From contig JAPWGK010000005.1 in the NCBI GenBank assembly GCA_029641185.1, forward strand, positions 2,232,001-2,296,000: a stretch of 64,000 nucleotides of DNA. Direction: 5' to 3'. How positions within the stretch are numbered: position 1 is the first letter of the stretch; each line of letters begins with the position of its first letter. Below, in pieces: positions 1 to 64,000 of the stretch. The notes under the pieces were generated by a model that was not told the DNA's origin, ran no database searches, and saw only the letters and a list, made by a program, of their open reading frames with translations. This stretch comes from Pseudofabraea citricarpa. Its lineage: Eukaryota > Ascomycota > Leotiomycetes > Helotiales > Dermateaceae. The position numbers were made by a program, and so were the translations under genes.

Positions 1-150
1 TTCATAGTGCAGACTGACAATGGTTCACGCAGCAGATCGAGTGAAGGACAACTGAGGCAGTAATTCCGACTCGAAGATCAGATTTTATCAAAAAAGCCCG
101 AGAACATCAATGGAATGGTTACAACTCTCTGTTAGGATGACTGTGTTGAC

Positions 151-190
151 TTGGATGATCTGGAATGATCTGGGATGATCTGGGATGATC
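151..190. repeat. 10-bp tandem repeat, about four copies
   Basis: Four adjacent 10-base units run through this stretch. Each is a variant of TGGGATGATC: the first two differ by a base or so and the last two are identical. It lies in noncoding DNA. The rest of 1-443 shows only a GT-rich run near 438-450 and no supportable gene. Confidence 0.75.
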
Positions 191-443
191 CTCCCCACTC
201 AGTCAGCTCTACACACTAGACTATACTATATGGAGCGGGTCGCGCCGTCGCTGTAGCCGAGCCGAGAGGGGGTTTATCGGTGAGCAAAAGTAGCATGTTT
301 ACTGTAATTTTCTCATCTGGACTATTTGCTATTTTGAATATGAACACAGCGACTACAAGATATTATATATATAATTTTAAGCAGCTTGCATAAGGCTACG
401 GAACAGCAACATCCATTTATGACCCCACCATCGGTCGTCCTGT

Positions 444-1121
444 GTGTGTGATTGTTGGAGAATCCAGTCTACAGAAGAAAATCCATTGATCTTCTTTGGT
501 CTAATGTCTCAATCGCCGCCTGTTCAAGAACTCGCCATCCAAACACCATCGTCCACCATCCAGCCCCCCACAAGACTGGATGAACAAGCACAATGGCAGA
601 GCCTACTCTCAGAAAAGCGTAATCGGTTTGAGATATCACAAAACCAGGACTATTTCCATTTTGCACATCTCGACGAGTTCCGAAACTTTCTAGACACCCT
701 CGGCAAAAAGTATTAGGCGAAAGCCTGCATCGATATGGATGAGCAAGTACAAGTGACAACTTTAAGCGTATGCAATCTATCCGTTTACGGGAGCAATGAA
801 TTTCATGGCCCAAGCAAATGAAGCATTCTTCAGCATATGGGGCGCCTTGCAAGCAATTATACATGCACTTTTTCTTGGCCAGCTTCGAGATCAAACGCTG
901 GCAATGCGAAAAAAGCTCCTATTACAAATATTCATATTACTCATATGTTCTGCAACACTCAAACACACTCGCTAGCAAATTCAAAATGCTCAGACTTGAA
1001 CGATTCAATGCCCTTGTTCCAGTACTCCCAACTCCTCTACCCGGGCAATCCAGAACTACACTGGCCACTCAGAGACATATTTAGAGATTTCGCAGACTAC
1101 TGTCTGAAGACAATTGCATAA
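444..1121 (+). pseudogene. possible decayed coding relic, weakly like a DUF7708/STAND N-terminal region
   Basis: An open stretch with an ATG at 504 reads a protein-like segment (contains WQSLL and FRNFLDTLGKKY) to a stop near 716. Protein-like sequence then continues in other frames. One frame from about 798 holds SIWGALQAIIHALF, which recalls the 'WGA-x-K' helix of the fungal DUF7708 domain found at the front of many NACHT/STAND proteins. Another frame near 1010-1120 holds LHWPLRDIFRDFADYC. No set of good splice sites joins these into one protein. I read it as the broken remains of a gene. The family link is a resemblance from memory and is weak; chance open frames are the alternative. Confidence 0.25.
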
Positions 1122-1967
1122 TTGTCTCGCAATCCTGGCGGAAAGTAATCAAGAGGTACCTGCCCACTGAATTCCATGTTCTAATCTCGTATTCCTAGGC
1201 AATTTTCTTCGACGTGCTGTAGATTGTAGTCCTAAGAAGAATCTGATTTAAATCAAAGTAAGCATCGCAAGGAATCAGACAAAATTTCAAGAGGCAGTTA
1301 ATAGAGGCCATAGGGAAACAACACAAGTTGATCACACAATCCCAAAGTAATGAATCTTCCAGTAACTAAGCAAAGCTCGTCTGCAGCCAGCAGCGGCGCT
1401 GAGAGAGTCTGTTGAATAATGAAAATGATCTGAGTTTCTTCGGAGGCCTTTGTGGCAACGATTTGAAAAACGCGATGATATAAGTCACAGCGCGCGCTAT
1501 CATATAACCGTAAGCGAGGAAGGAAATATCTATTTTTAACTGCGTAGATGTTAGGTTGACCTTGCTGACCCTGCCAACTGCGACAAGATAAAGAAACTTA
1601 AACCAAATCTCTGGGCGAAACTAACATTATGCATTTCAGCAAGTCGAAGGTGTTAAAAAGCGTACGAAAACGAAACGACAACAGGCAGTCGAGTTTCAAA
1701 ACAAGATTCCTTTTCATCCAAAAAGCTCACATATACCCGGCATATATGAAAGAACCAACCACGATGCCATGACGACAAAGTACAGGAAAAAAGAATTTTC
1801 GTTATTAATTTCCTCAATGGGTATACTAAACCACAGTAATCATATTATACCCCGGTGGCCAATCTACCGATGTGGTTCCTAACGCCATGCTCTGAATCGC
1901 ATCATATGTACCGTATGCACCCATTCCTTAAACTCCATCCATGTGCGTATGCGCATACTCAAGTCCC
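1122..1967. other. intergenic, 3' flank of SEC39
   Basis: No coding sequence, RNA gene or clear repeat can be supported here. The last part must hold the SEC39 3' UTR on the minus strand. Confidence 0.5.
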
Positions 1968-4900
1968 CTACCTCGAGTTGTCCTCGTCACTCCAGCCTGC
2001 ACTGCCAGAAGTCGAAGGACGAGGTTGATCAGACACTGGTGCGCCGATTAACCATCCCACACCACTAGCAAGTGTATTGACAGCTGCATTCTTGACCTGG
2101 TCACGCTTTCGCACATGCGCGGTAGAGTCAGGTGTAGAGACCCTTGATTCATCTCGGGCCTCGTTGGAGCTACGGCCAGTAGCAGGACGTGAAGGGATGG
2201 TTGTGTGATCGGTTTGGTTTCTGAGTTTTGCCAAAGCAGCAATACTGGTATGAGCTCTCGAGACGGTAGTTCGAGAGAGGTCGAAGAGGGACATAGGTGC
2301 TTCTTCCATATCTCGTCCTTTACTTTTCGAATCCGCACCTCTCCCAATGGGGGTGTCGAATCCACCTGGCATAGCTTTCTCGTCGCCTTGTGCATCCCAA
2401 GCATCTTCCTCCTCCTCTTCTTGTTGTATGAGAGATCTCAATTCTTCTTCGCAACGTCGGTAAACGCTCAACACTTCCTGTAGAGTATTCTTGGGAGCTA
2501 ATCGAAGAGCATATGCCAAGCATTCGATGCGCTGTTCGAGATGTCGGATCTGTAGGTTCGCACTGGCATTGCCAAGTAATGTTGGTCTAGGAGTTTTTCC
2601 TGTGTTTTTGTGTTTTCCAGCTTGAAATGCTGCTAACCACGACCACTCATCAATACTCCTTGGTGGTAATTCAGCAAAGAGCCCCTCGCCTGTATTCTCA
2701 GGTTGATGAATTCGTTCATGGGCTGGAGAAGCAGTGCTCTTAAGTCGAGTAACCACGTAAGAGTATGCGGTTTCAAAGTCGTCTTGGTCGAGAGCGTTGA
2801 CAATACACATACCAAGGATTCGTTTCCTAGCAATGGCCTTCTGACTCTTGACTTCTTCATGTCTTATGGTCTTCAACATTTCTTGCTGTTGAAAATCAGT
2901 GGATTCTGGAATCTTGGCTGTACGTCCTTTCATATCCCGAAGTATCAAACCTGCATCTACCATACCTTCTCCCAACCCAATGAAGTCATCTACTCTCGTG
3001 TAGGCCCTTTCATTCTGATTGAGAATCTTATCGATGATGGATATTGGGTCGCCATGAACACGTAGATGAACAGGGGTGAAGGGTTCGCCTTTGGTAAGGA
3101 CAAGTGAGTATTTTTCGATTGCATGTGTAACATCTAAAAGATGTAAGGCCTGTTCAGCAACCAATGAACCCTCCAAGGTATCAGGGAATGCCTTTAGACT
3201 ATCGTTACGAATTAGTTTATATTTGATAATAGACCAGCCAAGAACTTACATGTCATCGCATTTTTTTACTCCGCCCCGGGTTCTGTTTGGATTCGTTGCG
3301 TTGTCGTATGCGTTCATTGCCGCTGCGATGATGGTATCTTGCAATTGAGTCCGGGATAGTGGTTGTTCTGGCGAGTCTACATATACTGCTCTCGCGAGAT
3401 CGTAGCCTATTGACGGTAATAATCAGTACGTGGATAGCTTGCTACTCGTAGAGACGTACGTGTATTTGCAAGAAGAACTTTGAGGATTTCAGCTTCTATG
3501 AAATCTTTACTGATCAATCCAAAAATGCCCCTTCCTTGAACAGCATCCACACCTTCCTCAAGCTCTTCGGCACCCCAGTCACGAAGCCACAGGATCTCAT
3601 TTCTGATCTTCACCCAATATTTATCGTCTGCTTTTGGTCCATTCCCGATTGCATATATGAACCTTCTAAACTCCGACTTTTGATCAACTTCATCTTGTTG
3701 TAAGACTAATTCACCAGCCCTCCTGATTGTACAACTCTGGCCAGACTTTGTGAGTATGTAAGCACTGATCAAAATAGCATGGAGCAGTTGTATGGAATCT
3801 TCTTTCGGGTTGGTCAAGATGTTGGACTCATCCAATAGATTATTACGTAGAAACTTGGCATTTTGGGGAGTAAGAATGCCAGTGTCATCAAGATGAGGAA
3901 TAGGAGCTAGAAGTGCAGCAGCAGCCGAGACTGGAGGTATTCTGTCGAGGTCAAGAAGGGTAATGAGGCGGGCAAGAATTCGATGAACCCCAGTTAAAGC
4001 TTCTGTCGATCCCTCAGATACAAGATATGCTGCAGCAAGTGTAGCTCGAGCATATCTTCTCTCAAAGTACTGATGTTGTTCCGTTTCATCCAACCAAACA
4101 CTTCCATCCTCAAGACCACCAAGATCTACATCACTTGGCCCATCCCAATCCTCGACAGCATTTACAGCAGTTTGCCATGATGTGATAGCCTGACTGGTAA
4201 TCCATTTGAAGACTTCCTCCCACCCGGTTCTTCTGTAAATGCCAGGCTCTTCCTCATCCAGTGGTGCGATTAATTGTGCCTCTGGTGATGAGAATTGCTG
4301 AATCCTCCTTCGCTTCGATGTGCTTTCTCCGTACATCCATGGCCCAATTAGACCCTTTATGTCTCGTGCTACTGTCTTATCATCCCCTCTCTCTAACTGC
4401 GAGTCTTTACCTGTCCTGGAAAGAAGCAGAACCACACCGGCCCGGTCATCTAATTCCTCAAACTCAGGTATGGTAAGAGCTGTCGCATCGTGCAGGCGGT
4501 ATTCGTAGTAAAACCGCAGGAGGGGGAGTATGGTCGATATAGTCCAAGATCGCAAGAAATCCGATCGACTTAAGAAAGGTGTAAGTAAGTCGGGTAGTTG
4601 CAAGATCAATCCAGTATTCTTGTCAATGCGAAGAGATCTATGAATCACAAATTGAACAAATGGATCATTCGGTATGTCGGCTGGTGCGTGAGGCCATTCT
4701 AGGGGAAGTAGATGTAGCTTCTTGACTTTCCTTCTGGCTTCTAATTCGTCGAGCTGATCGATGCTAGAAGAATCGATTTTGGTTTCGAGATCCCCCACAA
4801 TATTATCCGCTGCAAGATCCTCTAGGAATGGTACGTATTCGGACGATTCGACGGTTTCTGGGAGGTGGCTTAGGAGAATGCGTAGAATTATATTGATTTT

Positions 4901-5071
4901 GAAAGCGGTTCGATTCTGGGCGACGAGGGTGCGCAGTTTTTGAATTTCCGACTTTCTGGCTAGCTGCACAGCGAGAAGCACAGCCTTGGCCGGCGTAAGG
5001 CCTATTCCTGCCATGCTCTGTTCTGCTTGTGCGAGCGAGGAAGATGGGTTGTATCTGCCAACTTTCCCCAT
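1968..5071 (-). CDS. SEC39: Sec39-domain secretory pathway protein
   Basis: Predicted 999-residue Sec39-domain protein, a subunit of the Dsl1/NRZ tethering complex that captures Golgi-derived COPI vesicles at the ER. Three exons on the minus strand: 5071-3460, 3406-3250 and 3198-1968. The introns start GTACGT and GTAAGT, and splicing keeps one frame throughout. The protein opens with the typical helical-solenoid segment (LTPAKAVLLAVQLA, then RILLSHLPE) and stays alpha-helical until a low-complexity acidic and Ser/Thr-rich tail over about the last 150 residues. A second in-frame Met at 5014, directly before the conserved GIGLTPAK, may be the true start. The gene is head-to-head with the complex I subunit gene, with only 126 bp between their start codons, so a shared promoter is likely. 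The family call is confident; the exact start is less so. Confidence 0.88.
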
Positions 5072-5197
5072 ACTTTATCCATAAAGCTGCCACCGTTATA
5101 GACCGGACTGGAGTATCGTTCTTCCGCTAGCGCCAAAGCACATCGCGACTTCAAGCTTCCATGCAAGTCAACGATATACTCAATTGAATCACACAAA
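5072..5197. promoter_or_regulatory. probable bidirectional promoter, SEC39 / complex I subunit
   Basis: Only 126 bp separate the two divergent start codons, so both 5' UTRs and core promoters must lie within or overlap this interval. I see no clear TATA box. If SEC39 starts at 5014 the interval grows to 183 bp. Confidence 0.55.
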
Positions 5198-5718
5198 ATG
5201 TCTTCAGGATACGGTCTTAACGGAGGTATGTAAGGTCTTTGTGCTGCTTTCATGCTGCGCAAATCTATCTGTCATAAATTGTGGTTGTCGATGTCAAAGC
5301 TAACAAATTGCTTCCAGGACAGGGCCGATGCTTTCGTGAGTACAATGTCCCAGCTCCGATACTAGTTCTGACGGACGTTAGCCTTCTGGCAGGAGGTTCT
5401 TAGCTGTTATGTTGTCAATACATCATCCGACGACGCGACCGGAAAGAAGAAGTGCGCTCCGGTATTGGAGGATTACTATGAGTGCCTGCACCACAAGAAG
5501 GAGGTCCGTTATGCCCCGCAGCTAAGATGAGGCTTCACTTCGAATGGCATACTGATAACCTTTCCTTCTAGGCCGCAAGAGTGAGCTCGATTCAAGCCGC
5601 ATACAGGAAGAAGGCAGCATTATTCCCAAGAGAAGAGGCACCCAAGGTGGGACAGATTCGGAACCTCGGATTGATAGGCAAGGAGGAAGATACCAAAGCT
5701 GTGCTAGATGCCAAGTGA
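5198..5718 (+). CDS. NADH:ubiquinone oxidoreductase 11.5 kDa subunit (NDUFS5 type)
   Basis: A 104-residue accessory subunit of mitochondrial complex I, matching the Neurospora 11.5 kDa / NDUFS5 family. Four exons: 5198-5225, 5318-5335, 5382-5503 and 5572-5718. Exon 2 is an 18-nt microexon. The spliced protein has the twin CX9C motif that directs Mia40-dependent oxidative import into the intermembrane space: Cys14/Cys24 (C-F-P-F-W-Q-E-V-L-S-C) and Cys40/Cys50. The family signature YYECLHHKKEA follows. No ORF of useful length covers the whole gene, so it is easily missed. It faces SEC39 across 126 bp. The motif spacing and family fit make the call secure. Confidence 0.9.
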
Positions 5719-6386
5719 TTGGAAGTTCTAGAGTTTGTCTCCAAGGAGTTGTACATAAGGCTGGGAATAAATCAAATGGCACGAGTATGGACAAAAGACG
5801 TGCATTGAAGTTTTGTCTTTATGAGGAAGTACCTCAATCATACGCTGTCCTAATGCGATATCTGATTTTAAACGAGAAATTTCCTTTCTCAAAAACCTCG
5901 TCTAGTCAAGAGAGAGTTGTTTAATTGCTAATACCAAGTTAGTCACAAATAGGTAAAGAATAGTGGTCTTCATGGTTACTCTACAAATTGACCCTACACA
6001 AGTTGTGCGAGGCAAGTCAAAGACTGTTGAAAGTGAAGCTTTTAATTATTTTATCGCCTTGGAGTGGCTATGGAGTTTGTCAGCATACCTTCTCGTTGTA
6101 GAACAAGTGCAAGACAACTGCCGGGATAGGAAAAGAGAACGCACGATTTACCGCACACCAACTTCATTTTCTTTCTCCAGCAACATCACTTTCTATTCGT
6201 TTCCAATTATGAATCCAGCTTCTTAACGGCATCGAAATCATCACGAGACAAACATTTTTGTTACCAAGAGTCTCGGCGACGCAGTCACTTCTGCCCCTTC
6301 TACACGTTTTCCTGCACACACCAACACACACCAACATACAAAAGCCACCCCCAAAATACCTCACAGACATCAGGAGAACAAGCACC
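5719..6386. other. intergenic: 3' flank and leader of the next gene
   Basis: No gene is supported here. A CA-rich stretch near 6310-6340 (repeated CACACCAACA) lies just upstream of the next start codon and is probably its 5' UTR. Confidence 0.5.
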
Positions 6387-8293
6387 ATGCCTATTCACAA
6401 AGGCATCCAGATCTCCGTCATCTCTCAATGGGAACTAAGTATCCATCCCGAGTTCCCACACCCAGAAGCCAGCGATCATCGAAAAGACCTGGCGGTCAAG
6501 AAGAAGCGTTCCATCCCGACCACGGCACTCTCCGAGTCCCTGGCTCAATCTTCAATCTCAGTCTACATCCCTTCTGTAAAAGGTATTGAACCCACATCTC
6601 GAATCGCGCTTCTATGTCATGGCTGATCAAGGAACAGGCGCGCGTTTCTGGATTCGGTACAGCGTTCTCGAGCCCCAAGCTAAAGAATGCGAGCTGTGGT
6701 ACTTCAAGCTCTACATGAACGGTCGCCATATCACATCATGGGGTATCGACACGAAGAAAAAGGCAAGCGGACAGGTGATGAGAGGATTGTTCGAACCCAG
6801 CGATCGGTGGAACTTCAAAGAAAAGGGTAAACTCTACAAGAGTAACGGTACAGAGGCGAGGCCCTTCTTCTTCGCAAACCAGGCCGAAGCACGCTCTGCA
6901 GCGATTGATGGCGGTTCCCTCATGGTCATCGCGTACCGTGCCAAGGCTAGGAAGAGAAGATTCGCAGTCATTCAGCCCTTCAGAAATCAGGAGAAGTACG
7001 GAATTGCGTAAGTGAAATCTCAACACCAAAGGTATACTTGTGGCTGACCAACTCAGTATGCCTAGTGGAGGGCTCATTGATAAGCCTCAGGATGTCAAGT
7101 ACTATGACTGGCATCTCGTAGATCCAAAGGATGAACCATACGCAGTCTTCCGCATCCACTATCGCAGCTGGGAATATCTGGAAGCTTTGAATCTGATTCC
7201 TCCTAGACATCCCCGAACTCTGCTCCCCACGACCCCCAGCATACTTTCTCTGAATCGCAATCCTGATCTACGTGAAGAAGTAGACCCTGAACAAGATTGG
7301 GAGACAGTCAACACAGGAAGCCCCTCCAATGCAGCTTCTCCAGTATCAAATAAGAGCTCTCCGTCTTCAAGTCGATGGATCTCTGACGTCTTTGAAGATA
7401 GCCAAAAGCTCGCAAGAGCCAAGGTCGAAAAGGAGATCTCCCCGGTGAAGAAGAGACCCTCATCATTGGACGTCAACCCACTGCGTCTCAATCCAATCGA
7501 ACCCTCACCACCCATGCGATCTCGACCCTTGTCCAACAGTTCCGACCTGGAAGACCCATTCTGGACAGGCGGTTCAGTCCGTCCTCTACCACAAATCCCA
7601 TCAAGCCGGCGATCCTCACGCCAGAGAGAAGAACCCAGCTCACCCACACAATCACACTCTCGCAAGTCCTCAGCAGCATCTCACTCTCCATCCATCGCGC
7701 CCTCTCTCATCGCATACGCAGAGCGAGAGTCCACCAACTCACCAGAGCCCGTCATCAGAATTGCAGCTGCTGTGCCTTTCCTGCTGCCTGCAAAGAGAGC
7801 GACGGAAATCGATGCTGCTACCGCTAACGACTCTTCATTCGAATCATCAGCCAATGATCCCGGCCCACCTACTCCTCCGCCAAAAGACGACTTGGGTGCT
7901 ATCCAGCCTGTGATCCTCACACCGAACGTGACGATTCGTAAGCACCGACACTCAGCATCAAGACACACGAGCAGCGTGATTGGAAACGGAGCAGCAACCG
8001 GAACCATCTCCCCGACGGAATCGGAATGGATGTGTCGCACCCCCTCGCCACCGACCAAGGAGGTTACCGAGTACGCGAACATTGGAAGCCTGTGGAGCCC
8101 GCGGGTTGATCAGAAGCAGAAGGAGAAACACAAGGAGCTGAAGAGCAAGAAGCATCACCTACCCCTCAAATATCGTGAGAATGATGGCAAGGAGGAGAGA
8201 GGGAAGCAGGAGAGACTCGTTCGTCCTGATAAAGGTACCCACGCTGGCAGAGATGACGAGGAAGTCAAGATTCGACCGGGGAATTGGATCTAA
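6387..8293 (+). CDS. conserved fungal protein of unknown function, disordered C-terminal half
   Basis: Predicted 600-residue protein in three exons: 6387-6582, 6638-7007 and 7057-8293. Intron 1 has a CTGAT-like branch point and joins ...PSVK to GARFWIRY in frame. Intron 2 is GTAAGT...CAG. The first 220 or so residues look like one folded beta-rich domain (GIQISVISQWEL; WYFKLYMNGRHITSWG; RPFFFANQAEA). The remainder is Ser/Pro/Arg-rich and disordered, ending in a Lys-rich basic segment. I do not recognise a named family with certainty; it resembles cytoplasmic or nuclear hypothetical proteins seen across Pezizomycotina. No signal peptide or membrane segment. The gene model is well supported by frame and splice sites, the function is not. 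Confidence 0.72.
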
Positions 8294-10722
8294 GTGCGAG
8301 TGAGGGAGGACATCGAACTGGAACTGTATGGATTTGTTGTGCTTTGTTATGTTATGTTCTGATCTTGAGGTTTCTTCTTGCTCTCGCTCTCGCTCTCTCG
8401 CTCTCTCGCTCTTTCACGAACTTGCCTGCGTGGATTGATTGATTGTATGGAACGGGATGCGGATGAAAGACGCCGGGGCGAAGGAAGTCAGATAGCTAGG
8501 TAACTTAATGTCGGTGTTCATGTGTATGCTAGAAATGAGAAGAGATTGAAATGACATGACATGATATGACGGATGTGAGCTTCCCTTTGTGCACCCTCAC
8601 TCATTTGCTCTACCTTCCTCTTTTTCTCTTTCTTTTTCTTTTCTCTTCTCTTCTCTGCCCTCTGCGATTCCCGCTCCTCTTCTACCTGCCGAATTCCTCT
8701 GCCGCTCAATCTAACGACCTACCTGAGTAAGTACCCAACTACTTACCTAGTCGTTGGGAGTAGGTACTAGGTACTAGGTACTAGGTATTCATCAATACAG
8801 TAGAGTGGGATATGGTCTTGGTGATAGTGGTGGTGGTGGTGGTGGGATGAAAGGGGTATAGTAGGTATGTAGGTGTCTTTACAGGCTTGAGAGGTAAATT
8901 GATTAAGGAGAGGAAGAGGAGAGGAGAAGAGAAGAGAAAGGAGAGGAGAGAAAGGATTCAAGGAATCAACAACGAGAGCAAGAACGAGGAAGGGTATCCA
9001 TTGCAGTTCTCAAGTCATTATGCCACTCATGACATATGCCCCCTCAACACCATTCATAAGACTGGTATTCGCAAGGTACCCAGTATTCGCAAGGTACCTA
9101 GGCAAGCCTCGACAAATACCCATCACTTGTTATACATTTCATCGAGGATAGATCAAGAAGGATAAGGTATTAAATAGCCCATTAGAATTACATTAGCTAC
9201 AGGTGATCTAGCTAAGATGATGATAATACAACCAGCGAGTCGATAGAGAGCTTGACTGCTGTGAGCCTGCGACTCATCTCCATGCCAACCCATTTATGAT
9301 CCAACACAAGTCAACCCCAGCAAGCCAAGACAAGACATTAATGAGTATATTATAGAGTGGCATAGCAAAAAGAGATCCGAGGGAAAAAAGGTCCAGGTAC
9401 AAGGCCAAGGCTACCCCTTAACTCAAGCGAAAGCGAAGGCCAGCTTATTCAAAGCAAGGTAAACATCGTTCGAATAAGCGATACCATATCATACCATGCC
9501 ACGTGATTGAGGGGAAACGTAGTGCTATCATCCACATTCCTGTCTCCTCTCTGGCTTGGAAGAAAAGTATAAAAGGCCCCTAGCTAAGAGATTAATAGAG
9601 GAACGAATACCCTCAAGCCTCGAGTCAATGCGTCATTCATTACTGGGAACCGTGCTCAAACCATGAATTCAAGCTCGTGCGTATCATACGCGACATTCTT
9701 ATGTTGCCCAAGGCAGGTGATCAGGATAACGATTGACAATTGATGGCCTCATTCCCTGGACCTATACTCACATCAGTTGTACCAAGTACACAAACAATTT
9801 CTGAAACAGGGGTTGGTGGTGAGAGAACACGTCCCTGATCTTACTTTACGCGTGTACTAGTACGTGCTCTGGGCATGGAACACAATACTATTTTTATCTG
9901 TACGGACATTCGATTTGCTATGGTGTCATAGGAAGGGGCGTGATTAAGTGAAGGTTGTGATTGTGAATTTGGTGATACATGATATTATCTTTAAGGTGGC
10001 CTACTGTGGTTGGATACGACGAAGCACGTTCTGGTTCTGTCTTACTGTACTAGGTGATAAAAGGATGAGGCGATCATTTTTTTTTGCGAGCGAGACATGG
10101 TCAAATGTTGGGGGAATAGCGTATTAAAGAGCACGTTGTGAACGGAAAGTATCTGCTGTCATAATATCGTTCAATGCTGATCAGGGAAATTGAGTCTGAG
10201 TTGCTTCGATTTCTGTTCAGTCGACTAAAGACGATGACGTCGAGAACCCTTCGAAAGCGTAAAAGGCCGAAGACAAGCCTGATAAGTCTCAGGAAATAGG
10301 CTGAGGAATAGTGGTACAAGAGGGATATGAAGTGCGTCTGATCGAAAAAAAGAACCAAGCGACTTTTTCCAGTGGAAGAAACCGAGACCATGTGAGATCC
10401 CCATGACAGTGTTGACTGGAACACCCCGCGCGCATTACAGACCGAAAGTTTTGCCGAAGAGACCAGATAAAAGCACGAAAAGAAATCCTAGACTCTGTGT
10501 CGTATCATCAAACCAGATGTTCGCCCAGATCCGCCGAACGAAAGCACTTTTGCATACTCCGCCGCTCGAGCTTGGGACTATGATGAGTACAGAAAATGAA
10601 AAAGAGGTACCGGTGGAAGTACACCCGCATCTGAAAGTCGCAGACCCAAAGCTATCCGAATGCCGTTGGAGATCGTGCGATTTTTAACGCGAAGCGCGCT
10701 CCGCACCTGTGTTGGTTAGCGA
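8294..10722. other. 2.4-kb gap between convergent genes; simple repeats only
   Basis: No gene is supported although the gap is long. It holds CTCTCG microsatellite (about 8378-8415), a pyrimidine tract (8608-8690), GGTACTA repeats (8763-8789), a GGT run (8825-8848), a purine tract (8903-8955) and a 16-bp direct repeat at 9065-9080 and 9083-9098. A TATAAAA-like site at about 9568 has no convincing ORF downstream. The open frames near 10101-10687 have no protein-like character. Long UTRs or a noncoding transcript are possible. Confidence 0.5.
8763..8789. repeat. GGTACTA short tandem repeat
   Basis: The 7-base unit GGTACTA repeats about three to four times, next to a separate GGT run. It lies in noncoding DNA and is a likely length-variable microsatellite. 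Confidence 0.7.
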
Positions 10723-11835
10723 TCAACGAAATTGACGGGAGGCCCTCTCATCCTCGTAGTCTCTACCTCCGTATGGCTCTCTTGGTTCCCCGCGAGGAGC
10801 TGGGTCACCGTATTGAGCGGCTGGGGCAACATCGCGAGGTGGTCTGCTGTCTCTGTCACCACCTCGGTCGTAGCGGTCGTTGTAACCTCCACCACCTCCA
10901 CGTCTCTCATCACCGCCACGGCTGTAGCGATCGTCGCGTCCACCTCCGTATCGGTCAACGTTGCGAGGAGCGTAGCCATCATCACGGTCACGTCGGCCAT
11001 AGCCTCGGTCACCACGATCATCACCACGGTATCCACGATATCCGCCGCCATAGTCGTCACGGCCGCGGTATCCACGTCTGTCATCGTAGCGGTCACCATA
11101 GCGTCCTGGGGGAGGGCCACGGGGGTCATCTTCTGTTGTTTTAGTTAATTGTGTTAAACCAAGGGAATTGACGCATGCTTGCCTCTCTTTGGTGGTCCAA
11201 AGTATTTGCCCGGAGTTGGAGTACGTGGGCGGGAACGGCGAGCCTTCTCGATGCTCAAGGTACGGCCCTCAATAACCTCACCTTGAAGACCTTCCTTGGC
11301 GGCATCAGCCTGCTCAGCAGTGACCATCTTGACGAAACCGAAGCCGCGAGACTCCTTGGTGTGGGGGTCAAGCATGATCTGGCACTTCTCGACATCACCA
11401 TACTTCTCGAAGAGACGGGTCACCTCAACCTCGGAGAGGCGAGGGTGAATGCCAGTCACGAACAAGTTGGAACCTGGGTTGACTGCACCATCATCCGGGG
11501 GAGGGCCACGGTCGTTCTTGGGAGGGCCACTGCGAAGTTTGTTAGGCTGTAGATCGGAATAGAAGCATTGTTTTACAAACCGGCTATCAGCATGGCCATT
11601 GCCGCTGGGAGAGGCAGATCGGCGAGGGCCACGAGGGCTGTCATTGCGGCGGGTTGGGCGTGGTGATGCGCTGCGCTCGCGTCCTTCATAACGAGGAGCC
11701 TCATCTACGCGTCGCACAATTGATTAGCGGCGAGAACTTCCATCTAAGTGCGAAATACGAGGTGCAGGTGCGAGGAATTGCTGACATACCCTCATAACGA
11801 GTGCCGTTCTCGTTCTCGTAGTCCATGGAAGCCAT
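10723..11835 (-). CDS. Tra2-like SR/RRM RNA-binding splicing regulator
   Basis: Predicted 308-residue nuclear RNA-binding protein of the transformer-2 type. Four exons on minus: 11835-11790, 11704-11581, 11529-11183 and 11132-10723. A short Arg/Ser/Pro-rich N-terminus is followed by one RRM at about residues 75-150, with RNP2 LFVTGI and RNP1 RGFGFVKM. Next comes a Tra2-style linker (RPRTPTPGKYFGPP), then a long Gly/Arg/Asp/Tyr-rich tail with many RGG-, RGYR- and DDR-like repeats. The intron at 11133-11182 starts with GC rather than GT (GC-AG class) and has a CTAA branch site. The intron at 11530-11580 is exactly 51 nt with no stop, so keeping it adds 17 residues in frame. Both are typical of genes with regulated splicing. 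Family call confident; exact targets unknown. Confidence 0.85.
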
Positions 11836-12422
11836 GATTGACGTTCGTTGTCCTTTCAGGTGCAGCTGGGGCAAGGGTGTAAGAAAGGAGATTTGAGGAC
11901 ACACCAGCAAGAACAGAGGCTGCTCAAGTAGTGCTGGGAGAGCGACGGGGTATGTAGGTTAGAGATAGATCGAGTACCTGATGAATGAATCGCCAGGTGG
12001 TGGTTGTGGTTGATGTTGATGAAGGAGGAAGCATTCAGCTTTAGCAACAAAAATAACGGCTCTAGAAGTTCAGGCTCTTGCCAAACGGCGCTAAAATATG
12101 CGAGTTCGCGCTAGTCCCGACCAGGGTGGGAACTTTGTTTTCAGACTTCTAGAAACAAAGACACTCTGGAGGCCGCTGGAGTCTCACAAAGCATTGGCCG
12201 GTTGTGGGGAGCAGGTGTATAGTCATCACGGGTCCAGAAAGCATTGTCTCACGGTTGGTGTTGGGGATGTGGGAGCATTACCAGCGTTGCCCAAGAATGT
12301 ACCGTGGATACGGTTGCGGCTCTCGCCTTGTTGGGTTACCGAATTTAAGCCTGAGCATACTCTGTTCATACAGTAGCCATTTTTATCTCTTTGTTCTATG
12401 GAGCGCATCAATCAATATCGTC
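11836..12422. other. promoter region of the Tra2-like gene; 3' flank of glutaminase gene
   Basis: No coding sequence supported. The minus-strand leader of the RNA-binding protein must lie in the left part. Confidence 0.45.
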
Positions 12423-15108
12423 TCACAGCTCGTCATCGCGACCATTGCCGTGCCCATCCATCATCATCATCATCTTTGAGACATCATCTGCTATCGGATC
12501 CTCATCCAGAAACGAGAGACCAGCAACCGCCTTCCCGTCACATGCCCGTTCGAGAGCGAGGAACGCGAAAGAGCCCCCAACAACTGGTCGCGCTTTGAAA
12601 TTAATCCCCGGCCAGCCCGGATCTGTGTTCCGGTTAGTTGGAAAACAAGGGAATCTCTGGGGAACAACTCACTCTCGGTATCATAGAGATCCGTCATGGG
12701 AAGATCTGTACTTGGTGATTAGCAAATGTCTCAACGAGAGTTCATCCGATGTCGCATACCAGTTGTGGTTTCATTCACCCACAATGCAATCGACTGCACA
12801 ATCTCCTCTCGCACTGGCTTGGATGCAACCGCAACTGCAAAGAACTCCCAATCCGTCTTTGTGTATAGATGTCGGCTATCGAGTGGAAGACCATACTTTT
12901 GTCTTACTGCATGGTACCAGTCACTCTGCAGCTTGTATACCTTTTCATCCACGAAAGCCGTTCTCGATGCTGCTTCTTGAAGTGGCTTCTGGCTACTTGC
13001 GATGCTTTGTGACGAGCTTGACGGAAGATGGAAGCAGAGTAACGAATCCGTAAACAAGTTATACAACGTTGACCATGAGCCGTACCAAGAATAGGCCAGC
13101 TTGAAGTGGGTACCGTCTCGCGAAAGCCCATAGCCTCCTGGCTCTTGCCATTGTTTGATGTACACATCTGAGATGTTTCGGTAATATTTTGCTTCGGAGG
13201 TTTCTCCGACAAGTTCAGCAATCTCGCTCATGGCCCGAATACCAATGATGCCCTTGAGGGCAAGATTGGTCATGTTAGCCAAAGGACCAGCGAAGTCATC
13301 CGTGGACAATTGATGCTTAGGGATCAATGCCTCGCGAACAAGATAACCTGTCCACTGTTTGAGTAGTTTGTAGGACTTGGTGGCCCATTTCCGAGCTTGT
13401 CGTTCACCTTTGGAGTTGATTGGTCCCCCAAAAGAATCATCAAGTCCTTGGCTGTCGATATATAGAGGGAATGCTGATTGAGAAGAGCTTTCATGGAATC
13501 CTTCAGCACCCATGCTCGACCAGATGCTGGCTGGTTTTGTATCATATTTCAGTGCATTGGTAAGAGCAAGAGCCATGATCAGGAAGTTTCCAGATTCCTC
13601 CACTGGCATATACTCATCCCTGCCATCGGGATGCCCCGTCGCATTCGGGAAATGCGCGCCTAAGTCATGAATGCAGTAGTCGTTTGGATACTGGCCGCTG
13701 AGCTGGTACTCAATCAAAGGTTCCAAGAGGTATGCCAACCAGCGAGGATTTGTATATAAAAAGAAGGGAAAAGCTGGGAAGATGACATCGACCGTTTGGA
13801 AGTTTCCATTCGATGAAATCTCTTTTAGGAAGAGGATAGGGTCATCGGGTGTCCCAGCGAACGAGGTAGCTCCCAGGACTTGACGTGCGCTGAGTGCAAC
13901 GATGTCTTTGTAGTCCTCTGAACCGGACTTGAGAGCATCAGAGGCCAATTGATCCGAGTAATTGCTAGCAAGTTTAAAAGCATTGTCGAAATCGTAATAG
14001 TGATATCTCAACAGTTCGTCAGGATTCAAATAATACGAAGCCCAAAGAGGTCGCATGAACGTCAGTCCCCGAGCCGACGCGAATTGAACCACCGGATCTT
14101 GGATGTGTGCGATGGTGAAAAGCACACTATCGTGAGACTTCCCGCTCGAAGACGCGGTTGCATTCAGCTTAAACGACTTCGCAAAAGCAAATACTGGCTC
14201 CTCGTCCATGATCTTGCGGAACTCGCCGTCGACCACATTCTGAAGGGTTCCCGTTCGCGAGAATCGCTGGCGCAGCAGAGCCGACGTGCCGGCCTCATGA
14301 TTTACATCGGCCGGGCCTGTGAAGTGCAAGGTGCCCCACTCAGCTCGATCCGCATCTTCGGTCAGAAGCTGCTGTGTGCGCCTGCGTACTTTCCACGTCT
14401 TGAGAGGCGCCCTGGTTTTATCCTCGGGATCCTCTTCTTCACTGAAATACCACTCGATATCATTGCCTCGGTTGGCACTGACCCACAACCCATTGATATC
14501 AATGTAAATGTCGACATTGAACCCGCCGCTGACATGCACCGTCAAGTATGAGGCGGGTATCGATTGTCGCAGGGTGGAAGTTGGGGTGATGGGCGAGAGG
14601 AAGGAGAGGGTGACCTGCACCGGGTCCTGAGCAGCATTGGCAGCAGGTAAGGAATATGTGAGGTTTGTTGTCGAGGCATCATACGTTGCGCCGTGGTAGG
14701 TAGGGTAGGAAACGTTGAAGCTAGCACGCGGAAGGTCAGTAAGTGATTGAAGGTCGATTCCTATCGATTGTGAGCGACTCACCTCTCGCCCGTCCGCGGC
14801 AATGAATCGTGGGGTCTGCCCAGCAAGGGAAATACCGTATCTGAGCTCGGGACAGCAGCAAGAACCCCCAGACCAATCTACCAGCGCTTCTTTTAGCTAC
14901 GACAACCAGAGACGACGAGATGGCTACACACCTCTTGGCCGGTCCAGAAAATGGGCCAATGGTCCCACGGGTTCTGTCTCGCGGTGCCCAACCAGGCGCT
15001 CAAGTACGGGTTCCTCACGATCAAAGGTAGGACGGGCGGGGTCAGGGTTGAAGCTTCCACGGCAATGGCTGCGGAAGCAGCAGCTATGAGATATGACGTC
15101 CAGCGCAT
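12423..15108 (-). CDS. secreted glutaminase A-like protein (GtaA family)
   Basis: Predicted 821-residue extracellular protein of the GtaA family, which hydrolyses glutamine to glutamate and ammonia. Five exons on minus: 15108-14932, 14877-14783, 14720-12760, 12705-12673 and 12622-12423. All joins restore family-typical sequence: WPIFWTGQE joins GLGVLAAVP, then FPLLGRPHDSLPRTGE joins FNVSYPTY, and at the end TDLYDT joins GWPGINFKARPVVGG. The N-terminus (MRWTSYLIAAASAAIAV) is a signal peptide. The body carries the DUF5127/DUF4965/DUF1793-type glutaminase regions with motifs HDLGAHFPNATGH and RHLYTKTDWE. A Ser-rich stretch after TDSLLCFHLP (SSSSQSIASS and onward, about 25-30 residues) looks like extra sequence or an unspliced 60-nt intron. 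Exon 4 is only 33 nt. The tail beyond FLALERAC is longer than usual and Met/Asp-rich. Confidence 0.87.
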
Positions 15109-15771
15109 TGTGACGTAGGACAGGCGAGGTTCCGACTCAATGGCAGGCTCCTCATCCAACTAAGTAAGTATAAAGCACAAACGACGGGAGCATGAATATA
15201 TCCAAACGTGAAGTGACCTTCTCGAAACTGCTACGAAGATGAAGAGGAAAAAAGGTAGGAAGGGAGAAGAAGCCAAGGGAGCCCATCTGAAATTCGTCAC
15301 CAGACGTGACAGCTATGTTGTGGTTGGCTCGATCCCTGCTGATGTTTCGGGGTGCTTGTGCGGGTGCTAAAATGTGGGGTACTTGGGTACCTTACCAAAA
15401 CATAATTAATATGCCATGTTAATGCATATTTATGAACGCTGGTCTGTCTCCCCTCCATCTTTTCACGTGCGCCTTGTAACATGCAACGCCCCGCCTCGTG
15501 AAGCCCGTTCTCTTCAAGACAATCATGTAATATGTAGCTAGATAACCACTCCCAGGCCCCATCGTACGATGGCCAGTGTTACATACCAAGCAGGTGGGCA
15601 GCATAAAGCTGGCTGTGTACACCAGTGACCAGAGTGGTACTTGTGCTCTCTCTCTCTTTCTTTCTCTCTCTCTCGTTCTTTTACTCAAGGAGTAGTTATC
15701 ATATATCTATCTTGTTGTGCATCTCCGAGTCTAGTTCTCCTCTCCCCCTCCCATCCAGCCCAGCCGTGGAC
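15109..15771. promoter_or_regulatory. divergent intergenic region between glutaminase and SDR genes
   Basis: 663 bp between two divergent starts, with no gene supported inside. A long CT-rich pyrimidine tract at about 15646-15680 lies 90-125 bp before the SDR start codon. Such tracts are common just upstream of transcription starts in filamentous fungi. Confidence 0.5.
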
Positions 15772-16696
15772 ATGTCCATGCAAGGCAAGGTCGTCGCCAT
15801 CACGGGCGGGGCGTCAGGAATTGGTCTTTCGACGGCCAAGATCCTCTCCGCGCGGGGCGCAACCGTTGCCATTGCAGACATCAACAGCACCACGCTCTCG
15901 GAAGCCGAGTCGTACTTCGCATCCCAGAAGGCGCCGTTCATGACCACCAGGGTGGATGTCACTCAGCGATCCGACGTCGAGTCCTGGCTTGATTCCGTGG
16001 TCGAGAAGCATGGCCGTTTGGACGGGGCCGCGAACTGCGCAGGAATCATCGGGAAGCATCATCGCATCCGCCCAGTGGCCGAGATTGACGATGAGGAGTG
16101 GCATCGATTGCTGGCCATCAACCTGACCGGGACCATGTACTGCCTGCGCGCCGAGTTGAACCGCATCGTCGATGGGGGATCCATCGTCAACATCGCTTCC
16201 ATCCAGGGGATCATGGGTATGCGCCGAGTTGTCTCGGGATGGACGCCTGGAGAGAAGATCGTGTGCTGATTTGGGCCCAGGCTTTACGCGTGCGGGTGCC
16301 TATGTTGCGACGAAACATGCGGTTATAGGTCTCACCCGGTCGGCAGCGAAGGAGAATGGTAAGCAGATATTGCCTCCATGTTGATCAACGGCTTGCCTTG
16401 TTTACATGACGAAACCAAACAGGCGCGAGGGGTGTCAGGGTCAATGCCATCGCCCCCGGAAGCATCATCACGCCTTTGATGCACCAATCAGAAGCCACGG
16501 CCCAAGGGAAAGAAGCCCAGCCAGCGGCCATGTCGCGCATGGGAACCGCCGAAGAGGTGAGCTTCTTTTGTGTCTACGAAAGGGGCCAATATGCTGATTC
16601 GCAAAGATTGGTTACAACATTGCATTCTTACTCGGCCCAGAAAGCACATTTACCACGGGCGCGGTTCATGTTGCCGATGGTGGTTGGGCTTGTTGA
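15772..16696 (+). CDS. short-chain dehydrogenase/reductase
   Basis: Predicted 248-residue NAD(P)-dependent oxidoreductase of the classical SDR family. Four exons: 15772-16216, 16281-16358, 16423-16556 and 16607-16696. The Rossmann motif TGGASGIG sits near residues 10-18 and ADIN follows the second strand, with Asp favouring NAD(H). The catalytic Ser is in NIASIQG (about S143), and the Tyr-Lys pair is AYVATK (Y156, K160). The C-terminal FLLGPES and GAVHVADGGW are classical features. The length is normal. It most resembles FabG/glucose-dehydrogenase-like fungal SDRs; the substrate cannot be told from sequence. It is divergent from the glutaminase gene. Confidence 0.86.
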
Positions 16697-19101
16697 TGTG
16701 TACTCGTTCAGTCAAGTTCTCCTCATGTTGTTTCGAGCCTGGGGATTTTAACGAAGAGAGGAAGAGATCGGGAACTGGGTGAATTAGAGCTTCATGCCTT
16801 GAATCAGAACAACTTGACACGACAGAATGAAGCCACACAAAATCTGAACTGTGTACATACTTTGTAGTCCAGTGACATTTTCTTTTGTTTCAATGATGTA
16901 GCTTAATATCACACGCATACAGTGTCAACCCACTAGGTCGGTACTGCTACATGTTGCTGCGATGCACCTTGACTAGCAGGCTGGAGGATACAAGTTGATG
17001 TAATAATCTTTCTGTGCTTTCGAGTTGACATGCTGATAAGAAGGCTGAAGAATTGCATAGCATTGGCCTCACCCGACTCTCACTTGAACAGTTTGAAATG
17101 GAAAAGCACTGCAAGTCCAAGAACGACCCCTCCAGCCACGCACGGGCGATCGAACCACTCACCCTGGAACATCTGATTTCTCCCGAGTTTAGAGGGGGTG
17201 CTGGCTCACCTCACCAACTACAACAACGTGGCTCTAGACTTCCCTCTCTGCTTCAGATCTTGCCGAACCGAACCGATCTATCACCAGCCCCAGGGCAAAA
17301 TGACCAATGGGGGGTGAAGGCAAAGGTGGAGGGAGGGTAGCAGCAAGGCAGAAAACGAGGGTTGACAGATTGCAGATGAAGATCCTTACACAGCAACCAT
17401 CCGCGGCCTTCACTTGCGTTTGTTTAGTGTAACCCAAATGATAAGCTCGCTTAGCTCGGGGATGCAGGATGGACAGAGATGGGAAGAAGTTGGGCAGCTT
17501 GACGGCCGTGGCGGTTTCATGAAGAGTTGAAGAAGCAAAAAACGATGGAGAGGGGTAGGTGCATGACAGAATCCGAAAGGCAGGAGAGAAATTGTGACAG
17601 CGGGGCGGGTGTCTGGATTGGGGCACGTTCTAGTAAAACCCCTTTGTGTTATGCAAGTGAGTACGTCAGTCGGTGAGTGCCGATGCAAACTCCAAATCGT
17701 GACCTTGATCTCGATACGAAACATTCCATGACGACGATCATTTTGCAGCAGGGTAAAGTATGCTGAAGCCAAATTTCATCCGAGGAGTTGTTTGCAGAAG
17801 GCTCCAAAACAGGTGCTGTTCCAACGAGGAGCTGTCCGACTTCGGTTAAAGATACCTCTGGCCATGCAAGTAGCCGAGCAGTTTGCTGTCCTGTCAGAAT
17901 TACCAACCCATTTTCATGACGAACCGTAGAAGCCCAGAGAGCCTGACGAGCCAGGGGTAGCAACGAACGCGTTCATTCGTATATCTGGGCCATCGGGTTG
18001 CTGCAGCTTGGTCTGCAACGGCGCAAATCAAGTGGATCCTCAAGCTGGAAAACCAACCAGTGGGGGAATTCCTTCCATGTGGCAAGGGGAGTAGTATGAA
18101 AGTTGAGGTTTTGCTTGCCGAAAAAGAGGGAGTCCTCGACCAAGCCGTGACGGGAAGTCTTCATAATCTGGGCCGGAGGGAGCTCCGCATATTAAACAGT
18201 CCGTGTCGTGACAAGCGCAAGACAGATTTGGGTGAACTGCAGTGGGGAGCACCGTTTTTTGACCCGTTGCGGTTCCCTTCTTCGGCATCTCTGGAAAGAA
18301 GATGACCTGGTGTGAGAGTCGGGGGATCTATCATTCTTCCCCCAGCTAGCCAACGAGCGGGACCAGGACTCCGTCGAAGTTAAGTATTCTATAGCATAAC
18401 CTTTTGTCCTTGTCTTTCTCTTGCAGTCATTCTCGGCCACGAAGCTTTCCTGGGCTCCCCACTTAACCTGACTTTTGTTTTGTTGTTTTTGGCCTTTGCC
18501 CGTGAGTGGCCATAAGGAAGTGTCATCTGGTGATTTTCGCGAGTGTTTCAAGAGTGTCGAAAAGTTTGGTAAACCGGAAAGGGGAAACACTCTTACGCCC
18601 CAGGTAAGCCTTACCACTTGGTCGCTCTGCTGGCGGTGTGGCAAATATCATTTGTGACTCTTTCTTGAGTGGCTAACACATATATCCTATGGCATCTGCA
18701 GAGGAAAGATTCAGATATCTTCATCGGCTATCGACTTGAACTTGAACCTGGAAGCTCCTGCAGTATAGCGACTTTCCTGTCGGCTAAAAGGTATTGGGCT
18801 TAGCCTCTTCTTGCATGCTCGCCATATGCCAGACCGCTTCTCACGTTGTTTGGAGCATTGCTGCAGAGAAGCTGCATGAGAAGGAGCTTACAGGCGCCAG
18901 ACATTTTTGATGTGCAGCATACATCCGGATTGGAAGCAGGAGACATAAACGTCGCAAAGATACATATCTCAAAAAGGTTCCAAGCGGTGAAGCTTCAGCA
19001 AAATGTTTATCAACGCACAGCTCCGTCCTGTCTTGCACGGGTTTGAATCCTTTGTTCCCCAGAGGCCAGAATTCTTGCGGCAAAGAGGACGACTTATCAA
19101 T
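16697..19101. other. 2.4-kb gap, possibly a long spliced leader of the Myb-like gene
   Basis: Many short antisense and sense ORFs occur but none looks like a protein. Near its right end there is a good intron shape: CCAG|GTAAGCC at about 18603 and a CTGCAG acceptor about 100 bp further on, not tied to any ORF. That fits an intron in a long 5' UTR of the downstream DNA-binding protein gene, as known for several fungal developmental regulators. This is inference from position and splice-site shape only. Confidence 0.35.
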
Positions 19102-20842
19102 ATGACCAACAACGGAGTAAGTGCCTGGGCTGACTTCAGAGATGCTGCTTCGCTGGCATCAACACCCGAAAGCTGCTGGGATCACCATAATGATGACTTT
19201 GGTGATAATGAGAACAAGCCAGTAAGTCAACCGTTCGACTCAGTGAAGAGATGTGTACTAAGAACTTAGCCTACAAATGCATATCACAGATACTGTCAAG
19301 ACATGTCTCGTGTCTCTGAAGCTCAGAATCTGGGGCATCATCCAAGGGCCACTCCTTGTACCATGTATCAGGAAGAGATCCAGGGTGGTCGGCGGCCATC
19401 GACCTTGCGTGTCTGTGACGAACAGATGGTGGCAGGATTGAGTGTCTTTGATGGTCAGACAAGCTCACTCATTGGGCATGCTTCCCAAGACTGGGGTAGC
19501 AACACCAATCGGCATAACAACATAGCACAGACCATGAACAGCGGGAACACTCCCAAGAACCATGAGTACCAGCCACTGAGTGAGTCATGTCTTACATCTG
19601 TTCCATCAGCACTACCTGTGGCACAGCCTCAACCACAGTACCTACGAGCTGCCTGCTCAATTCTCGATGAATCCTTCGGTATACATCAGACGAGCCCAAA
19701 CACAGAGTACAGTGACTTCTCATCATCCACTGATACTTCCAAAGACCCTCTATCGCCGACCACGTACAATTTAGCAAGCACCCAGGGCAGCTCAACCAAC
19801 TCGCAGTGGTGGCCACCAACTGTTCATGACAGTACGGACCAATACCAACTTCCTTACACCTTGTCTGATCACGATGGACTCCCAAGGTTCCATGACCAAG
19901 CGCGCTCCTTAGAGACTTGGAGCAATGATGATCTCTCAGTTGGTTGGCCAACACAAGCATCCGTGCCAAGATACATGTCGCCGAAGCAATTTCCAGTGAA
20001 CAGATTCCATGCTGCGTCGTCTTCGTTCGGATCGAGCCAAGGTACATCCCACTCATTCAATGAATCTATTGAGGGTGATGCACGTTCAGATCTATCTCAC
20101 GGCAGAGGTTTACCAGCTACCGAACCAAGCCCTCCTAGAGAGATTCAACGACACCGTCATCGACACATGCTTCCGGATTCATCTTCCAGTAGCAGAAATG
20201 TCCCAGTTCTCCGAAGCAACGATTCCATGTCCAGCAAGAGCCGTAGCATGAGAAATCGTTCTCATGACTCGAAGTCGGCTAATTCAGCAGGTGCAAAGAC
20301 CAGCCATCGGTCCTCCTTGGAGAAGAATGAGTCTGTGACCCACAAAGCAGGTCTGAAGCGGCTTGAACCAAAGCTTAAAGACTACATTGAAAACGGCCCA
20401 AGTCCCGAAACATCACAGTCCATTCAGGCGCTACATCAACGTGAGGCAAAGGATGAGTTCCTCGTCAAGTCAAAGCTGGCTGGTATGTCCTACAAGGATA
20501 TTCGACGACAGGGAAAATTCACTGAAGCTGAGTCGACATTGCGAGGACGGTTCCGCACCCTAACCAAGCACAAAAATGCCAGAGTGAGGAAGCCAGAATG
20601 GAATGACAACGACGTAAGTAAATCATTTCATCGTATCAAGATCCCACTAACAGTCGTACCAGGTGCGGTTATTGAAGCGAGCGACGAGAAAATTGACCCC
20701 AAACCCAGGATGTTCTAGAGGTCGTATCCCATGGAAACAAGTGGCAGAGTATATTGCAAGCCATGGAGGCTCATATCACTTTGGTAATGCCACTTGTCGC
20801 AAGAAGTGGGATGAATTGCAGGGCTATGATGCCTCTGAGTGA
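19102..20842 (+). CDS. Myb-like DNA-binding protein
   Basis: Predicted 547-residue nuclear protein in three exons: 19102-19221, 19270-20613 and 20663-20842. Intron 1 has a perfect TACTAAG branch point; intron 2 is GTAAGT...CAG. About 370 residues of Ser/His/Gln-rich disordered sequence lead to a conserved C-terminal region. There GMSYKDIRRQGKF-x-EAESTLRGRFR, then KPEWND|NDVRLL, KIPWKQ-like IPWKQVAEYI and FGNATCRKKWDEL form tandem SANT/Myb-type helices. The first ATG upstream in frame is at 19003 and would add 33 residues. I chose 19102 because the extension looks unlike the rest, but either could be used. The family call rests on the tryptophan-spaced helices; target genes unknown. Confidence 0.78.
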
Positions 20843-21177
20843 AAGCAGATTGAAGGGTAACAACGCAGGCTTAAGAACTTAGCAGAGTTGTTTCTGTAAG
20901 TTGTTTGTTGTATGATAGGGTGCTGTATTTTCTTTGGGTGGTGGTTTCCAATATGTTCTTTGAATATAAATATAATTAAGGTCCGAATCGTTCAAATGTC
21001 CGCTCCTGTGGCACATCCACAGGACTGAATGATGAAGAACCGAGTGTAAATCGAGTCTGTTCGAGTCTAGCGTTCATGCGGCAAATAAAAGAATTTCCCA
21101 GCAGACGCATAAGGCGAAGTATCATTTGCTCTGTTCAAAGATGAATGCATTGGATACTACGCTTAAAGTGACTAAAG
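20843..21177. other. convergent 3'-3' gap
   Basis: Holds the 3' UTRs of the flanking convergent genes. I see nothing else in it. Confidence 0.5.
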
Positions 21178-22272
21178 TCATTCCCCAGATTGCTGAACGG
21201 CTGGAGGAATTCCAATGGCTTGGAGAACGCTCATAAGTTTCGCCTCGTCGTTTCTCAGAGCATCCCATTCTGGCTCGCTCTTGACCAGTAACGTACCGGC
21301 CAGGAGCGTGCCGTTGAGAGCAACAGGACCAACTGACTCACCATCTCTGGATTCTATACTTTTGCCTTCAGAAGTTCGAGGACATAGAACCATAGTTTTG
21401 TCCGTGAGTCCAATATTGTAGCTAATGAGCGAGGAATCACCATGTTTATCGTGTAGCTGTAAATCAGAAGATGGGTGCTCGTCTACAAACGATCGGGCTG
21501 CATCACACGCATTCTCATAGAGCTTTTTGTAGATAGAATGGAGTGTAGCAGCTGATGGCTCCTCTGGAAGGGGAGAGGAAAAGTAAGTAAACGGCAATGC
21601 TGAACATGTTAGATCCTTGCTTTCCAACATAGGTAATACAAACGTACTAGGTTCTGATATTGACATATCAAAGGGAAGTGAATCTGCCAATGGTTTCCAA
21701 TTATCATATTCCACGCCTTCCATCATCGACTGCACAGGCAAGAACTGTATATGTCTATGTGGCTGACTGGCTCCAGAGTGTTCTCCCGAATTGAAAAATG
21801 CGAATAGCTTTCCATGCTTCCGGTATGATTTCAAGCACTCGTATGCTGCTGCAAGATCTGACTCTTCTAACAAATGTGTCTGCTCTTTGAATTCCTTAGT
21901 GGCAAGTATGAAATGCTCTGGCACAACCGCAAACTTATTCAAAACAATGATGTGATTTGGAGGTAGCTCGCACACAAGCAGCGCTTTCGGTGGGTCATGG
22001 AAGGGGTCGAATGGCTTGCTATTGTCGCGCGGTTTATTCGACTTTGGTTTGTTCGCCAATGCTGGTGAGAAGCGGACTTGGAACTGTGCTTTGTGAGACT
22101 TGAAGTTTGAAGTGAATGGTGGGGAAGCTTGACGTACAGGAACTCTGCGCTCTCCGCAATGAACAATTGCCACCTGGGTTGGATAAAAGTTCAATTCATT
22201 GGCTGCCTTAGCTGCGTTGAATCTTTCTGCCACAAGTGCGGGTAAATTGCTGAGCGCTCTTGAATTAATCAT
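21178..22272 (-). CDS. Ap4A phosphorylase / ATP adenylyltransferase (Apa1/Apa2 type)
   Basis: Single-exon, 364-residue enzyme of the Apa1/Apa2 family. It splits diadenosine tetraphosphate with phosphate into ATP and ADP, controlling dinucleoside polyphosphate levels. The HIT-like catalytic motif QPHRHIQF lies at residues 170-177, with His172 and His174 as the key pair. Upstream are HIIVLNKFAVVPEHFILAT and FFNSGEHSGASQ, both typical of the family. The C-terminal domain has TYFSSPLP and SYNIGLTDKTMVLCPR. The length is normal and the start codon is unambiguous because the next upstream sequence is not conserved. It is transcribed convergently with the Myb-like gene. Confidence 0.93.
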   Translation of the reverse strand: MINSRALSNLPALVAERFNAAKAANELNFYPTQVAIVHCGERRVPVRQASPPFTSNFKSHKAQFQVRFSPALANKPKSNKPRDNSKPFDPFHDPPKALLVCELPPNHIIVLNKFAVVPEHFILATKEFKEQTHLLEESDLAAAYECLKSYRKHGKLFAFFNSGEHSGASQPHRHIQFLPVQSMMEGVEYDNWKPLADSLPFDMSISEPSTFVLPMLESKDLTCSALPFTYFSSPLPEEPSAATLHSIYKKLYENACDAARSFVDEHPSSDLQLHDKHGDSSLISYNIGLTDKTMVLCPRTSEGKSIESRDGESVGPVALNGTLLAGTLLVKSEPEWDALRNDEAKLMSVLQAIGIPPAVQQSGE

Positions 22273-22690
22273 GTTGGTGGGTGTATCGTGGTGGATTCAA
22301 GAGCGCGTCACAGCTAGATTGGTGGGTTATATCACGTGTAGGCTCTATCATTCCTCAGGCACCATATAAATGTAGTGGGTATAATTGCATGATAATCAGT
22401 ACAGGAACTACTACATGTATTTATTATAATTGATTCATATATAGTCAATAGCCTCGAGGAGCACCGGGGGTTTAGGGGCTGGCCCCTATAAAATAGCGCC
22501 ATATGATTATAACGTCACCTGATATAAGTATTTTCTTTTTTCAACTACGCCTCTCCTTATACGATTCTAAATAATACACATAAATCAATTGCTTCGTAGA
22601 GCCCCCAGAGGACCAGCCTATACTGAAGTCTTACCTTACGAGCGACTGGTAAGTTGAGTGAGTAGTACGCGTCGGTGATGGGCTGGTATA
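22273..22690. other. AT-rich gap with a GC-rich hairpin
   Basis: No gene is supported. Around 22469-22490 a perfect short inverted repeat (TAGGGGC - TG - GCCCCTA) sits in a GC-rich island that contrasts with the AT-rich flanks. A partly similar GC-rich block lies at about 22596-22622. They could be ends of a small decayed mobile element, but I could not define terminal repeats. Confidence 0.3.
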
Positions 22691-22923
22691 TTAAGCGAGT
22701 TGCTCTGATCTGAATCTGTTGAGCCAAGCTTGAACGGAGTTTAAAAAGAGCAGGGTACTATAGTTATTGGCTAGCTGGTGTTGTAGGAAGGCCTGAAAAG
22801 GTTGTGTAAATTGATTATCTGGGGTGGTTAGAAGAAGAAGAACTCCTATTGCGCAGAAACCCACAGCAACCTAAAAATAAGAGGCATTATTAGCCTGTCT
22901 TTCCCGTGCGTTACAATGCTCAT
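22691..22923 (-). CDS. possible small hydrophobic protein, 62 aa (tentative)
   Basis: Tentative two-exon gene on minus: 22923-22915 and 22870-22691. A 9-nt first exon (Met-Ser-Ile) is joined by a 44-nt GTAACG...TTTTTAG intron with a GCTAATA branch site. The second exon gives one strong hydrophobic N-terminal helix (VAVGFCAIGVLLLLTT) followed by an amphipathic region and a basic end (RFRSEQLA). The size and one-intron design resemble its neighbours at 23135 and 23705, but the sequence does not match them. Only the intron shape and the hydrophobic run support it. Confidence 0.3.
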
Positions 22924-23134
22924 GTTCTGGTTTACAAGGGCTAATTGATAATAGGGTGGTTGTTAGAACATCCTAGACACCGGCAACCGATAGGACTTCA
23001 AAGTGCTTTGATCTCACAGCTGTGATTACGTCGTTTTTTATTTTAGATATCTTTCTATCGTGGTTATCGAGAAAGTATTGCCCTCCCAGATATCCCGCCC
23101 TAATTCACCCAAATAAATGAGCTCGACTCAAACT

Positions 23135-23395
23135 CTAGCTTTCTAAATACTTCTTCTTCTCCTTGATAGATTCTTGCAAATTCCTAATCTCTTCCACCCT
23201 TTTTTGCTTCTTCTCCGTCAGCCATACGCTAGAGGTGGGCCTAAATAATGAAAATAGTAAGCACACTGATTTTTTGATAAGGTGCAGAGGTCTGTCTTAC
23301 CGAAAGACCAGAGCGCGTGTTGCCACAGCGGAGTATATCACCAGTTCCCAGATTTTGAAATCCAAAAATTTGTTGATGCGAGCTGCGAGACTCAT
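23135..23395 (-). CDS. small 'KYLES' family protein, copy 1 (unknown function)
   Basis: Predicted 66-residue protein in two exons on minus: 23395-23301 and 23240-23135. The intron is GTAAGA...TTTAG after exactly 95 coding nt (phase 2). The N-terminal half is hydrophobic, one likely membrane helix (IWELVIYSAVATRALVF). The C-terminal half is a charged helix ending EKKKYLES. A second gene at 29045-29318 encodes a homologue with the intron at exactly the same position and the same ending (REKYLES plus four residues). Conserved frame, intron position and ending argue that both are real genes. It is divergent from a 'MAIP' gene starting 310 bp away. I do not recognise the family. Confidence 0.6.
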
Positions 23396-23704
23396 TGTGA
23401 CAGACGAATACGAGATGTCGAGGAGGGTTGGCAATAGGGATGACTCGGATGAGTGAGTTGTGAAGTGAGGAAACACACATGTAGTTGTAGATATCTGTGC
23501 TTTTCTTTTCTTTTTTCAATATTTAAATACGACTAGGGCACCAAGTTTTTGGCCTTATGATTTTAGCATGCGTGTTAGCCCAAAATTATTAAGCATCGTA
23601 GCGAGCTACCTTGACCTCCCACAAGACTCTATTTCTTTCGCTTTGGAATTCTTCCAGAATACGATCTTTATCATCAACTGGCAATAAATTAATACATCTC
23701 TAAT
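23396..23704. promoter_or_regulatory. shared intergenic promoter region of small-gene pair 1
   Basis: 309 bp between the two divergent starts. It is AT-rich with TTTAAATA-like sequence near 23520-23526. No gene lies inside. Both genes must be driven from this interval. Confidence 0.4.
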
Positions 23705-23988
23705 ATGGCCATACCTGTCGGCCTTCAAGCGGCGTGGCGGGTGTACCTAGTCACTATTACAATGGTGAATATTGGGCGGTATGATTCCCCGCACAGAGTG
23801 CACTTGAGTTTCTCCCCAAGACCTATACTAACTTTTTGCAAAGATGGAGTAAATTTGGCTTTTCAGAGTATCTCCAAGCAAGGGCCCAAAATAAGGAAAT
23901 TCTGAAGCTCACGGGTGTCAATGAGGAGCTGGAAAAGATTATCCGTGAGATGGACGGAAAGCGGAAAGTGGAATTTACAGCAAGATAG
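23705..23988 (+). CDS. small 'MAIP' family protein, copy 1 (unknown function)
   Basis: Predicted 60-residue protein in two exons: 23705-23742 and 23844-23988. The intron ends with a perfect TACTAAC branch point and CAAAG acceptor. The donor (GTACCT) is the only one that keeps the frame and phase of the homologue at 28433-28687. It begins MAIPVGLQAAWRV, against MAIPLGFQAAGRV in the homologue. It ends with a charged helix containing QNKEILKL and EELEKIIRE, against QKEEIVKL and KELENIIRK. Exon 1 is shorter than in the homologue, so the donor could be misplaced or the copy partly decayed. It forms a divergent pair with the KYLES gene on its left. No known family recognised. Confidence 0.5.
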
Positions 23989-25174
23989 CTAGAGAAGGGG
24001 AAAGAACTGGAAATTCGAGGTCAAAAATCGAAAGAGAGACCGCTTCAGCATCGAGGGTGAAGAGAATGGAGCTTTTAGGGTTCCTGTTTCTGTAGTTTAG
24101 GATTTGGGGTTTTAGGAGGACGATGCTTCGCCAAATTTTCAAAGGCTTCTCAGCTCTGTATTTCAAATGCCATCATGATCACAACGTCAACGTCTTTGAT
24201 TGCCTCAGCGGCTCGCGGTCTTGTTGATACTAATGTAGCTATAAAACGGCAACTCGACGTAACACTTGCAGCATATATCCAGCTCGAAAACCTTTCCACT
24301 GCAATGGCTCGACGTTTGAGCATTTACCTCATCGATATTGAGAAAACCCTCACAACAACCTGCAGCAATATGGCAATCTTGCCTATTTCTAAATTTTAAT
24401 CTCGTAAACAATGTACTTGAAAGACATTACAAATTACCCAACCGCACCAGAGAATGAGGTTCAGCGTAGGTAGATCATGTTATATGTAGCATTGGCCCCC
24501 TGGATATCAAAGAAACTAGAATTTTTCTTGCGACCAACTGTACGAAATCTTAATGTGAATATAACCGAGCAACGCACTTAGATGAAAGATCTCCTCGAAA
24601 AAGATTCTGAAATAGTCTTTCTTTCATGATTATTATCTCCGAATATCCCCCTGGTCTCTATATAAGCATGGAGTAGCTAAGACTAATATAGTGATTAAGA
24701 GAACTTCATAATAGAAATCACTTGGGGAAAAGAGTTTCTGTTGATACACCCGGACTACCACGTAGTGCGAGTAATTGAGGGGTTATTACCTGGTGCCCTA
24801 CCTACAGAATATCAGTGGGATTCACTGAATCATACGCCTTGAGCTGGTAGGTAATATTGGTGTTTCTATGGAGGATCGTAAGGATCCGTGAGGTTATATA
24901 GGAGTACCCAGTCCAGTCACCTGGTATTACCAACAGTTTCTAATACCCAGTCTGTAGGCTATTGAACGGATAGTAAAGAAAGAGTGGTATATTCATATAA
25001 TTCTATTTATGCTATGAAGCCTGGCAGATGGGATTTTTTCGAGGGTAGGAGTTCAATGGTTTCTGTGGTATGACTGAGGATGATGATGATGTTGATTGAT
25101 TGATACTCTGCGCCAGGCAAGAGCTATATAGCTACTATCCTACACGTGACAGTTTAAACTGCTGTCTGATCAAA
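23989..25174. other. AT-rich gap, no secure gene
   Basis: One open frame from an ATG at 24175 to 24399 (74 aa; alanine/leucine-rich with two amphipathic stretches) is possible as another small protein but has no homologue here. The stretch 24640-25000 carries several copies in both orientations of a CCTGGTA/TACC-type motif (ACCTGGT near 24788, CACCTGGTATTACC near 24920), as in decayed repeat DNA. Confidence 0.35.
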
Positions 25175-26581
25175 TCAAATCGTTCTCCTAGTTGTCTGCC
25201 CTTCTTTATCCCAGTCACGTACACCTCGTGTTTTACTCTCCTTGACCTTTCTCAGTACAAGCTCTTCCATTTCATTCCTTTCTGCCTTAGAAAGTAACTT
25301 GACCCCATCTTCGTACCCGAAATTCTTTTTGAAGTACTTTGGATTCGTAACTATCTTTTCCCAAAATATTTCATCGAACGCCCAACTACTCCGGGCCGCG
25401 TACGCCAACCAAAAATCTCCACTCTCCCAACTTAACTTCATCCGAGCCGACAACCGCTGGTGTTCGGCAAGAGTACCATCATTGATCATGGCATCTTCCC
25501 GCTCTTTGAGGACCGTTAAGAATATTCTTAGTTTTGGCTCGTACTCTTTCACCCAATCAGAAATTCCAGTTGGCCATTTCTCTGGCATTTCAATGAGTAA
25601 CCACCATGGAGGGCTGTAGGCAAATTCTGCCGGGGCAGCATAGGTAAACTCCCAATCTATGACACCCACAATTACGCAGTTATCGTCGACGAGCACATTG
25701 GACGGACGAAGATCATCGCAAAACAGTTTGAAGGGCTCTGGACCAGGCTTTTGACTGCTGGGAAACCGGCCCTCTAATATGAGTTTGCGAAACAATTGGC
25801 GAGAAACGTACTTGCGTCGGCAATCTTCAGCCGAATCGATGGCATCGTTGCGTTGCGTTGATAAATGAATAAGGTTGGTATCAGCAAGGGCAGCGAAATA
25901 GGAGGACGAGGTCTTGAAAGCAGTAGATGGTAGCTTTTTGGGTGGAAAATTGGCTATTGAGACAAGTTCGTTCATGTTGAAGGTTAACGGGCGGCCCTTT
26001 ACTGACCAACCGCCGTCTTCGAGTTCTACAAGGGACCCGATCTGAGCGAAAGAGGGTCGAGAAAGTTGGAGTAGCACATTGGCCATTTGGCCATATGCAA
26101 ACCTAAGCTTGGCTTCTGGTACTCGAGGATTTAGGATTGGTCGTTCTTCTCTTTTAAAGCCTGGCATCTTGAGTTCATCTGTCATGTCATGGGCATGGCG
26201 GATATAATCCATCATGAGGAAAGGACCAATCTTAGCCGGGCTCTCATTAGCCAGTCCGTGAAGTAGAACAAATGGTACTGGTATTGAGGTCTTCTCGGCG
26301 ATGTATCGCATAACGGCAACCTCTTTACGAAGCTTCTCCTCGGGGAACATGATGTTGGCTGGCTTGGGGAAACGTATCATGGCAGACCCATCGGCAAATA
26401 TCATCTGCAGACACACATTGAAGGCTCCTGCAGTAGGGCTTTTGAGCTCTTTGGCAACACCTCCCCTCTTTTCGTGCATGAATTTGCCGATCTCTCGCAA
26501 TACATCTTGTTGGAACAGTCTTTGAACCCAAGCTTTGTACTCCGGCTCGCTCCTCACCGAAGCCTCATAATCGTAACGCAT
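25175..26581 (-). CDS. APH-like phosphotransferase/kinase domain protein
   Basis: Single-exon, 468-residue protein of the aminoglycoside-phosphotransferase (APH/choline kinase) superfamily, a group greatly expanded in fungi. Key regions: FNVCLQMIFADGSAMIRFP (beta strands of the N-lobe), the catalytic loop FCDDLRPSNVLVDD with Asp290 and Asn295, and the metal-binding VIDWEF with Asp309. The usual His two residues before the catalytic Asp is Cys. The open frame extends further upstream but without an ATG. I start at the ATG at 26581 because a TATATA box on the minus strand lies about 95 bp upstream (near 26673-26679). It sits between the two mirrored small-gene pairs. The substrate is unknown. 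Confidence 0.82.
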   Translation of the reverse strand: MRYDYEASVRSEPEYKAWVQRLFQQDVLREIGKFMHEKRGGVAKELKSPTAGAFNVCLQMIFADGSAMIRFPKPANIMFPEEKLRKEVAVMRYIAEKTSIPVPFVLLHGLANESPAKIGPFLMMDYIRHAHDMTDELKMPGFKREERPILNPRVPEAKLRFAYGQMANVLLQLSRPSFAQIGSLVELEDGGWSVKGRPLTFNMNELVSIANFPPKKLPSTAFKTSSSYFAALADTNLIHLSTQRNDAIDSAEDCRRKYVSRQLFRKLILEGRFPSSQKPGPEPFKLFCDDLRPSNVLVDDNCVIVGVIDWEFTYAAPAEFAYSPPWWLLIEMPEKWPTGISDWVKEYEPKLRIFLTVLKEREDAMINDGTLAEHQRLSARMKLSWESGDFWLAYAARSSWAFDEIFWEKIVTNPKYFKKNFGYEDGVKLLSKAERNEMEELVLRKVKESKTRGVRDWDKEGQTTRRTI

Positions 26582-27402
26582 CTGTACTTGTTCCGTGGAA
26601 ATGACGGGTTGAGAAGGGGAAATAGATAGCTCTGGTGAAGACGATCCAGAAGATGAATCCCGCCGGTGATGGTTATATAGGTAATTGATGACTGTAAGTC
26701 TAGGGGGTCGGTGGTGCTCGAAGCTGAGTAGGGCGCTAAAAGGCGGCCGCCTGAGGGGTGTGAGCGTAGCGCTTCTTGTCAACAACACCAATCACATTTG
26801 TGAGGCTAAGCGAGGCACATTTCCAATGGGCTTGGCGCTCTTGGTCGGCTGTTGGGTACCTAGGTACACACGTAATAATGGAGACGTCACAATTGTTGGA
26901 ATTCCCTCAATGTTGGTTAGGCGTAGTTTTCATAGCCCCCTCCGACATAGCACCGACATTTTGAGACGGAGGCAGGTAAGTCTGCCTTATCTCAAAAATA
27001 GAACTCAGCTCATGGCCAATCCTTTTCTTCCTCTTAGCCCCATCAGATTTGCAGCCATTTACAATTGGATATTGTTCAATTTGGTGCTGCCAATACGCGC
27101 TATCTAGCTGCGGGTGACAATTTGGGTTGCTTGAACGGCCGACACAATGTTGAGTCAGAAAGCAGTAGTAGTCTAGTGACAAACAGGCCGAAGGAGCCTG
27201 AGAAATGGTATATAAACAACCACTTTCCTCCTTTCTCTGTTCTCTATCATAAACTTCATTACAATATACAAGTCATCAATCATACCCCTCAGCTCATTCC
27301 TCGCCAAATTCATTCAATAACCAAGTCACTATCATCAGGCAAGCCACTGCAAACTTCTTCTTTGACGTCAAAGCTAATCTTTGGTCAGTCCCAGCATCAA
27401 AA
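26582..27402. promoter_or_regulatory. divergent promoter region
   Basis: Holds the minus-strand TATATA box of the APH-like gene (about 26675) and a plus-strand TATATAAA box at about 27208-27215, roughly 190 bp before the 27403 start codon. No gene is supported in between. Confidence 0.5.
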
Positions 27403-27651
27403 ATGTCTCGCAAGGAAACGGAGTTTCAGATGAACATCAGCAGCAAAGATGCCGCCCAACTAGATGACTCGGGCAAATCCTCTGGAGGAAAGCGCGGTGT
27501 ACAGTATGGAGGACCCAGCTCCATTAGGCTTCCAAACGACGCGGAGGAAAAGCAATTGACGGCTTCTGGGAAAGCATCTCGCGACAAGATACAGCATCCG
27601 ACAGAAAATATCGCACAGGATTACAAGAGAGAGAGCGATGACAAGCGTTGA
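27403..27651 (+). CDS. small hydrophilic protein of unknown function (82 aa)
   Basis: Single-exon ORF of 82 residues with an A-rich start context and an upstream TATATAAA box. It is strongly hydrophilic: Lys, Asp, Ser and Gly dominate, and there are no hydrophobic segments or cysteines. Segments such as GKSSGGKRGVQYGG and KQLTASGKASRDKI suggest a disordered, stress- or spore-type protein, though no family is recognised. The second half is rich in Lys/Asp/Glu. It lies in the accessory block between the two mirrored small-gene pairs. Confidence 0.5.
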   Translation: MSRKETEFQMNISSKDAAQLDDSGKSSGGKRGVQYGGPSSIRLPNDAEEKQLTASGKASRDKIQHPTENIAQDYKRESDDKR

Positions 27652-28432
27652 GTGATTGGTCTTGGTCCTTGGAGATGCGGAGCAGAAGGTCCTGAAATGA
27701 AAAGGCTTGGGATGCCAGTGTATGGAGGAATTTGAGGATTGTCTGTTTTTACCCGAATCAATAAATACATGCTCGATCACCACGCTGTGCAAAAGTGAAG
27801 ACGATAACAAGTCTTTCAAGTAACTAAGCCTTTGTGCTACTTATTGGTTCCAGTAACTAAGAAGTTACTTTCAAGTGAGCTAGACGTTTTATTCAGGCTG
27901 ACATCAGTATAACTGTAATTTTTTAATCCGCTACGTAGATTGCATAGTAGTAGTCCGTAAACCAGTGGAAACATAGCTCGGAGTCATGCCACTGGTAGGT
28001 TATTGTTTTCAAACCCAACCAGTGCATAACTAACAAAACGTCGACCCACCCGTGTGGCATAGTATATTGAATCACATGTTTCTAGCTATCGCCTACTTCA
28101 GTTACATGCGTCTAAAACAAAGTGAAGGAAATCAACTTACCGATTTATTTTTTGGTTATATTATGAAACGAGGAACGCTATAAAATGTTCGTGGTTTTGA
28201 ACCGCGAGGAATTACATACCCTGACAGCAAGCTACATTAAATAGAAACGAACTTAAAAGAAACATTTTACTTAGGGATAGTATGAAACTCCAGGAGAAAA
28301 ATAAAGACAATAATTTAGATTATTGAAAACTAAGTTATGTGCATGTTTGGCCTCACAATCACGTGCCTTGCAGTTTTAGCAAATTTAAAGTTGATTCTCA
28401 CGAAAAAAGGATATTTATCCTTAATTCTCTCC
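27652..28432. other. AT-rich gap
   Basis: No gene supported. A short inverted repeat (ACCAGTGG at 27961, CCACTGGT at about 27989) could form a hairpin. The element AGTAACTAAG occurs twice near 27822 and 27852. Confidence 0.35.
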
Positions 28433-28687
28433 CTACTTGTTATGCTTCCGGATGATATTTTCAAGTTCCTTATGAACACTCCGTAGCTTCACAATTTCCT
28501 CCTTCTGTGCTTTTGCTTTGTAACGCTCTGAAACTTCGGCTTTGATGCAGCTGCGCATGAAATTAGCTTTGTTCTCAAGAGCAGCAAACGAAAAATGAAA
28601 TAGAGAAACTTACAGTATTAAATATCCCGGGGAAAGCGAATGTGTGAAGACTCGTCCTGCTGCTTGAAACCCAAGTGGTATCGCCAT
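28433..28687 (-). CDS. small 'MAIP' family protein, copy 2 (unknown function)
   Basis: Predicted 63-residue protein in two exons on minus: 28687-28614 and 28550-28433. The intron is GTAAGT...GCGCAG (63 nt, phase 2). It begins MAIPLGFQAAGRVFTHS, with a mildly hydrophobic first half (LSPGYLIL) that could be a membrane or mitochondrial-targeting segment. The second half is a charged helix (KAKAQKEEIVKLRS, then ELENIIRKHNK). It is clearly homologous to the protein at 23705-23988, sharing M-A-I-P, the QAA-x-R-V block, the intron phase and the EL-E-x-II-R helix. It forms a divergent pair with the KYLES gene at 29045. No recognised family. Confidence 0.6.
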
Positions 28688-29044
28688 GCTTTATGTATTC
28701 TGCCTTTTATTTATATGCTGAGATTTTCTCGGTGAATCTCGGTGGATAGTCAGATCTTTTATAGGAGGATCTTGTCTCAGATGATTCAATGAATTATTTG
28801 GTATTTGTATAGTGGAAAACATTGTATATCTCGCTACCGTGAAACGAAGCTTCTGGGTAACATTAGTGGCACTAACATTACAAGTGGTAAAAAGCCTGCA
28901 CACTAGCAATAGTTCGTCAGCTTATCTCTTAAACCAACGTAGTAATCTCAATTCTCAAATATTTCTCCTTGCATAACGATCCGCCTTCCCTGATTTCAAA
29001 TCTGTACCGAATCGATTATCTTCCAACCTGGCAAACAAGTCAAA
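28688..29044. promoter_or_regulatory. shared intergenic promoter region of small-gene pair 2
   Basis: 357 bp between divergent starts, AT-rich, with no gene inside. I see no long sequence shared with the equivalent interval of pair 1, so the duplication is old. Confidence 0.4.
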
Positions 29045-29318
29045 ATGGGTATTTCAGAACGCATTATCAAAAGCTTTCCTTGGAGACCTTGGGAAACGTC
29101 ACTGTCTGCTGGTTTAATTACAATTCACTTAATATATGGGTAAGAGCTTTTATTCCTCACTCCTCACCTGAATATAACATATTCACTAACTTTATGTTAG
29201 CCGCACTAGGTATCCGTGGTGGATTCGAAGGGAGGAGGAAAGGATGATAGAAATGAAAGAGCTGAAAATGAGTATTAAAGAAAGGGAGAAATACTTGGAA
29301 AGTTGTGATCGAAAGTAG
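29045..29318 (+). CDS. small 'KYLES' family protein, copy 2 (unknown function)
   Basis: Predicted 70-residue protein in two exons: 29045-29139 and 29201-29318. The intron is GTAAGA...TGTTAG after 95 coding nt, phase 2, the same position and phase as in the homologue at 23135. The N-terminal half has a hydrophobic helix (LSAGLITIHLIY). The second half has WWIRREEERMIEM and ends KEREKYLES followed by CDRK. Homology to the copy at 23135-23395 is seen in the Trp-led linker, the charged helix and the ending. Real coding status is supported by conservation of the intron and reading frame between the copies. Function unknown; a small membrane-anchored coiled-coil subunit is my guess. Confidence 0.62.
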
Positions 29319-29961
29319 ACGTGCTTGTTTGGATAAATCGATATCTTCTCCACGGATCAAAGAGATGCTCCTGTACTCTGTTCCTCTAGATAGCCACCAT
29401 TAAACCACTTGCTGTTTAATATTATCTGATTCTACAACCAGCAAAAGAAAACCGAGGAAGAAAATGTAGCGGAATCTCTCTTTCGAGATATGAATTTGCA
29501 GTCAAGAAACTTTAGAAACACATATAAACCTCAGAATCCTCTTAAGCCACTTCTATGAGAGGGGCTTGGCATTGGGTTGACGAGGTTTGATTAATGCTAT
29601 TGCAACTAAACATTCAAAAGTGATTATGAATTTCATAAATTGGGTATTAATACATACAAAGCATCCTACACCTCCGATAAATTATGATTTGTTCGATATA
29701 TGAGTGTCTCCTGCCAACCCGGCGCAGCATCCTTCACCAATGGACTCCGTCTACTTGATTAGCCAATTTTGCAACCACATAGGTTCTTGATCTTCATGCT
29801 AATTGTGTGCGGTAGGTGAAATGTCCCTCTGTTTCGCGGGTTTATTGCACCTTTTAGCGGCAGCATTCGTGGCACGTAGCGTGTTAAGTGTTTGCAGCAG
29901 GGTTCAATTTAGAGCTTTGATGCCGACCACAAGATCCCAGCTCTTGACATCGTCCCTATCT
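29319..29961. other. gap, 3' flanks
   Basis: No gene supported; AT-rich to about 29700. It must hold the 3' ends of the two convergent neighbours. Confidence 0.4.
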
Positions 29962-30933
29962 CTATCTCCCTGGGAGTTCCGCAGGACCCCATCCGCCTCT
30001 GCCTGGTAATTCGACGGCATAGCCTGGAGGTGCTGGCTTCTGCTGGTCCGGAAAATCGTAAGTTGCAGGCTCAGATCGAAGTGGTGCAGAAGATGGCTCC
30101 TTGTTTTTGCGTTTTCGTCGGAAGCAAAGAAATGCAGCTGCCACAACACCAAGTACAGCAACAGCGATACCGATGCCTATTCCAGCTTTCGCTCCGCTAC
30201 TGAGACCACACGAGGTGCACTGCGTATCAGTAGAGGGAGATACAGAAGGCGAGGGGGCACTGAAAGTCGAGCTGATGATCGAACTTGAAGAAGGCAGTAG
30301 TGTCGATAGAGTGGGGCTTGAAGTTAAAGTGGATTGAGTTGAAGAAGATTGCGTTGAAGAAGATTCTGAAGAGGATACTGAGGAGGAGGACACTGCAGAA
30401 GATGACGGTGAGTTGGCTCTGAGGACAAGAAATCCAGGACTCGATAGATCAGGCGTATTCTGATTATATGCCAAAGCTGGCTCTTTGAATCGCAATACAT
30501 ATTTCGCGCTGGCACCCAGGTCGTCATCTGGGATATCAATAGTCCAAGCAAAGGTGCCTGGTACAGTCAAGTTGATGTTTTCTACACAAGCGACGGCACA
30601 ACATGTTAGTCAAAATCACTCTCAACATCAAGGTGTTCTCGGAATATAGAACTCACCCTTGAGCAGCTGGCTGAATGGATTTTGAGCAAAATCGTAAGTT
30701 GAAACCCATAAGTCGAGAAGGCTTTTCGAGGCATCAATATATGCCGACGAGTCGTAACCATTCCAAGAAAGAGGCAGCGTCGTCCCAGAAGTAAAGGTTT
30801 GGGATAAATCTGACAGCCTCCCATCAGGGATATTCCAGATTGCTTCTTGGACAGTCTGTGCTTGTGCCAGACACCGTGTTGCTTGAAAGACGAAAATAGA
30901 GAAATACAAGCTGGCTATGGTATGAAGCCGCAT
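29962..30933 (-). CDS. secreted/membrane-anchored Ser-rich single-pass protein
   Basis: Predicted 298-residue type I surface protein in two exons on minus: 30933-30657 and 30581-29962. The start at 30933 gives a clean signal peptide (MRLHTIASLYFSIFVFQATRCLAQ). A roughly 120-residue extracellular beta-type domain follows, with IWNIPDGRLSDLSQTFTSG, LSWNGYD and YVLRFKEP. Then comes a stretch of about 65 residues made almost entirely of Ser and Thr, probably O-mannosylated, and CTSCGLSSGAKAGIGIG. The transmembrane helix (IAVAVLGVVAAAFLCF) is followed by RRKRK and a Pro/Gly-rich cytoplasmic tail. This layout is common for fungal wall-sensor-like or adhesion proteins. The extracellular domain resembles those of many Pezizomycotina hypothetical proteins; no ligand is known. 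Confidence 0.8.
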
Positions 30934-31862
30934 GGCGACGGTCGGTTCTTGCATGCACAAATATATCTCGGAGGCGGCCAGATACCAAAGGAAAATTGCA
31001 GAACTCAAATCTAGGAATGAATGGGGACTCCTTCCAGCCCTTCTGTAGGTATACGAGCCACATGGTTCTCATGGCTATCAACTAACGAAGATTGGTCGCC
31101 GTCACCGATTCTGAATATGCAGTTGGATTTGTTTTTGGGTACTTTCTACTGTCTAACCGAGTACTGATTGGCGATTTAACCTTCTTATCCAGGCACTGAA
31201 ACTCTAAAGGGGTAGAAGCAACGAAAGTCTGGGGTCGGGACAGAAGTGGTGCCATTTGTGTACCTGTTAAGCGCTTTGCGCCCGAACTGGCGCTTGGCAG
31301 GCGACAGAGATGACAGCTCGGTTCACTTTGGTAGCTATGGAAAAGCACTCGTTCATTATGATTTTACAGAGTCTGAAAAGCGAATAGTTGCTGAAAATAA
31401 TGTTTTGAAGGCAAAGTAATGAACGGCTTATTTACTCAATTACCGTAGCTGTCTGAAATGCGGTAGAATCCCCCCTCCAGCAAATGCCTGGGTCCCTGGC
31501 CACCGGCTGTACCAAGCGCTTCCGGGGGGAGCCTTCAGCCGTGGCCGTTCAGCAGCCTGAGACGCTATCTTTGGTATCCAACAGGGCCCCACTCTACTTC
31601 TTCCAGCCTGTGAACTTCGTCGCCTCGATCCAACAAACAATCCATGTTCTTTCGTTTTGATTAGAATGCTTGGGTTAGGATGCAGCTGGCCCGAAGTGGT
31701 CTAGAGCCCACTTCGTCACTGATATCCCTCGACAGCGTTCCTCATTCTTGATTTACAAAAAACATGTTCGACATTCTTCACGACGCCGAGCGCTTCTCTT
31801 TTGTGCCCGATTAGAAATATAACAAAGATTCAAGCGCAGGCGTTCTTCTCACCATCACGACT
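30934..31862. other. divergent intergenic region
   Basis: No gene supported. A GC-rich island at about 31460-31640 contrasts with its AT-rich surroundings and is open on the minus strand for 66 codons, but the translation is low-quality and Arg/Pro-rich. Its nature is unclear. Confidence 0.4.
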
Positions 31863-33802
31863 ATGAGCTTCTCTAGATGGAGAACGTTCTCCGTTTTTGT
31901 ATTTGTCTGTGCCTTGTTTCTATTCTCAACTAGCTCTCGCCTGGAGCGTTATCGCACAGCATATCAGCAGGAATCCAGTGTCCCTCCCACCGGAGACCAG
32001 AGTAATGACAAGTTTAATTGGGCACATGTGAGCCAGAGGTTTCCTGTTGCCTCAGTGAGAGAGATCCCGGTCAGCAAACCGAATGCGATTCCAAGAATCC
32101 AGCATCACTTCGGCAAAGAGACAGCGACAGAACGCAAAACAAGAATATCGAGACTTAACCAAGTGAAGGGGAATTTTACACATGCTTGGAGAGGATATAC
32201 GGAACATGCTTGGCTGCGAGATGAAGTGAAGCCGCTGTCGGGAGATTCGCACGATCCATTTGGAGGATGGGCTGCGACACTGGTTGATTCCCTTGGTCAG
32301 TTTATGGTCCGCTTCATGCCTTGGGACCCTTGACTTACACAAGATACAGATACTCTTATTATTATGGGTCTAGATAACGAGTTCAAAGAAGCAGTCGAAG
32401 CGATCAAGTCGATCGATTTCAGTACATGCGCACTTGAAGAGCTGAACGTATTTGAAACGACCATCAGATACTTGGGAGGTTTCTTATCCGCTTACGATTT
32501 GAGCGGCGGGAAGCATCCAGTTCTTCTGCAGAAAGCTGTAGAACTAGGAAATATGCTTTACAAGGCCTTCGATACACCAAACCGTATGCCGATAACACGT
32601 TGGAACTTCAAGGAAGCTATGGATGGCGTTCTTCAAGAAGCTGGCGATAATGCACTTGTTTCGGAGATCGGATCTCTCACCTTGGAGTTTACCCGACTCA
32701 GTCAGATTTCAGGCGATCCGCGCTATTTTGATGCCATCCAGCGCATTATGGATGTTTTTGAGGAGCAGCAGGATAAAACGAAGCTACCCGGAATGTGGCC
32801 TGTGGTTGTCAATACGAAGAATGGAGATTTTACAGGTTATTCAGGATTTACCCTCGGCGGTATGGCAGATTCACTCTATGAATATCTTCCAAAGGTTGGT
32901 ACTTCCCAAGTCTCCGGACGGCGCATCAGTAATTAACATGTTTAAAAGCAACATATACTACTAGGAGGTGCGACACAGCAGTATCGCAGACTTTACGAGT
33001 ACTCGATAATTGCTATCAAGCGTAACATCTTCTATCGGCCGATGACCAAGAATGGCGAAGATGTACGACTGGCCGGCCAGGTAGATAGCAACGGCGAAAC
33101 AAGATTTTCCGATTTAAAGACGGAGCCTCAAGCCCAGCATCTCGGTTGCTTTGCAGGTGGCATGGTTGCAGTTGCTGCAAAGGTTTTTGAAAACGACGAC
33201 GACTTACTTCTTGCTAAAAAGTTGGTTGAGGGTTGTCTCTGGGCATATGAAGTTATGCCTCTTGGAATCATGCCAGAGATAATGCATGTGGTGCCATGTG
33301 ATGACGAGAAGTATTGCCCGTGGGATGAGCAGAAATGGCACCGCCTGGTGAACGAAAAGCATACCGAGCCTGAGGAAGTGGAAACCAAGATACGACAAAA
33401 CCGACTTGCTCCAGGAGTGACAAAGGTAGATGATGGGCGTTACATCTTACGGTTAGTGAACTGCTCCCATTTTTATAGCTTTGCAAAATATTCTGACATG
33501 GTGTTAGACCTGAAGCGATAGAGTCCGTGTTTATCTTGTACCGAATCACGGGAGATCCCTCGCTTCGCGAAAGAGCCTGGAACATGTTCACTGCGATCAT
33601 CAAACACACTGTAACGGATATTGCACATGCAGGTCTAGATGACTGTACAGTTCAAAATCCCACAAAATCTGATCGTATGGAGTCATTCTGGCTCGCAGAG
33701 ACGCTCAAGTATTTCTATCTGATCTTCTCAGAGCCGAATGTGGTTAGCTTGGATGAGTATGTGCTCAACACTGAGGCACATCCACTAAAACGACCGAATT
33801 AG
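31863..33802 (+). CDS. class I alpha-1,2-mannosidase, GH47
   Basis: Predicted 591-residue type II membrane glycosidase of family GH47, which trims alpha-1,2-mannose from N-glycans in the ER or Golgi. Four exons: 31863-32295, 32350-32894, 32949-33451 and 33508-33802. An N-terminal anchor (FSVFVFVCALFLFS, about residues 8-23) is followed by the family signatures in order: GGWAATLVDSLDTLIIMG, FETTIRYLGGFLSAYDLSGG, GMADSLYEYLPK, QHLGCFAGGM, ILRPEAIES and RMESFWLAETLKYFYLIFSE. The C-terminal VLNTEAHP supplies the Thr that binds the catalytic calcium. The length is normal. The exon 2/3 join (PK joined to QHILLGG) uses an AAAAG acceptor rather than the later TAG. The call is secure; ER versus Golgi subtype is open. 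Confidence 0.92.
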
Positions 33803-34162
33803 TGTGTATGAATAATGTATTTTATGTCCATATTCCCTTTTAATGTAGTAGGCTTCTTGCTGAGCATCGGATTGCGAAAAGCTTTTATAAAGTCAAAGTG
33901 TTGGTCTCTCGGCAACATGGTAATCGGATCCATTGAAGTTGCCTATTCTTTGTCAAAATTTACAATCACAAAAAAAAAAATCGACCACCTCTTGTTCTTT
34001 GGTAAGGTCAAATCAGATTGCACTACCATGGCCAATGAATTTAGGCGATGCAATTGCTGAAGTTTAGCGAGGTGTAAAGGTTGAGATATCACTTCGTGGC
34101 AGAATATGGGTAAGTACGAAGCATTTTGACTTTTCATCATATACATTCTCCTCGCTGCGAAC
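33803..34162. other. convergent 3'-3' gap
   Basis: AT-rich with a run of ten A's near 33969. No gene supported. Confidence 0.45.
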
Positions 34163-35314
34163 CTAATTATACCCAATGGGCTTCGGAGATTGAACAAACG
34201 CATACTGCCCGGAAGCAGCGAGTAGTCCTGAAGCCTTTCCGCTTAACTTAACATCTGGGCCAATAAAAGATGACGGGAATCCAGGTTCAAAAGGCACCAC
34301 ACTCTCCAAGAACTCGATCTGCTTATCCGATAGCCGGATTTCCAAAGCCTTGATATTATCCTTCAAATGCTCCACTTTCCTTCCTCCAACGAGCGGGAAT
34401 ACATTCGGAGCTTTGGCCATGACATAAGCCAGCGCAATGGCCGTGACGGATTCGATGCCGTGCTCCGCAGCAACCTTGGCGAGCGCCTCGCTTATCTTGA
34501 TCTCTGCTTCAGACTGCCCTTCAGAGAGCAAGCTTCGAAGACCCTCTCCTTTCTTCTTCCTCTCTTCAAGCGCCCTGCGCGTCTGGAATTTGCCGCCGCC
34601 AAGTACATCCCAGGGAGCCAACGCCATACCGAAATGACGAGCCATTGGAATGATTTCCCTTTCAAAGTCTCGCGCCATGACGTTCCATCGACCTTGGTAA
34701 ATACTAAATGGAGTCTTGCTGTGAGATTTCGCGTAATAGTTTGCAGCGCTGACGATCCACGCAGGGGTGTCGGAGATGCCAAGGTATAGAACCTTGCCTT
34801 GCTCCACAAGGATGTGGAGGGAATCCATGATCTCTTCAATGGACGTCGTGTGGTCCCACCAGTGCAGATAATAGATATCGATCCAGTCCGTCTTCAGCTT
34901 TTTCAACGAGTCACGGACACTCATATGGAGACTTCTCTTGTGGTTACCAGTGTAGTTCACCGAGTTCCCGTGTCCGGTTTCGTGCGTCTTGTACGGAGCC
35001 GTGTATTTCGTAGCGATGACCATCCGATCCCGGTTTCCTCGCTCCTCCATCCACTCCCCGATCCACGCCTCTGATTGCTCGTCCTGGTAGATATTGGCCG
35101 TGTCGATGAAGTTCCCGCCTGCTTCGACAAATGCATCGAGAAGCTGGAAGGATTGCTCTTTGTTCATGCTTCCCATCATCTCAGTCCATGCATCCCCAAT
35201 GCTCATGGCACCAAGTTGGAGTGGCGAGACACGGATACCTGCTGTGGAGGAAAGAACTCGATAGCGACCTAGCTCTGTAGGAGGCTCAGGCGCTGGTTGA
35301 AACATATGTGCCAT
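34163..35314 (-). CDS. aldo-keto reductase, aryl-alcohol dehydrogenase / norsolorinic acid reductase type
   Basis: Single-exon, 383-residue NADPH-dependent reductase of the aldo-keto reductase superfamily, in the fungal Aad/NorA branch. The catalytic tetrad is visible: Asp71 in NFIDTANIY, Tyr76, Lys103 in IATKY and His151 in YYLHWWD. The active-site barrel continues with [13 protein letters not shown], then SIYQGRWNV, then the cofactor-binding [11 protein letters not shown] near the C-terminus. The start at 35314 ([12 protein letters not shown]) and the length are typical. There are no secondary-metabolite genes next to it, so a general aldehyde-detoxifying role is more likely than a pathway role, but this is inference. 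Confidence 0.9.
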
Positions 35315-36683
35315 ATTGAGGAGGTGAGAAGTTTCTTAGTAAATATTACAGAAATCGAAATAAAGAATTCAAATGACTTTCGTGAATTGAAAATGTTGAT
35401 TCTGTCGAGTGAGATCATGGTCTTATATATAGGGAAAATGTGGGGTTCTAGAGATCAAATCATCTATGTTGCGCCATCTCTCATGGCGTCACTTGGTCAA
35501 GAATGCATACTGCTTATGGTCGCCTGCAAACTACGTTAGCTTGTCCAAGTATGTAGATCATCGTGTTTAAACCCAATCGGTCGCTACACACGGCAGGCTA
35601 TACTGTAAAATGCTTGAAAAGTGGAGTTTGGTATATGCACCTGCCTTACTGCCGAAACTTCATCGGGTGCAAAGAGGATGATATCGCCGAAGCGAGGGCC
35701 GAAATGTTTTCAACCTATCGCCGATACGACGATTTCCACGCCGTACATGTACTTTAGTTATTATTCCTCTGAAACCTAGGACTCGAGGATAGTATTCCTA
35801 CTTGTTAATAAGCCATTTAAATTTTCGAATCAAAAAATAAATACAGTCCCTCTTCAAGACCATACGCCATCTTGGCATTTGATTACCCTCGCCACTTTCA
35901 TACTCATCCTCGTCCTTAACATCATCATCCTTATCATCATCTTCGGCTGCCTTGTAATTCTACTACAACCTACAAGAGCCTCTTTGCATTCCAATTTTGT
36001 GTCCAGCAATAATCCTCTATCATTATCGCCAAACCTCCCGATCACCAGGCAGCACTTCGCGCGATACAATAAACCCGGGCCATGTAATAGACGCTGAACT
36101 TTTCCGGGAGCTGTGCAAGCTCTTCAATGTCTCCATAACAGTGAGGATGATAGCCGCGAGCGTGGTCTGTGATCGGGCTTTGTGAAATAATGAAACACGC
36201 TTTTCGAAAGGCAACCTGCAGAGATAGCCGGCGAGTTGCGTCAAGTAGAAAACCTGAATAGGGTTATGAAATTCAAGGTATGACGTGTCATAATAACCTG
36301 ATAGTACAAGAGTATCATGACTCGTATGTTGAAGGCAATGGTTATCAACATTACCCTTCAATTGGTCATGCCTGCTAAATCGAGGATTGTAGTTAATATC
36401 TCAAGTGTCAGAAAATATAGCGACTTCCATGCAACACATTTTAAAAGTAGTCTTCAAAAATAGCTGAAGATCAACTACTTCTGTGACTGAACGAGCACAT
36501 TAGTGTTTTGCATGATATGAATGATGGTAATTTCATGGCAGATGTATTTGAATTGCTAGAAGCCACATACGCACGTAGCTAGTGTGAAAGAGAGGTAGTT
36601 AATGTTGACCGTTGACTGAAGAACCCAATATCCCTCTATGTGTTCTGTACCGGCTACCAATCTTAACAGGACATCAGATATGC
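35315..36683. other. 1.4-kb gap
   Basis: No gene supported. The first 100 bases are the aldo-keto reductase promoter. The short open frames at 35563-36361 on both strands lack protein character or conserved splice sites. Confidence 0.4.
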
Positions 36684-37203
36684 TCAATGCCCATGGCCCC
36701 TGGGGCAACCAGGTGTTGAGTAAACGCCACCGACAATCCACAAGATAACATCAGTGAAGGCCCATATACTCATCAAAGAGGCCAAAACAGAGGTAAAAAA
36801 CACTGCAACAGGGCCAAGACACAGAATCAATAGCGCCCATACACCAATGAATAGGCTGCCAAGCATCTTGAACGATGCTAGAACCCAATGATGGGCGTAC
36901 CAATGGTCAACTCCCAAATATCCAAGAGATACAGCAAGGATAGTGGCCGTGCGTTCTTGGCGATAGCATTTATTGGTCTGTGGATTATCTGCAAAGCCTC
37001 CCCATCGCTTTTCAATGATCGATTGTGAGTCAACTCCTGTAATATTCGTTAGCTATCAATTTCTACGTAACATAATCGAGGAGGATAAACAAACCTGGAA
37101 TCGCTACATGCACTAGGCAGTACAAGAGAGCAGCCGTAATTATCTGACCGATTAACAGATAAATACAATACTTGATAGCATTGTTTCTGGTCGGGGGTGC
37201 CAT
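36684..37203 (-). CDS. TM2-domain membrane protein
   Basis: Predicted 153-residue membrane protein in two exons on minus: 37203-37095 and 37036-36684. An N-terminal hydrophobic helix (CIYLLIGQIITAALLYCLV) is followed by a lumenal or extracellular loop. Then comes the TM2 domain: the signature GYLGVDHWYAHHW between two helices, the second being LFIGVWALLILCLGPVAVFFTSVL, with a further helix (ADVI-like FTDVILWIVGG). TM2 proteins are small multi-pass proteins of poorly known function across eukaryotes and bacteria. The spliced frame joins AIP to GVDSQSI cleanly. Length is ordinary for the fungal members. Confidence 0.8.
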
Positions 37204-39117
37204 TTTGAATGTGTTTTGAGAGTTGAAGTTGAGGTTGTATGATATCTTAAGCAAGTGTAAGTGTCGGTTGCCTTATGCAAGGTAGGCTGAGGATTCACTA
37301 ATGTGATTGTTAACTGTTTGGAAGATGGAGGTTGGTTGATATTATCTGTGAGAGGAAGCCTTACAAAGTAGAAAAGCCAGCAGGTGAGTACAAGCACGTG
37401 GTATTATTCCAATAGTAAGATAGTTGGATGATCCTGAACAAAGTATTAGGGATGAGGGTCTATTTGTATTCAATCTAGTTCTGTTTATTTCTACCTTAGG
37501 TGTTCAGTACATCAATCCACAAAGAATAAACAGGCGAAAAGCGGCGGTAAACAAGGTGGAACATCAATCCACAAAGAATAAACAAGCCAGAAGCGGCGGT
37601 AAACAAGGTGGAAGCGGCACTGATATTTCACTTATAAGGAACACCCTATTATAATCTTAAAGAAATGAGATACTATCTTTGGTTTATTTGTTGATGTCTT
37701 CCGAATTCTTCGCAACTCAATTTCTTATATTTTTCAAGCATTCTTTCTTTAATGAATATACTCGCTTCGGAACCTGCTATATTTGCCTGCTTATGCAAGG
37801 ATACAAAGTAAGAAATTCCGTAATAATTTTATACTCGAGGTCGTTTCCGGTCTTCATTCTGTAGATATCGTGTTCTAAATGTTTTAGACATATTGTTAAC
37901 CTCGTAAAAAAAAAAAAATCGTGGAATATACAGAGCCAGTCGGCTTTTGCTACACAAATACTTCTTACACTTGACGTTATTCTCTTCAAATTTCACATTC
38001 ACTTGTACAGGTGCTCGTATTTACTTATAGGTAGAGACGTTAAATTCAGATTGAAAGCATTTGTTCTTGGTTGGTTTAAACACTTCTAAGAATTTAATCA
38101 TGTGTAATGCCTATATCCTTGTATTTCAAATAAAACTTAATAATTTGTCCCGTTCTTTTAATTATATATATCAGGAAGCCATATACCTGTATACCTGCAC
38201 ACCCGTTGCCATCTCATTCCTACATTTGCAGATACGGGCAAACGGGGTAAATTTCCACCAGTCGCGTATCCTATATATATCGACGGCATGCCTAAAATCG
38301 AAGTGCAGTTACTTGGTGAGTTATTTGATTAAAGATGATACGCTTTAATTTTACTCCGAGGATCTATCTATTAAAAGGTCTGGTCTTTCGTATTACCTCC
38401 TTGAAGAACGCTTGCTCAAAGAATGTGACGAGGACAGCGACGTGGATGAAGACTTACTGGCAATCATTATTCTGTATCTTACGGTGACTTCAAACTTTAC
38501 CGGTTTCTCGAGAGTAGAGACCGTGGCGATCAAAGAAGAATAGGAATCATCTACGTACCTAATTAATAATGTATTACACATGAATGCTGGAAATATAACA
38601 CAGCAATCGGCTGGCTAGTGAGTCCTTCGGCCGAAAGTTGTAGATCTGCGGTCTTGGCTTCGGCAATTCGATCCAGAAAAGGATACTGTAGCCATCATAA
38701 TAGCCATAATCAACCACAAACAATGGCGATAACGATGTCTGCTAACTCCATCAGATCACATAATGAAATGATACTTGTATCAGCTGAGGCCGCCAGCATT
38801 GCATTGATTAGGCAGTATTCAAAGATAGTTACACCCTCCACTTGAGCTTGGGAGGAGTTGCGTTGTTGTTGAATTCGACAAATACTGAATTAGTTGTCTT
38901 GAAAATTATCGAACAAGATTAAACACTGATGAACTGAAAAGACGTAATTTGGTATAACACTATAGTATGTAGAATTACTACGAGAAGACCGAGGAGCCTA
39001 GTTAGCAAATTTGTCTCGACTTCAACAAGGTTTGAAATTTATAAAGTGATCATCAGGGTCAGACAATCAGTTCGCTTCTGTCACTGATCCCTCCCAGACA
39101 GACATAGAACATGTCTA
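37204..39117. other. 1.9-kb AT-rich gap
   Basis: No secure gene. It contains a two-copy tandem repeat (listed separately), an A12 run near 37907 and AT-rich DNA to about 38400. A minus-strand frame near 38715-38800 reads an alanine-rich helix but has no convincing start or splice sites. Confidence 0.4.
37510..37613. repeat. 52-bp tandem duplication, two copies
   Basis: Bases 37510-37561 and 37562-37613 are near-identical 52-bp units (beginning CATCAATCCACAAAG and ending AAACAAGGTGGAA). They differ at only a few positions near the middle. 52 is not a multiple of 3 and no coding frame is conserved, so it is a recent noncoding duplication. Confidence 0.85.
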
Positions 39118-40604
39118 TCAAGTGACCACATCCTGGGGACCAAGTGGCGCAGTACTAGAGGCGATGTGGCATTGATGCACTTCATAGTGATTGCAGTTAG
39201 TCTTCAGTCTAGAAAGCCTAATGAATAAAACTTACTTGATCTAGATCCGTAGCTGGAGGGAAATTCAACTGCACTGTGCAAAGTTCCCTATTACTCGTTA
39301 GCAATATGTCAAGTTCACTTGTCTTATGGAATGAGAAAATGTGTACCCAGTTGTTCCACATAACAAGATCACCTTCTTCGTAAGGAGGGAAGATGATGTA
39401 TTCAGGCTTGCAGATGCGATCCAGGATGTTGTTCAGCCACTCCCGAACCTCTTCACGATCATCTACAATTCTCTCTGGCTCATCCGGCGAGGATTTCAAA
39501 TACAGCTTCCATACCGCATCAGGAAGAATCTGGAAATCTTTTTCCCCAGTAACCGGATTGACAATTATCATCGGGTATTGGTAGATCTTTTCCTGCGACC
39601 ACCTTGGTAACTGATCAATAGGGATCACTTCGCCGCCTGGTTCCTAAAAACTCACACATTAGTATTGCTTATTTTTGAAAATCTGTGTTCAGTAGCTGAG
39701 CTTACCATTCCCATTCCATTTGATCGCACCTTGCGTGTACCAGTCCAGACGAAAGGATGAGGCGCAGGACACCACCGGCTGTTCTCCACTACTTTCTTTT
39801 CTTCGTCGGTAAGTAGCTCATATATCTGGTTGCAGCTGACATAGGCTGTACGCCCTGGCTTCGCCTTCATCGTCCTTCCAGTGCCATCGTCCCAATGAAC
39901 CGTTACATCTGGCCCTTGAGGAAGTTTAACAGCTCGAAGAGCGGTCACTCTAGATGGATGAGAACCATGAACAAGACCATCAAAGTGCCAGATACCAAAT
40001 CTCGTGTGCCCCGACTCCAGTTCTCCAAAAGTAAGAGGGGTGGTGTGATAATCAGCTTGCGACCAGGCTTGCATAGTCACACCCTTCAATCCAAAATGGT
40101 CTTCTCCTTGATATCCAGATCCAACCAAGATGACCCCATCAGTGCCCGGTATGCTATACTTAGGCTTATCCTGATAGACCATTAGCTTTTTTTTTTTTAG
40201 GAGTGTGCCCAGCGCTTGAATCAACCCAGTAAAAACGTAAATACATACAGCAAGAACGCCAGAGGTATCTCCTACATCCGGGTCTGTAGTTTTGAAGCCA
40301 TGAATTGGCTCAGCATCTGGATCGATGCGTTTCACAAACTCCCACTGTTTGGCTGGAAGTAGTTTCTCTTGGTTTTTGACAATGACTACTTTGTGTTGAT
40401 AAATGGCCTTCCTGATTTCTTTAAAGTTAGATTCATCTAACTCATTCAGGTCGGCCCCGGTGATGATAGCACCAAACTATATCACTTATATTAGAACCAA
40501 AAGATATATTGCTGGGAATGTTTAAGAGTGAATACTGAAGCTTTGGAGTTCGGATCTTGGGCTAGTGGCGTAACCGTGATTTTTGGTGTAATGTAAGGCG
40601 ACAT
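39118..40604 (-). CDS. Fe(II)/2-oxoglutarate dioxygenase of the TauD family, xanthine-dioxygenase (XanA)-like
   Basis: Predicted 395-residue non-heme iron dioxygenase in six exons on minus: 40604-40536, 40476-40249, 40185-39706, 39643-39347, 39287-39236 and 39179-39118. The order and motifs follow fungal XanA, which oxidises xanthine to urate using 2-oxoglutarate and O2: N-terminal ITVTPLAQ and GAIITGADLNEL, the iron-binding His166-x-Asp168 in WHFDG, VTALRAVKLP, AYVSC, and APHPFVWT. The distal iron ligand His362 is in GTLHSAV. It ends HQCHIASS-x-APLGP. The fifth exon (52 nt) is essential because it supplies the distal His; reading straight through it gives a false frame. XanA itself or a paralogue acting on another substrate are both possible. 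Divergent from an MFS transporter. Confidence 0.83.
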
Positions 40605-41536
40605 CTTGAATTCTCCAATCTGACTCTCGAAATGAAAATAACAAAATATATTCTCTGGTGACTACTATTTCTTGTGTCGACAATTTTGGTATTGTGAAAA
40701 GGGAAGGTGCCGTTATTTATTTCAAAAGGTTCCATGGCGCGGCTTTTTCAGAGAACCGGAATTCGGAAATAGAGGTCTACTCACGTCATATCGGGTACGG
40801 AGTAAAAGGCAAGCTCATATGACTCAATTAATCCAATTACTCAGTTCCGTGATCAAATTTGTCCGACAAACCTAGTAATTATCAATGATGGGGGGCACCA
40901 GTCAATCTCTCTCCTCGTATTTTCTTGGCGAATCGCTCCTCGGATACATGAATGCATTCAACTTCACTCCACTAAATCATGGCCCATGATTCGATAAATA
41001 AACCATAGCGAGGAAATTGTCAGCGAGATGGCATTCTTTATTCGACATTGGATCTGGGTGCAATTGCCTAAGTGAGCGGGCTCGCTTATTTCTTTTTAGA
41101 TATGCAAAGGATCATGTACTATTGGCTAACTTCATGTCTGATAAGGATGCCTCGCATCGCTAATAGCTTCCCTAAGAGTCTCAGGTACTTTTCGATCATG
41201 ATACCGATCCACTCATCGGCAAGGGCGACAAATCTCTCCTCAAGACACTCTTACCACGAAATTTTAACTAGCATTGGCTGCTTTATCTCTTTATCTTGAC
41301 AGTCACATCGTACCCCACTCTCATGGTCGTTCCATCAGATAGGACAGTTTCTTACTTGTGTCTTGAATTGCAAATATAGGTAGTCACAGTAAAGCTGTTT
41401 TATGACGCATATCAAGTCTTCTCCACTTCAAGATGTTCTGATTGCCTATATATATGTATATCTTCAATGGCATTCCTCATCATCACTTCCATATCGACCG
41501 TTTCAAATCTTTCCAACGCTTTGATACCTCTCTATC
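40605..41536. promoter_or_regulatory. divergent intergenic region, dioxygenase / MFS transporter
   Basis: 932 bp between two divergent starts, so both promoters lie here. A TATATATGTATAT element at about 41450-41462 is roughly 75-85 bp before the transporter ATG. No gene supported inside. Confidence 0.45.
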
Positions 41537-43337
41537 ATGAACTTTGTCGATGATAGCTCAGACAATGTGGCCTGGCCTCCAGGAACAGTCCGCCTTGAAG
41601 ACTTCAAAGGTGGTGAGACTCAAGGAGCTTTGATCTGGCAACCACAGCCAAGTGATGATCCCAACGATCCCCTCAATTGGGTACCATGGCGAAAGCACTG
41701 GAACTTTGGACTCACTTGCTTCTACGTGCTTATGGTACTGGTTCTTATTGACGCCGCTACTCCCACCTGGGCACCGATGAATGAGCAACTCGGATTTAGC
41801 TACGAAACCCTAAACTCCAGTTACGCCGCCGGATGTGCTGCTTTGGCTGTAGGAGCTATGTTACTCATCCCTTTCGCACATAAATTCGGCCGTCGACCAA
41901 TTTACATCTTCAGTACAGTTGTTCAATTAGGCGTCAGTGTTTGGAGCGCAAAATTACAAACTGTCGCCGACCTCATGCTTGTCAATGTTTTCTCTTGTGG
42001 TGTAGGAGCGCTCGCTGAGGTCATTGTGCAAATGACTATAGCCGACATTTACTTTGTACATCAACGTGGAACCATGAACAGTCTATTTGTTTGGGCTAGC
42101 ACTGTTGGGGGGACCTTAGGACCTCTGGCTGCAGGTTATATCACCATATCACAAGGCTGGAGATGGGTCTGGTGGTGGAATGCCATACTGTTTGGTGTCT
42201 GTTTGATCTGTTTTGTATTTGGGTACGAGGAGACCAAGTACATTGTTCCGGAGAGTTCCCGATTTTCGATCAACCAGCAACAAGATCAGTCGCCAAATAC
42301 TCACCAGACACACGGGATTGCAAAGGCTAAGGTAACCAAAACTGGGCACAACCATGCTGGCAATAGCTTGCAATCAGCATCATCAGACGACAGAAGCCAA
42401 TCAAAAACGGACAAAAACAAGATATTAGGACCTGCACCAGATGTTAGGAGTCTCGAGGAAGGTTCAATATCTGAACTCTACACTGTCCAAATCAACCCCA
42501 ACATCCCCGTCAAGACTTATTGGCAAAAGCTGGCTTTTACAAATACCACCCCAGGAAAGTGGGGTTCTTTTGTTCGACATATGTATCAACCACTGATCAT
42601 ACTTTTTACCAATCCAGCAGTTTTCTACATGTCGCTTAGTTATGGTGTAACGGTTGCGCTGCAAAATGTTATCCTAAACACGTACTCTTTATACCTGCCT
42701 GGTCAACCGTATAACTTCTCTGAGGATAAGGTTGGCTTGATGAGTTTGGCCCCATTCATTGGTACCACGATTGGTTCTTTCGTCGTAGGTCCAGTCAGCG
42801 ACTGGTCAATTGTCTGGCTTGCCCATCGCAACAAGGGAATTTTTGAACCAGAAATGCGCCTCTGGTCCATGGTTCCTTTCCTTCCTCTTGTTCCTGCAGG
42901 GGCTCTCATGACTGGAATTGGGCTTGGAAATGGAGATTCCTGGATTTTGATTGCCTTTGGTTTGGCTTTGACCAGATTAGGCACAACCCCTGTCAACACC
43001 ATTGCAATTACATATATTACCGATTCTTATACAGATGTAAGACTAAATCACATATTGGGTGTGTTTACTTGCTTACAAAGAACGGCAGATTATAGGAGAC
43101 GCCATGGTTGCCATTACATTCACTCGGAATGTGGTCAGCACTATTTTTGTATTCGCACTTACACCTTGGATCAACTCGGTTGGCATTAAATGGACGCTCG
43201 TCAGTATTACACTGATCACATCTTTCGTTTTCTTCTTTGTGGGCATCTTCATTAAGTGGGGTAAGCTCTTTCGTATTCGTGGCGCAGAAAGATATCGGTA
43301 CTTTGCTGCACATCAACTAGACGAGAAGAGAATATAA
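41537..43337 (+). CDS. MFS transporter, DHA1-like
   Basis: Predicted 582-residue 12-helix transporter of the major facilitator superfamily in two exons: 41537-43036 and 43089-43337. The N-terminal DPNDPLNWVPWRKHWNF, the AHKFGRRPIY loop (motif A between helices 2 and 3), GPLAAGYI (motif C-like) and a long hydrophilic central loop (about residues 235-330) are typical of fungal DHA1 drug or polyamine-type proton antiporters. The single intron near the end was recognised because reading through it gives a truncated protein. Splicing at CGGCAG joins YTD to IIGDAMVAITFTRNVVSTIF and restores the last two helices. Substrate unknown; pairing with the TauD dioxygenase suggests related metabolism, but that is inference. 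Confidence 0.87.
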
Positions 43338-43790
43338 TACAGTCTTTCGTGGTATTATTTCAGTTGCTAAAACAAAAAAGAGGAACGCCTCTCAGACTGT
43401 GTATTCACTATTGTGAAAGCTTGCTCCTATCGTTTTCTTAGGTCTCTATCAACGGGTTATATGTCAGACTAAAATCAATTACGAATTTTGGAAATCGGAG
43501 TTTACATATCAACTACAGGTTAGATTAACACGTAATTAATGTGCCAAAACCAGTGAGTACGAGTTATGGAAAGTTTGAAGAAGACGTTGTCGGGTGGCAT
43601 AACACCTGTTCAACCGAGTATGTGTAAGGCTTAGGCAAAGAGGGGCAGGCAAAGTGAATCCAAAATCTCACTTGAAGACAATTACGTTGTATTTATCTAT
43701 ATCCTTCCTTCTTGGTCAAATACTAGATAACCCACCCCTTAAGCTCAATCAAACCTCGGTACTCAGCTCAATCGGTATTCCATTTACCTC
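43338..43790. other. convergent gap
   Basis: No gene supported; holds the 3' flanks of the flanking transporter and HET genes. Confidence 0.45.
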
Positions 43791-45771
43791 TTAAACAAGA
43801 CTCAAAGTTCGGCTGACTTTCAAATCAAAACTTTGACTTTCACCTAGAAAGTTTCCTATTCCTACTCGTCGGTATGAATTTGTACCCAAGCAAGGCTCCA
43901 AAATGAGAAATGTTTCCCTTACCATGTCCTTGTATTTGTACACTCTTGACCGCAAAAGGAGACATAGATACCGAGTCGGAGACATTCGGAGTCCGTTGTC
44001 GAACTGGCCTGCATACCTCCATGGAAAGGGGCGTTTCCCAAAATCTGGCTTCTCATTATCAGCATCCAAGTACGGAGGATTGTGATCTTTTCCCTTGGGT
44101 GCAACGCTCAACACGATTTCTCGGACTGGACCATTTAAAACCAGTCGAGTAGATTTGACGCTGGATGTCAGAGGCTTAGAAGTCCAAACCACTTCCCATT
44201 CAATAAGTTTAACATGGTCATAGATATCCACATTAACCTCATCTTCGTCCCTTTCGGATCTCCAAAAATCATATTCGATTTCATAGGGGCAAGATAACCA
44301 GGTCCAAGACGGAATATTAGACAGAGAACATGGAGTTTGTGCAACCCCCTCAGGCAATTTCGCAATTCTTATCCATAACAAGTCCTGAGGAAGAGAACTT
44401 TCCCACAGGCCAAGAATTGGGATATCTCCTGTAGTAATTTGATAATGCCGAATGATTCCAGACAAGGCAGGAAGCCTATCTTCAGGGATAGAGAATTGCC
44501 GTCGTGAATAACTTTTAATCCATTGCCACCATATTTTGTTCGTCCCAATTTGAATATTGTCAGGTAGAATAGGAATTGAACTATGGTTCATCGTTGTTTG
44601 GTCGAAAACTAGATTTGTCTCAGTTCGACATTCGCATCGACATTCCCAGTAAAGTCCTGAGCGCATCAAGTGCAAAACGCGATTTGAGAGAACCATCTCT
44701 TGGAGTACCCAGCCTCTAGTATTGAGTACCGATTCTTCGGCAAATGTTCTGATGTCGCCTGGTTGTATTCGTAAGAGGACTCCAGGGCCACCTTTGGAGT
44801 CACTAGTGGATAAAAATGCACTGGTTTTATTCAAGCTGCGGTCTGGACTGGGTTCTGAGAAGAAGCAGCCCACGGAACCGTCAGCTGCATCTGTGGCTGC
44901 AATTGTAATTGAGCTCCCTGAATAGATATCCTGCATTCTGGAAGCTTCGGTCTCCCATTCAGCATGGTCGTTCTGCAATATACACAACGCATCGATCCAT
45001 AGATATTGGATGTGCAAGTGGCGAGTCAAAGTCAATGCATCCCGCAGAGTCTGAGGGAGCAGTTGATAAGGTATTTCTTTTCTATGCGAATTTTCGTTTT
45101 CCCTAGTCGTACAGAACTTTGCATTTCCCCAACAATAACTCAGGGTAGCATATCTAACATCCGAATCATGCAAATCTTTAGACATGACAAGTCTAGGAGG
45201 ATGTCCACCAGGCGAGCCGACTTCGATCAACCTCTTCGGCATTCGAGTTACAAGAGGTTTGCATTTCTGATGTTTCGACTCACAGTCATGGAGCCACGAC
45301 TTTGCAGTAGAGATTCTGTCCAGTGTCGAAGTTGCAAGGGTTCTCCATATCGGCTGCTGCGCATAAATCGCTAGAAATATTATTTTACCATAAGCTAAGC
45401 AATGGGGAGATTGTTAACCTACAATTAATGTTACAGGTGGTAATGGAAAAGAAATATATAAAAGTAAATCCCCGCGCATCGAAATTCGTCTCCAATATCG
45501 CCCAGGAGAGTGCCGACCCTACTCTCCTGATTTCTTTTAATTTTATCTTTAGACTTATTGATTCGTAGGTTTCTTTATCCATATCAGGAAACCGTCGTTG
45601 ACTCTTTTCAAATGACCAATTTGTCAGCAAAACTTTGCAAATAGAACAGCTTTGACTGGACTGTTCCATGAGCCCTATGTTCGGATAATGAGCTCGGATT
45701 GCCGATGGCTCTTCCGTCGGCGGGATTAATCCAGAACAAAAAGTGCAAAGCTCCGCTGCATCTGGTTCCAT
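43791..45771 (-). CDS. HET-domain protein (heterokaryon-incompatibility type)
   Basis: Predicted 646-residue protein in two exons on minus: 45771-45435 and 45394-43791. The HET domain starts at about residue 195 with ATLSYCWG, followed by LPQTLRDAL, YLWIDALCI, EASRMQDIYSGSSITIAATDA and RGWVLQEMVLSNRVLH, the full set of family blocks. The N-terminal CTFCSGLIPP and CSICKVLL cysteine pairs are also common there. HET-domain proteins trigger programmed cell death after fusion of unlike hyphae, or act in fungal innate immunity; most genomic copies are not tested. The intron is short (40 nt, GTAACA...CTTAG) and joins SITT to YGKIIFLAIYAQQP in frame, so exon 1 is the less certain part. No effector domain (NACHT, patatin) is attached. 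Confidence 0.82.
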
Positions 45772-46144
45772 TGTAGTATAGGAAGATTTAACAGTGGGAC
45801 AAGTGCTAAAGAATGTGATGCTTCTCCACGCAAGGTTAAACTCTGTCGTAGAATCACTGTAGGCGGGAGCAGAATTTCAACCCCGCTTTTATCAGATGAC
45901 CTAGTACAGTAAGCAAGCCCGCTACTTAACTCGGAGTTATATATCTACCATCCTATATTAGTTCGAATCGCAAAGGTTGTCCATTCCATTTCAAATTAAT
46001 TAACTTTGAAAGCCCTATTGAATATTGATACGGATACAATCGATATCATGTTGTGAAGAGACTGTAATTTTCTGCCGAAAGTGCCACCAATTTTGATATT
46101 TACTGGTGAACTAGTGCGTTAAGCAGACTTGATGTTTTCCAGAT
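45772..46144. promoter_or_regulatory. divergent intergenic region
   Basis: Promoter side of the HET gene and upstream region of the small ORF that follows. No clear motif seen. Confidence 0.35.
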
Positions 46145-46411
46145 ATGAGTAGATACACAAACAAAGCATTTTCAACTCTTGATTGTTTTGAGATTGAAGA
46201 AGGCAGGCAATGTAACTTTTGTTTTCGCAATCACACCATGTGCGTTTTGGCTTTTAAAAAAAGAAAAGAAGAGAGCGCTCTGAAGTCTTTGCTCACAAAC
46301 CTCAGCTCATTTTTGGCATCTAATGTGACCAATGATGAGGGGAAACAAGTTCATGCCCCGAAAAACTTCATCTCTGCTACTTTCAAGTCAGCTGCTTCGT
46401 CTGAAGATTAG
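46145..46411 (+). CDS. possible small Cys-containing protein (88 aa, unknown)
   Basis: An ATG-initiated ORF directly after a TTTTCCAG sequence, so it may be an internal exon. It has a cysteine cluster DCFEIEEGRQCNFCFRNHTMC (Cys at spacings of 8, 2 and 6 between), similar in spacing to the cysteine pairs of fungal zinc-binding fragments. A Lys/Ser-rich tail follows. No neighbour homologue. It could be part of a decayed gene. Confidence 0.25.
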   Translation: MSRYTNKAFSTLDCFEIEEGRQCNFCFRNHTMCVLAFKKRKEESALKSLLTNLSSFLASNVTNDEGKQVHAPKNFISATFKSAASSED

Positions 46412-46833
46412 TAAGATTAGGATTAATTACGAGATACCATACTCCCAAGGACATGCTTCGTAATATTCCTTTAATAGGGGGAGCTGTTAAGCTAAGCAAG
46501 CAATTTAAAATTTCCATTGAAACGTTTTAGGTGTACAAATGTACTATTTCCTCTTGGCAATTTATATTATTTCACCTGGCAGCGCTAGTAAGTAGCGTAG
46601 GAAGAACCCAAGCAAATAAATGCCTTGGTACAAAGCTAGTTGAAACGCAAATAGTAGTATTATGAAAGTTCTGAAATGAAAACGGTAAATAAACAAACAT
46701 GCTGACAGCATACTCAAAATTCAGATTCGTATTTCTATCTTGTGCTAATGAGCCACTACATGTGTCTCCAAATACCAATGAAAACACCTTTGAACATAGC
46801 TCCTAGCTTCATGGGTTAGCGAGCAAAACTTCG
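46412..46833. other. gap, 3' flank of Zn2Cys6 gene
   Basis: No gene supported. Confidence 0.4.
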
Positions 46834-49333
46834 CTAACCTAGCATCGAGTTCCAATTCATATGCGAGTCAGGCAAATCGGTAGCATCATCAAAGACCTGC
46901 TGCATAAAGTCCACCCAGAAAGAAGTCCCAAACTCATTCATTGGAACTTCATGTGCCTGTGAAGCAGCAAGTTCCATATCCGGCCGATTCATGGAGGGAT
47001 TCGGGGCGAGGTAGTCCATGCTTAGTCCACCCCCAAACTCCGAGAACATATTCGTATGATCAATGCCATGCAACGTACTTGAAGATACGTTGCTATTCCC
47101 AATATCTGGCATGATTGTTGCTGGAGATGCTGAATTGAGAAGATGCTTGATCTTGCCATAGGTATCTTTGATGTTGTGGTAACAAGATCGAAGAATCCCA
47201 ATGCCTGATCCAGCCATTGCGTTCGCAGGCTCAATAACACTCAGCCTGCCTATTGCCTGCAAGATCGCATATTCCATCTGCTGTACCAAGTTCCGGTCAT
47301 TTGTTGGGAACGTTGTGGTGACGGTCGTGAGCACAATTGCTGCATCGATGGAGTAGAAAGAATTGCCAAAGTAGCTGTAGTGCGTTCTGCCTATGATCTC
47401 AAAGAACCGCTCCTGAGAATCTAAAACAACCAGGGCTGCTTCCATTACTTTCTGTCGACTATTTATATGTTTGGCAACGTGCGGGCGATGGAGCGCGATG
47501 AGCAGCGAGTAAGCCGCTGTGAGTATTTTCTCGCGATACCGAGGTAAGACTGGCAGATGGGAGTCCCACGACAGATCGGGATTCATTGGCCGAATAGCTG
47601 GAGGGAGGTCATCCATCAAAGACAGGATACTAGCATGCATTTTCTCGACGATGCGGTAATCTTTGAGTCCACGCTTGTCGGCTCCCGAAGCACGGAGCTC
47701 ATGTATTTTATGTGAAATCGCATAGAGAAACATGTTTACGGAAAAAGATGTAGGAGTTTTCTCACTTCCGGGAAGTGGTTTCAGTGTCATAGGATGTACG
47801 TTTTCTGGATCTTCGGGAATGTCATACTCTATCGGTGGTTCGACATCGCAATCGCCTGCATTTATCAATCTTGGTCGCCCGAGGAGTATGGATTTATTCC
47901 TGCAATAGTCAGGTTTGATATCGAGCGCAGAGCTGTATAACTTACGCGTCCCACAAGTAAAGGTTTACCCAGAGCTGTTTCTTGTACTGGTCGAACCAGA
48001 ACTCGTCCGGACTCACATTTTGAGGAAGCCGGCTACGACGATGGAGATTGAGCTCTTGCGATTTCCTATATGGATGTAAGCATAAACGACTCTCAAGCCT
48101 GCATTCTATTCTAACCTTATGCCATTTCCAAGTGTATGCCATGATTCAGCCCCACGACCACGATTCTTCAGCCAAGCGGCTCTAAAGAGATCATGTTGCA
48201 CAGCAATAAATCCAGTTCCTTGGTGGCCTAACAATGATATAAGCTCCACACCCTCATCCGTATACCTATGAGAGATCTGAAGCGCAGTGGAGTCCGGCAG
48301 ATCCTCTATGGTGGTTTCTGGTGGTTGAAATTGAAGTGTCAAGGCAAGGACCTGAAAGAGCAAGGCTGGAAAGCATTGTGCGTCTGCTGAAAGTGTCTCA
48401 ATATGCGTCGTCCCAGAAGCACTACTTGTGAATTCACGCCATTCTCTCAGTGCCTTCTTAAAATAATATGGCTCAAGCAGAGTGTATATCCAACTGACTT
48501 CCGAGAAGTATGTCGCAATGAGGTCGTCGGTCACTGACTCGGAAGGTAGGTCCGAAGCAATCCGCCAATACCTCTGCCATGTGGATTCCGCAGGATGGCG
48601 CTGTAGACCTGCAGCTTGTTGGTCCCTGCCCTGCAGGACCTGAAGTTGTTGTTAGTCTGATAAAGCTGACACGTAGTGTTGCTCTCACCTTATCAGCTTC
48701 GACAAATGCATTGCTACCCTTTATTGAAGAATAGCCAAATACATCCTGAACACTAGCATTCGAAGGAGAATCGTTCGATACTGATCTGTTGCTGCTGTTC
48801 GTCTCGTTGGTCGATTCATGATCGGGTTTCTGTGATGACCTGACAATTGCTATTAGAGACAAATTCGATCCATGTTCATCACACGTGGTAGGGGGAAGAT
48901 CTAGACTGATAGATCGCAATAGCGGAGCTTCCTAGAACAACCAGTCTCCCAGTAAAGCCGACGGGCTCGAGACTAGTGTGCAAAATGTACTCACCATGCC
49001 TGTGATGGATAAAAGCATTCGTGGCCAACTTTTCGGGCGGCACAGTTGTTGCAAGGTCTTCGGCGATTACACTAAACCGATGAATCAGCTCTTCATCTTC
49101 GGAGTATGCACATCGGGCATTACCTTCTGCTTCCGCCGATGACAATGTGAGCAGGATGTGATGATGCGTTTTCTGGGAACGGGCACATGGGGAGCGTCCA
49201 TCTTTCGACGATCCTTAGCTGCAGACAAGTAAGCTATAAATGAAGCACTGCCCTCAAAATTCAACAACATACCTGTGGACTTTTGTGAACCAGGAACGGC
49301 CACTATCTTGGAAGAGCTTGTAGATCCAGACAT
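46834..49333 (-). CDS. Zn2Cys6 fungal-specific transcription factor
   Basis: Predicted 719-residue nuclear regulator in seven exons on minus: 49333-49273, 49218-49124, 49071-48995, 48905-48689, 48639-48116, 48065-47946 and 47899-46834. The binuclear zinc cluster is split by the second intron. CSHCHRRKQK joins CNRRRPCNNCAARKVGHEC, giving Cys43, 46, 53, 59, 62 and 71 in the CX2CX6CX5CX2CX8C pattern. The rest matches the fungal-specific middle homology region (Fungal_trans): YFSEVSWIYTLLEPYYF, FPALLFQVLAL, LISLLGHQGTGF, LNLHRRSRLP, and VNLYLWDA. The short 54-nt first intron keeps frame if retained. The model is strong from the zinc cluster on; the N-terminal 20 residues are less certain. The regulated genes are unknown, though the GST gene follows at about 1.26 kb. 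Confidence 0.83.
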
Positions 49334-50596
49334 CGGAAGAGATATCAAATGGCCAAGGCTCGATAAGTGCTCCAGTCAGACTTTTTGTATCGCTTCCACA
49401 ACTCTAGTCAGCATTGCATTGCCATCGCTTAATTTCTACAGCGACTCGAAAACACACTAGGCAAATGATTTAACCCTTTATAATCTTCCACCCTCCCGAG
49501 GCCCCACCCAGGCTCCACAAAAAGGGTAGAGCTGGAAGAATCTATTGGCTGTACGCCTCGCTAAGCCTCGCTCCTGCCCCACTTTTTCTGTCCCGAAGAG
49601 GGAATATTCCATTTCGGGCGATCACCAAACGTTGCAATCTTATATACTATATATAGGGGGGGGTATGGATGGAGAGGGGGGGGGTTAAATTTTGCAAGGA
49701 TTCGAATGCTATAGCTCTTAATTTCGTGGTGTTATCCGTTCCAAAGTTATTAGTACTGCGAATAAATACCCCCTCGAAAAAAAAGTTGAAAAGGGAAAAC
49801 TTCGGTTTTCAGGAGCGGACCGGAAGAATATTCTACCGGGTCACGTGTGCTATATCCTCCGACTCCCTGGCCGTATCCAGTTAGCTCCCGGCATATGCAT
49901 GCTTAAACGCTAGTTATTACAAGAACATACAAAAGGATTTTCCTGTTTCTAGTATTATTGGTATGTTATTAGTGATCAGCGACCAGGATTTTGGAGTTGT
50001 TGATTTGAAATAGGTGTTCCATCTATCAAGCCCTTTACGAGGGAAATCCTGCGATGCTATATTTCAAAAAGAAGACAAATGGATTTTAGGTTGGTTTTGA
50101 ATCCTGACGTGCCGTGACATACAACCATAAGCAGATTGCATGAGAGGAAGGAGTGGGTAGCAGAGTGGCTTTCATATGGCGCCGAACCTCTTTCGGGATT
50201 AGTCTGTGCCCCAACGCCGAAAAACATTTCGGCCGAAGGTTTCGGCGACACCAGTCATCAAGTCAATTTGCCAGCATCTCCCGAAACGTACTTTATCTCA
50301 ACTCATCTGCACGACTTCGCATTTGAAGCGACTCTGGATTTTCATCTACTGTCTAAAGTGTTACAGGATTGCCAACGACACCATGTTTCATCCGATAACT
50401 TCCTTTTCTGGGTCTTCAATACTTCAATGCCATCAGACATCGCTATGATTTTTTTGACAGTTCAAAATCTTTGCAAAGACGGCTTGGTTTCTGATGGAAC
50501 CGGTCACTTCTACATAGTGCTGGATTTTGTTGTAACACTTTTTATTGTTGATAGTATCTGCAGTATTCATAATATTACGAACTGTAGGGTTACCTC
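49334..50596. other. 1.3-kb gap with G-rich runs
   Basis: Promoter of the Zn2Cys6 gene on the left. Two runs of eight and about nine G's at about 49656-49684 flank GTATGGATGGAGA. The open frame at about 50136-50702 begins with a non-ATG codon and is the antisense shadow of the GST 3' end plus noncoding DNA. A palindromic CACGTG-like TCACGTGT is near 49841. Confidence 0.4.
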
Positions 50597-51449
50597 CTAT
50601 TTCTTGGCATCAGCCTTCATAGACTCTTGGATCCATTTCTTGGATGCCTCAGCATGTTTCTTGATCGCATCAGGGTCTTTTTGCAATTCCTTCATACGAT
50701 GAGGGTCAGGTACATGTCGACCCTTCTCTACACCAGGTCTTGCCAGCATTCTATCGTCCCAAGCTTTCAAGGCCGGGAACTCCTCAATATCAACGCCGGC
50801 CCAGAATGCGGCAGTTACCAATCCCCAGTGCGCGATGTCTGCAATGGTACATTTTTCTCCGACAAGATAGCCTGAAGTAGACTTCTCAAGGTGTGTGTTG
50901 AGTACACCATAAAGACGTCTTGTCTCATTCTTGTATCGGTTTATACCGTACTCGATGTGCTCGGGTGCATAGCGAGAGAAATGGTTGGCTTGGCCTTGCA
51001 TGGGACCAACACCAGCATTGAGAAAGAACAACTATTCAACGCCAGCTTTCACCGTCAGACTGCTAGACCTCAACTTACCCAGTTGTTGACTTCGTAGTAT
51101 TCTCTGGTTCCTCGAGGGTAGGATATCTTGTGCTCCTACAAAAATATCAGGAAGTATCCATGAAATTTCATGTGAAACCTACAGTGTCGTACTGCTCGAT
51201 AAGATATTGTTGGATGGAGCCAGATTCAAACAAGCGGATCGTCTTGCCATCAGTAAAGGTATCGGTCAATGCAGGAATGCGGCCGTTGGGGTTGATTTCG
51301 AGAAACCATGGCTCCTTCTGGACGTTCTTTCCAATATCAATCTTGGTGACCTTGTATGGTAGACCTAACTCTTCAAGGGTTATGGAGATTTTGATTCCAT
51401 TAGGAGTCTGGGTGGTATAGAGATGGATGTCTGGAGTACGAGCTGCCAT
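50597..51449 (-). CDS. Ure2-like glutathione S-transferase
   Basis: Predicted 252-residue enzyme of the fungal Ure2p-like GST class in three exons on minus: 51449-51183, 51135-51079 and 51031-50597. The N-terminal thioredoxin-like domain reads IHLYTTQTPNGIKISITLEELGLPY and then NPNGRIPALTD, LFESGSIQQYL (cis-Pro and Glu-Ser for glutathione). The alpha-helical domain holds NNWLFFLNAGVGPMQGQANHF and the N-capping-like TIADIAHWG. These match Ure2p-type GSTs with glutathione or disulfide-bond reductase activity. There is another in-frame ATG at 51497, which would add 16 residues; I prefer 51449 because family members start near MAARTPDI. Likely roles are detoxification and redox. Confidence 0.88.
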
Positions 51450-52102
51450 GTTGATTTGAGATGATAGCTGTCTAATTCGTGAACTGACTATTGTCATGAA
51501 AGAACTTAAATGAAGTTGCTATTGTGAATATGGAAACGGTGAGGATTACGTCGTGTTAAAAAGAATGGTCGGCGGGGCATAGTTACCCCACATTCCGTGA
51601 TCTGTAACGCCGAAATATTTGTAATCAATGGGAAACCAAAATGATGATTGTTCAAGTGAATTTCTAGATGACAAGAGTGATTTTAAATCACTTCGGCCTA
51701 AAAGTGAATAGGTTCTAGCAAATTATATTAATTGAACATGTAGGTATGCATAGGTACACAAGATACAATCTTGGTTGGTATGCCAGATGTTGGGAAAACC
51801 TAAGCACATTTAATATATATCGCTTGATATACTAAATAATCTCCAGGTAGCTGCTCAAATCCCTTATGCAACCTTTCCTACCATAGAAATTTACACGCCA
51901 TGACGAAGCCCAGATGGTAACCAATATAGTATATCACGTGAATTGTTCCGGTGGGATATCACACGATCCGGAAGAACAAATTTGCGTTCCGCCACACGCT
52001 AACCCATCTTCTTTCGAAGCTCTCATCGCAATCCTAGAAATCACATCCCAACAGCACCCATCATCTCAAACAGATTTACACTCCTAACTGCGAACTCACA
52101 AC
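51450..52102. promoter_or_regulatory. divergent intergenic region, GST / BBP
   Basis: About 650 bp between divergent starts; AT-rich middle. No gene supported. Both promoters must lie here. Confidence 0.45.
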
Positions 52103-54255
52103 ATGGCTTGGCGATCGCAGACATCGCAGACAGGCTCTAATGCCATGCCTCTAGGAAACCGACGACGCTTTGGTGGTGAAAGCGCATCCCCCCCTCGCGA
52201 CGAATACAACCCAACCCAGCCGCCTGAACCCAGCAGCTTCAAACGCGGTCGCAGTCCAGTAAGAAGTGAGTTTATCGTCATATTCTGTCAGACTTAAGTC
52301 ACTAACATCACGCAGCTGAGGAACCAGCAGGTGACGGCAACAGACGACGCAAGAAGAGAAACCGTTGGGGCGATGCTACAGAGAACAAAGCCGCCGGTCT
52401 AATGGGACTTCCCACTGCCATTATGGCCAATATGACCAGTGAACAGCTTGAAGCTTATACTCTCCACTTGCGCATTGAAGAGATTAGCCAAAAACTTAGG
52501 ATCGATGATGTTGTCCCTGCTGATGGCGATCGGTTAGTTCAGCATGACAACGTACTTCCGATCTAGTGCTAACTCTTATCAGTTCCCCATCCCCACCACC
52601 TCAGTACGATAACTTCGGTCGCCGTGTCAATACACGAGAGTACAGATATCGAAAGCGCCTTGAGGATGAGCGTCACAAGCTGATTGAGAAGGCTATGAAG
52701 GTCATTCCTAACTATCATCCACCACAGGACTATCGTCGTCCCACTAAGACACAGGAGAAAGTTTACGTGCCAGTCAACGATTATCCAGAGATTAACTTCA
52801 GTATGATTGCTAACCCTCTAACATTTCTAACTTCCTACCCCAATTTTCTTACTTCGTTTTTGTGTGACAATGCGTGGGGCATTGAGAGAATGCAGCGTAA
52901 TGTCTTCACTAACATGTCATACTCACTACACTTTGCTCCAAAGCTTTTGACCATACACTAACACTTAGCTCCCTTACTAAAGTTGGCTTACTTATCGGAC
53001 CCCGTGGAAATACATTGAAGAAGATGGAAACTGAATCACAGGCCAAGATTGCCATTCGTGGAAAAGGATCCGTCAAAGAAGGAAAAGGTCGCTCCGATGC
53101 TGCCCATACCAGCAACCAAGAAGAGGATCTCCACTGCTTGATCATGGCGGATACCGAGGAGAAGGTCAATAAAGCCAAGAAGCTCATCCACAACATCATT
53201 GAAACTGTGAGCACCCTCTTCCTTTCTTTTACATCATTTGCTGACAACACTAGGCTGCATCTATTCCTGAAGGTCAAAACGAGCTCAAGCGTAATCAACT
53301 TCGAGAACTCGCTGCTCTCAACGGTACTCTTCGTGACGACGAGAACCAAGCTTGCCAGAACTGTGGTCAAATTGGTCATCGCAAATATGACTGTCCCGAG
53401 CAACGAAACTTTACTGCCAACATTATCTGTCGTGTCTGTGGAAATGCTGGCCATATGGCAAGAGACTGTCCCGATAGAGCTCGTGGAACCGATTACCGAA
53501 ATGGAGGAGCTGCTGGTGGACCTCCTGGCGCAACTGCTGGTCGTATTGGTACTGGCGATGCTGTTGACCGTGAATATGAGGTAAGCAGATTCCATTTTTG
53601 CTTCAAGTAGAACGAACTAACATTGATATAGCAACTCATGCAAGAGCTTTCCGGTGGTGCACCCGCTGGAGCAGCCCCTGCTCGCATCGAAGCTGGTCCA
53701 GGAGGTTTCGATCAAGGACCTAGTGCTGAGGGCGGCGACGTTAAACCTTGGCAACGTGGACCCACCGGCGCAGCTGCTCCTTGGCAACAACGTGGTCGCG
53801 GCGATGATCGTGGAAACGATTTCAATTCTCGTGATTCAGGATCTGGTGCTGCTCCATGGGCTAGAGATCGTGGACGTGGCAATGATAACCGTGGTGGCGA
53901 CTACAACGCAGCTGGATACGGTGGATCGGGTGGTGCTGCTCCTTGGCAACAACAAGCCCCAGCTTATCCCGCTGGTGGATATGGTGGATATGCCGGAGCT
54001 CCTGCTGCTCCTCCTGCTGCTCCTTGGCAACAACAAGCTCCAGGTTATGGCGGTGGTCAACAAAGCATGGGTGCACCTCCTGGATTGGCACCACCTCCTG
54101 GAGCCGCTGGCCTGAGTGCGTTACTTCAACAGTTTGCTGGCAGTCCTCCCCCACCTCCTCCTTCTGGTGCTGCTCCTCCTCCACCTCCACCATCTGGTGC
54201 TCCTCCTCCACCACCTCCAAGTGATGATCAACCACCACCCCCTCCAGGAGCTTAG
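52103..54255 (+). CDS. BBP1: branchpoint-bridging protein (BBP/SF1)
   Basis: Predicted 590-residue splicing factor that recognises the intron branch point in the commitment complex. Six exons: 52103-52265, 52316-52532, 52583-52800, 52983-53206, 53254-53580 and 53632-54255. The U2AF65-binding Arg/Trp element is at KKRNRWGD. The SF1 helix-hairpin region follows ([18 protein letters not shown], then [15 protein letters not shown]). The KH-QUA2 RNA-binding domain has [14 protein letters not shown] and [14 protein letters not shown]. Two CCHC zinc knuckles follow: [14 protein letters not shown] and [14 protein letters not shown]. The end is very rich in Gly, Pro and Gln-Gln-Ala repeats (APWQQQAP repeats, Pro-runs). 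The 182-nt intron before exon 4 splits the KH domain at NFI-GLLIG. Family call is certain. Confidence 0.94.
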
Positions 54256-55270
54256 GATCGACCATGGATACTGACATAGGGGTTACGTCTAATTCAAATT
54301 GATACAATGCTTTTCACCTCTAGGACATTCTAACTTTTGCAGCTTTCTGCTGCTTGAAGTGTTTGACTTACCTTCCCGTTTCTGTAGGATTGTTAGTTGT
54401 AATAATAAAAATAAAAATAAAATAAAAGGCAGCTTCGATATGAACTGTGTGACCTTTGCCAAATGGATTATAAAGATAGTCTTAGTTTTACTGAGCTAAC
54501 GACAAAATAGTTGCCACTGGGAAGCATCGATTCCTAGTGAGAGCTATCCTGCTGAACATTCAATGTTTATCTTCTTGGAATATTTTATATTTATTGAGAG
54601 TGACTCTTAAGAGATATTCATCTATACTGAATCAATTTTCCCTGTCTAAGTTGCTTCCAGCGTTTCTCAAACCGACTTTTCCACGAGCTGGGCCGTTCTT
54701 ATTCAAAGTTCTTTTTTATGGTTCTACGGTAAATAATTTTCCCTGCGAGTATTATTGAGGTATGTTATTACATGAAGCGCTCAAGAGTTATATATAATTT
54801 ACGCCAAGGACAGCCTGAGATTCAATATTGCGTACCCTCCCATCTCATTTCTCCTCGCAGAACCATTCGCTCAAAAGGGTTGATGGGTGGACAAAAACGG
54901 AACAAGCAAACAAAGCAAGGCAAGGCAGTGAACAAAGAAAATCGCCGCGTAGACACAAACAAACCTATCCGGAAAAAGTCAGCGAGGTCCAGCTAAGGCG
55001 ATTTCATAAAGCTGTCTGGTTTCCATATCGGCTCCTTCAGGTCGATCTTCAGGTTGTCGATTTCTCTCTGGCCGATCATGTTTTTAGGGCGATATGACCG
55101 CTCTGAGAGGTCTCCAATGGTTCGTCGTTCATGTTGCCGCCGCTGTATCCCGTCGTCTCTGTCTATTTCGCTCCACCTACGTCAGCTTTTGTTTCTTTTC
55201 TTTTCTCCCTCTTGTTTCTTGAGGATTAGGTAAGTGTCCATGAGCTGCGTGCATCAATCAGGGATAGGAC
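54256..55270. other. 1-kb convergent gap
   Basis: Contains an AAAATAA-type run near 54403-54425 (probable BBP 3' end). No gene supported. An ORF at 54772-54996 is basic and low-complexity. Confidence 0.45.
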
Positions 55271-57277
55271 TTACATACACTTCCTCAACTGGTCGTGTCT
55301 TCTTTTTTCTAGCTCTAGGTTTCTGTAATGATTTTTTGCAAGCCGAATTTGGCTATTTAGTCGTTCGTTCTTTCGCCTAAGCGAGGCGATCTTCTCGCGG
55401 TTGTCGCCTATGCTGTGAGAAGCCTTGTTGGATCGGGCGGCTCTCAGAGCCTCTTCGAGCTCAGCGATGTGTCGCGCGGAGTCGTCGAGGGATTCTTGCA
55501 TCGCGTCCGTCATGCTCTTGTGCCCTTGGGCTTGGTCTTGCAACTGTAGCTTGGAAGGGCCGCGCTCGACGTCTGGGAGACGTTGCAATTCTGGAATCTG
55601 GTTATTGCCAGAGTTGAACGCGTACTTTTCGAGGGCTTCGCCTTGAGGATTTCGTATATTGAGGGGACTTTCCACGCGCTTCTGATACCCTTCCTTCTTC
55701 TTGAGCTGCTTCTTCAACTCGGACATTTTCTCGCGTTCCCCGTCGAGGATTTGTTGGAGGTTTTCGAGCTCTTCGAACTTAATGTGATCATGAATGGCCA
55801 TGGGGCTGTATTCTTGCGCTAGATAGGCATGGGCCTGGGCTTCGGATTGAGCTTGGTAGCCTTGGGCTTGGACTTCGTAGGCTTGGGAATGGGCGGCAGA
55901 TGTATTGATCAATTGCTGCATGTCTCCAAGAAGGCGGCTGTGTTCGTCTTTCAGCCACCTGAGTTGATTCTTGAGAGTTTCCACTGCGTTCTTTTGTGCA
56001 TCGATGTTTTCATTAAGCTCTTCTGCTTGGGCGGCCGCCCATGCCTCTATTTCGGCAATCTGGCGCTTGTGCTCGTCATCATCTTTTTTCATTTCCTTCT
56101 GGATATCCGCGATACGCTTCTGTTCTGCAACGACACGGTGCTTGACGGCGTTGAGTTGTTGCGTCTGCTCAGTGTACTTGGCTTTGAGTGAGTCGAAATT
56201 GTTTTGGGATGCTGCGTTGGCATATTCCAACTCGGTGATTCTTTGCATGCTGTTGACTACGTGCTGGCTCTGGTTTGCATCGGCCTCCTGCCATCGGGCT
56301 TGCTCGGATTTGAATTGCTCGTCCAAAGCTGTGGTTCCCAGCTTGAGTTCGTCGTTCTCTAACTTGAGAGTGTTAAGTTCGATTTGGAGCGCGCTAACTT
56401 CTAATTCGACATCACTAGAGTCTGCCTGATTCAACTCTTGTCGCAGTTTTTTATTCTCTTGATAGAGACTATTTAGTTGATTCTGAAGGGCATTGACTTG
56501 TGACACGTTCTGCCCATTAGCTAGTTTGCGTTTCTTTGGCGAAGACTCACTACTGGATTCGAACAGCTCTTGTTTAGCGTCACGCTCAAGTTGCTCGTTG
56601 CGAGATCTCAGTTCCTGAAGTTCCTGCTGATAGTCTTTGAGCTCTTGTTCATAATCCTGAATCTTGGCAGCCAACGCCTGATTATCGACCGTCAAATCCA
56701 CGAGGGCTTTCTCCGAGTCAGATTTGGCTAACAGCTTGAACAGCTGAATGACTGAATTGCGCGATTGGAGACCCCGTTCCAATTGCTGAGCGTAGCCTTC
56801 CGCGGCGGCACGATCGTTTTGCGAAATATACAGTCGGTCGATTGTTTCTTCTATTTTTTCAGGGACCTCGTCGTCTAGCAGGTCTGGAAGTTCTTGTTTC
56901 AAAGACTTGCAACTCAAAGCATGGCGCGCATACTTGTAATCGGCTTCGGCGCGTGCAGCCTTCAGATGATCAAGCTCGGAATTTTGCTTGTCGATGATGC
57001 TATCCACAAGCCCAATGTAAAATTTCAGATTGCTGATTGGCCATTCCTCGGACGAATTTGCCAGTTCGGCCCGGATGGCTTTGTCCTTTGTCCTTTGTTC
57101 TGCAATCTCCTGGTTGAGGATCTTCTTCTCCTCTTCTAGTTTCTTGTTGGCTTTGATGAGGTTGGCAATTACCTGAGGAGCCTCCTGAGCACCTTCCCGC
57201 TCTTTTTGTCGTTGGTACTCAATCTCGGCTATATGAGCCTTCAATTGAGCAATTTGCGACTGTTTACGTGTCGCCAT
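55271..57277 (-). CDS. long coiled-coil protein of unknown function
   Basis: Single large ORF of 668 residues, almost wholly alpha-helical coiled coil with Glu, Gln, Lys, Leu and Ala heptads, for example IQDYEQELKDYQQELQEL, MKKDDDEHKRQIAEIEAW and LRRKNERLNSQIRLAKNHY. A short non-coiled basic linker (SSESSPKKRKLANG) near residue 250 could be a nuclear localisation signal, and a YEVQAQGYQAQ-type Gln/Ala/Tyr stretch lies near residue 470. There is no kinesin, SMC or spindle domain that I can identify. The last codons (AAG TGT ATG TAA) contain a good donor, GTATGT. Splicing there to an acceptor about 35 bp further on would give an alternative basic C-terminus. Structural or scaffold role is the reasonable guess. 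Confidence 0.72.
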   Translation of the reverse strand: MATRKQSQIAQLKAHIAEIEYQRQKEREGAQEAPQVIANLIKANKKLEEEKKILNQEIAEQRTKDKAIRAELANSSEEWPISNLKFYIGLVDSIIDKQNSELDHLKAARAEADYKYARHALSCKSLKQELPDLLDDEVPEKIEETIDRLYISQNDRAAAEGYAQQLERGLQSRNSVIQLFKLLAKSDSEKALVDLTVDNQALAAKIQDYEQELKDYQQELQELRSRNEQLERDAKQELFESSSESSPKKRKLANGQNVSQVNALQNQLNSLYQENKKLRQELNQADSSDVELEVSALQIELNTLKLENDELKLGTTALDEQFKSEQARWQEADANQSQHVVNSMQRITELEYANAASQNNFDSLKAKYTEQTQQLNAVKHRVVAEQKRIADIQKEMKKDDDEHKRQIAEIEAWAAAQAEELNENIDAQKNAVETLKNQLRWLKDEHSRLLGDMQQLINTSAAHSQAYEVQAQGYQAQSEAQAHAYLAQEYSPMAIHDHIKFEELENLQQILDGEREKMSELKKQLKKKEGYQKRVESPLNIRNPQGEALEKYAFNSGNNQIPELQRLPDVERGPSKLQLQDQAQGHKSMTDAMQESLDDSARHIAELEEALRAARSNKASHSIGDNREKIASLRRKNERLNSQIRLAKNHYRNLELEKRRHDQLRKCM

Positions 57278-58180
57278 AATGTGAGATATCGTGCGCCAGA
57301 TGTGACTTTCCCTCAGGAATGTACAAAAATGTTACCTCTTGTTGAGGAAAAAAAATGCAGACGAGAATAAATGAGGTGGAATTTGTTTAGATGGGCTACT
57401 TAACAATTATTTAATCCTTTGTTGCGCTTTATGAAGGTAGACAGTGGCCGGATTTGGCTGCTAAAGGGTTGTGAGCCAGCAAAGTGCCCTTGGCTTCTTC
57501 CATCGCGATACAAAGAAGATATGAAGAGCATGTCTACTATGGACTTTCACCTCGGGTATTGTCCGATGTGCCAGAAGCATTACTCTTTTCATCGTGACAC
57601 CACAAATATCCTTTGTGCCTTTTTATACGAAGCTGACGGATTGGGAAATCGTATTATCATACTTCTGGATTGTTTTTGCTATAATCCCTTGAGAACCTCT
57701 ATGCTGCAGGCCAGTATATGTCAAACGACCAGCACTTGGGTTGGATTCGACTTAGTACTTTTGAGTAATCAATTTTACAATCAACCCAGTCGTTCTCATC
57801 CTTGAGAGATTCCATGGTTAAAAATGCTCGTCGGATACGCCTTTGTTTTGTAAACGCTTGCAGAGATTCTTAGGAATGCAAAAGTCCCAATAAGAGATGT
57901 CGTTAGAAGTGGGATCGTAAGAACATTATTCCGGCGCGAGCCTCGGCTCGGCCCCAGAGAAATAGATCTTCTCGGACAAATATTTCCCCCGAGTTGTGCA
58001 GGAACGGCCAAACAATAGAACCACGCACTGATAACGACATGTAGGCTCCTCGGCTCCCGGGGTCAGAATGATGCTGTGAATTGCGGCGCAAGCCAAATAA
58101 GCTTACAGGCCCTTGGAAGAAGACTCACCTCAAGATGTGATTCATCTCGAGCACAGCTGCTGCGCAATAACACATACAAA
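57278..58180. other. gap with one doubtful ORF
   Basis: An ATG ORF at 57431-57805 (124 aa) has cysteine pairs (KGCEPAKCPWLLP, GYCPMCQKHYSFH) that could bind metal, but the rest is not protein-like and no splice sites or homologue support it. Otherwise this is the TMEM53 promoter side. Confidence 0.35.
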
Positions 58181-59008
58181 ATGGCCGTCTCAAAGCCCTA
58201 CGGTGATTCCTTCACACAGCTCACGCCCACCATCTTCTATCATGAACCTCGTTCTCCCATCACAGCCTCGTCAACCGATCCCGACCTTATCCTCCTCGCG
58301 CCATGGCTCAATGCCCTACCTCGGCACATAGCCAAGTATACAGCTGGCTACCAGGTCATCTATCCGCAGTCACGAATCCTGATGATTACGACAGCAACCG
58401 TGCATGTCACAGTATCCAGCGCGTCCAGCCGCGAGAACCGCATCAAGCCGCTGCTAGAGATCCTCTACAGCCTCGCTCCAAACTCGAGAATCCTGCTGCA
58501 CTTCTTCTCCAACGGCGGCGCGGCTTCCGTCTCGCTGATCGCAAAGCAGTATCGTCTGAAGACCGGGAAGCCATTGCCCGTGCAGAAGGCAGTCTTCGAT
58601 AGCTCTCCCGGGAAGGCGACATACACTTTGACCGTCCGCGCCTTGTCCGTTGCGCTGCCGAAGAACTTCTTCGCCTGGCTCGTGAGCTCGGCTATCTTGA
58701 GGCTTTTCTTAGTTTGCTGGTATGCAATGGACTTGATTGTCAAGAGAGAGAATCCTATCGACACGGCAAGGAGGGATCTTAATGACAAGGATCTGCTGCC
58801 GCTGAGTGCGGAGAGATTATATATCTACAGCGAGCGTGATGAGATGGTAGAGTGGAAAGATGTCGAGGAACACATTGCCGACGCTGAAGAGAAGGGATAC
58901 GTGGTTTCGGCCGAGAAGTATAAGGACAGCGGACATGCGGGACACTTGATGAAAGACGAGAAAAGGTATTGGGGTGCGGTAACGAGACTTTGGGAGGGGA
59001 AAGAATAG
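58181..59008 (+). CDS. TMEM53/DUF829 (PaxU-like) family protein
   Basis: Single-exon, 275-residue protein of the DUF829 family (TMEM53, and PaxU in Penicillium), an alpha/beta-hydrolase-like group often at nuclear or ER membranes. Features: LILLAPWLNALPRHIAKYTAGYQ after strand 1, the nucleophile-elbow-like LLHFFSNGGAASV, and KAVFDSSPGK. The hydrophobic segment LVSSAILRLFLVCWYAMDLIV is a probable membrane helix. The C-terminal SERDEMVEWKDVEEH (acid region) and SGHAGHLM (His) complete the hydrolase-like set. The longer open frame starts from a non-ATG codon, so I use the ATG at 58181. It lies tail-to-tail, 68 bp from the MAPEG gene. Confidence 0.87.
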   Translation: MAVSKPYGDSFTQLTPTIFYHEPRSPITASSTDPDLILLAPWLNALPRHIAKYTAGYQVIYPQSRILMITTATVHVTVSSASSRENRIKPLLEILYSLAPNSRILLHFFSNGGAASVSLIAKQYRLKTGKPLPVQKAVFDSSPGKATYTLTVRALSVALPKNFFAWLVSSAILRLFLVCWYAMDLIVKRENPIDTARRDLNDKDLLPLSAERLYIYSERDEMVEWKDVEEHIADAEEKGYVVSAEKYKDSGHAGHLMKDEKRYWGAVTRLWEGKE

Positions 59009-59076
59009 AGATAGACAGATAGATAGGCATCCCCTCCATCCACAACCTAGACTTGCTCAGATACGAATACAACTTC

Positions 59077-59611
59077 TCAATTCCATCCCAGCCACCCCGC
59101 GTACCCACCCAATCCCACCAAAACCCCCAGCGTCCCCAGATAGCCCAGTGGTCTTCCCCACCCGGCCGTGCCCTGGCCTTTCAGCCCGACCTCGACATGC
59201 AAGATTCTCAGACTGAGAAGCAATCCCATCACGCCTCCAAGCACCCTCTTATTCCCTCCGTTCAACTCAGCAACCATCAGGAAGATGAAGGCCAACGGCA
59301 CATTCTCGATAAAGTTCGAGTGTGCTCGTACGGCGAGTTCCAGATCGCTTGGGTATGGTGTCCCGTCGAGCAGGGTTTGTTTGGCAGAGTCTTTAGGGCC
59401 TTCGGGGAGATTGGTCCCGATGTAATGGCGTGTTTGGATGCGGGACGTGAAGACGCGGAGGCTGAGAAGGGAGAAATACAGGCCGAAGGGGAGGGTGAAT
59501 TGAGATGTTATTGCTGTTCTTGAGTGTTAAAAGTATATTCTTGAGAAGCAGGGAGAAAGATGTACGGAGTAATTTGGTCAGATTGAGACCGAGAGATTGG
59601 GCTGTTGCCAT
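59077..59611 (-). CDS. MAPEG-family membrane protein (microsomal GST-like)
   Basis: Predicted 160-residue membrane protein in two exons on minus: 59611-59566 and 59513-59077. The intron is GTACAT...GAACAG (52 nt) with a TTTTAAC branch region, and joins SLGLNLTKLL to ITSQFTLPFGLYFSLLSL. It contains the MAPEG signatures LRVFTSRIQTRHYIGTN, the conserved RAHSNFIENVPLAFIFL motif and a Gly-rich last helix (LGYLGTLGVLVGLGGYAG). About four membrane helices. MAPEG enzymes conjugate glutathione to lipophilic substrates or reduce lipid peroxides. Open frames on both strands mask the true frame here. Fungal MAPEG of this kind is often uncharacterised but the family call is firm. Confidence 0.88.
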
Positions 59612-60750
59612 GTTGAAGGTCAATTTGGTTCTAGAGAATTGGCTATCGAAGGTGAGTGTGTGCTTTGAAGAGAACTTGGCGTTGACCTACCTCAATTGTT
59701 TGTCTTTCTTATACTTCACTAATCAAGAAAGAGCAAGAAGGATGAGGAGAGCCTCTGATGATTCTTATATAATAAACAAGCTTTCTCTAGGTCGCCGAGG
59801 TATTTGGAATGGTAGCTAGCTTGTAATAATTGATTGGTTCATGTTTTGCTGACGTGAGCAGAGTACGGCCCATAACGCTTGAGATTCGTCTTTGCACCGG
59901 GATTTGATTCAAAACTCCAAGATGCCGCCTGTGTATGCGGGTAGATCCCGAGGGATTCCAAATAATATGGTCCGATCAAGTTCTTTTCAAAACAAAGATA
60001 ATGAATGTCGAGGTTCTTTTGTTTAACCAGGGTGAGATATATCGGATTCTCATCTAATCTTATCTCTTATCTTATCTTATCCAACGCCCACCTAGCACCA
60101 GTAGCGCGCCCTTTAAACTCAAAAATCTAATGTCGACCTCACTCCTGTCCAAGTTCTACGTTCAAGGTTCTCAAACTAAATAAACACCTGTACCAATGGA
60201 ACATTGGTAATATTTAACCCATCTCTTTTCCAATTTCTTTTCTCTTTTTCAACGCGATTTTCTAAAGCTCAAGAATAGGAACCGACAATATCTTCCAGAA
60301 CACCCCCTGTGGATGAAATTCTTACATGGGCCGAGTCAGCCGTAACAGACATAAATCAATTTGAGCACGTTTTTACTCGATACCGCGAAATTGGGTGATT
60401 CTGTTTGAATTTTTGTCGATCAACAACATAAAAGATAGCAGATCTAAAGAACGCAGTGGACCCCACAATGATTCAACGATGGTCCAATTAAAACTCCTTC
60501 CGAAACGACAGTGGTATAACGCATAAACCAGTATGTATGTAGTGCAGCATGACAAAAGAAAAGGGTAGTGTCCAAAAACTGCTGTGCTGTAGAACCAGGA
60601 CTAGACTTAAACACTTTCTCTAACTCAACTCCATCAATGCTTCGATGCTTTTGCAAGATGTGTCGACCACTGCATGGGTCAAATTAGTATTTTGAGCCAA
60701 CTTCTTGCAAGGCGGGCAAAGGGAGTCACTTACAATACAACGAGCCTAGA
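59612..60750. other. gap, no secure gene
   Basis: MAPEG promoter region on the left (minus-strand leader), then noncoding DNA with repeated CTTAT units near 60057-60080. No gene supported. Confidence 0.4.
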
Positions 60751-60930
60751 TTATTCATAGTAGCCATTAGGACATTTGGCACATGGATGTTCGGCCAGAA
60801 ACGTGTTTAGATAGTGAGTATCCACGATGTTGCAGCCATAGATATAGTTTGGGCAAGGTGTCCTGTCCAATTTATTCGTCTTGCTGTGCCCGCAAGTGTA
60901 CAAATATGTTCTCCGATTTCTGACGCACAT
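60751..60930 (-). CDS. small Cys-rich protein, 59 aa (possible zinc-binding)
   Basis: A 59-residue ORF on minus, just below usual ORF length limits and easily missed. It begins MCVRNRRTYLYTCGHSK and has six cysteines at 2, 13, 26, 33, 50 and 53 with His15, in the order C-x10-CGH-x10-C-x6-C-x16-C-x2-C. The aromatic TYLYTCGHSK core and the final CAKCP resemble a widespread set of short Cys/His-rich fungal proteins of unknown role. An upstream ATG followed by GTAAGT and an AAAG acceptor only about 32 nt on could supply a first exon, but that intron would be shorter than usual. No transposon or cluster context. Confidence 0.55.
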   Translation of the reverse strand: MCVRNRRTYLYTCGHSKTNKLDRTPCPNYIYGCNIVDTHYLNTFLAEHPCAKCPNGYYE

Positions 60931-62198
60931 TTTCTCGATCGCTTTTAGACGAGTTAGCTCGTTTAAAACTTACTGGCCATTAGACAAGAATTATAAGTTT
61001 TGCATAACTCACTTGGGATTGGACACTGAGTAATAAGATTTGTGCAGTGAAGTTGTGGGTTGTGCCGTAAACCTGGACAGCGAGACCTGTGTGGTGAAAG
61101 ATGTGCTTGTCTCAAAACAAGAGACAGATAGAATTTGCAGGGAGGTTTGGAGAGGCGTAGTTAAAATTTCCGAGGGAGTTGTCGATGGAGGATTGGAGTT
61201 TCCATACCATCGAAGTGACTTGTTTGACTTTATACCTATTTCCAAGCTATTTCTGGACTTCTATTACCAACATCAAAGTCCTGAAATTCGAATGGCAATG
61301 GCGAGAACTACGGTCACTGTCACCCCTTCTGAGGATAACCGCCTGGATCAACAAATTCTGTAACCAAAGTCATTCGATATTGATGATTCCAACATCCAAC
61401 ACTCTATTCAATTGAGCCATGTAATGCTGATACGATCCGATGCCCACTTTTAGATTTGATATTGGACACAAAAACTTCATTTTGAGGCACCCGATAATGA
61501 AGTAGAAGTTGGCATAGACAGACTGATTATTACATTTGCTACTCAAAGACCGATTGCAAAAAGTTGGGATCATATTACCATTAAAAACGAAAATAGACAG
61601 AAGTCAATATCTGAAGATCCTCAGTAACACCTGATATCAAAAAGCCCTTGCGGCTATCGAGGCATACTACTCGCAGCGGTAAGTATCCGTTACTCCCCGG
61701 AAGGTTACGTCGCACGCGCATGGCAGTCTCTAATGGTCGCATATTTGTATAAGCGCCTTTTGCGAAACAATCCGAGTGAATGGTACAGATTGAAAGGACA
61801 GGGTGTGTTCTTCTGTGCTGACGAGACAACGAGAATTTGTGGTCATTGAAGCTCAGAGCTTGAAACGTTCAGAGGCCAGTCAGGGGGGAGGCGCTAGAGC
61901 ATGCCATTAGCGGAAAGGGCGAAATTGGCTGCAAAGTCGCTTGACCCTGTCACAAACCTTTAGGGAAGTGAACATCCAAATGTAGACGGACTTGCATATT
62001 TCTGAAATCGAGTTGAAGGGAGCGCGTAAAGGTTGTTGGAAACACATCAAGAGTCGGAGTTGGATGACCTTAAGTACAGAATCCTTCTTTCAGTCTTGAA
62101 GACGTTCAAAGCATCCCAACAATTCGCTTTGCCTCTCTCCTTTTATCACATATCTTCATCTTCAATCAAGAATTCAACTCGGTCATCGCATCCAAACC
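60931..62198. other. 1.3-kb gap
   Basis: Overlapping open frames on plus and minus at 61009-61415 look partly protein-like (a segment with SDLFDFIPISKLFLDFYY), but I could not join them into a gene with good splice sites. The last 150 bases are the promoter and leader of the kinase-like gene. Confidence 0.4.
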
Positions 62199-63263
62199 AT
62201 GACGGCCAAAGATGGTTCCCCTGAATCTGAAGCGAGGCTTGTCCATATGCTTCGTCATCCAAGGCGTCGTTATGAGGACGAGAACAGATTCGAAATGTTA
62301 TTCGAATATCATGATACTTTTTTTGATATAATCCTGTCGGATAAGCCACTTCCCGGTTTTGATACTGTCGATAGTATTGAGCAACAATACCTTACACGGT
62401 ACGACGACTGTTCAGAGTGGGATGGAGGCTTCGATGACATGCCACCTGAATTTGAGGATCAGGAGAGGAAGCTTGTTCTAGAATTGCACGAGTTGATGAT
62501 AAAGTTGTTACAACCAGAGTTTCTCCAATTACCTCCAGCAACAAAACGTGATGGTACCAACCCACAGAACTTGCAGGAGTACATTGACCCTGAAATCTTG
62601 AACTTCTATTTGGCGACATTGGCTGGAGAGCCAAAGCTTGTGAAGCGCGACAAGACTCAATCGCCTAATTTCCATCCTCCTATTCCCGACCCAACGATCA
62701 TCAGCACGAAGATCCCAGTCGTGGAAGCGAAGTCTATCCAAGTGATCGAAAACCTGGCTTACTCATGGGTCTTGAAAGTTTCACTCGATGGAAAACCCAT
62801 GGTATGCAAGTTAACGAGTCGATCCGGACATGATTCTCTGCCGCGGGAGTACACAATCCTGCAGCAAATCCTAGACTCCGGAGCCGCTCCTTCAATTCAA
62901 GTACCCAGCATGAGAGGCGTCATCAAGTCTCAAGATGGTGGAATTGTTGGGATCTTACTGGATTACGTGAAGCCTTCTATCCCGAATTTAGAGGCTGGCT
63001 TGTTGACGGATCGGACAATTGCAAAGCCGACGAGAGAGAAGTGGGCTTTGCAGATTGAGGAAATCGTTAAGCAGCTTCACGATATTGATGTAATCTGGGG
63101 CGATGCAAAGACTGCAAATATTCTTGTTGACGAGAATTCCGATGCCTGGATACTTGATTTCGGAGGGGGGCATACAGTTGGTTGGGTTCCTGAGGAGCTT
63201 GTCGGTACTAAAGAGGGTGATTTACAGGCTCTCAAAAAGATTGTTGAATTTATTCGATCGTAA
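62199..63263 (+). CDS. protein-kinase-like fold protein (atypical catalytic loop)
   Basis: Single-exon, 354-residue protein. The N-terminal 180 residues are helical and unrecognised (contains ERKLVLELHELMIKLL). A kinase-like domain follows: IQVIENLAYSWVLKVSLDG, MVCKLTS (candidate Lys in strand beta3), LPREYTILQQI with the helix-C Glu, VGILLDYVKPS (hinge region), IVKQLHDIDVIWGDAKTANILVD and WILDFGGGH. The catalytic loop has WGD in place of HRD but keeps Asp, Lys and Asn; DFG is present. This layout occurs in many fungal uncharacterised kinase-like genes. Activity is likely possible but not proven. There is no membrane or secretion signal. Confidence 0.78.
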   Translation: MTAKDGSPESEARLVHMLRHPRRRYEDENRFEMLFEYHDTFFDIILSDKPLPGFDTVDSIEQQYLTRYDDCSEWDGGFDDMPPEFEDQERKLVLELHELMIKLLQPEFLQLPPATKRDGTNPQNLQEYIDPEILNFYLATLAGEPKLVKRDKTQSPNFHPPIPDPTIISTKIPVVEAKSIQVIENLAYSWVLKVSLDGKPMVCKLTSRSGHDSLPREYTILQQILDSGAAPSIQVPSMRGVIKSQDGGIVGILLDYVKPSIPNLEAGLLTDRTIAKPTREKWALQIEEIVKQLHDIDVIWGDAKTANILVDENSDAWILDFGGGHTVGWVPEELVGTKEGDLQALKKIVEFIRS

Positions 63264-63512
63264 AAAGAAGGTGATGTATTCAAGAAGGCTTTGCCTCTTT
63301 TCTCTCGCCTGTTTTTCACTCTTTTATGTTGAGAATTGTAATTCCTTTACGGTGGTACGGAAAGAGGTCATGAGATCAATTTGAGTCAAGGAACTGTCTT
63401 CTTAAATATACAGCTTTTCCAGATCAAATCGCACATTACTACCCATAAAGCCTGCTCAAAGTTTACGTCGCCTTTCTTGTTCAATTTGTTTATTCAGCTA
63501 CTTATATTCAAG

Positions 63513-64000
63513 ATGGAAAAAATAACAACCGAATATATCATGGAATTCATCATGTGGACGCAACAGCTCCTTCGCGTTACTTCGCAACCCCGCTTAAACC
63601 ACATCAATGTTGCTCCTTTCTACGGACCATATCCCACCTCGAATAAACAATCAGATGCCTCTAACTATTGGTTAAATTCTCCATGGACAAAAGGCATCAT
63701 ATAATATTCTCGAATCTTTAAAGAACAACTCGGTATTCAAAGGAACCATCATATCAGCTGCAACGGCTCCAAACACCCAGACTAGCGGACCAACAGAAGA
63801 ACTGTAAGTAACCTGCCTAGATATCTATTCCAACAGCCACTAACAATGGTTCTCACGATCAAAGAGTATTAATCAAAGCCGAACCGTTCGAAGACAACAG
63901 GAAAGTCGTCTATGACCGAGAACACGAGAACCACTCAAATCCAGTGATCAAGAACTCGCCATACATCCGCGCTATAATAGACACCATCGGGCACGTACAG
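63513..64000 (+). CDS. partial unrecognised gene running off the right end
   Basis: At least two coding exons lie at the window edge: 63694-63803 and 63865 onward, still open at 64000. They are joined in frame by a GTAAGT...CAAAG intron (EEL joined to VLIKAEPFEDN). A first exon 63513-63575 (MEKITTEYIMEFIMW) is plausible, with a weak GTTACT donor. The encoded sequence includes ILESLKNNSVFKGTII and VVYDREHENHSNPVIKNSPYIRAII. I do not recognise a family; the acidic-polar character and spacing recall N-terminal parts of fungal AAA-type or F-box-associated proteins, which is a guess. Confidence 0.4.

Follow-up and report, generated by a model that had tools for sequence, protein, structure and literature searches.

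Two divergent KYLES/MAIP gene pairs

Four two-exon genes encoding proteins of 63–72 amino acids lie between positions 23135 and 29318 of the window, the 64,000-nucleotide stretch of Pseudofabraea citricarpa contig JAPWGK010000005.1 analyzed here, and all four splice to open frames (Table 1). They are arranged as two head-to-head pairs whose gene order is mirrored, each consisting of a KYLES gene (K1 or K2) and a MAIP gene (M1 or M2), as a preliminary description of this DNA had proposed. The two pairs are 4.4 kb apart, in mirror image, and ~184–190 kb from a chromosome end. Between them lies the kinase-like open frame of the APH family noted in that description, now recognized by Pfam (PF01636, E 1.4e-7); it probably stands outside the two-gene unit and serves as context, as does a neighboring 82-codon open frame.

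Table 1 Features of the KYLES/MAIP locus, in window coordinates
Feature	Position	Strand	Description
KYLES-1 (K1)	23395-23135	-	66 aa
K1 exon 1	23301..23395	-	Codons 1-31 and 2 nt of codon 32; self match in assembly
K1 intron	23241..23300	-	60 nt, phase 2, GTAAGA..TAG
K1 exon 2	23135..23240	-	Charged helix, ends KKKYLES, including stop
K1/M1 divergent spacer	23396..23704	.	309 bp; likely shared promoter region
MAIP-1 (M1)	23705-23988	+	72 aa
M1 exon 1	23705..23778	+	Starts MAIPVGLQAAWRV...; first 28 aa without acidic residue
M1 intron	23779..23843	+	65 nt, phase 2, GTATGA..ACTAAC..AAAG
M1 exon 2	23844..23988	+	Charged helix with ELEKIIRE, including stop
APH-family kinase-like open frame	25175..26791	-	Between pairs
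82-codon open frame	27403..27651	+	Between pairs; no Pfam match at E 1e-3
MAIP-2 (M2)	28687-28433	-	63 aa
M2 exon 1	28614..28687	-	Starts MAIPLGFQAAGRV...
M2 intron	28551..28613	-	63 nt, phase 2; nucleotide position as in M1
M2 exon 2	28433..28550	-	ELENIIRK, including stop
M2/K2 divergent spacer	28688..29044	.	357 bp; likely shared promoter region
KYLES-2 (K2)	29045-29318	+	70 aa
K2 exon 1	29045..29139	+	Two-exon gene model
K2 intron	29140..29200	+	61 nt, phase 2; nucleotide position as in K1
K2 exon 2	29201..29318	+	REKYLES then CDRK, including stop

Several GT-AG introns are possible in each gene. Those adopted here, of 60, 65, 63, and 61 nt (K1, M1, M2, and K2, respectively), combine the best donor sites with a branch site that by eye resembles CTNAC or CTAAT and give a gap-free alignment of the copies. 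In these gene models both KYLES introns follow coding nucleotide 95 and both MAIP introns follow coding nucleotide 74; all four are phase 2, in agreement with the 95-nt KYLES position and the phase-2 MAIP introns described earlier. The K1 open frame has no ATG further upstream. A K-x-K-Y-L-E-S ending had been ascribed to both KYLES proteins; this holds for K1, and in K2 the motif is followed by four more residues (CDRK). Because K2 reads R-E-K-Y-L-E-S, the true motif is (K/R)-x-K-Y-L-E-S.

Divergence and codon-position conservation between the copies

Gap-free BLASTP alignments join K1 to K2 (22/66 residues identical, 33%, E 7e-13) and M1 to M2 (27/62, 44%, E 2e-15). A hypothesis-free all-against-all BLASTP of the 1,637 six-frame ORFs of at least 25 aa in the window ranks the match between the two M second exons first (E 1e-7), that between the two K second exons second (E 3e-4), and that between the two M first exons third (E 2e-3, tied with one unrelated pair), with ten ORF pairs reaching E 1e-2. 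Across 20 residue-shuffled control sets, 17 pairs in total reached 1e-3, the lowest at E 6e-6; a reversed-sequence run is no control for this search, because reversing both sequences keeps the alignments. Since shuffled sets reach such E values, the K exon match alone is not significant, in contrast to the mirrored set of exon matches, which is significant. Both genes of each pair thus have a paralogue in the other pair by BLASTP and in the all-against-all search, and this paralogy, together with the mirrored head-to-head order, bears out the inverted duplication of a two-gene module that had been suggested.

No flanking genes are duplicated alongside the pairs, with no other pair reaching E 1e-3 among the window's six-frame ORFs. 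The introns of the two copies are no longer alignable by eye, the two spacers have no mutual similarity beyond that of shuffles in either orientation, and none of the seven direct repeat families and eight inverted pairs listed for positions 22000-31000 links corresponding parts of the two pairs.

Sites identical between the copies number 154/256 at codon positions 1 and 2 versus 59/128 at position 3 (Fisher p = 0.006). For M1/M2, dN is 0.42 and dS 1.4 by NG86 (0.50 and 0.76 by YN00); for K1/K2, dN is 0.59 and dS is not computable. Measured against 130 non-coding ORFs (mean -0.073, 95th percentile 0.097), the codon-usage scores of K1 (0.161) and M1 (0.103) lie above the 95th percentile, and those of M2 (0.071) and K2 (0.011) lie between it and the mean. 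The own frame of K2 is outscored by a shifted one (0.048). This weak K2 score, and a K exon match that by itself lies within the range of shuffled ORFs, would suit chance open frames or remnants of a non-coding repeat rather than genes, but gap-free spliced alignments, phase-2 introns at identical positions, the excess of changes at position 3, and the lack of a DNA repeat joining the pairs within 22000-31000 make such an origin extremely improbable.

Searches for relatives and predicted protein features

The preliminary description did not recognize either family, and the protein libraries searched here likewise yielded no relative. None of the four proteins matches a Pfam family with an E value under 0.03, and the PDB gives no chain below E 0.97 for K1 or M1, the two of the four that were tried. 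Among 5.8 billion proteins no relative was found of K1 or M1, searched singly, nor of K2 and M2, which were searched within a mixed profile; the control for this profile did recover its own relatives. Viral contigs, searched with exon 2 of K and M, gave no relative of these exons. In the literature we recognized nothing on KYLES or MAIP families, although a text search cannot find an unnamed sequence.

Single-protein searches of the 44 Mb source assembly, in which the best candidates were scored exon by exon and a very diverged copy could escape, returned no third or unpaired K or M copy. Self matches aside, E values below 0.1 were obtained only for the second exon of the respective paralogue, at a distance of 5-6 kb (M, 0.0258 and 0.0138; K, 0.0137 and 0.0583). 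Two extra weak matches of K1, L010 (E 0.95) and L011 (E 5.3), were considered as further copies and look like chance: the first runs antisense to a longer, 224-aa open frame, and the second falls within an open frame of 166 aa that lacks the KYLES pattern. Two-sequence HMMs built for each exon and run over 264 kb (the window, 19 neighboring stretches, and the contig end) gave a lowest E of 0.25 besides the four genes.

The usual transmembrane cut-off for a 19-residue Kyte–Doolittle mean is ~1.6, and the best such means are 1.29 (K1), 0.46 (K2), 1.33 (M1), and 1.04 (M2), so that no transmembrane segment is seen in any of the four. The hydrophobic front of the preliminary description therefore stands as mildly hydrophobic and falls short of transmembrane values, and these simple scores lend no support to the membrane complex proposed there, which is a weak suggestion. 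Also weak is the coiled-coil-like rear: the heptad periodicity observed is reached by 77 (K1), 316 (K2), 432 (M1), and 424 (M2) of 2,000 shuffles. The exon 2 pieces of K1 and M1, each modeled from a two-sequence alignment as an exon piece rather than a whole protein, are predicted to form a single helix (mean pLDDT 90.8 and 90.3, respectively). We rejected homology between K and M, with an hhalign probability of 0.4% and four local alignment scores reached by 809, 383, 604, and 89 of 1,000 shuffles.

Proteins of the F1Fo ATP synthase subunit e family (PF05680) have a hydrophobic front, a charged rear, and a size similar to K and M. As the identity of the KYLES family, subunit e was rejected: even with E values as high as 10 allowed, no PF05680 match is listed, and the genome's own copy aligns to K or M no better than shuffles. 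More generally, the four could be fast-diverging tiny organelle subunits or assembly factors, of the kind of single-helix mitochondrial accessory proteins, that are unrecognizable by sequence. They resemble such proteins in size, in having two exons, and in combining a basic, mildly hydrophobic N-terminus with a charged helix at the C-terminus, and the first 28 residues of M1 and M2 include no acidic and two or three basic residues. The empty Pfam (four proteins) and PDB (K1 and M1) searches at the E values above, the subunit e alignments, and the hydrophobicity below usual transmembrane values count against this idea, which we regard as rather unlikely. From the mild hydrophobicity of the N-terminal parts and this charge composition in M1 and M2, it is a weak guess that a K/M complex would be located at or inside an organelle, with the mitochondrion as the likeliest candidate.

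A duplicated unit of putative partner genes

We favor, at about an even chance, one old inverted duplication of a K/M unit in which both genes were retained under protein-level selection and their products are partners; K and M would then each represent an undescribed family of very small proteins in fungi. In this model, the head-to-head K and M genes make up a single unit that would have been copied once, long ago, in inverted orientation, and both genes would have been kept in both copies by selection acting on the protein. The shared spacer may allow co-expression. The charged helices at their C-termini may join K directly to M or bind both to a shared target; in either case, loss of one partner from a copy would be disadvantageous. 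Cooperation is suggested because both genes are retained in both copies, and K and M are probably partner subunits of a single small helical complex. That they are obligate partners, as proposed earlier, is plausible.

Against partnership, two neighboring genes copied in a single event would both be present even if they were not partners. The two could be unrelated small genes that share a promoter region and were duplicated passively, each copy being kept for its own reasons through sub- or neofunctionalization, with no joint action. A single event accounts for all observations, K and M are non-homologous, and the spacers have no detectable common element. However, both genes persist in both copies despite divergence to 33–44% identity, a survival that would require four separate retentions, and we judge this account possible and clearly less likely than partnership. 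Also counted against partnership were the weak heptad and transmembrane scores, the lack of K–M homology, and the dissimilar spacers, as well as the K2 shifted frame that outscores its own and the lack of a homologue outside the window.

In budding yeast, the H3-H4 genes and the H2A-H2B genes are each arranged in two divergent loci (PMC8551654). The K/M locus resembles HHT1-HHF1, HHT2-HHF2, HTA1-HTB1, and HTA2-HTB2 in that small head-to-head genes form a pair that occurs twice (PMC8551654), and the two K/M pairs may be two versions of a single small helical complex, comparable to the two divergent H3-H4 pairs. Histone pairs encode partner proteins (PMC8551654), and for K and M partnership is what we infer. 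Unlike K and M, yeast histone copies are described as identical or nearly so (PMC8551654), and the K/M copies also differ in lying 4.4 kb apart as mirror images.

Annotation easily misses tiny spliced genes, and neither family is named in the libraries searched. Joint duplication followed by joint retention through deep divergence would amount to a natural experiment, and the retained pairs predict a specific protein–protein partnership of K1 with M1 and of K2 with M2. If homologues in other Helotiales are always neighbors, the K/M pair would be an undescribed two-subunit machine.

Tiny, linked, divergent genes with diverged copies, ~184–190 kb from a chromosome end and without an annotated relative in a protein database that includes sister genera, also recall killer/immunity (toxin–antidote) pairs, in which one protein harms and its partner protects, the diverged copies having separate specificities. 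Yet the sequence gives no hint of toxicity, single genes account for four of the five known families of fungal drive genes (PMC8092558), and the conserved intron and purifying pattern equally fit ordinary genes; we consider killer/immunity pairs highly unlikely, and the linked effector/immunity pair offered as an example in the preliminary description gained no positive support. Just as remote is a two-component self/non-self or killer/immunity unit limited to a few Helotiales, with mutually incompatible K1-M1 and K2-M2 pairs, which, if true, would make undescribed protein families the components of a fungal system of two genes.

In filamentous fungi, the genes of het-S/nwd2 and related STAND-effector pairs are likewise neighbors, for which joint function as a unit has been proposed and which are divergent in Podospora, and such pairs are described as sharing a prion-forming motif and including a STAND protein (PMC3321046). 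Unlike these, K and M have no detectable mutual similarity and are both below 75 aa; with no Pfam domain and all four proteins at 63–72 aa, they do not resemble the HET-s/STAND type. The Neurospora spore killer Spk-1 (134 aa) is also small and without a predicted functional domain, and is described as one gene for both jobs with two predicted transmembrane domains (PMC8092558). In contrast, K and M come from separate, unrelated genes, and their hydrophobic stretches are weak. In K and M genes alike, the phase-2 intron separates a hydrophobic first part from a charged second part.

A divergent two-gene unit duplicated in inverted orientation

Each pair joins a gene of the KYLES family (K) head to head with one of the MAIP family (M). 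The four models were rebuilt from sequence by enumerating all GT-AG introns of 40-130 nt that keep the frame open. Several introns are possible per gene, and in each we chose the one whose donor is strong (GTAAGA in K1 and K2, GTATGA in M1, GTAAGT in M2), whose branch site is plausible and whose acceptor gives a gap-free alignment of the copies. With the chosen introns, the coding sequence is split after nt 95 in K1 and K2 and after nt 74 in M1 and M2, every time in phase 2, which bears out the KYLES intron site after 95 coding nt and the common MAIP phase reported in the preliminary description. The KxKYLES ending described there holds for K1; in K2 the motif reads R-E-K-Y-L-E-S and is followed by CDRK, so that it is neither exact nor terminal.

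Features of the two pairs and their surroundings (positions in the window)
Feature	Position	Strand	Remarks
K1 (KYLES-1)	23395-23135	-	66 aa
K1/M1 spacer	23396-23704		309 bp
M1 (MAIP-1)	23705-23988	+	72 aa
82-codon ORF	27403-27651	+	Between the pairs, adjoining the APH-like gene; charged/polar-rich; no Pfam match
M2 (MAIP-2)	28687-28433	-	63 aa
M2/K2 spacer	28688-29044		357 bp
K2 (KYLES-2)	29045-29318	+	70 aa
Ap4A phosphorylase gene			Left of the pairs; ordinary neighbour
APH-like kinase gene			Between the pairs
GH47 gene			Right of the pairs
Aldo/keto reductase gene			Right of the pairs
HET-domain (heterokaryon incompatibility) gene	43791-45413	-	Pfam PF06985, E 1.3e-31; 14 kb from the second pair
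Open frame	52913-53584	+	Resembles part of a KH-type splicing factor
Low-complexity frame	53632-54255	+	Glycine/proline-rich; no Pfam match; follows the preceding open frame

In pairwise alignments, K1 and K2 have the same residue at 22 of 66 positions, M1 and M2 at 27 of 62. To gauge chance, the window was translated in six frames and the 1,637 ORFs that reached 25 aa were compared all against all. Two non-overlapping pairs emerged at E 1e-3, exon 2 of M with exon 2 of M (1e-7) and exon 2 of K with exon 2 of K (3e-4); at 0.01 there were ten, the M exon 1 match ranking third at 0.002, tied with one unrelated pair. Twenty residue-shuffled ORF sets gave 17 pairs in total at 1e-3 and 138 at 1e-2, with a lowest E of 6e-6. 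The M exon 2 match is therefore significant alone, and the K exon 2 and M exon 1 matches are not, since shuffled sets reach such values. Because the matches are mirror-placed and the spliced alignments have a common intron site, we judge chance untenable as their source. On the sequence evidence, a single event that copied a divergent two-gene unit in inverted orientation accounts for the anatomy of both pairs, as had been proposed: K1/K2 and M1/M2 are paralogous, mirrored and interrupted at common sites.

Divergence, coding signal and protein features

Across 128 aligned K and M codons, 69, 85 and 59 sites are identical at positions 1, 2 and 3, positions 1 and 2 being more conserved than 3 (Fisher p = 0.006). 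The dN/dS comparison of copies that had been suggested was obtained for MAIP, with dN below dS by NG86 (0.42 and 1.4) and YN00 (0.50 and 0.76); for KYLES it yielded an NG86 dN of 0.59 and no ratio, dS being not computable. KYLES identity is higher in exon 2 (14/34) than in exon 1 (8/32), and MAIP identity is similar in the two (17/37 and 10/25). By eye, neither the K1/K2 nor the M1/M2 introns align past the splice signals. The spacers show no similarity above shuffles (score reached by 214/300 and 141/300 in the two orientations), and a repeat search of 22000-31000 listed no DNA repeats connecting matching parts of the pairs.

Codon-usage scores of K1 (0.161) and M1 (0.103) exceed the 95th percentile of 130 non-coding ORFs (0.097; ten reference genes span 0.005-0.271). 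Support is weaker for M2 (0.071, under that percentile) and hardly present for K2 (0.011), where a shifted frame scores higher (0.048).

The exon 2 pieces of both families are predicted to form single helices, from two-sequence alignments of these pieces alone. The N-terminal parts, described earlier as hydrophobic or mildly hydrophobic, are mildly so, and none of the four reaches the usual transmembrane score. Heptad patterns are at best marginal, the observed value being reached by 77 of 2,000 shuffles for K1 and 316-432 for the other three. The first 28 residues of M1 and M2 contain no acidic and two or three basic residues, a composition that points at most faintly to import into an organelle; those of the K proteins contain two acidic residues, one within a shared Trp-Glu at 16-17.

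Relatives and copies

The families went unrecognised in every search run. In Pfam, none of the four proteins had a match with E under 0.03; of the two searched against PDB, K1 had no match at E up to 10 and M1 none below 0.97. No protein among 5.8 billion had three 5-residue words in common with K1 or M1. M2 and K2 were searched in a mixed profile, which has lower sensitivity than a pure one, together with a control: 64 residues of the genome's own ATP synthase subunit e, which is similar in size to K and M and encoded by an interrupted gene. It returned 121 candidates. The 112 that had an E of 10 or less carry PF05680 without exception, led by proteins of Phlyctema vagabunda and Coleophoma cylindrospora, and no KYLES or MAIP protein is among these 112. 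The database therefore does contain small proteins of close relatives. On the basis of subunit e, the source fungus is related to Phlyctema and Coleophoma (Dermateaceae, Helotiales). The two families may be restricted, fast-evolving or merely unannotated in relatives' genomes; according to PMC7394265, sORFs encoding 80 residues or fewer are frequently missed. Subunit e has, beside its clear gene on contig C8, a second, sub-threshold match (C42:877377-877511; 17.5 bits, E 0.154), either chance or a diverged relative.

In the assembly (43,985,132 bases, 43 contigs), each protein matched its own gene and, at E 0.0137-0.0583, exon 2 of the mirrored paralogue. Among the best candidates, the only ones scored, no other match fell below E 0.9, and copy number is thus a lower bound.

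Known arrangements, joint action and genomic setting

The arrangement is a known one, made of two protein families that no search run could name. Yeast histone pairs are likewise duplicated and divergent (PMC8551654), and het-S/nwd2 is a comparable linked functional unit (PMC3321046); the K and M proteins belong to neither. The duplicate here is adjacent, mirror-image and strongly diverged.

We infer co-function, contact and location of K and M: the two would act together, with expression coupled through the common spacer, and may touch via their C-terminal helices. Joint action would most simply explain why both genes were kept in both copies despite deep divergence. Passive co-duplication, whereby K and M were copied together without acting together, is in our view the less probable alternative. 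The boldest reading, a killer/immunity pair, is highly improbable. No observation made here speaks in its favour, and most of the fungal drive gene families described consist of one gene (PMC8092558). Joint action of the two proteins is the reading we prefer.

The gene neighbourhood is ordinary, and the survey confirmed the APH-like kinase gene placed between the pairs by the preliminary description. Both pairs lie about 184-190 kb from the chromosome end, since the contig (2,445,665 bases, of which the window covers 2,232,001-2,296,000) carries a TTAGGG array at its right end. In the terminal stretch C39:2435670-2445665, the 16 final bases beyond this array are non-telomeric, perhaps an assembly or library remnant.
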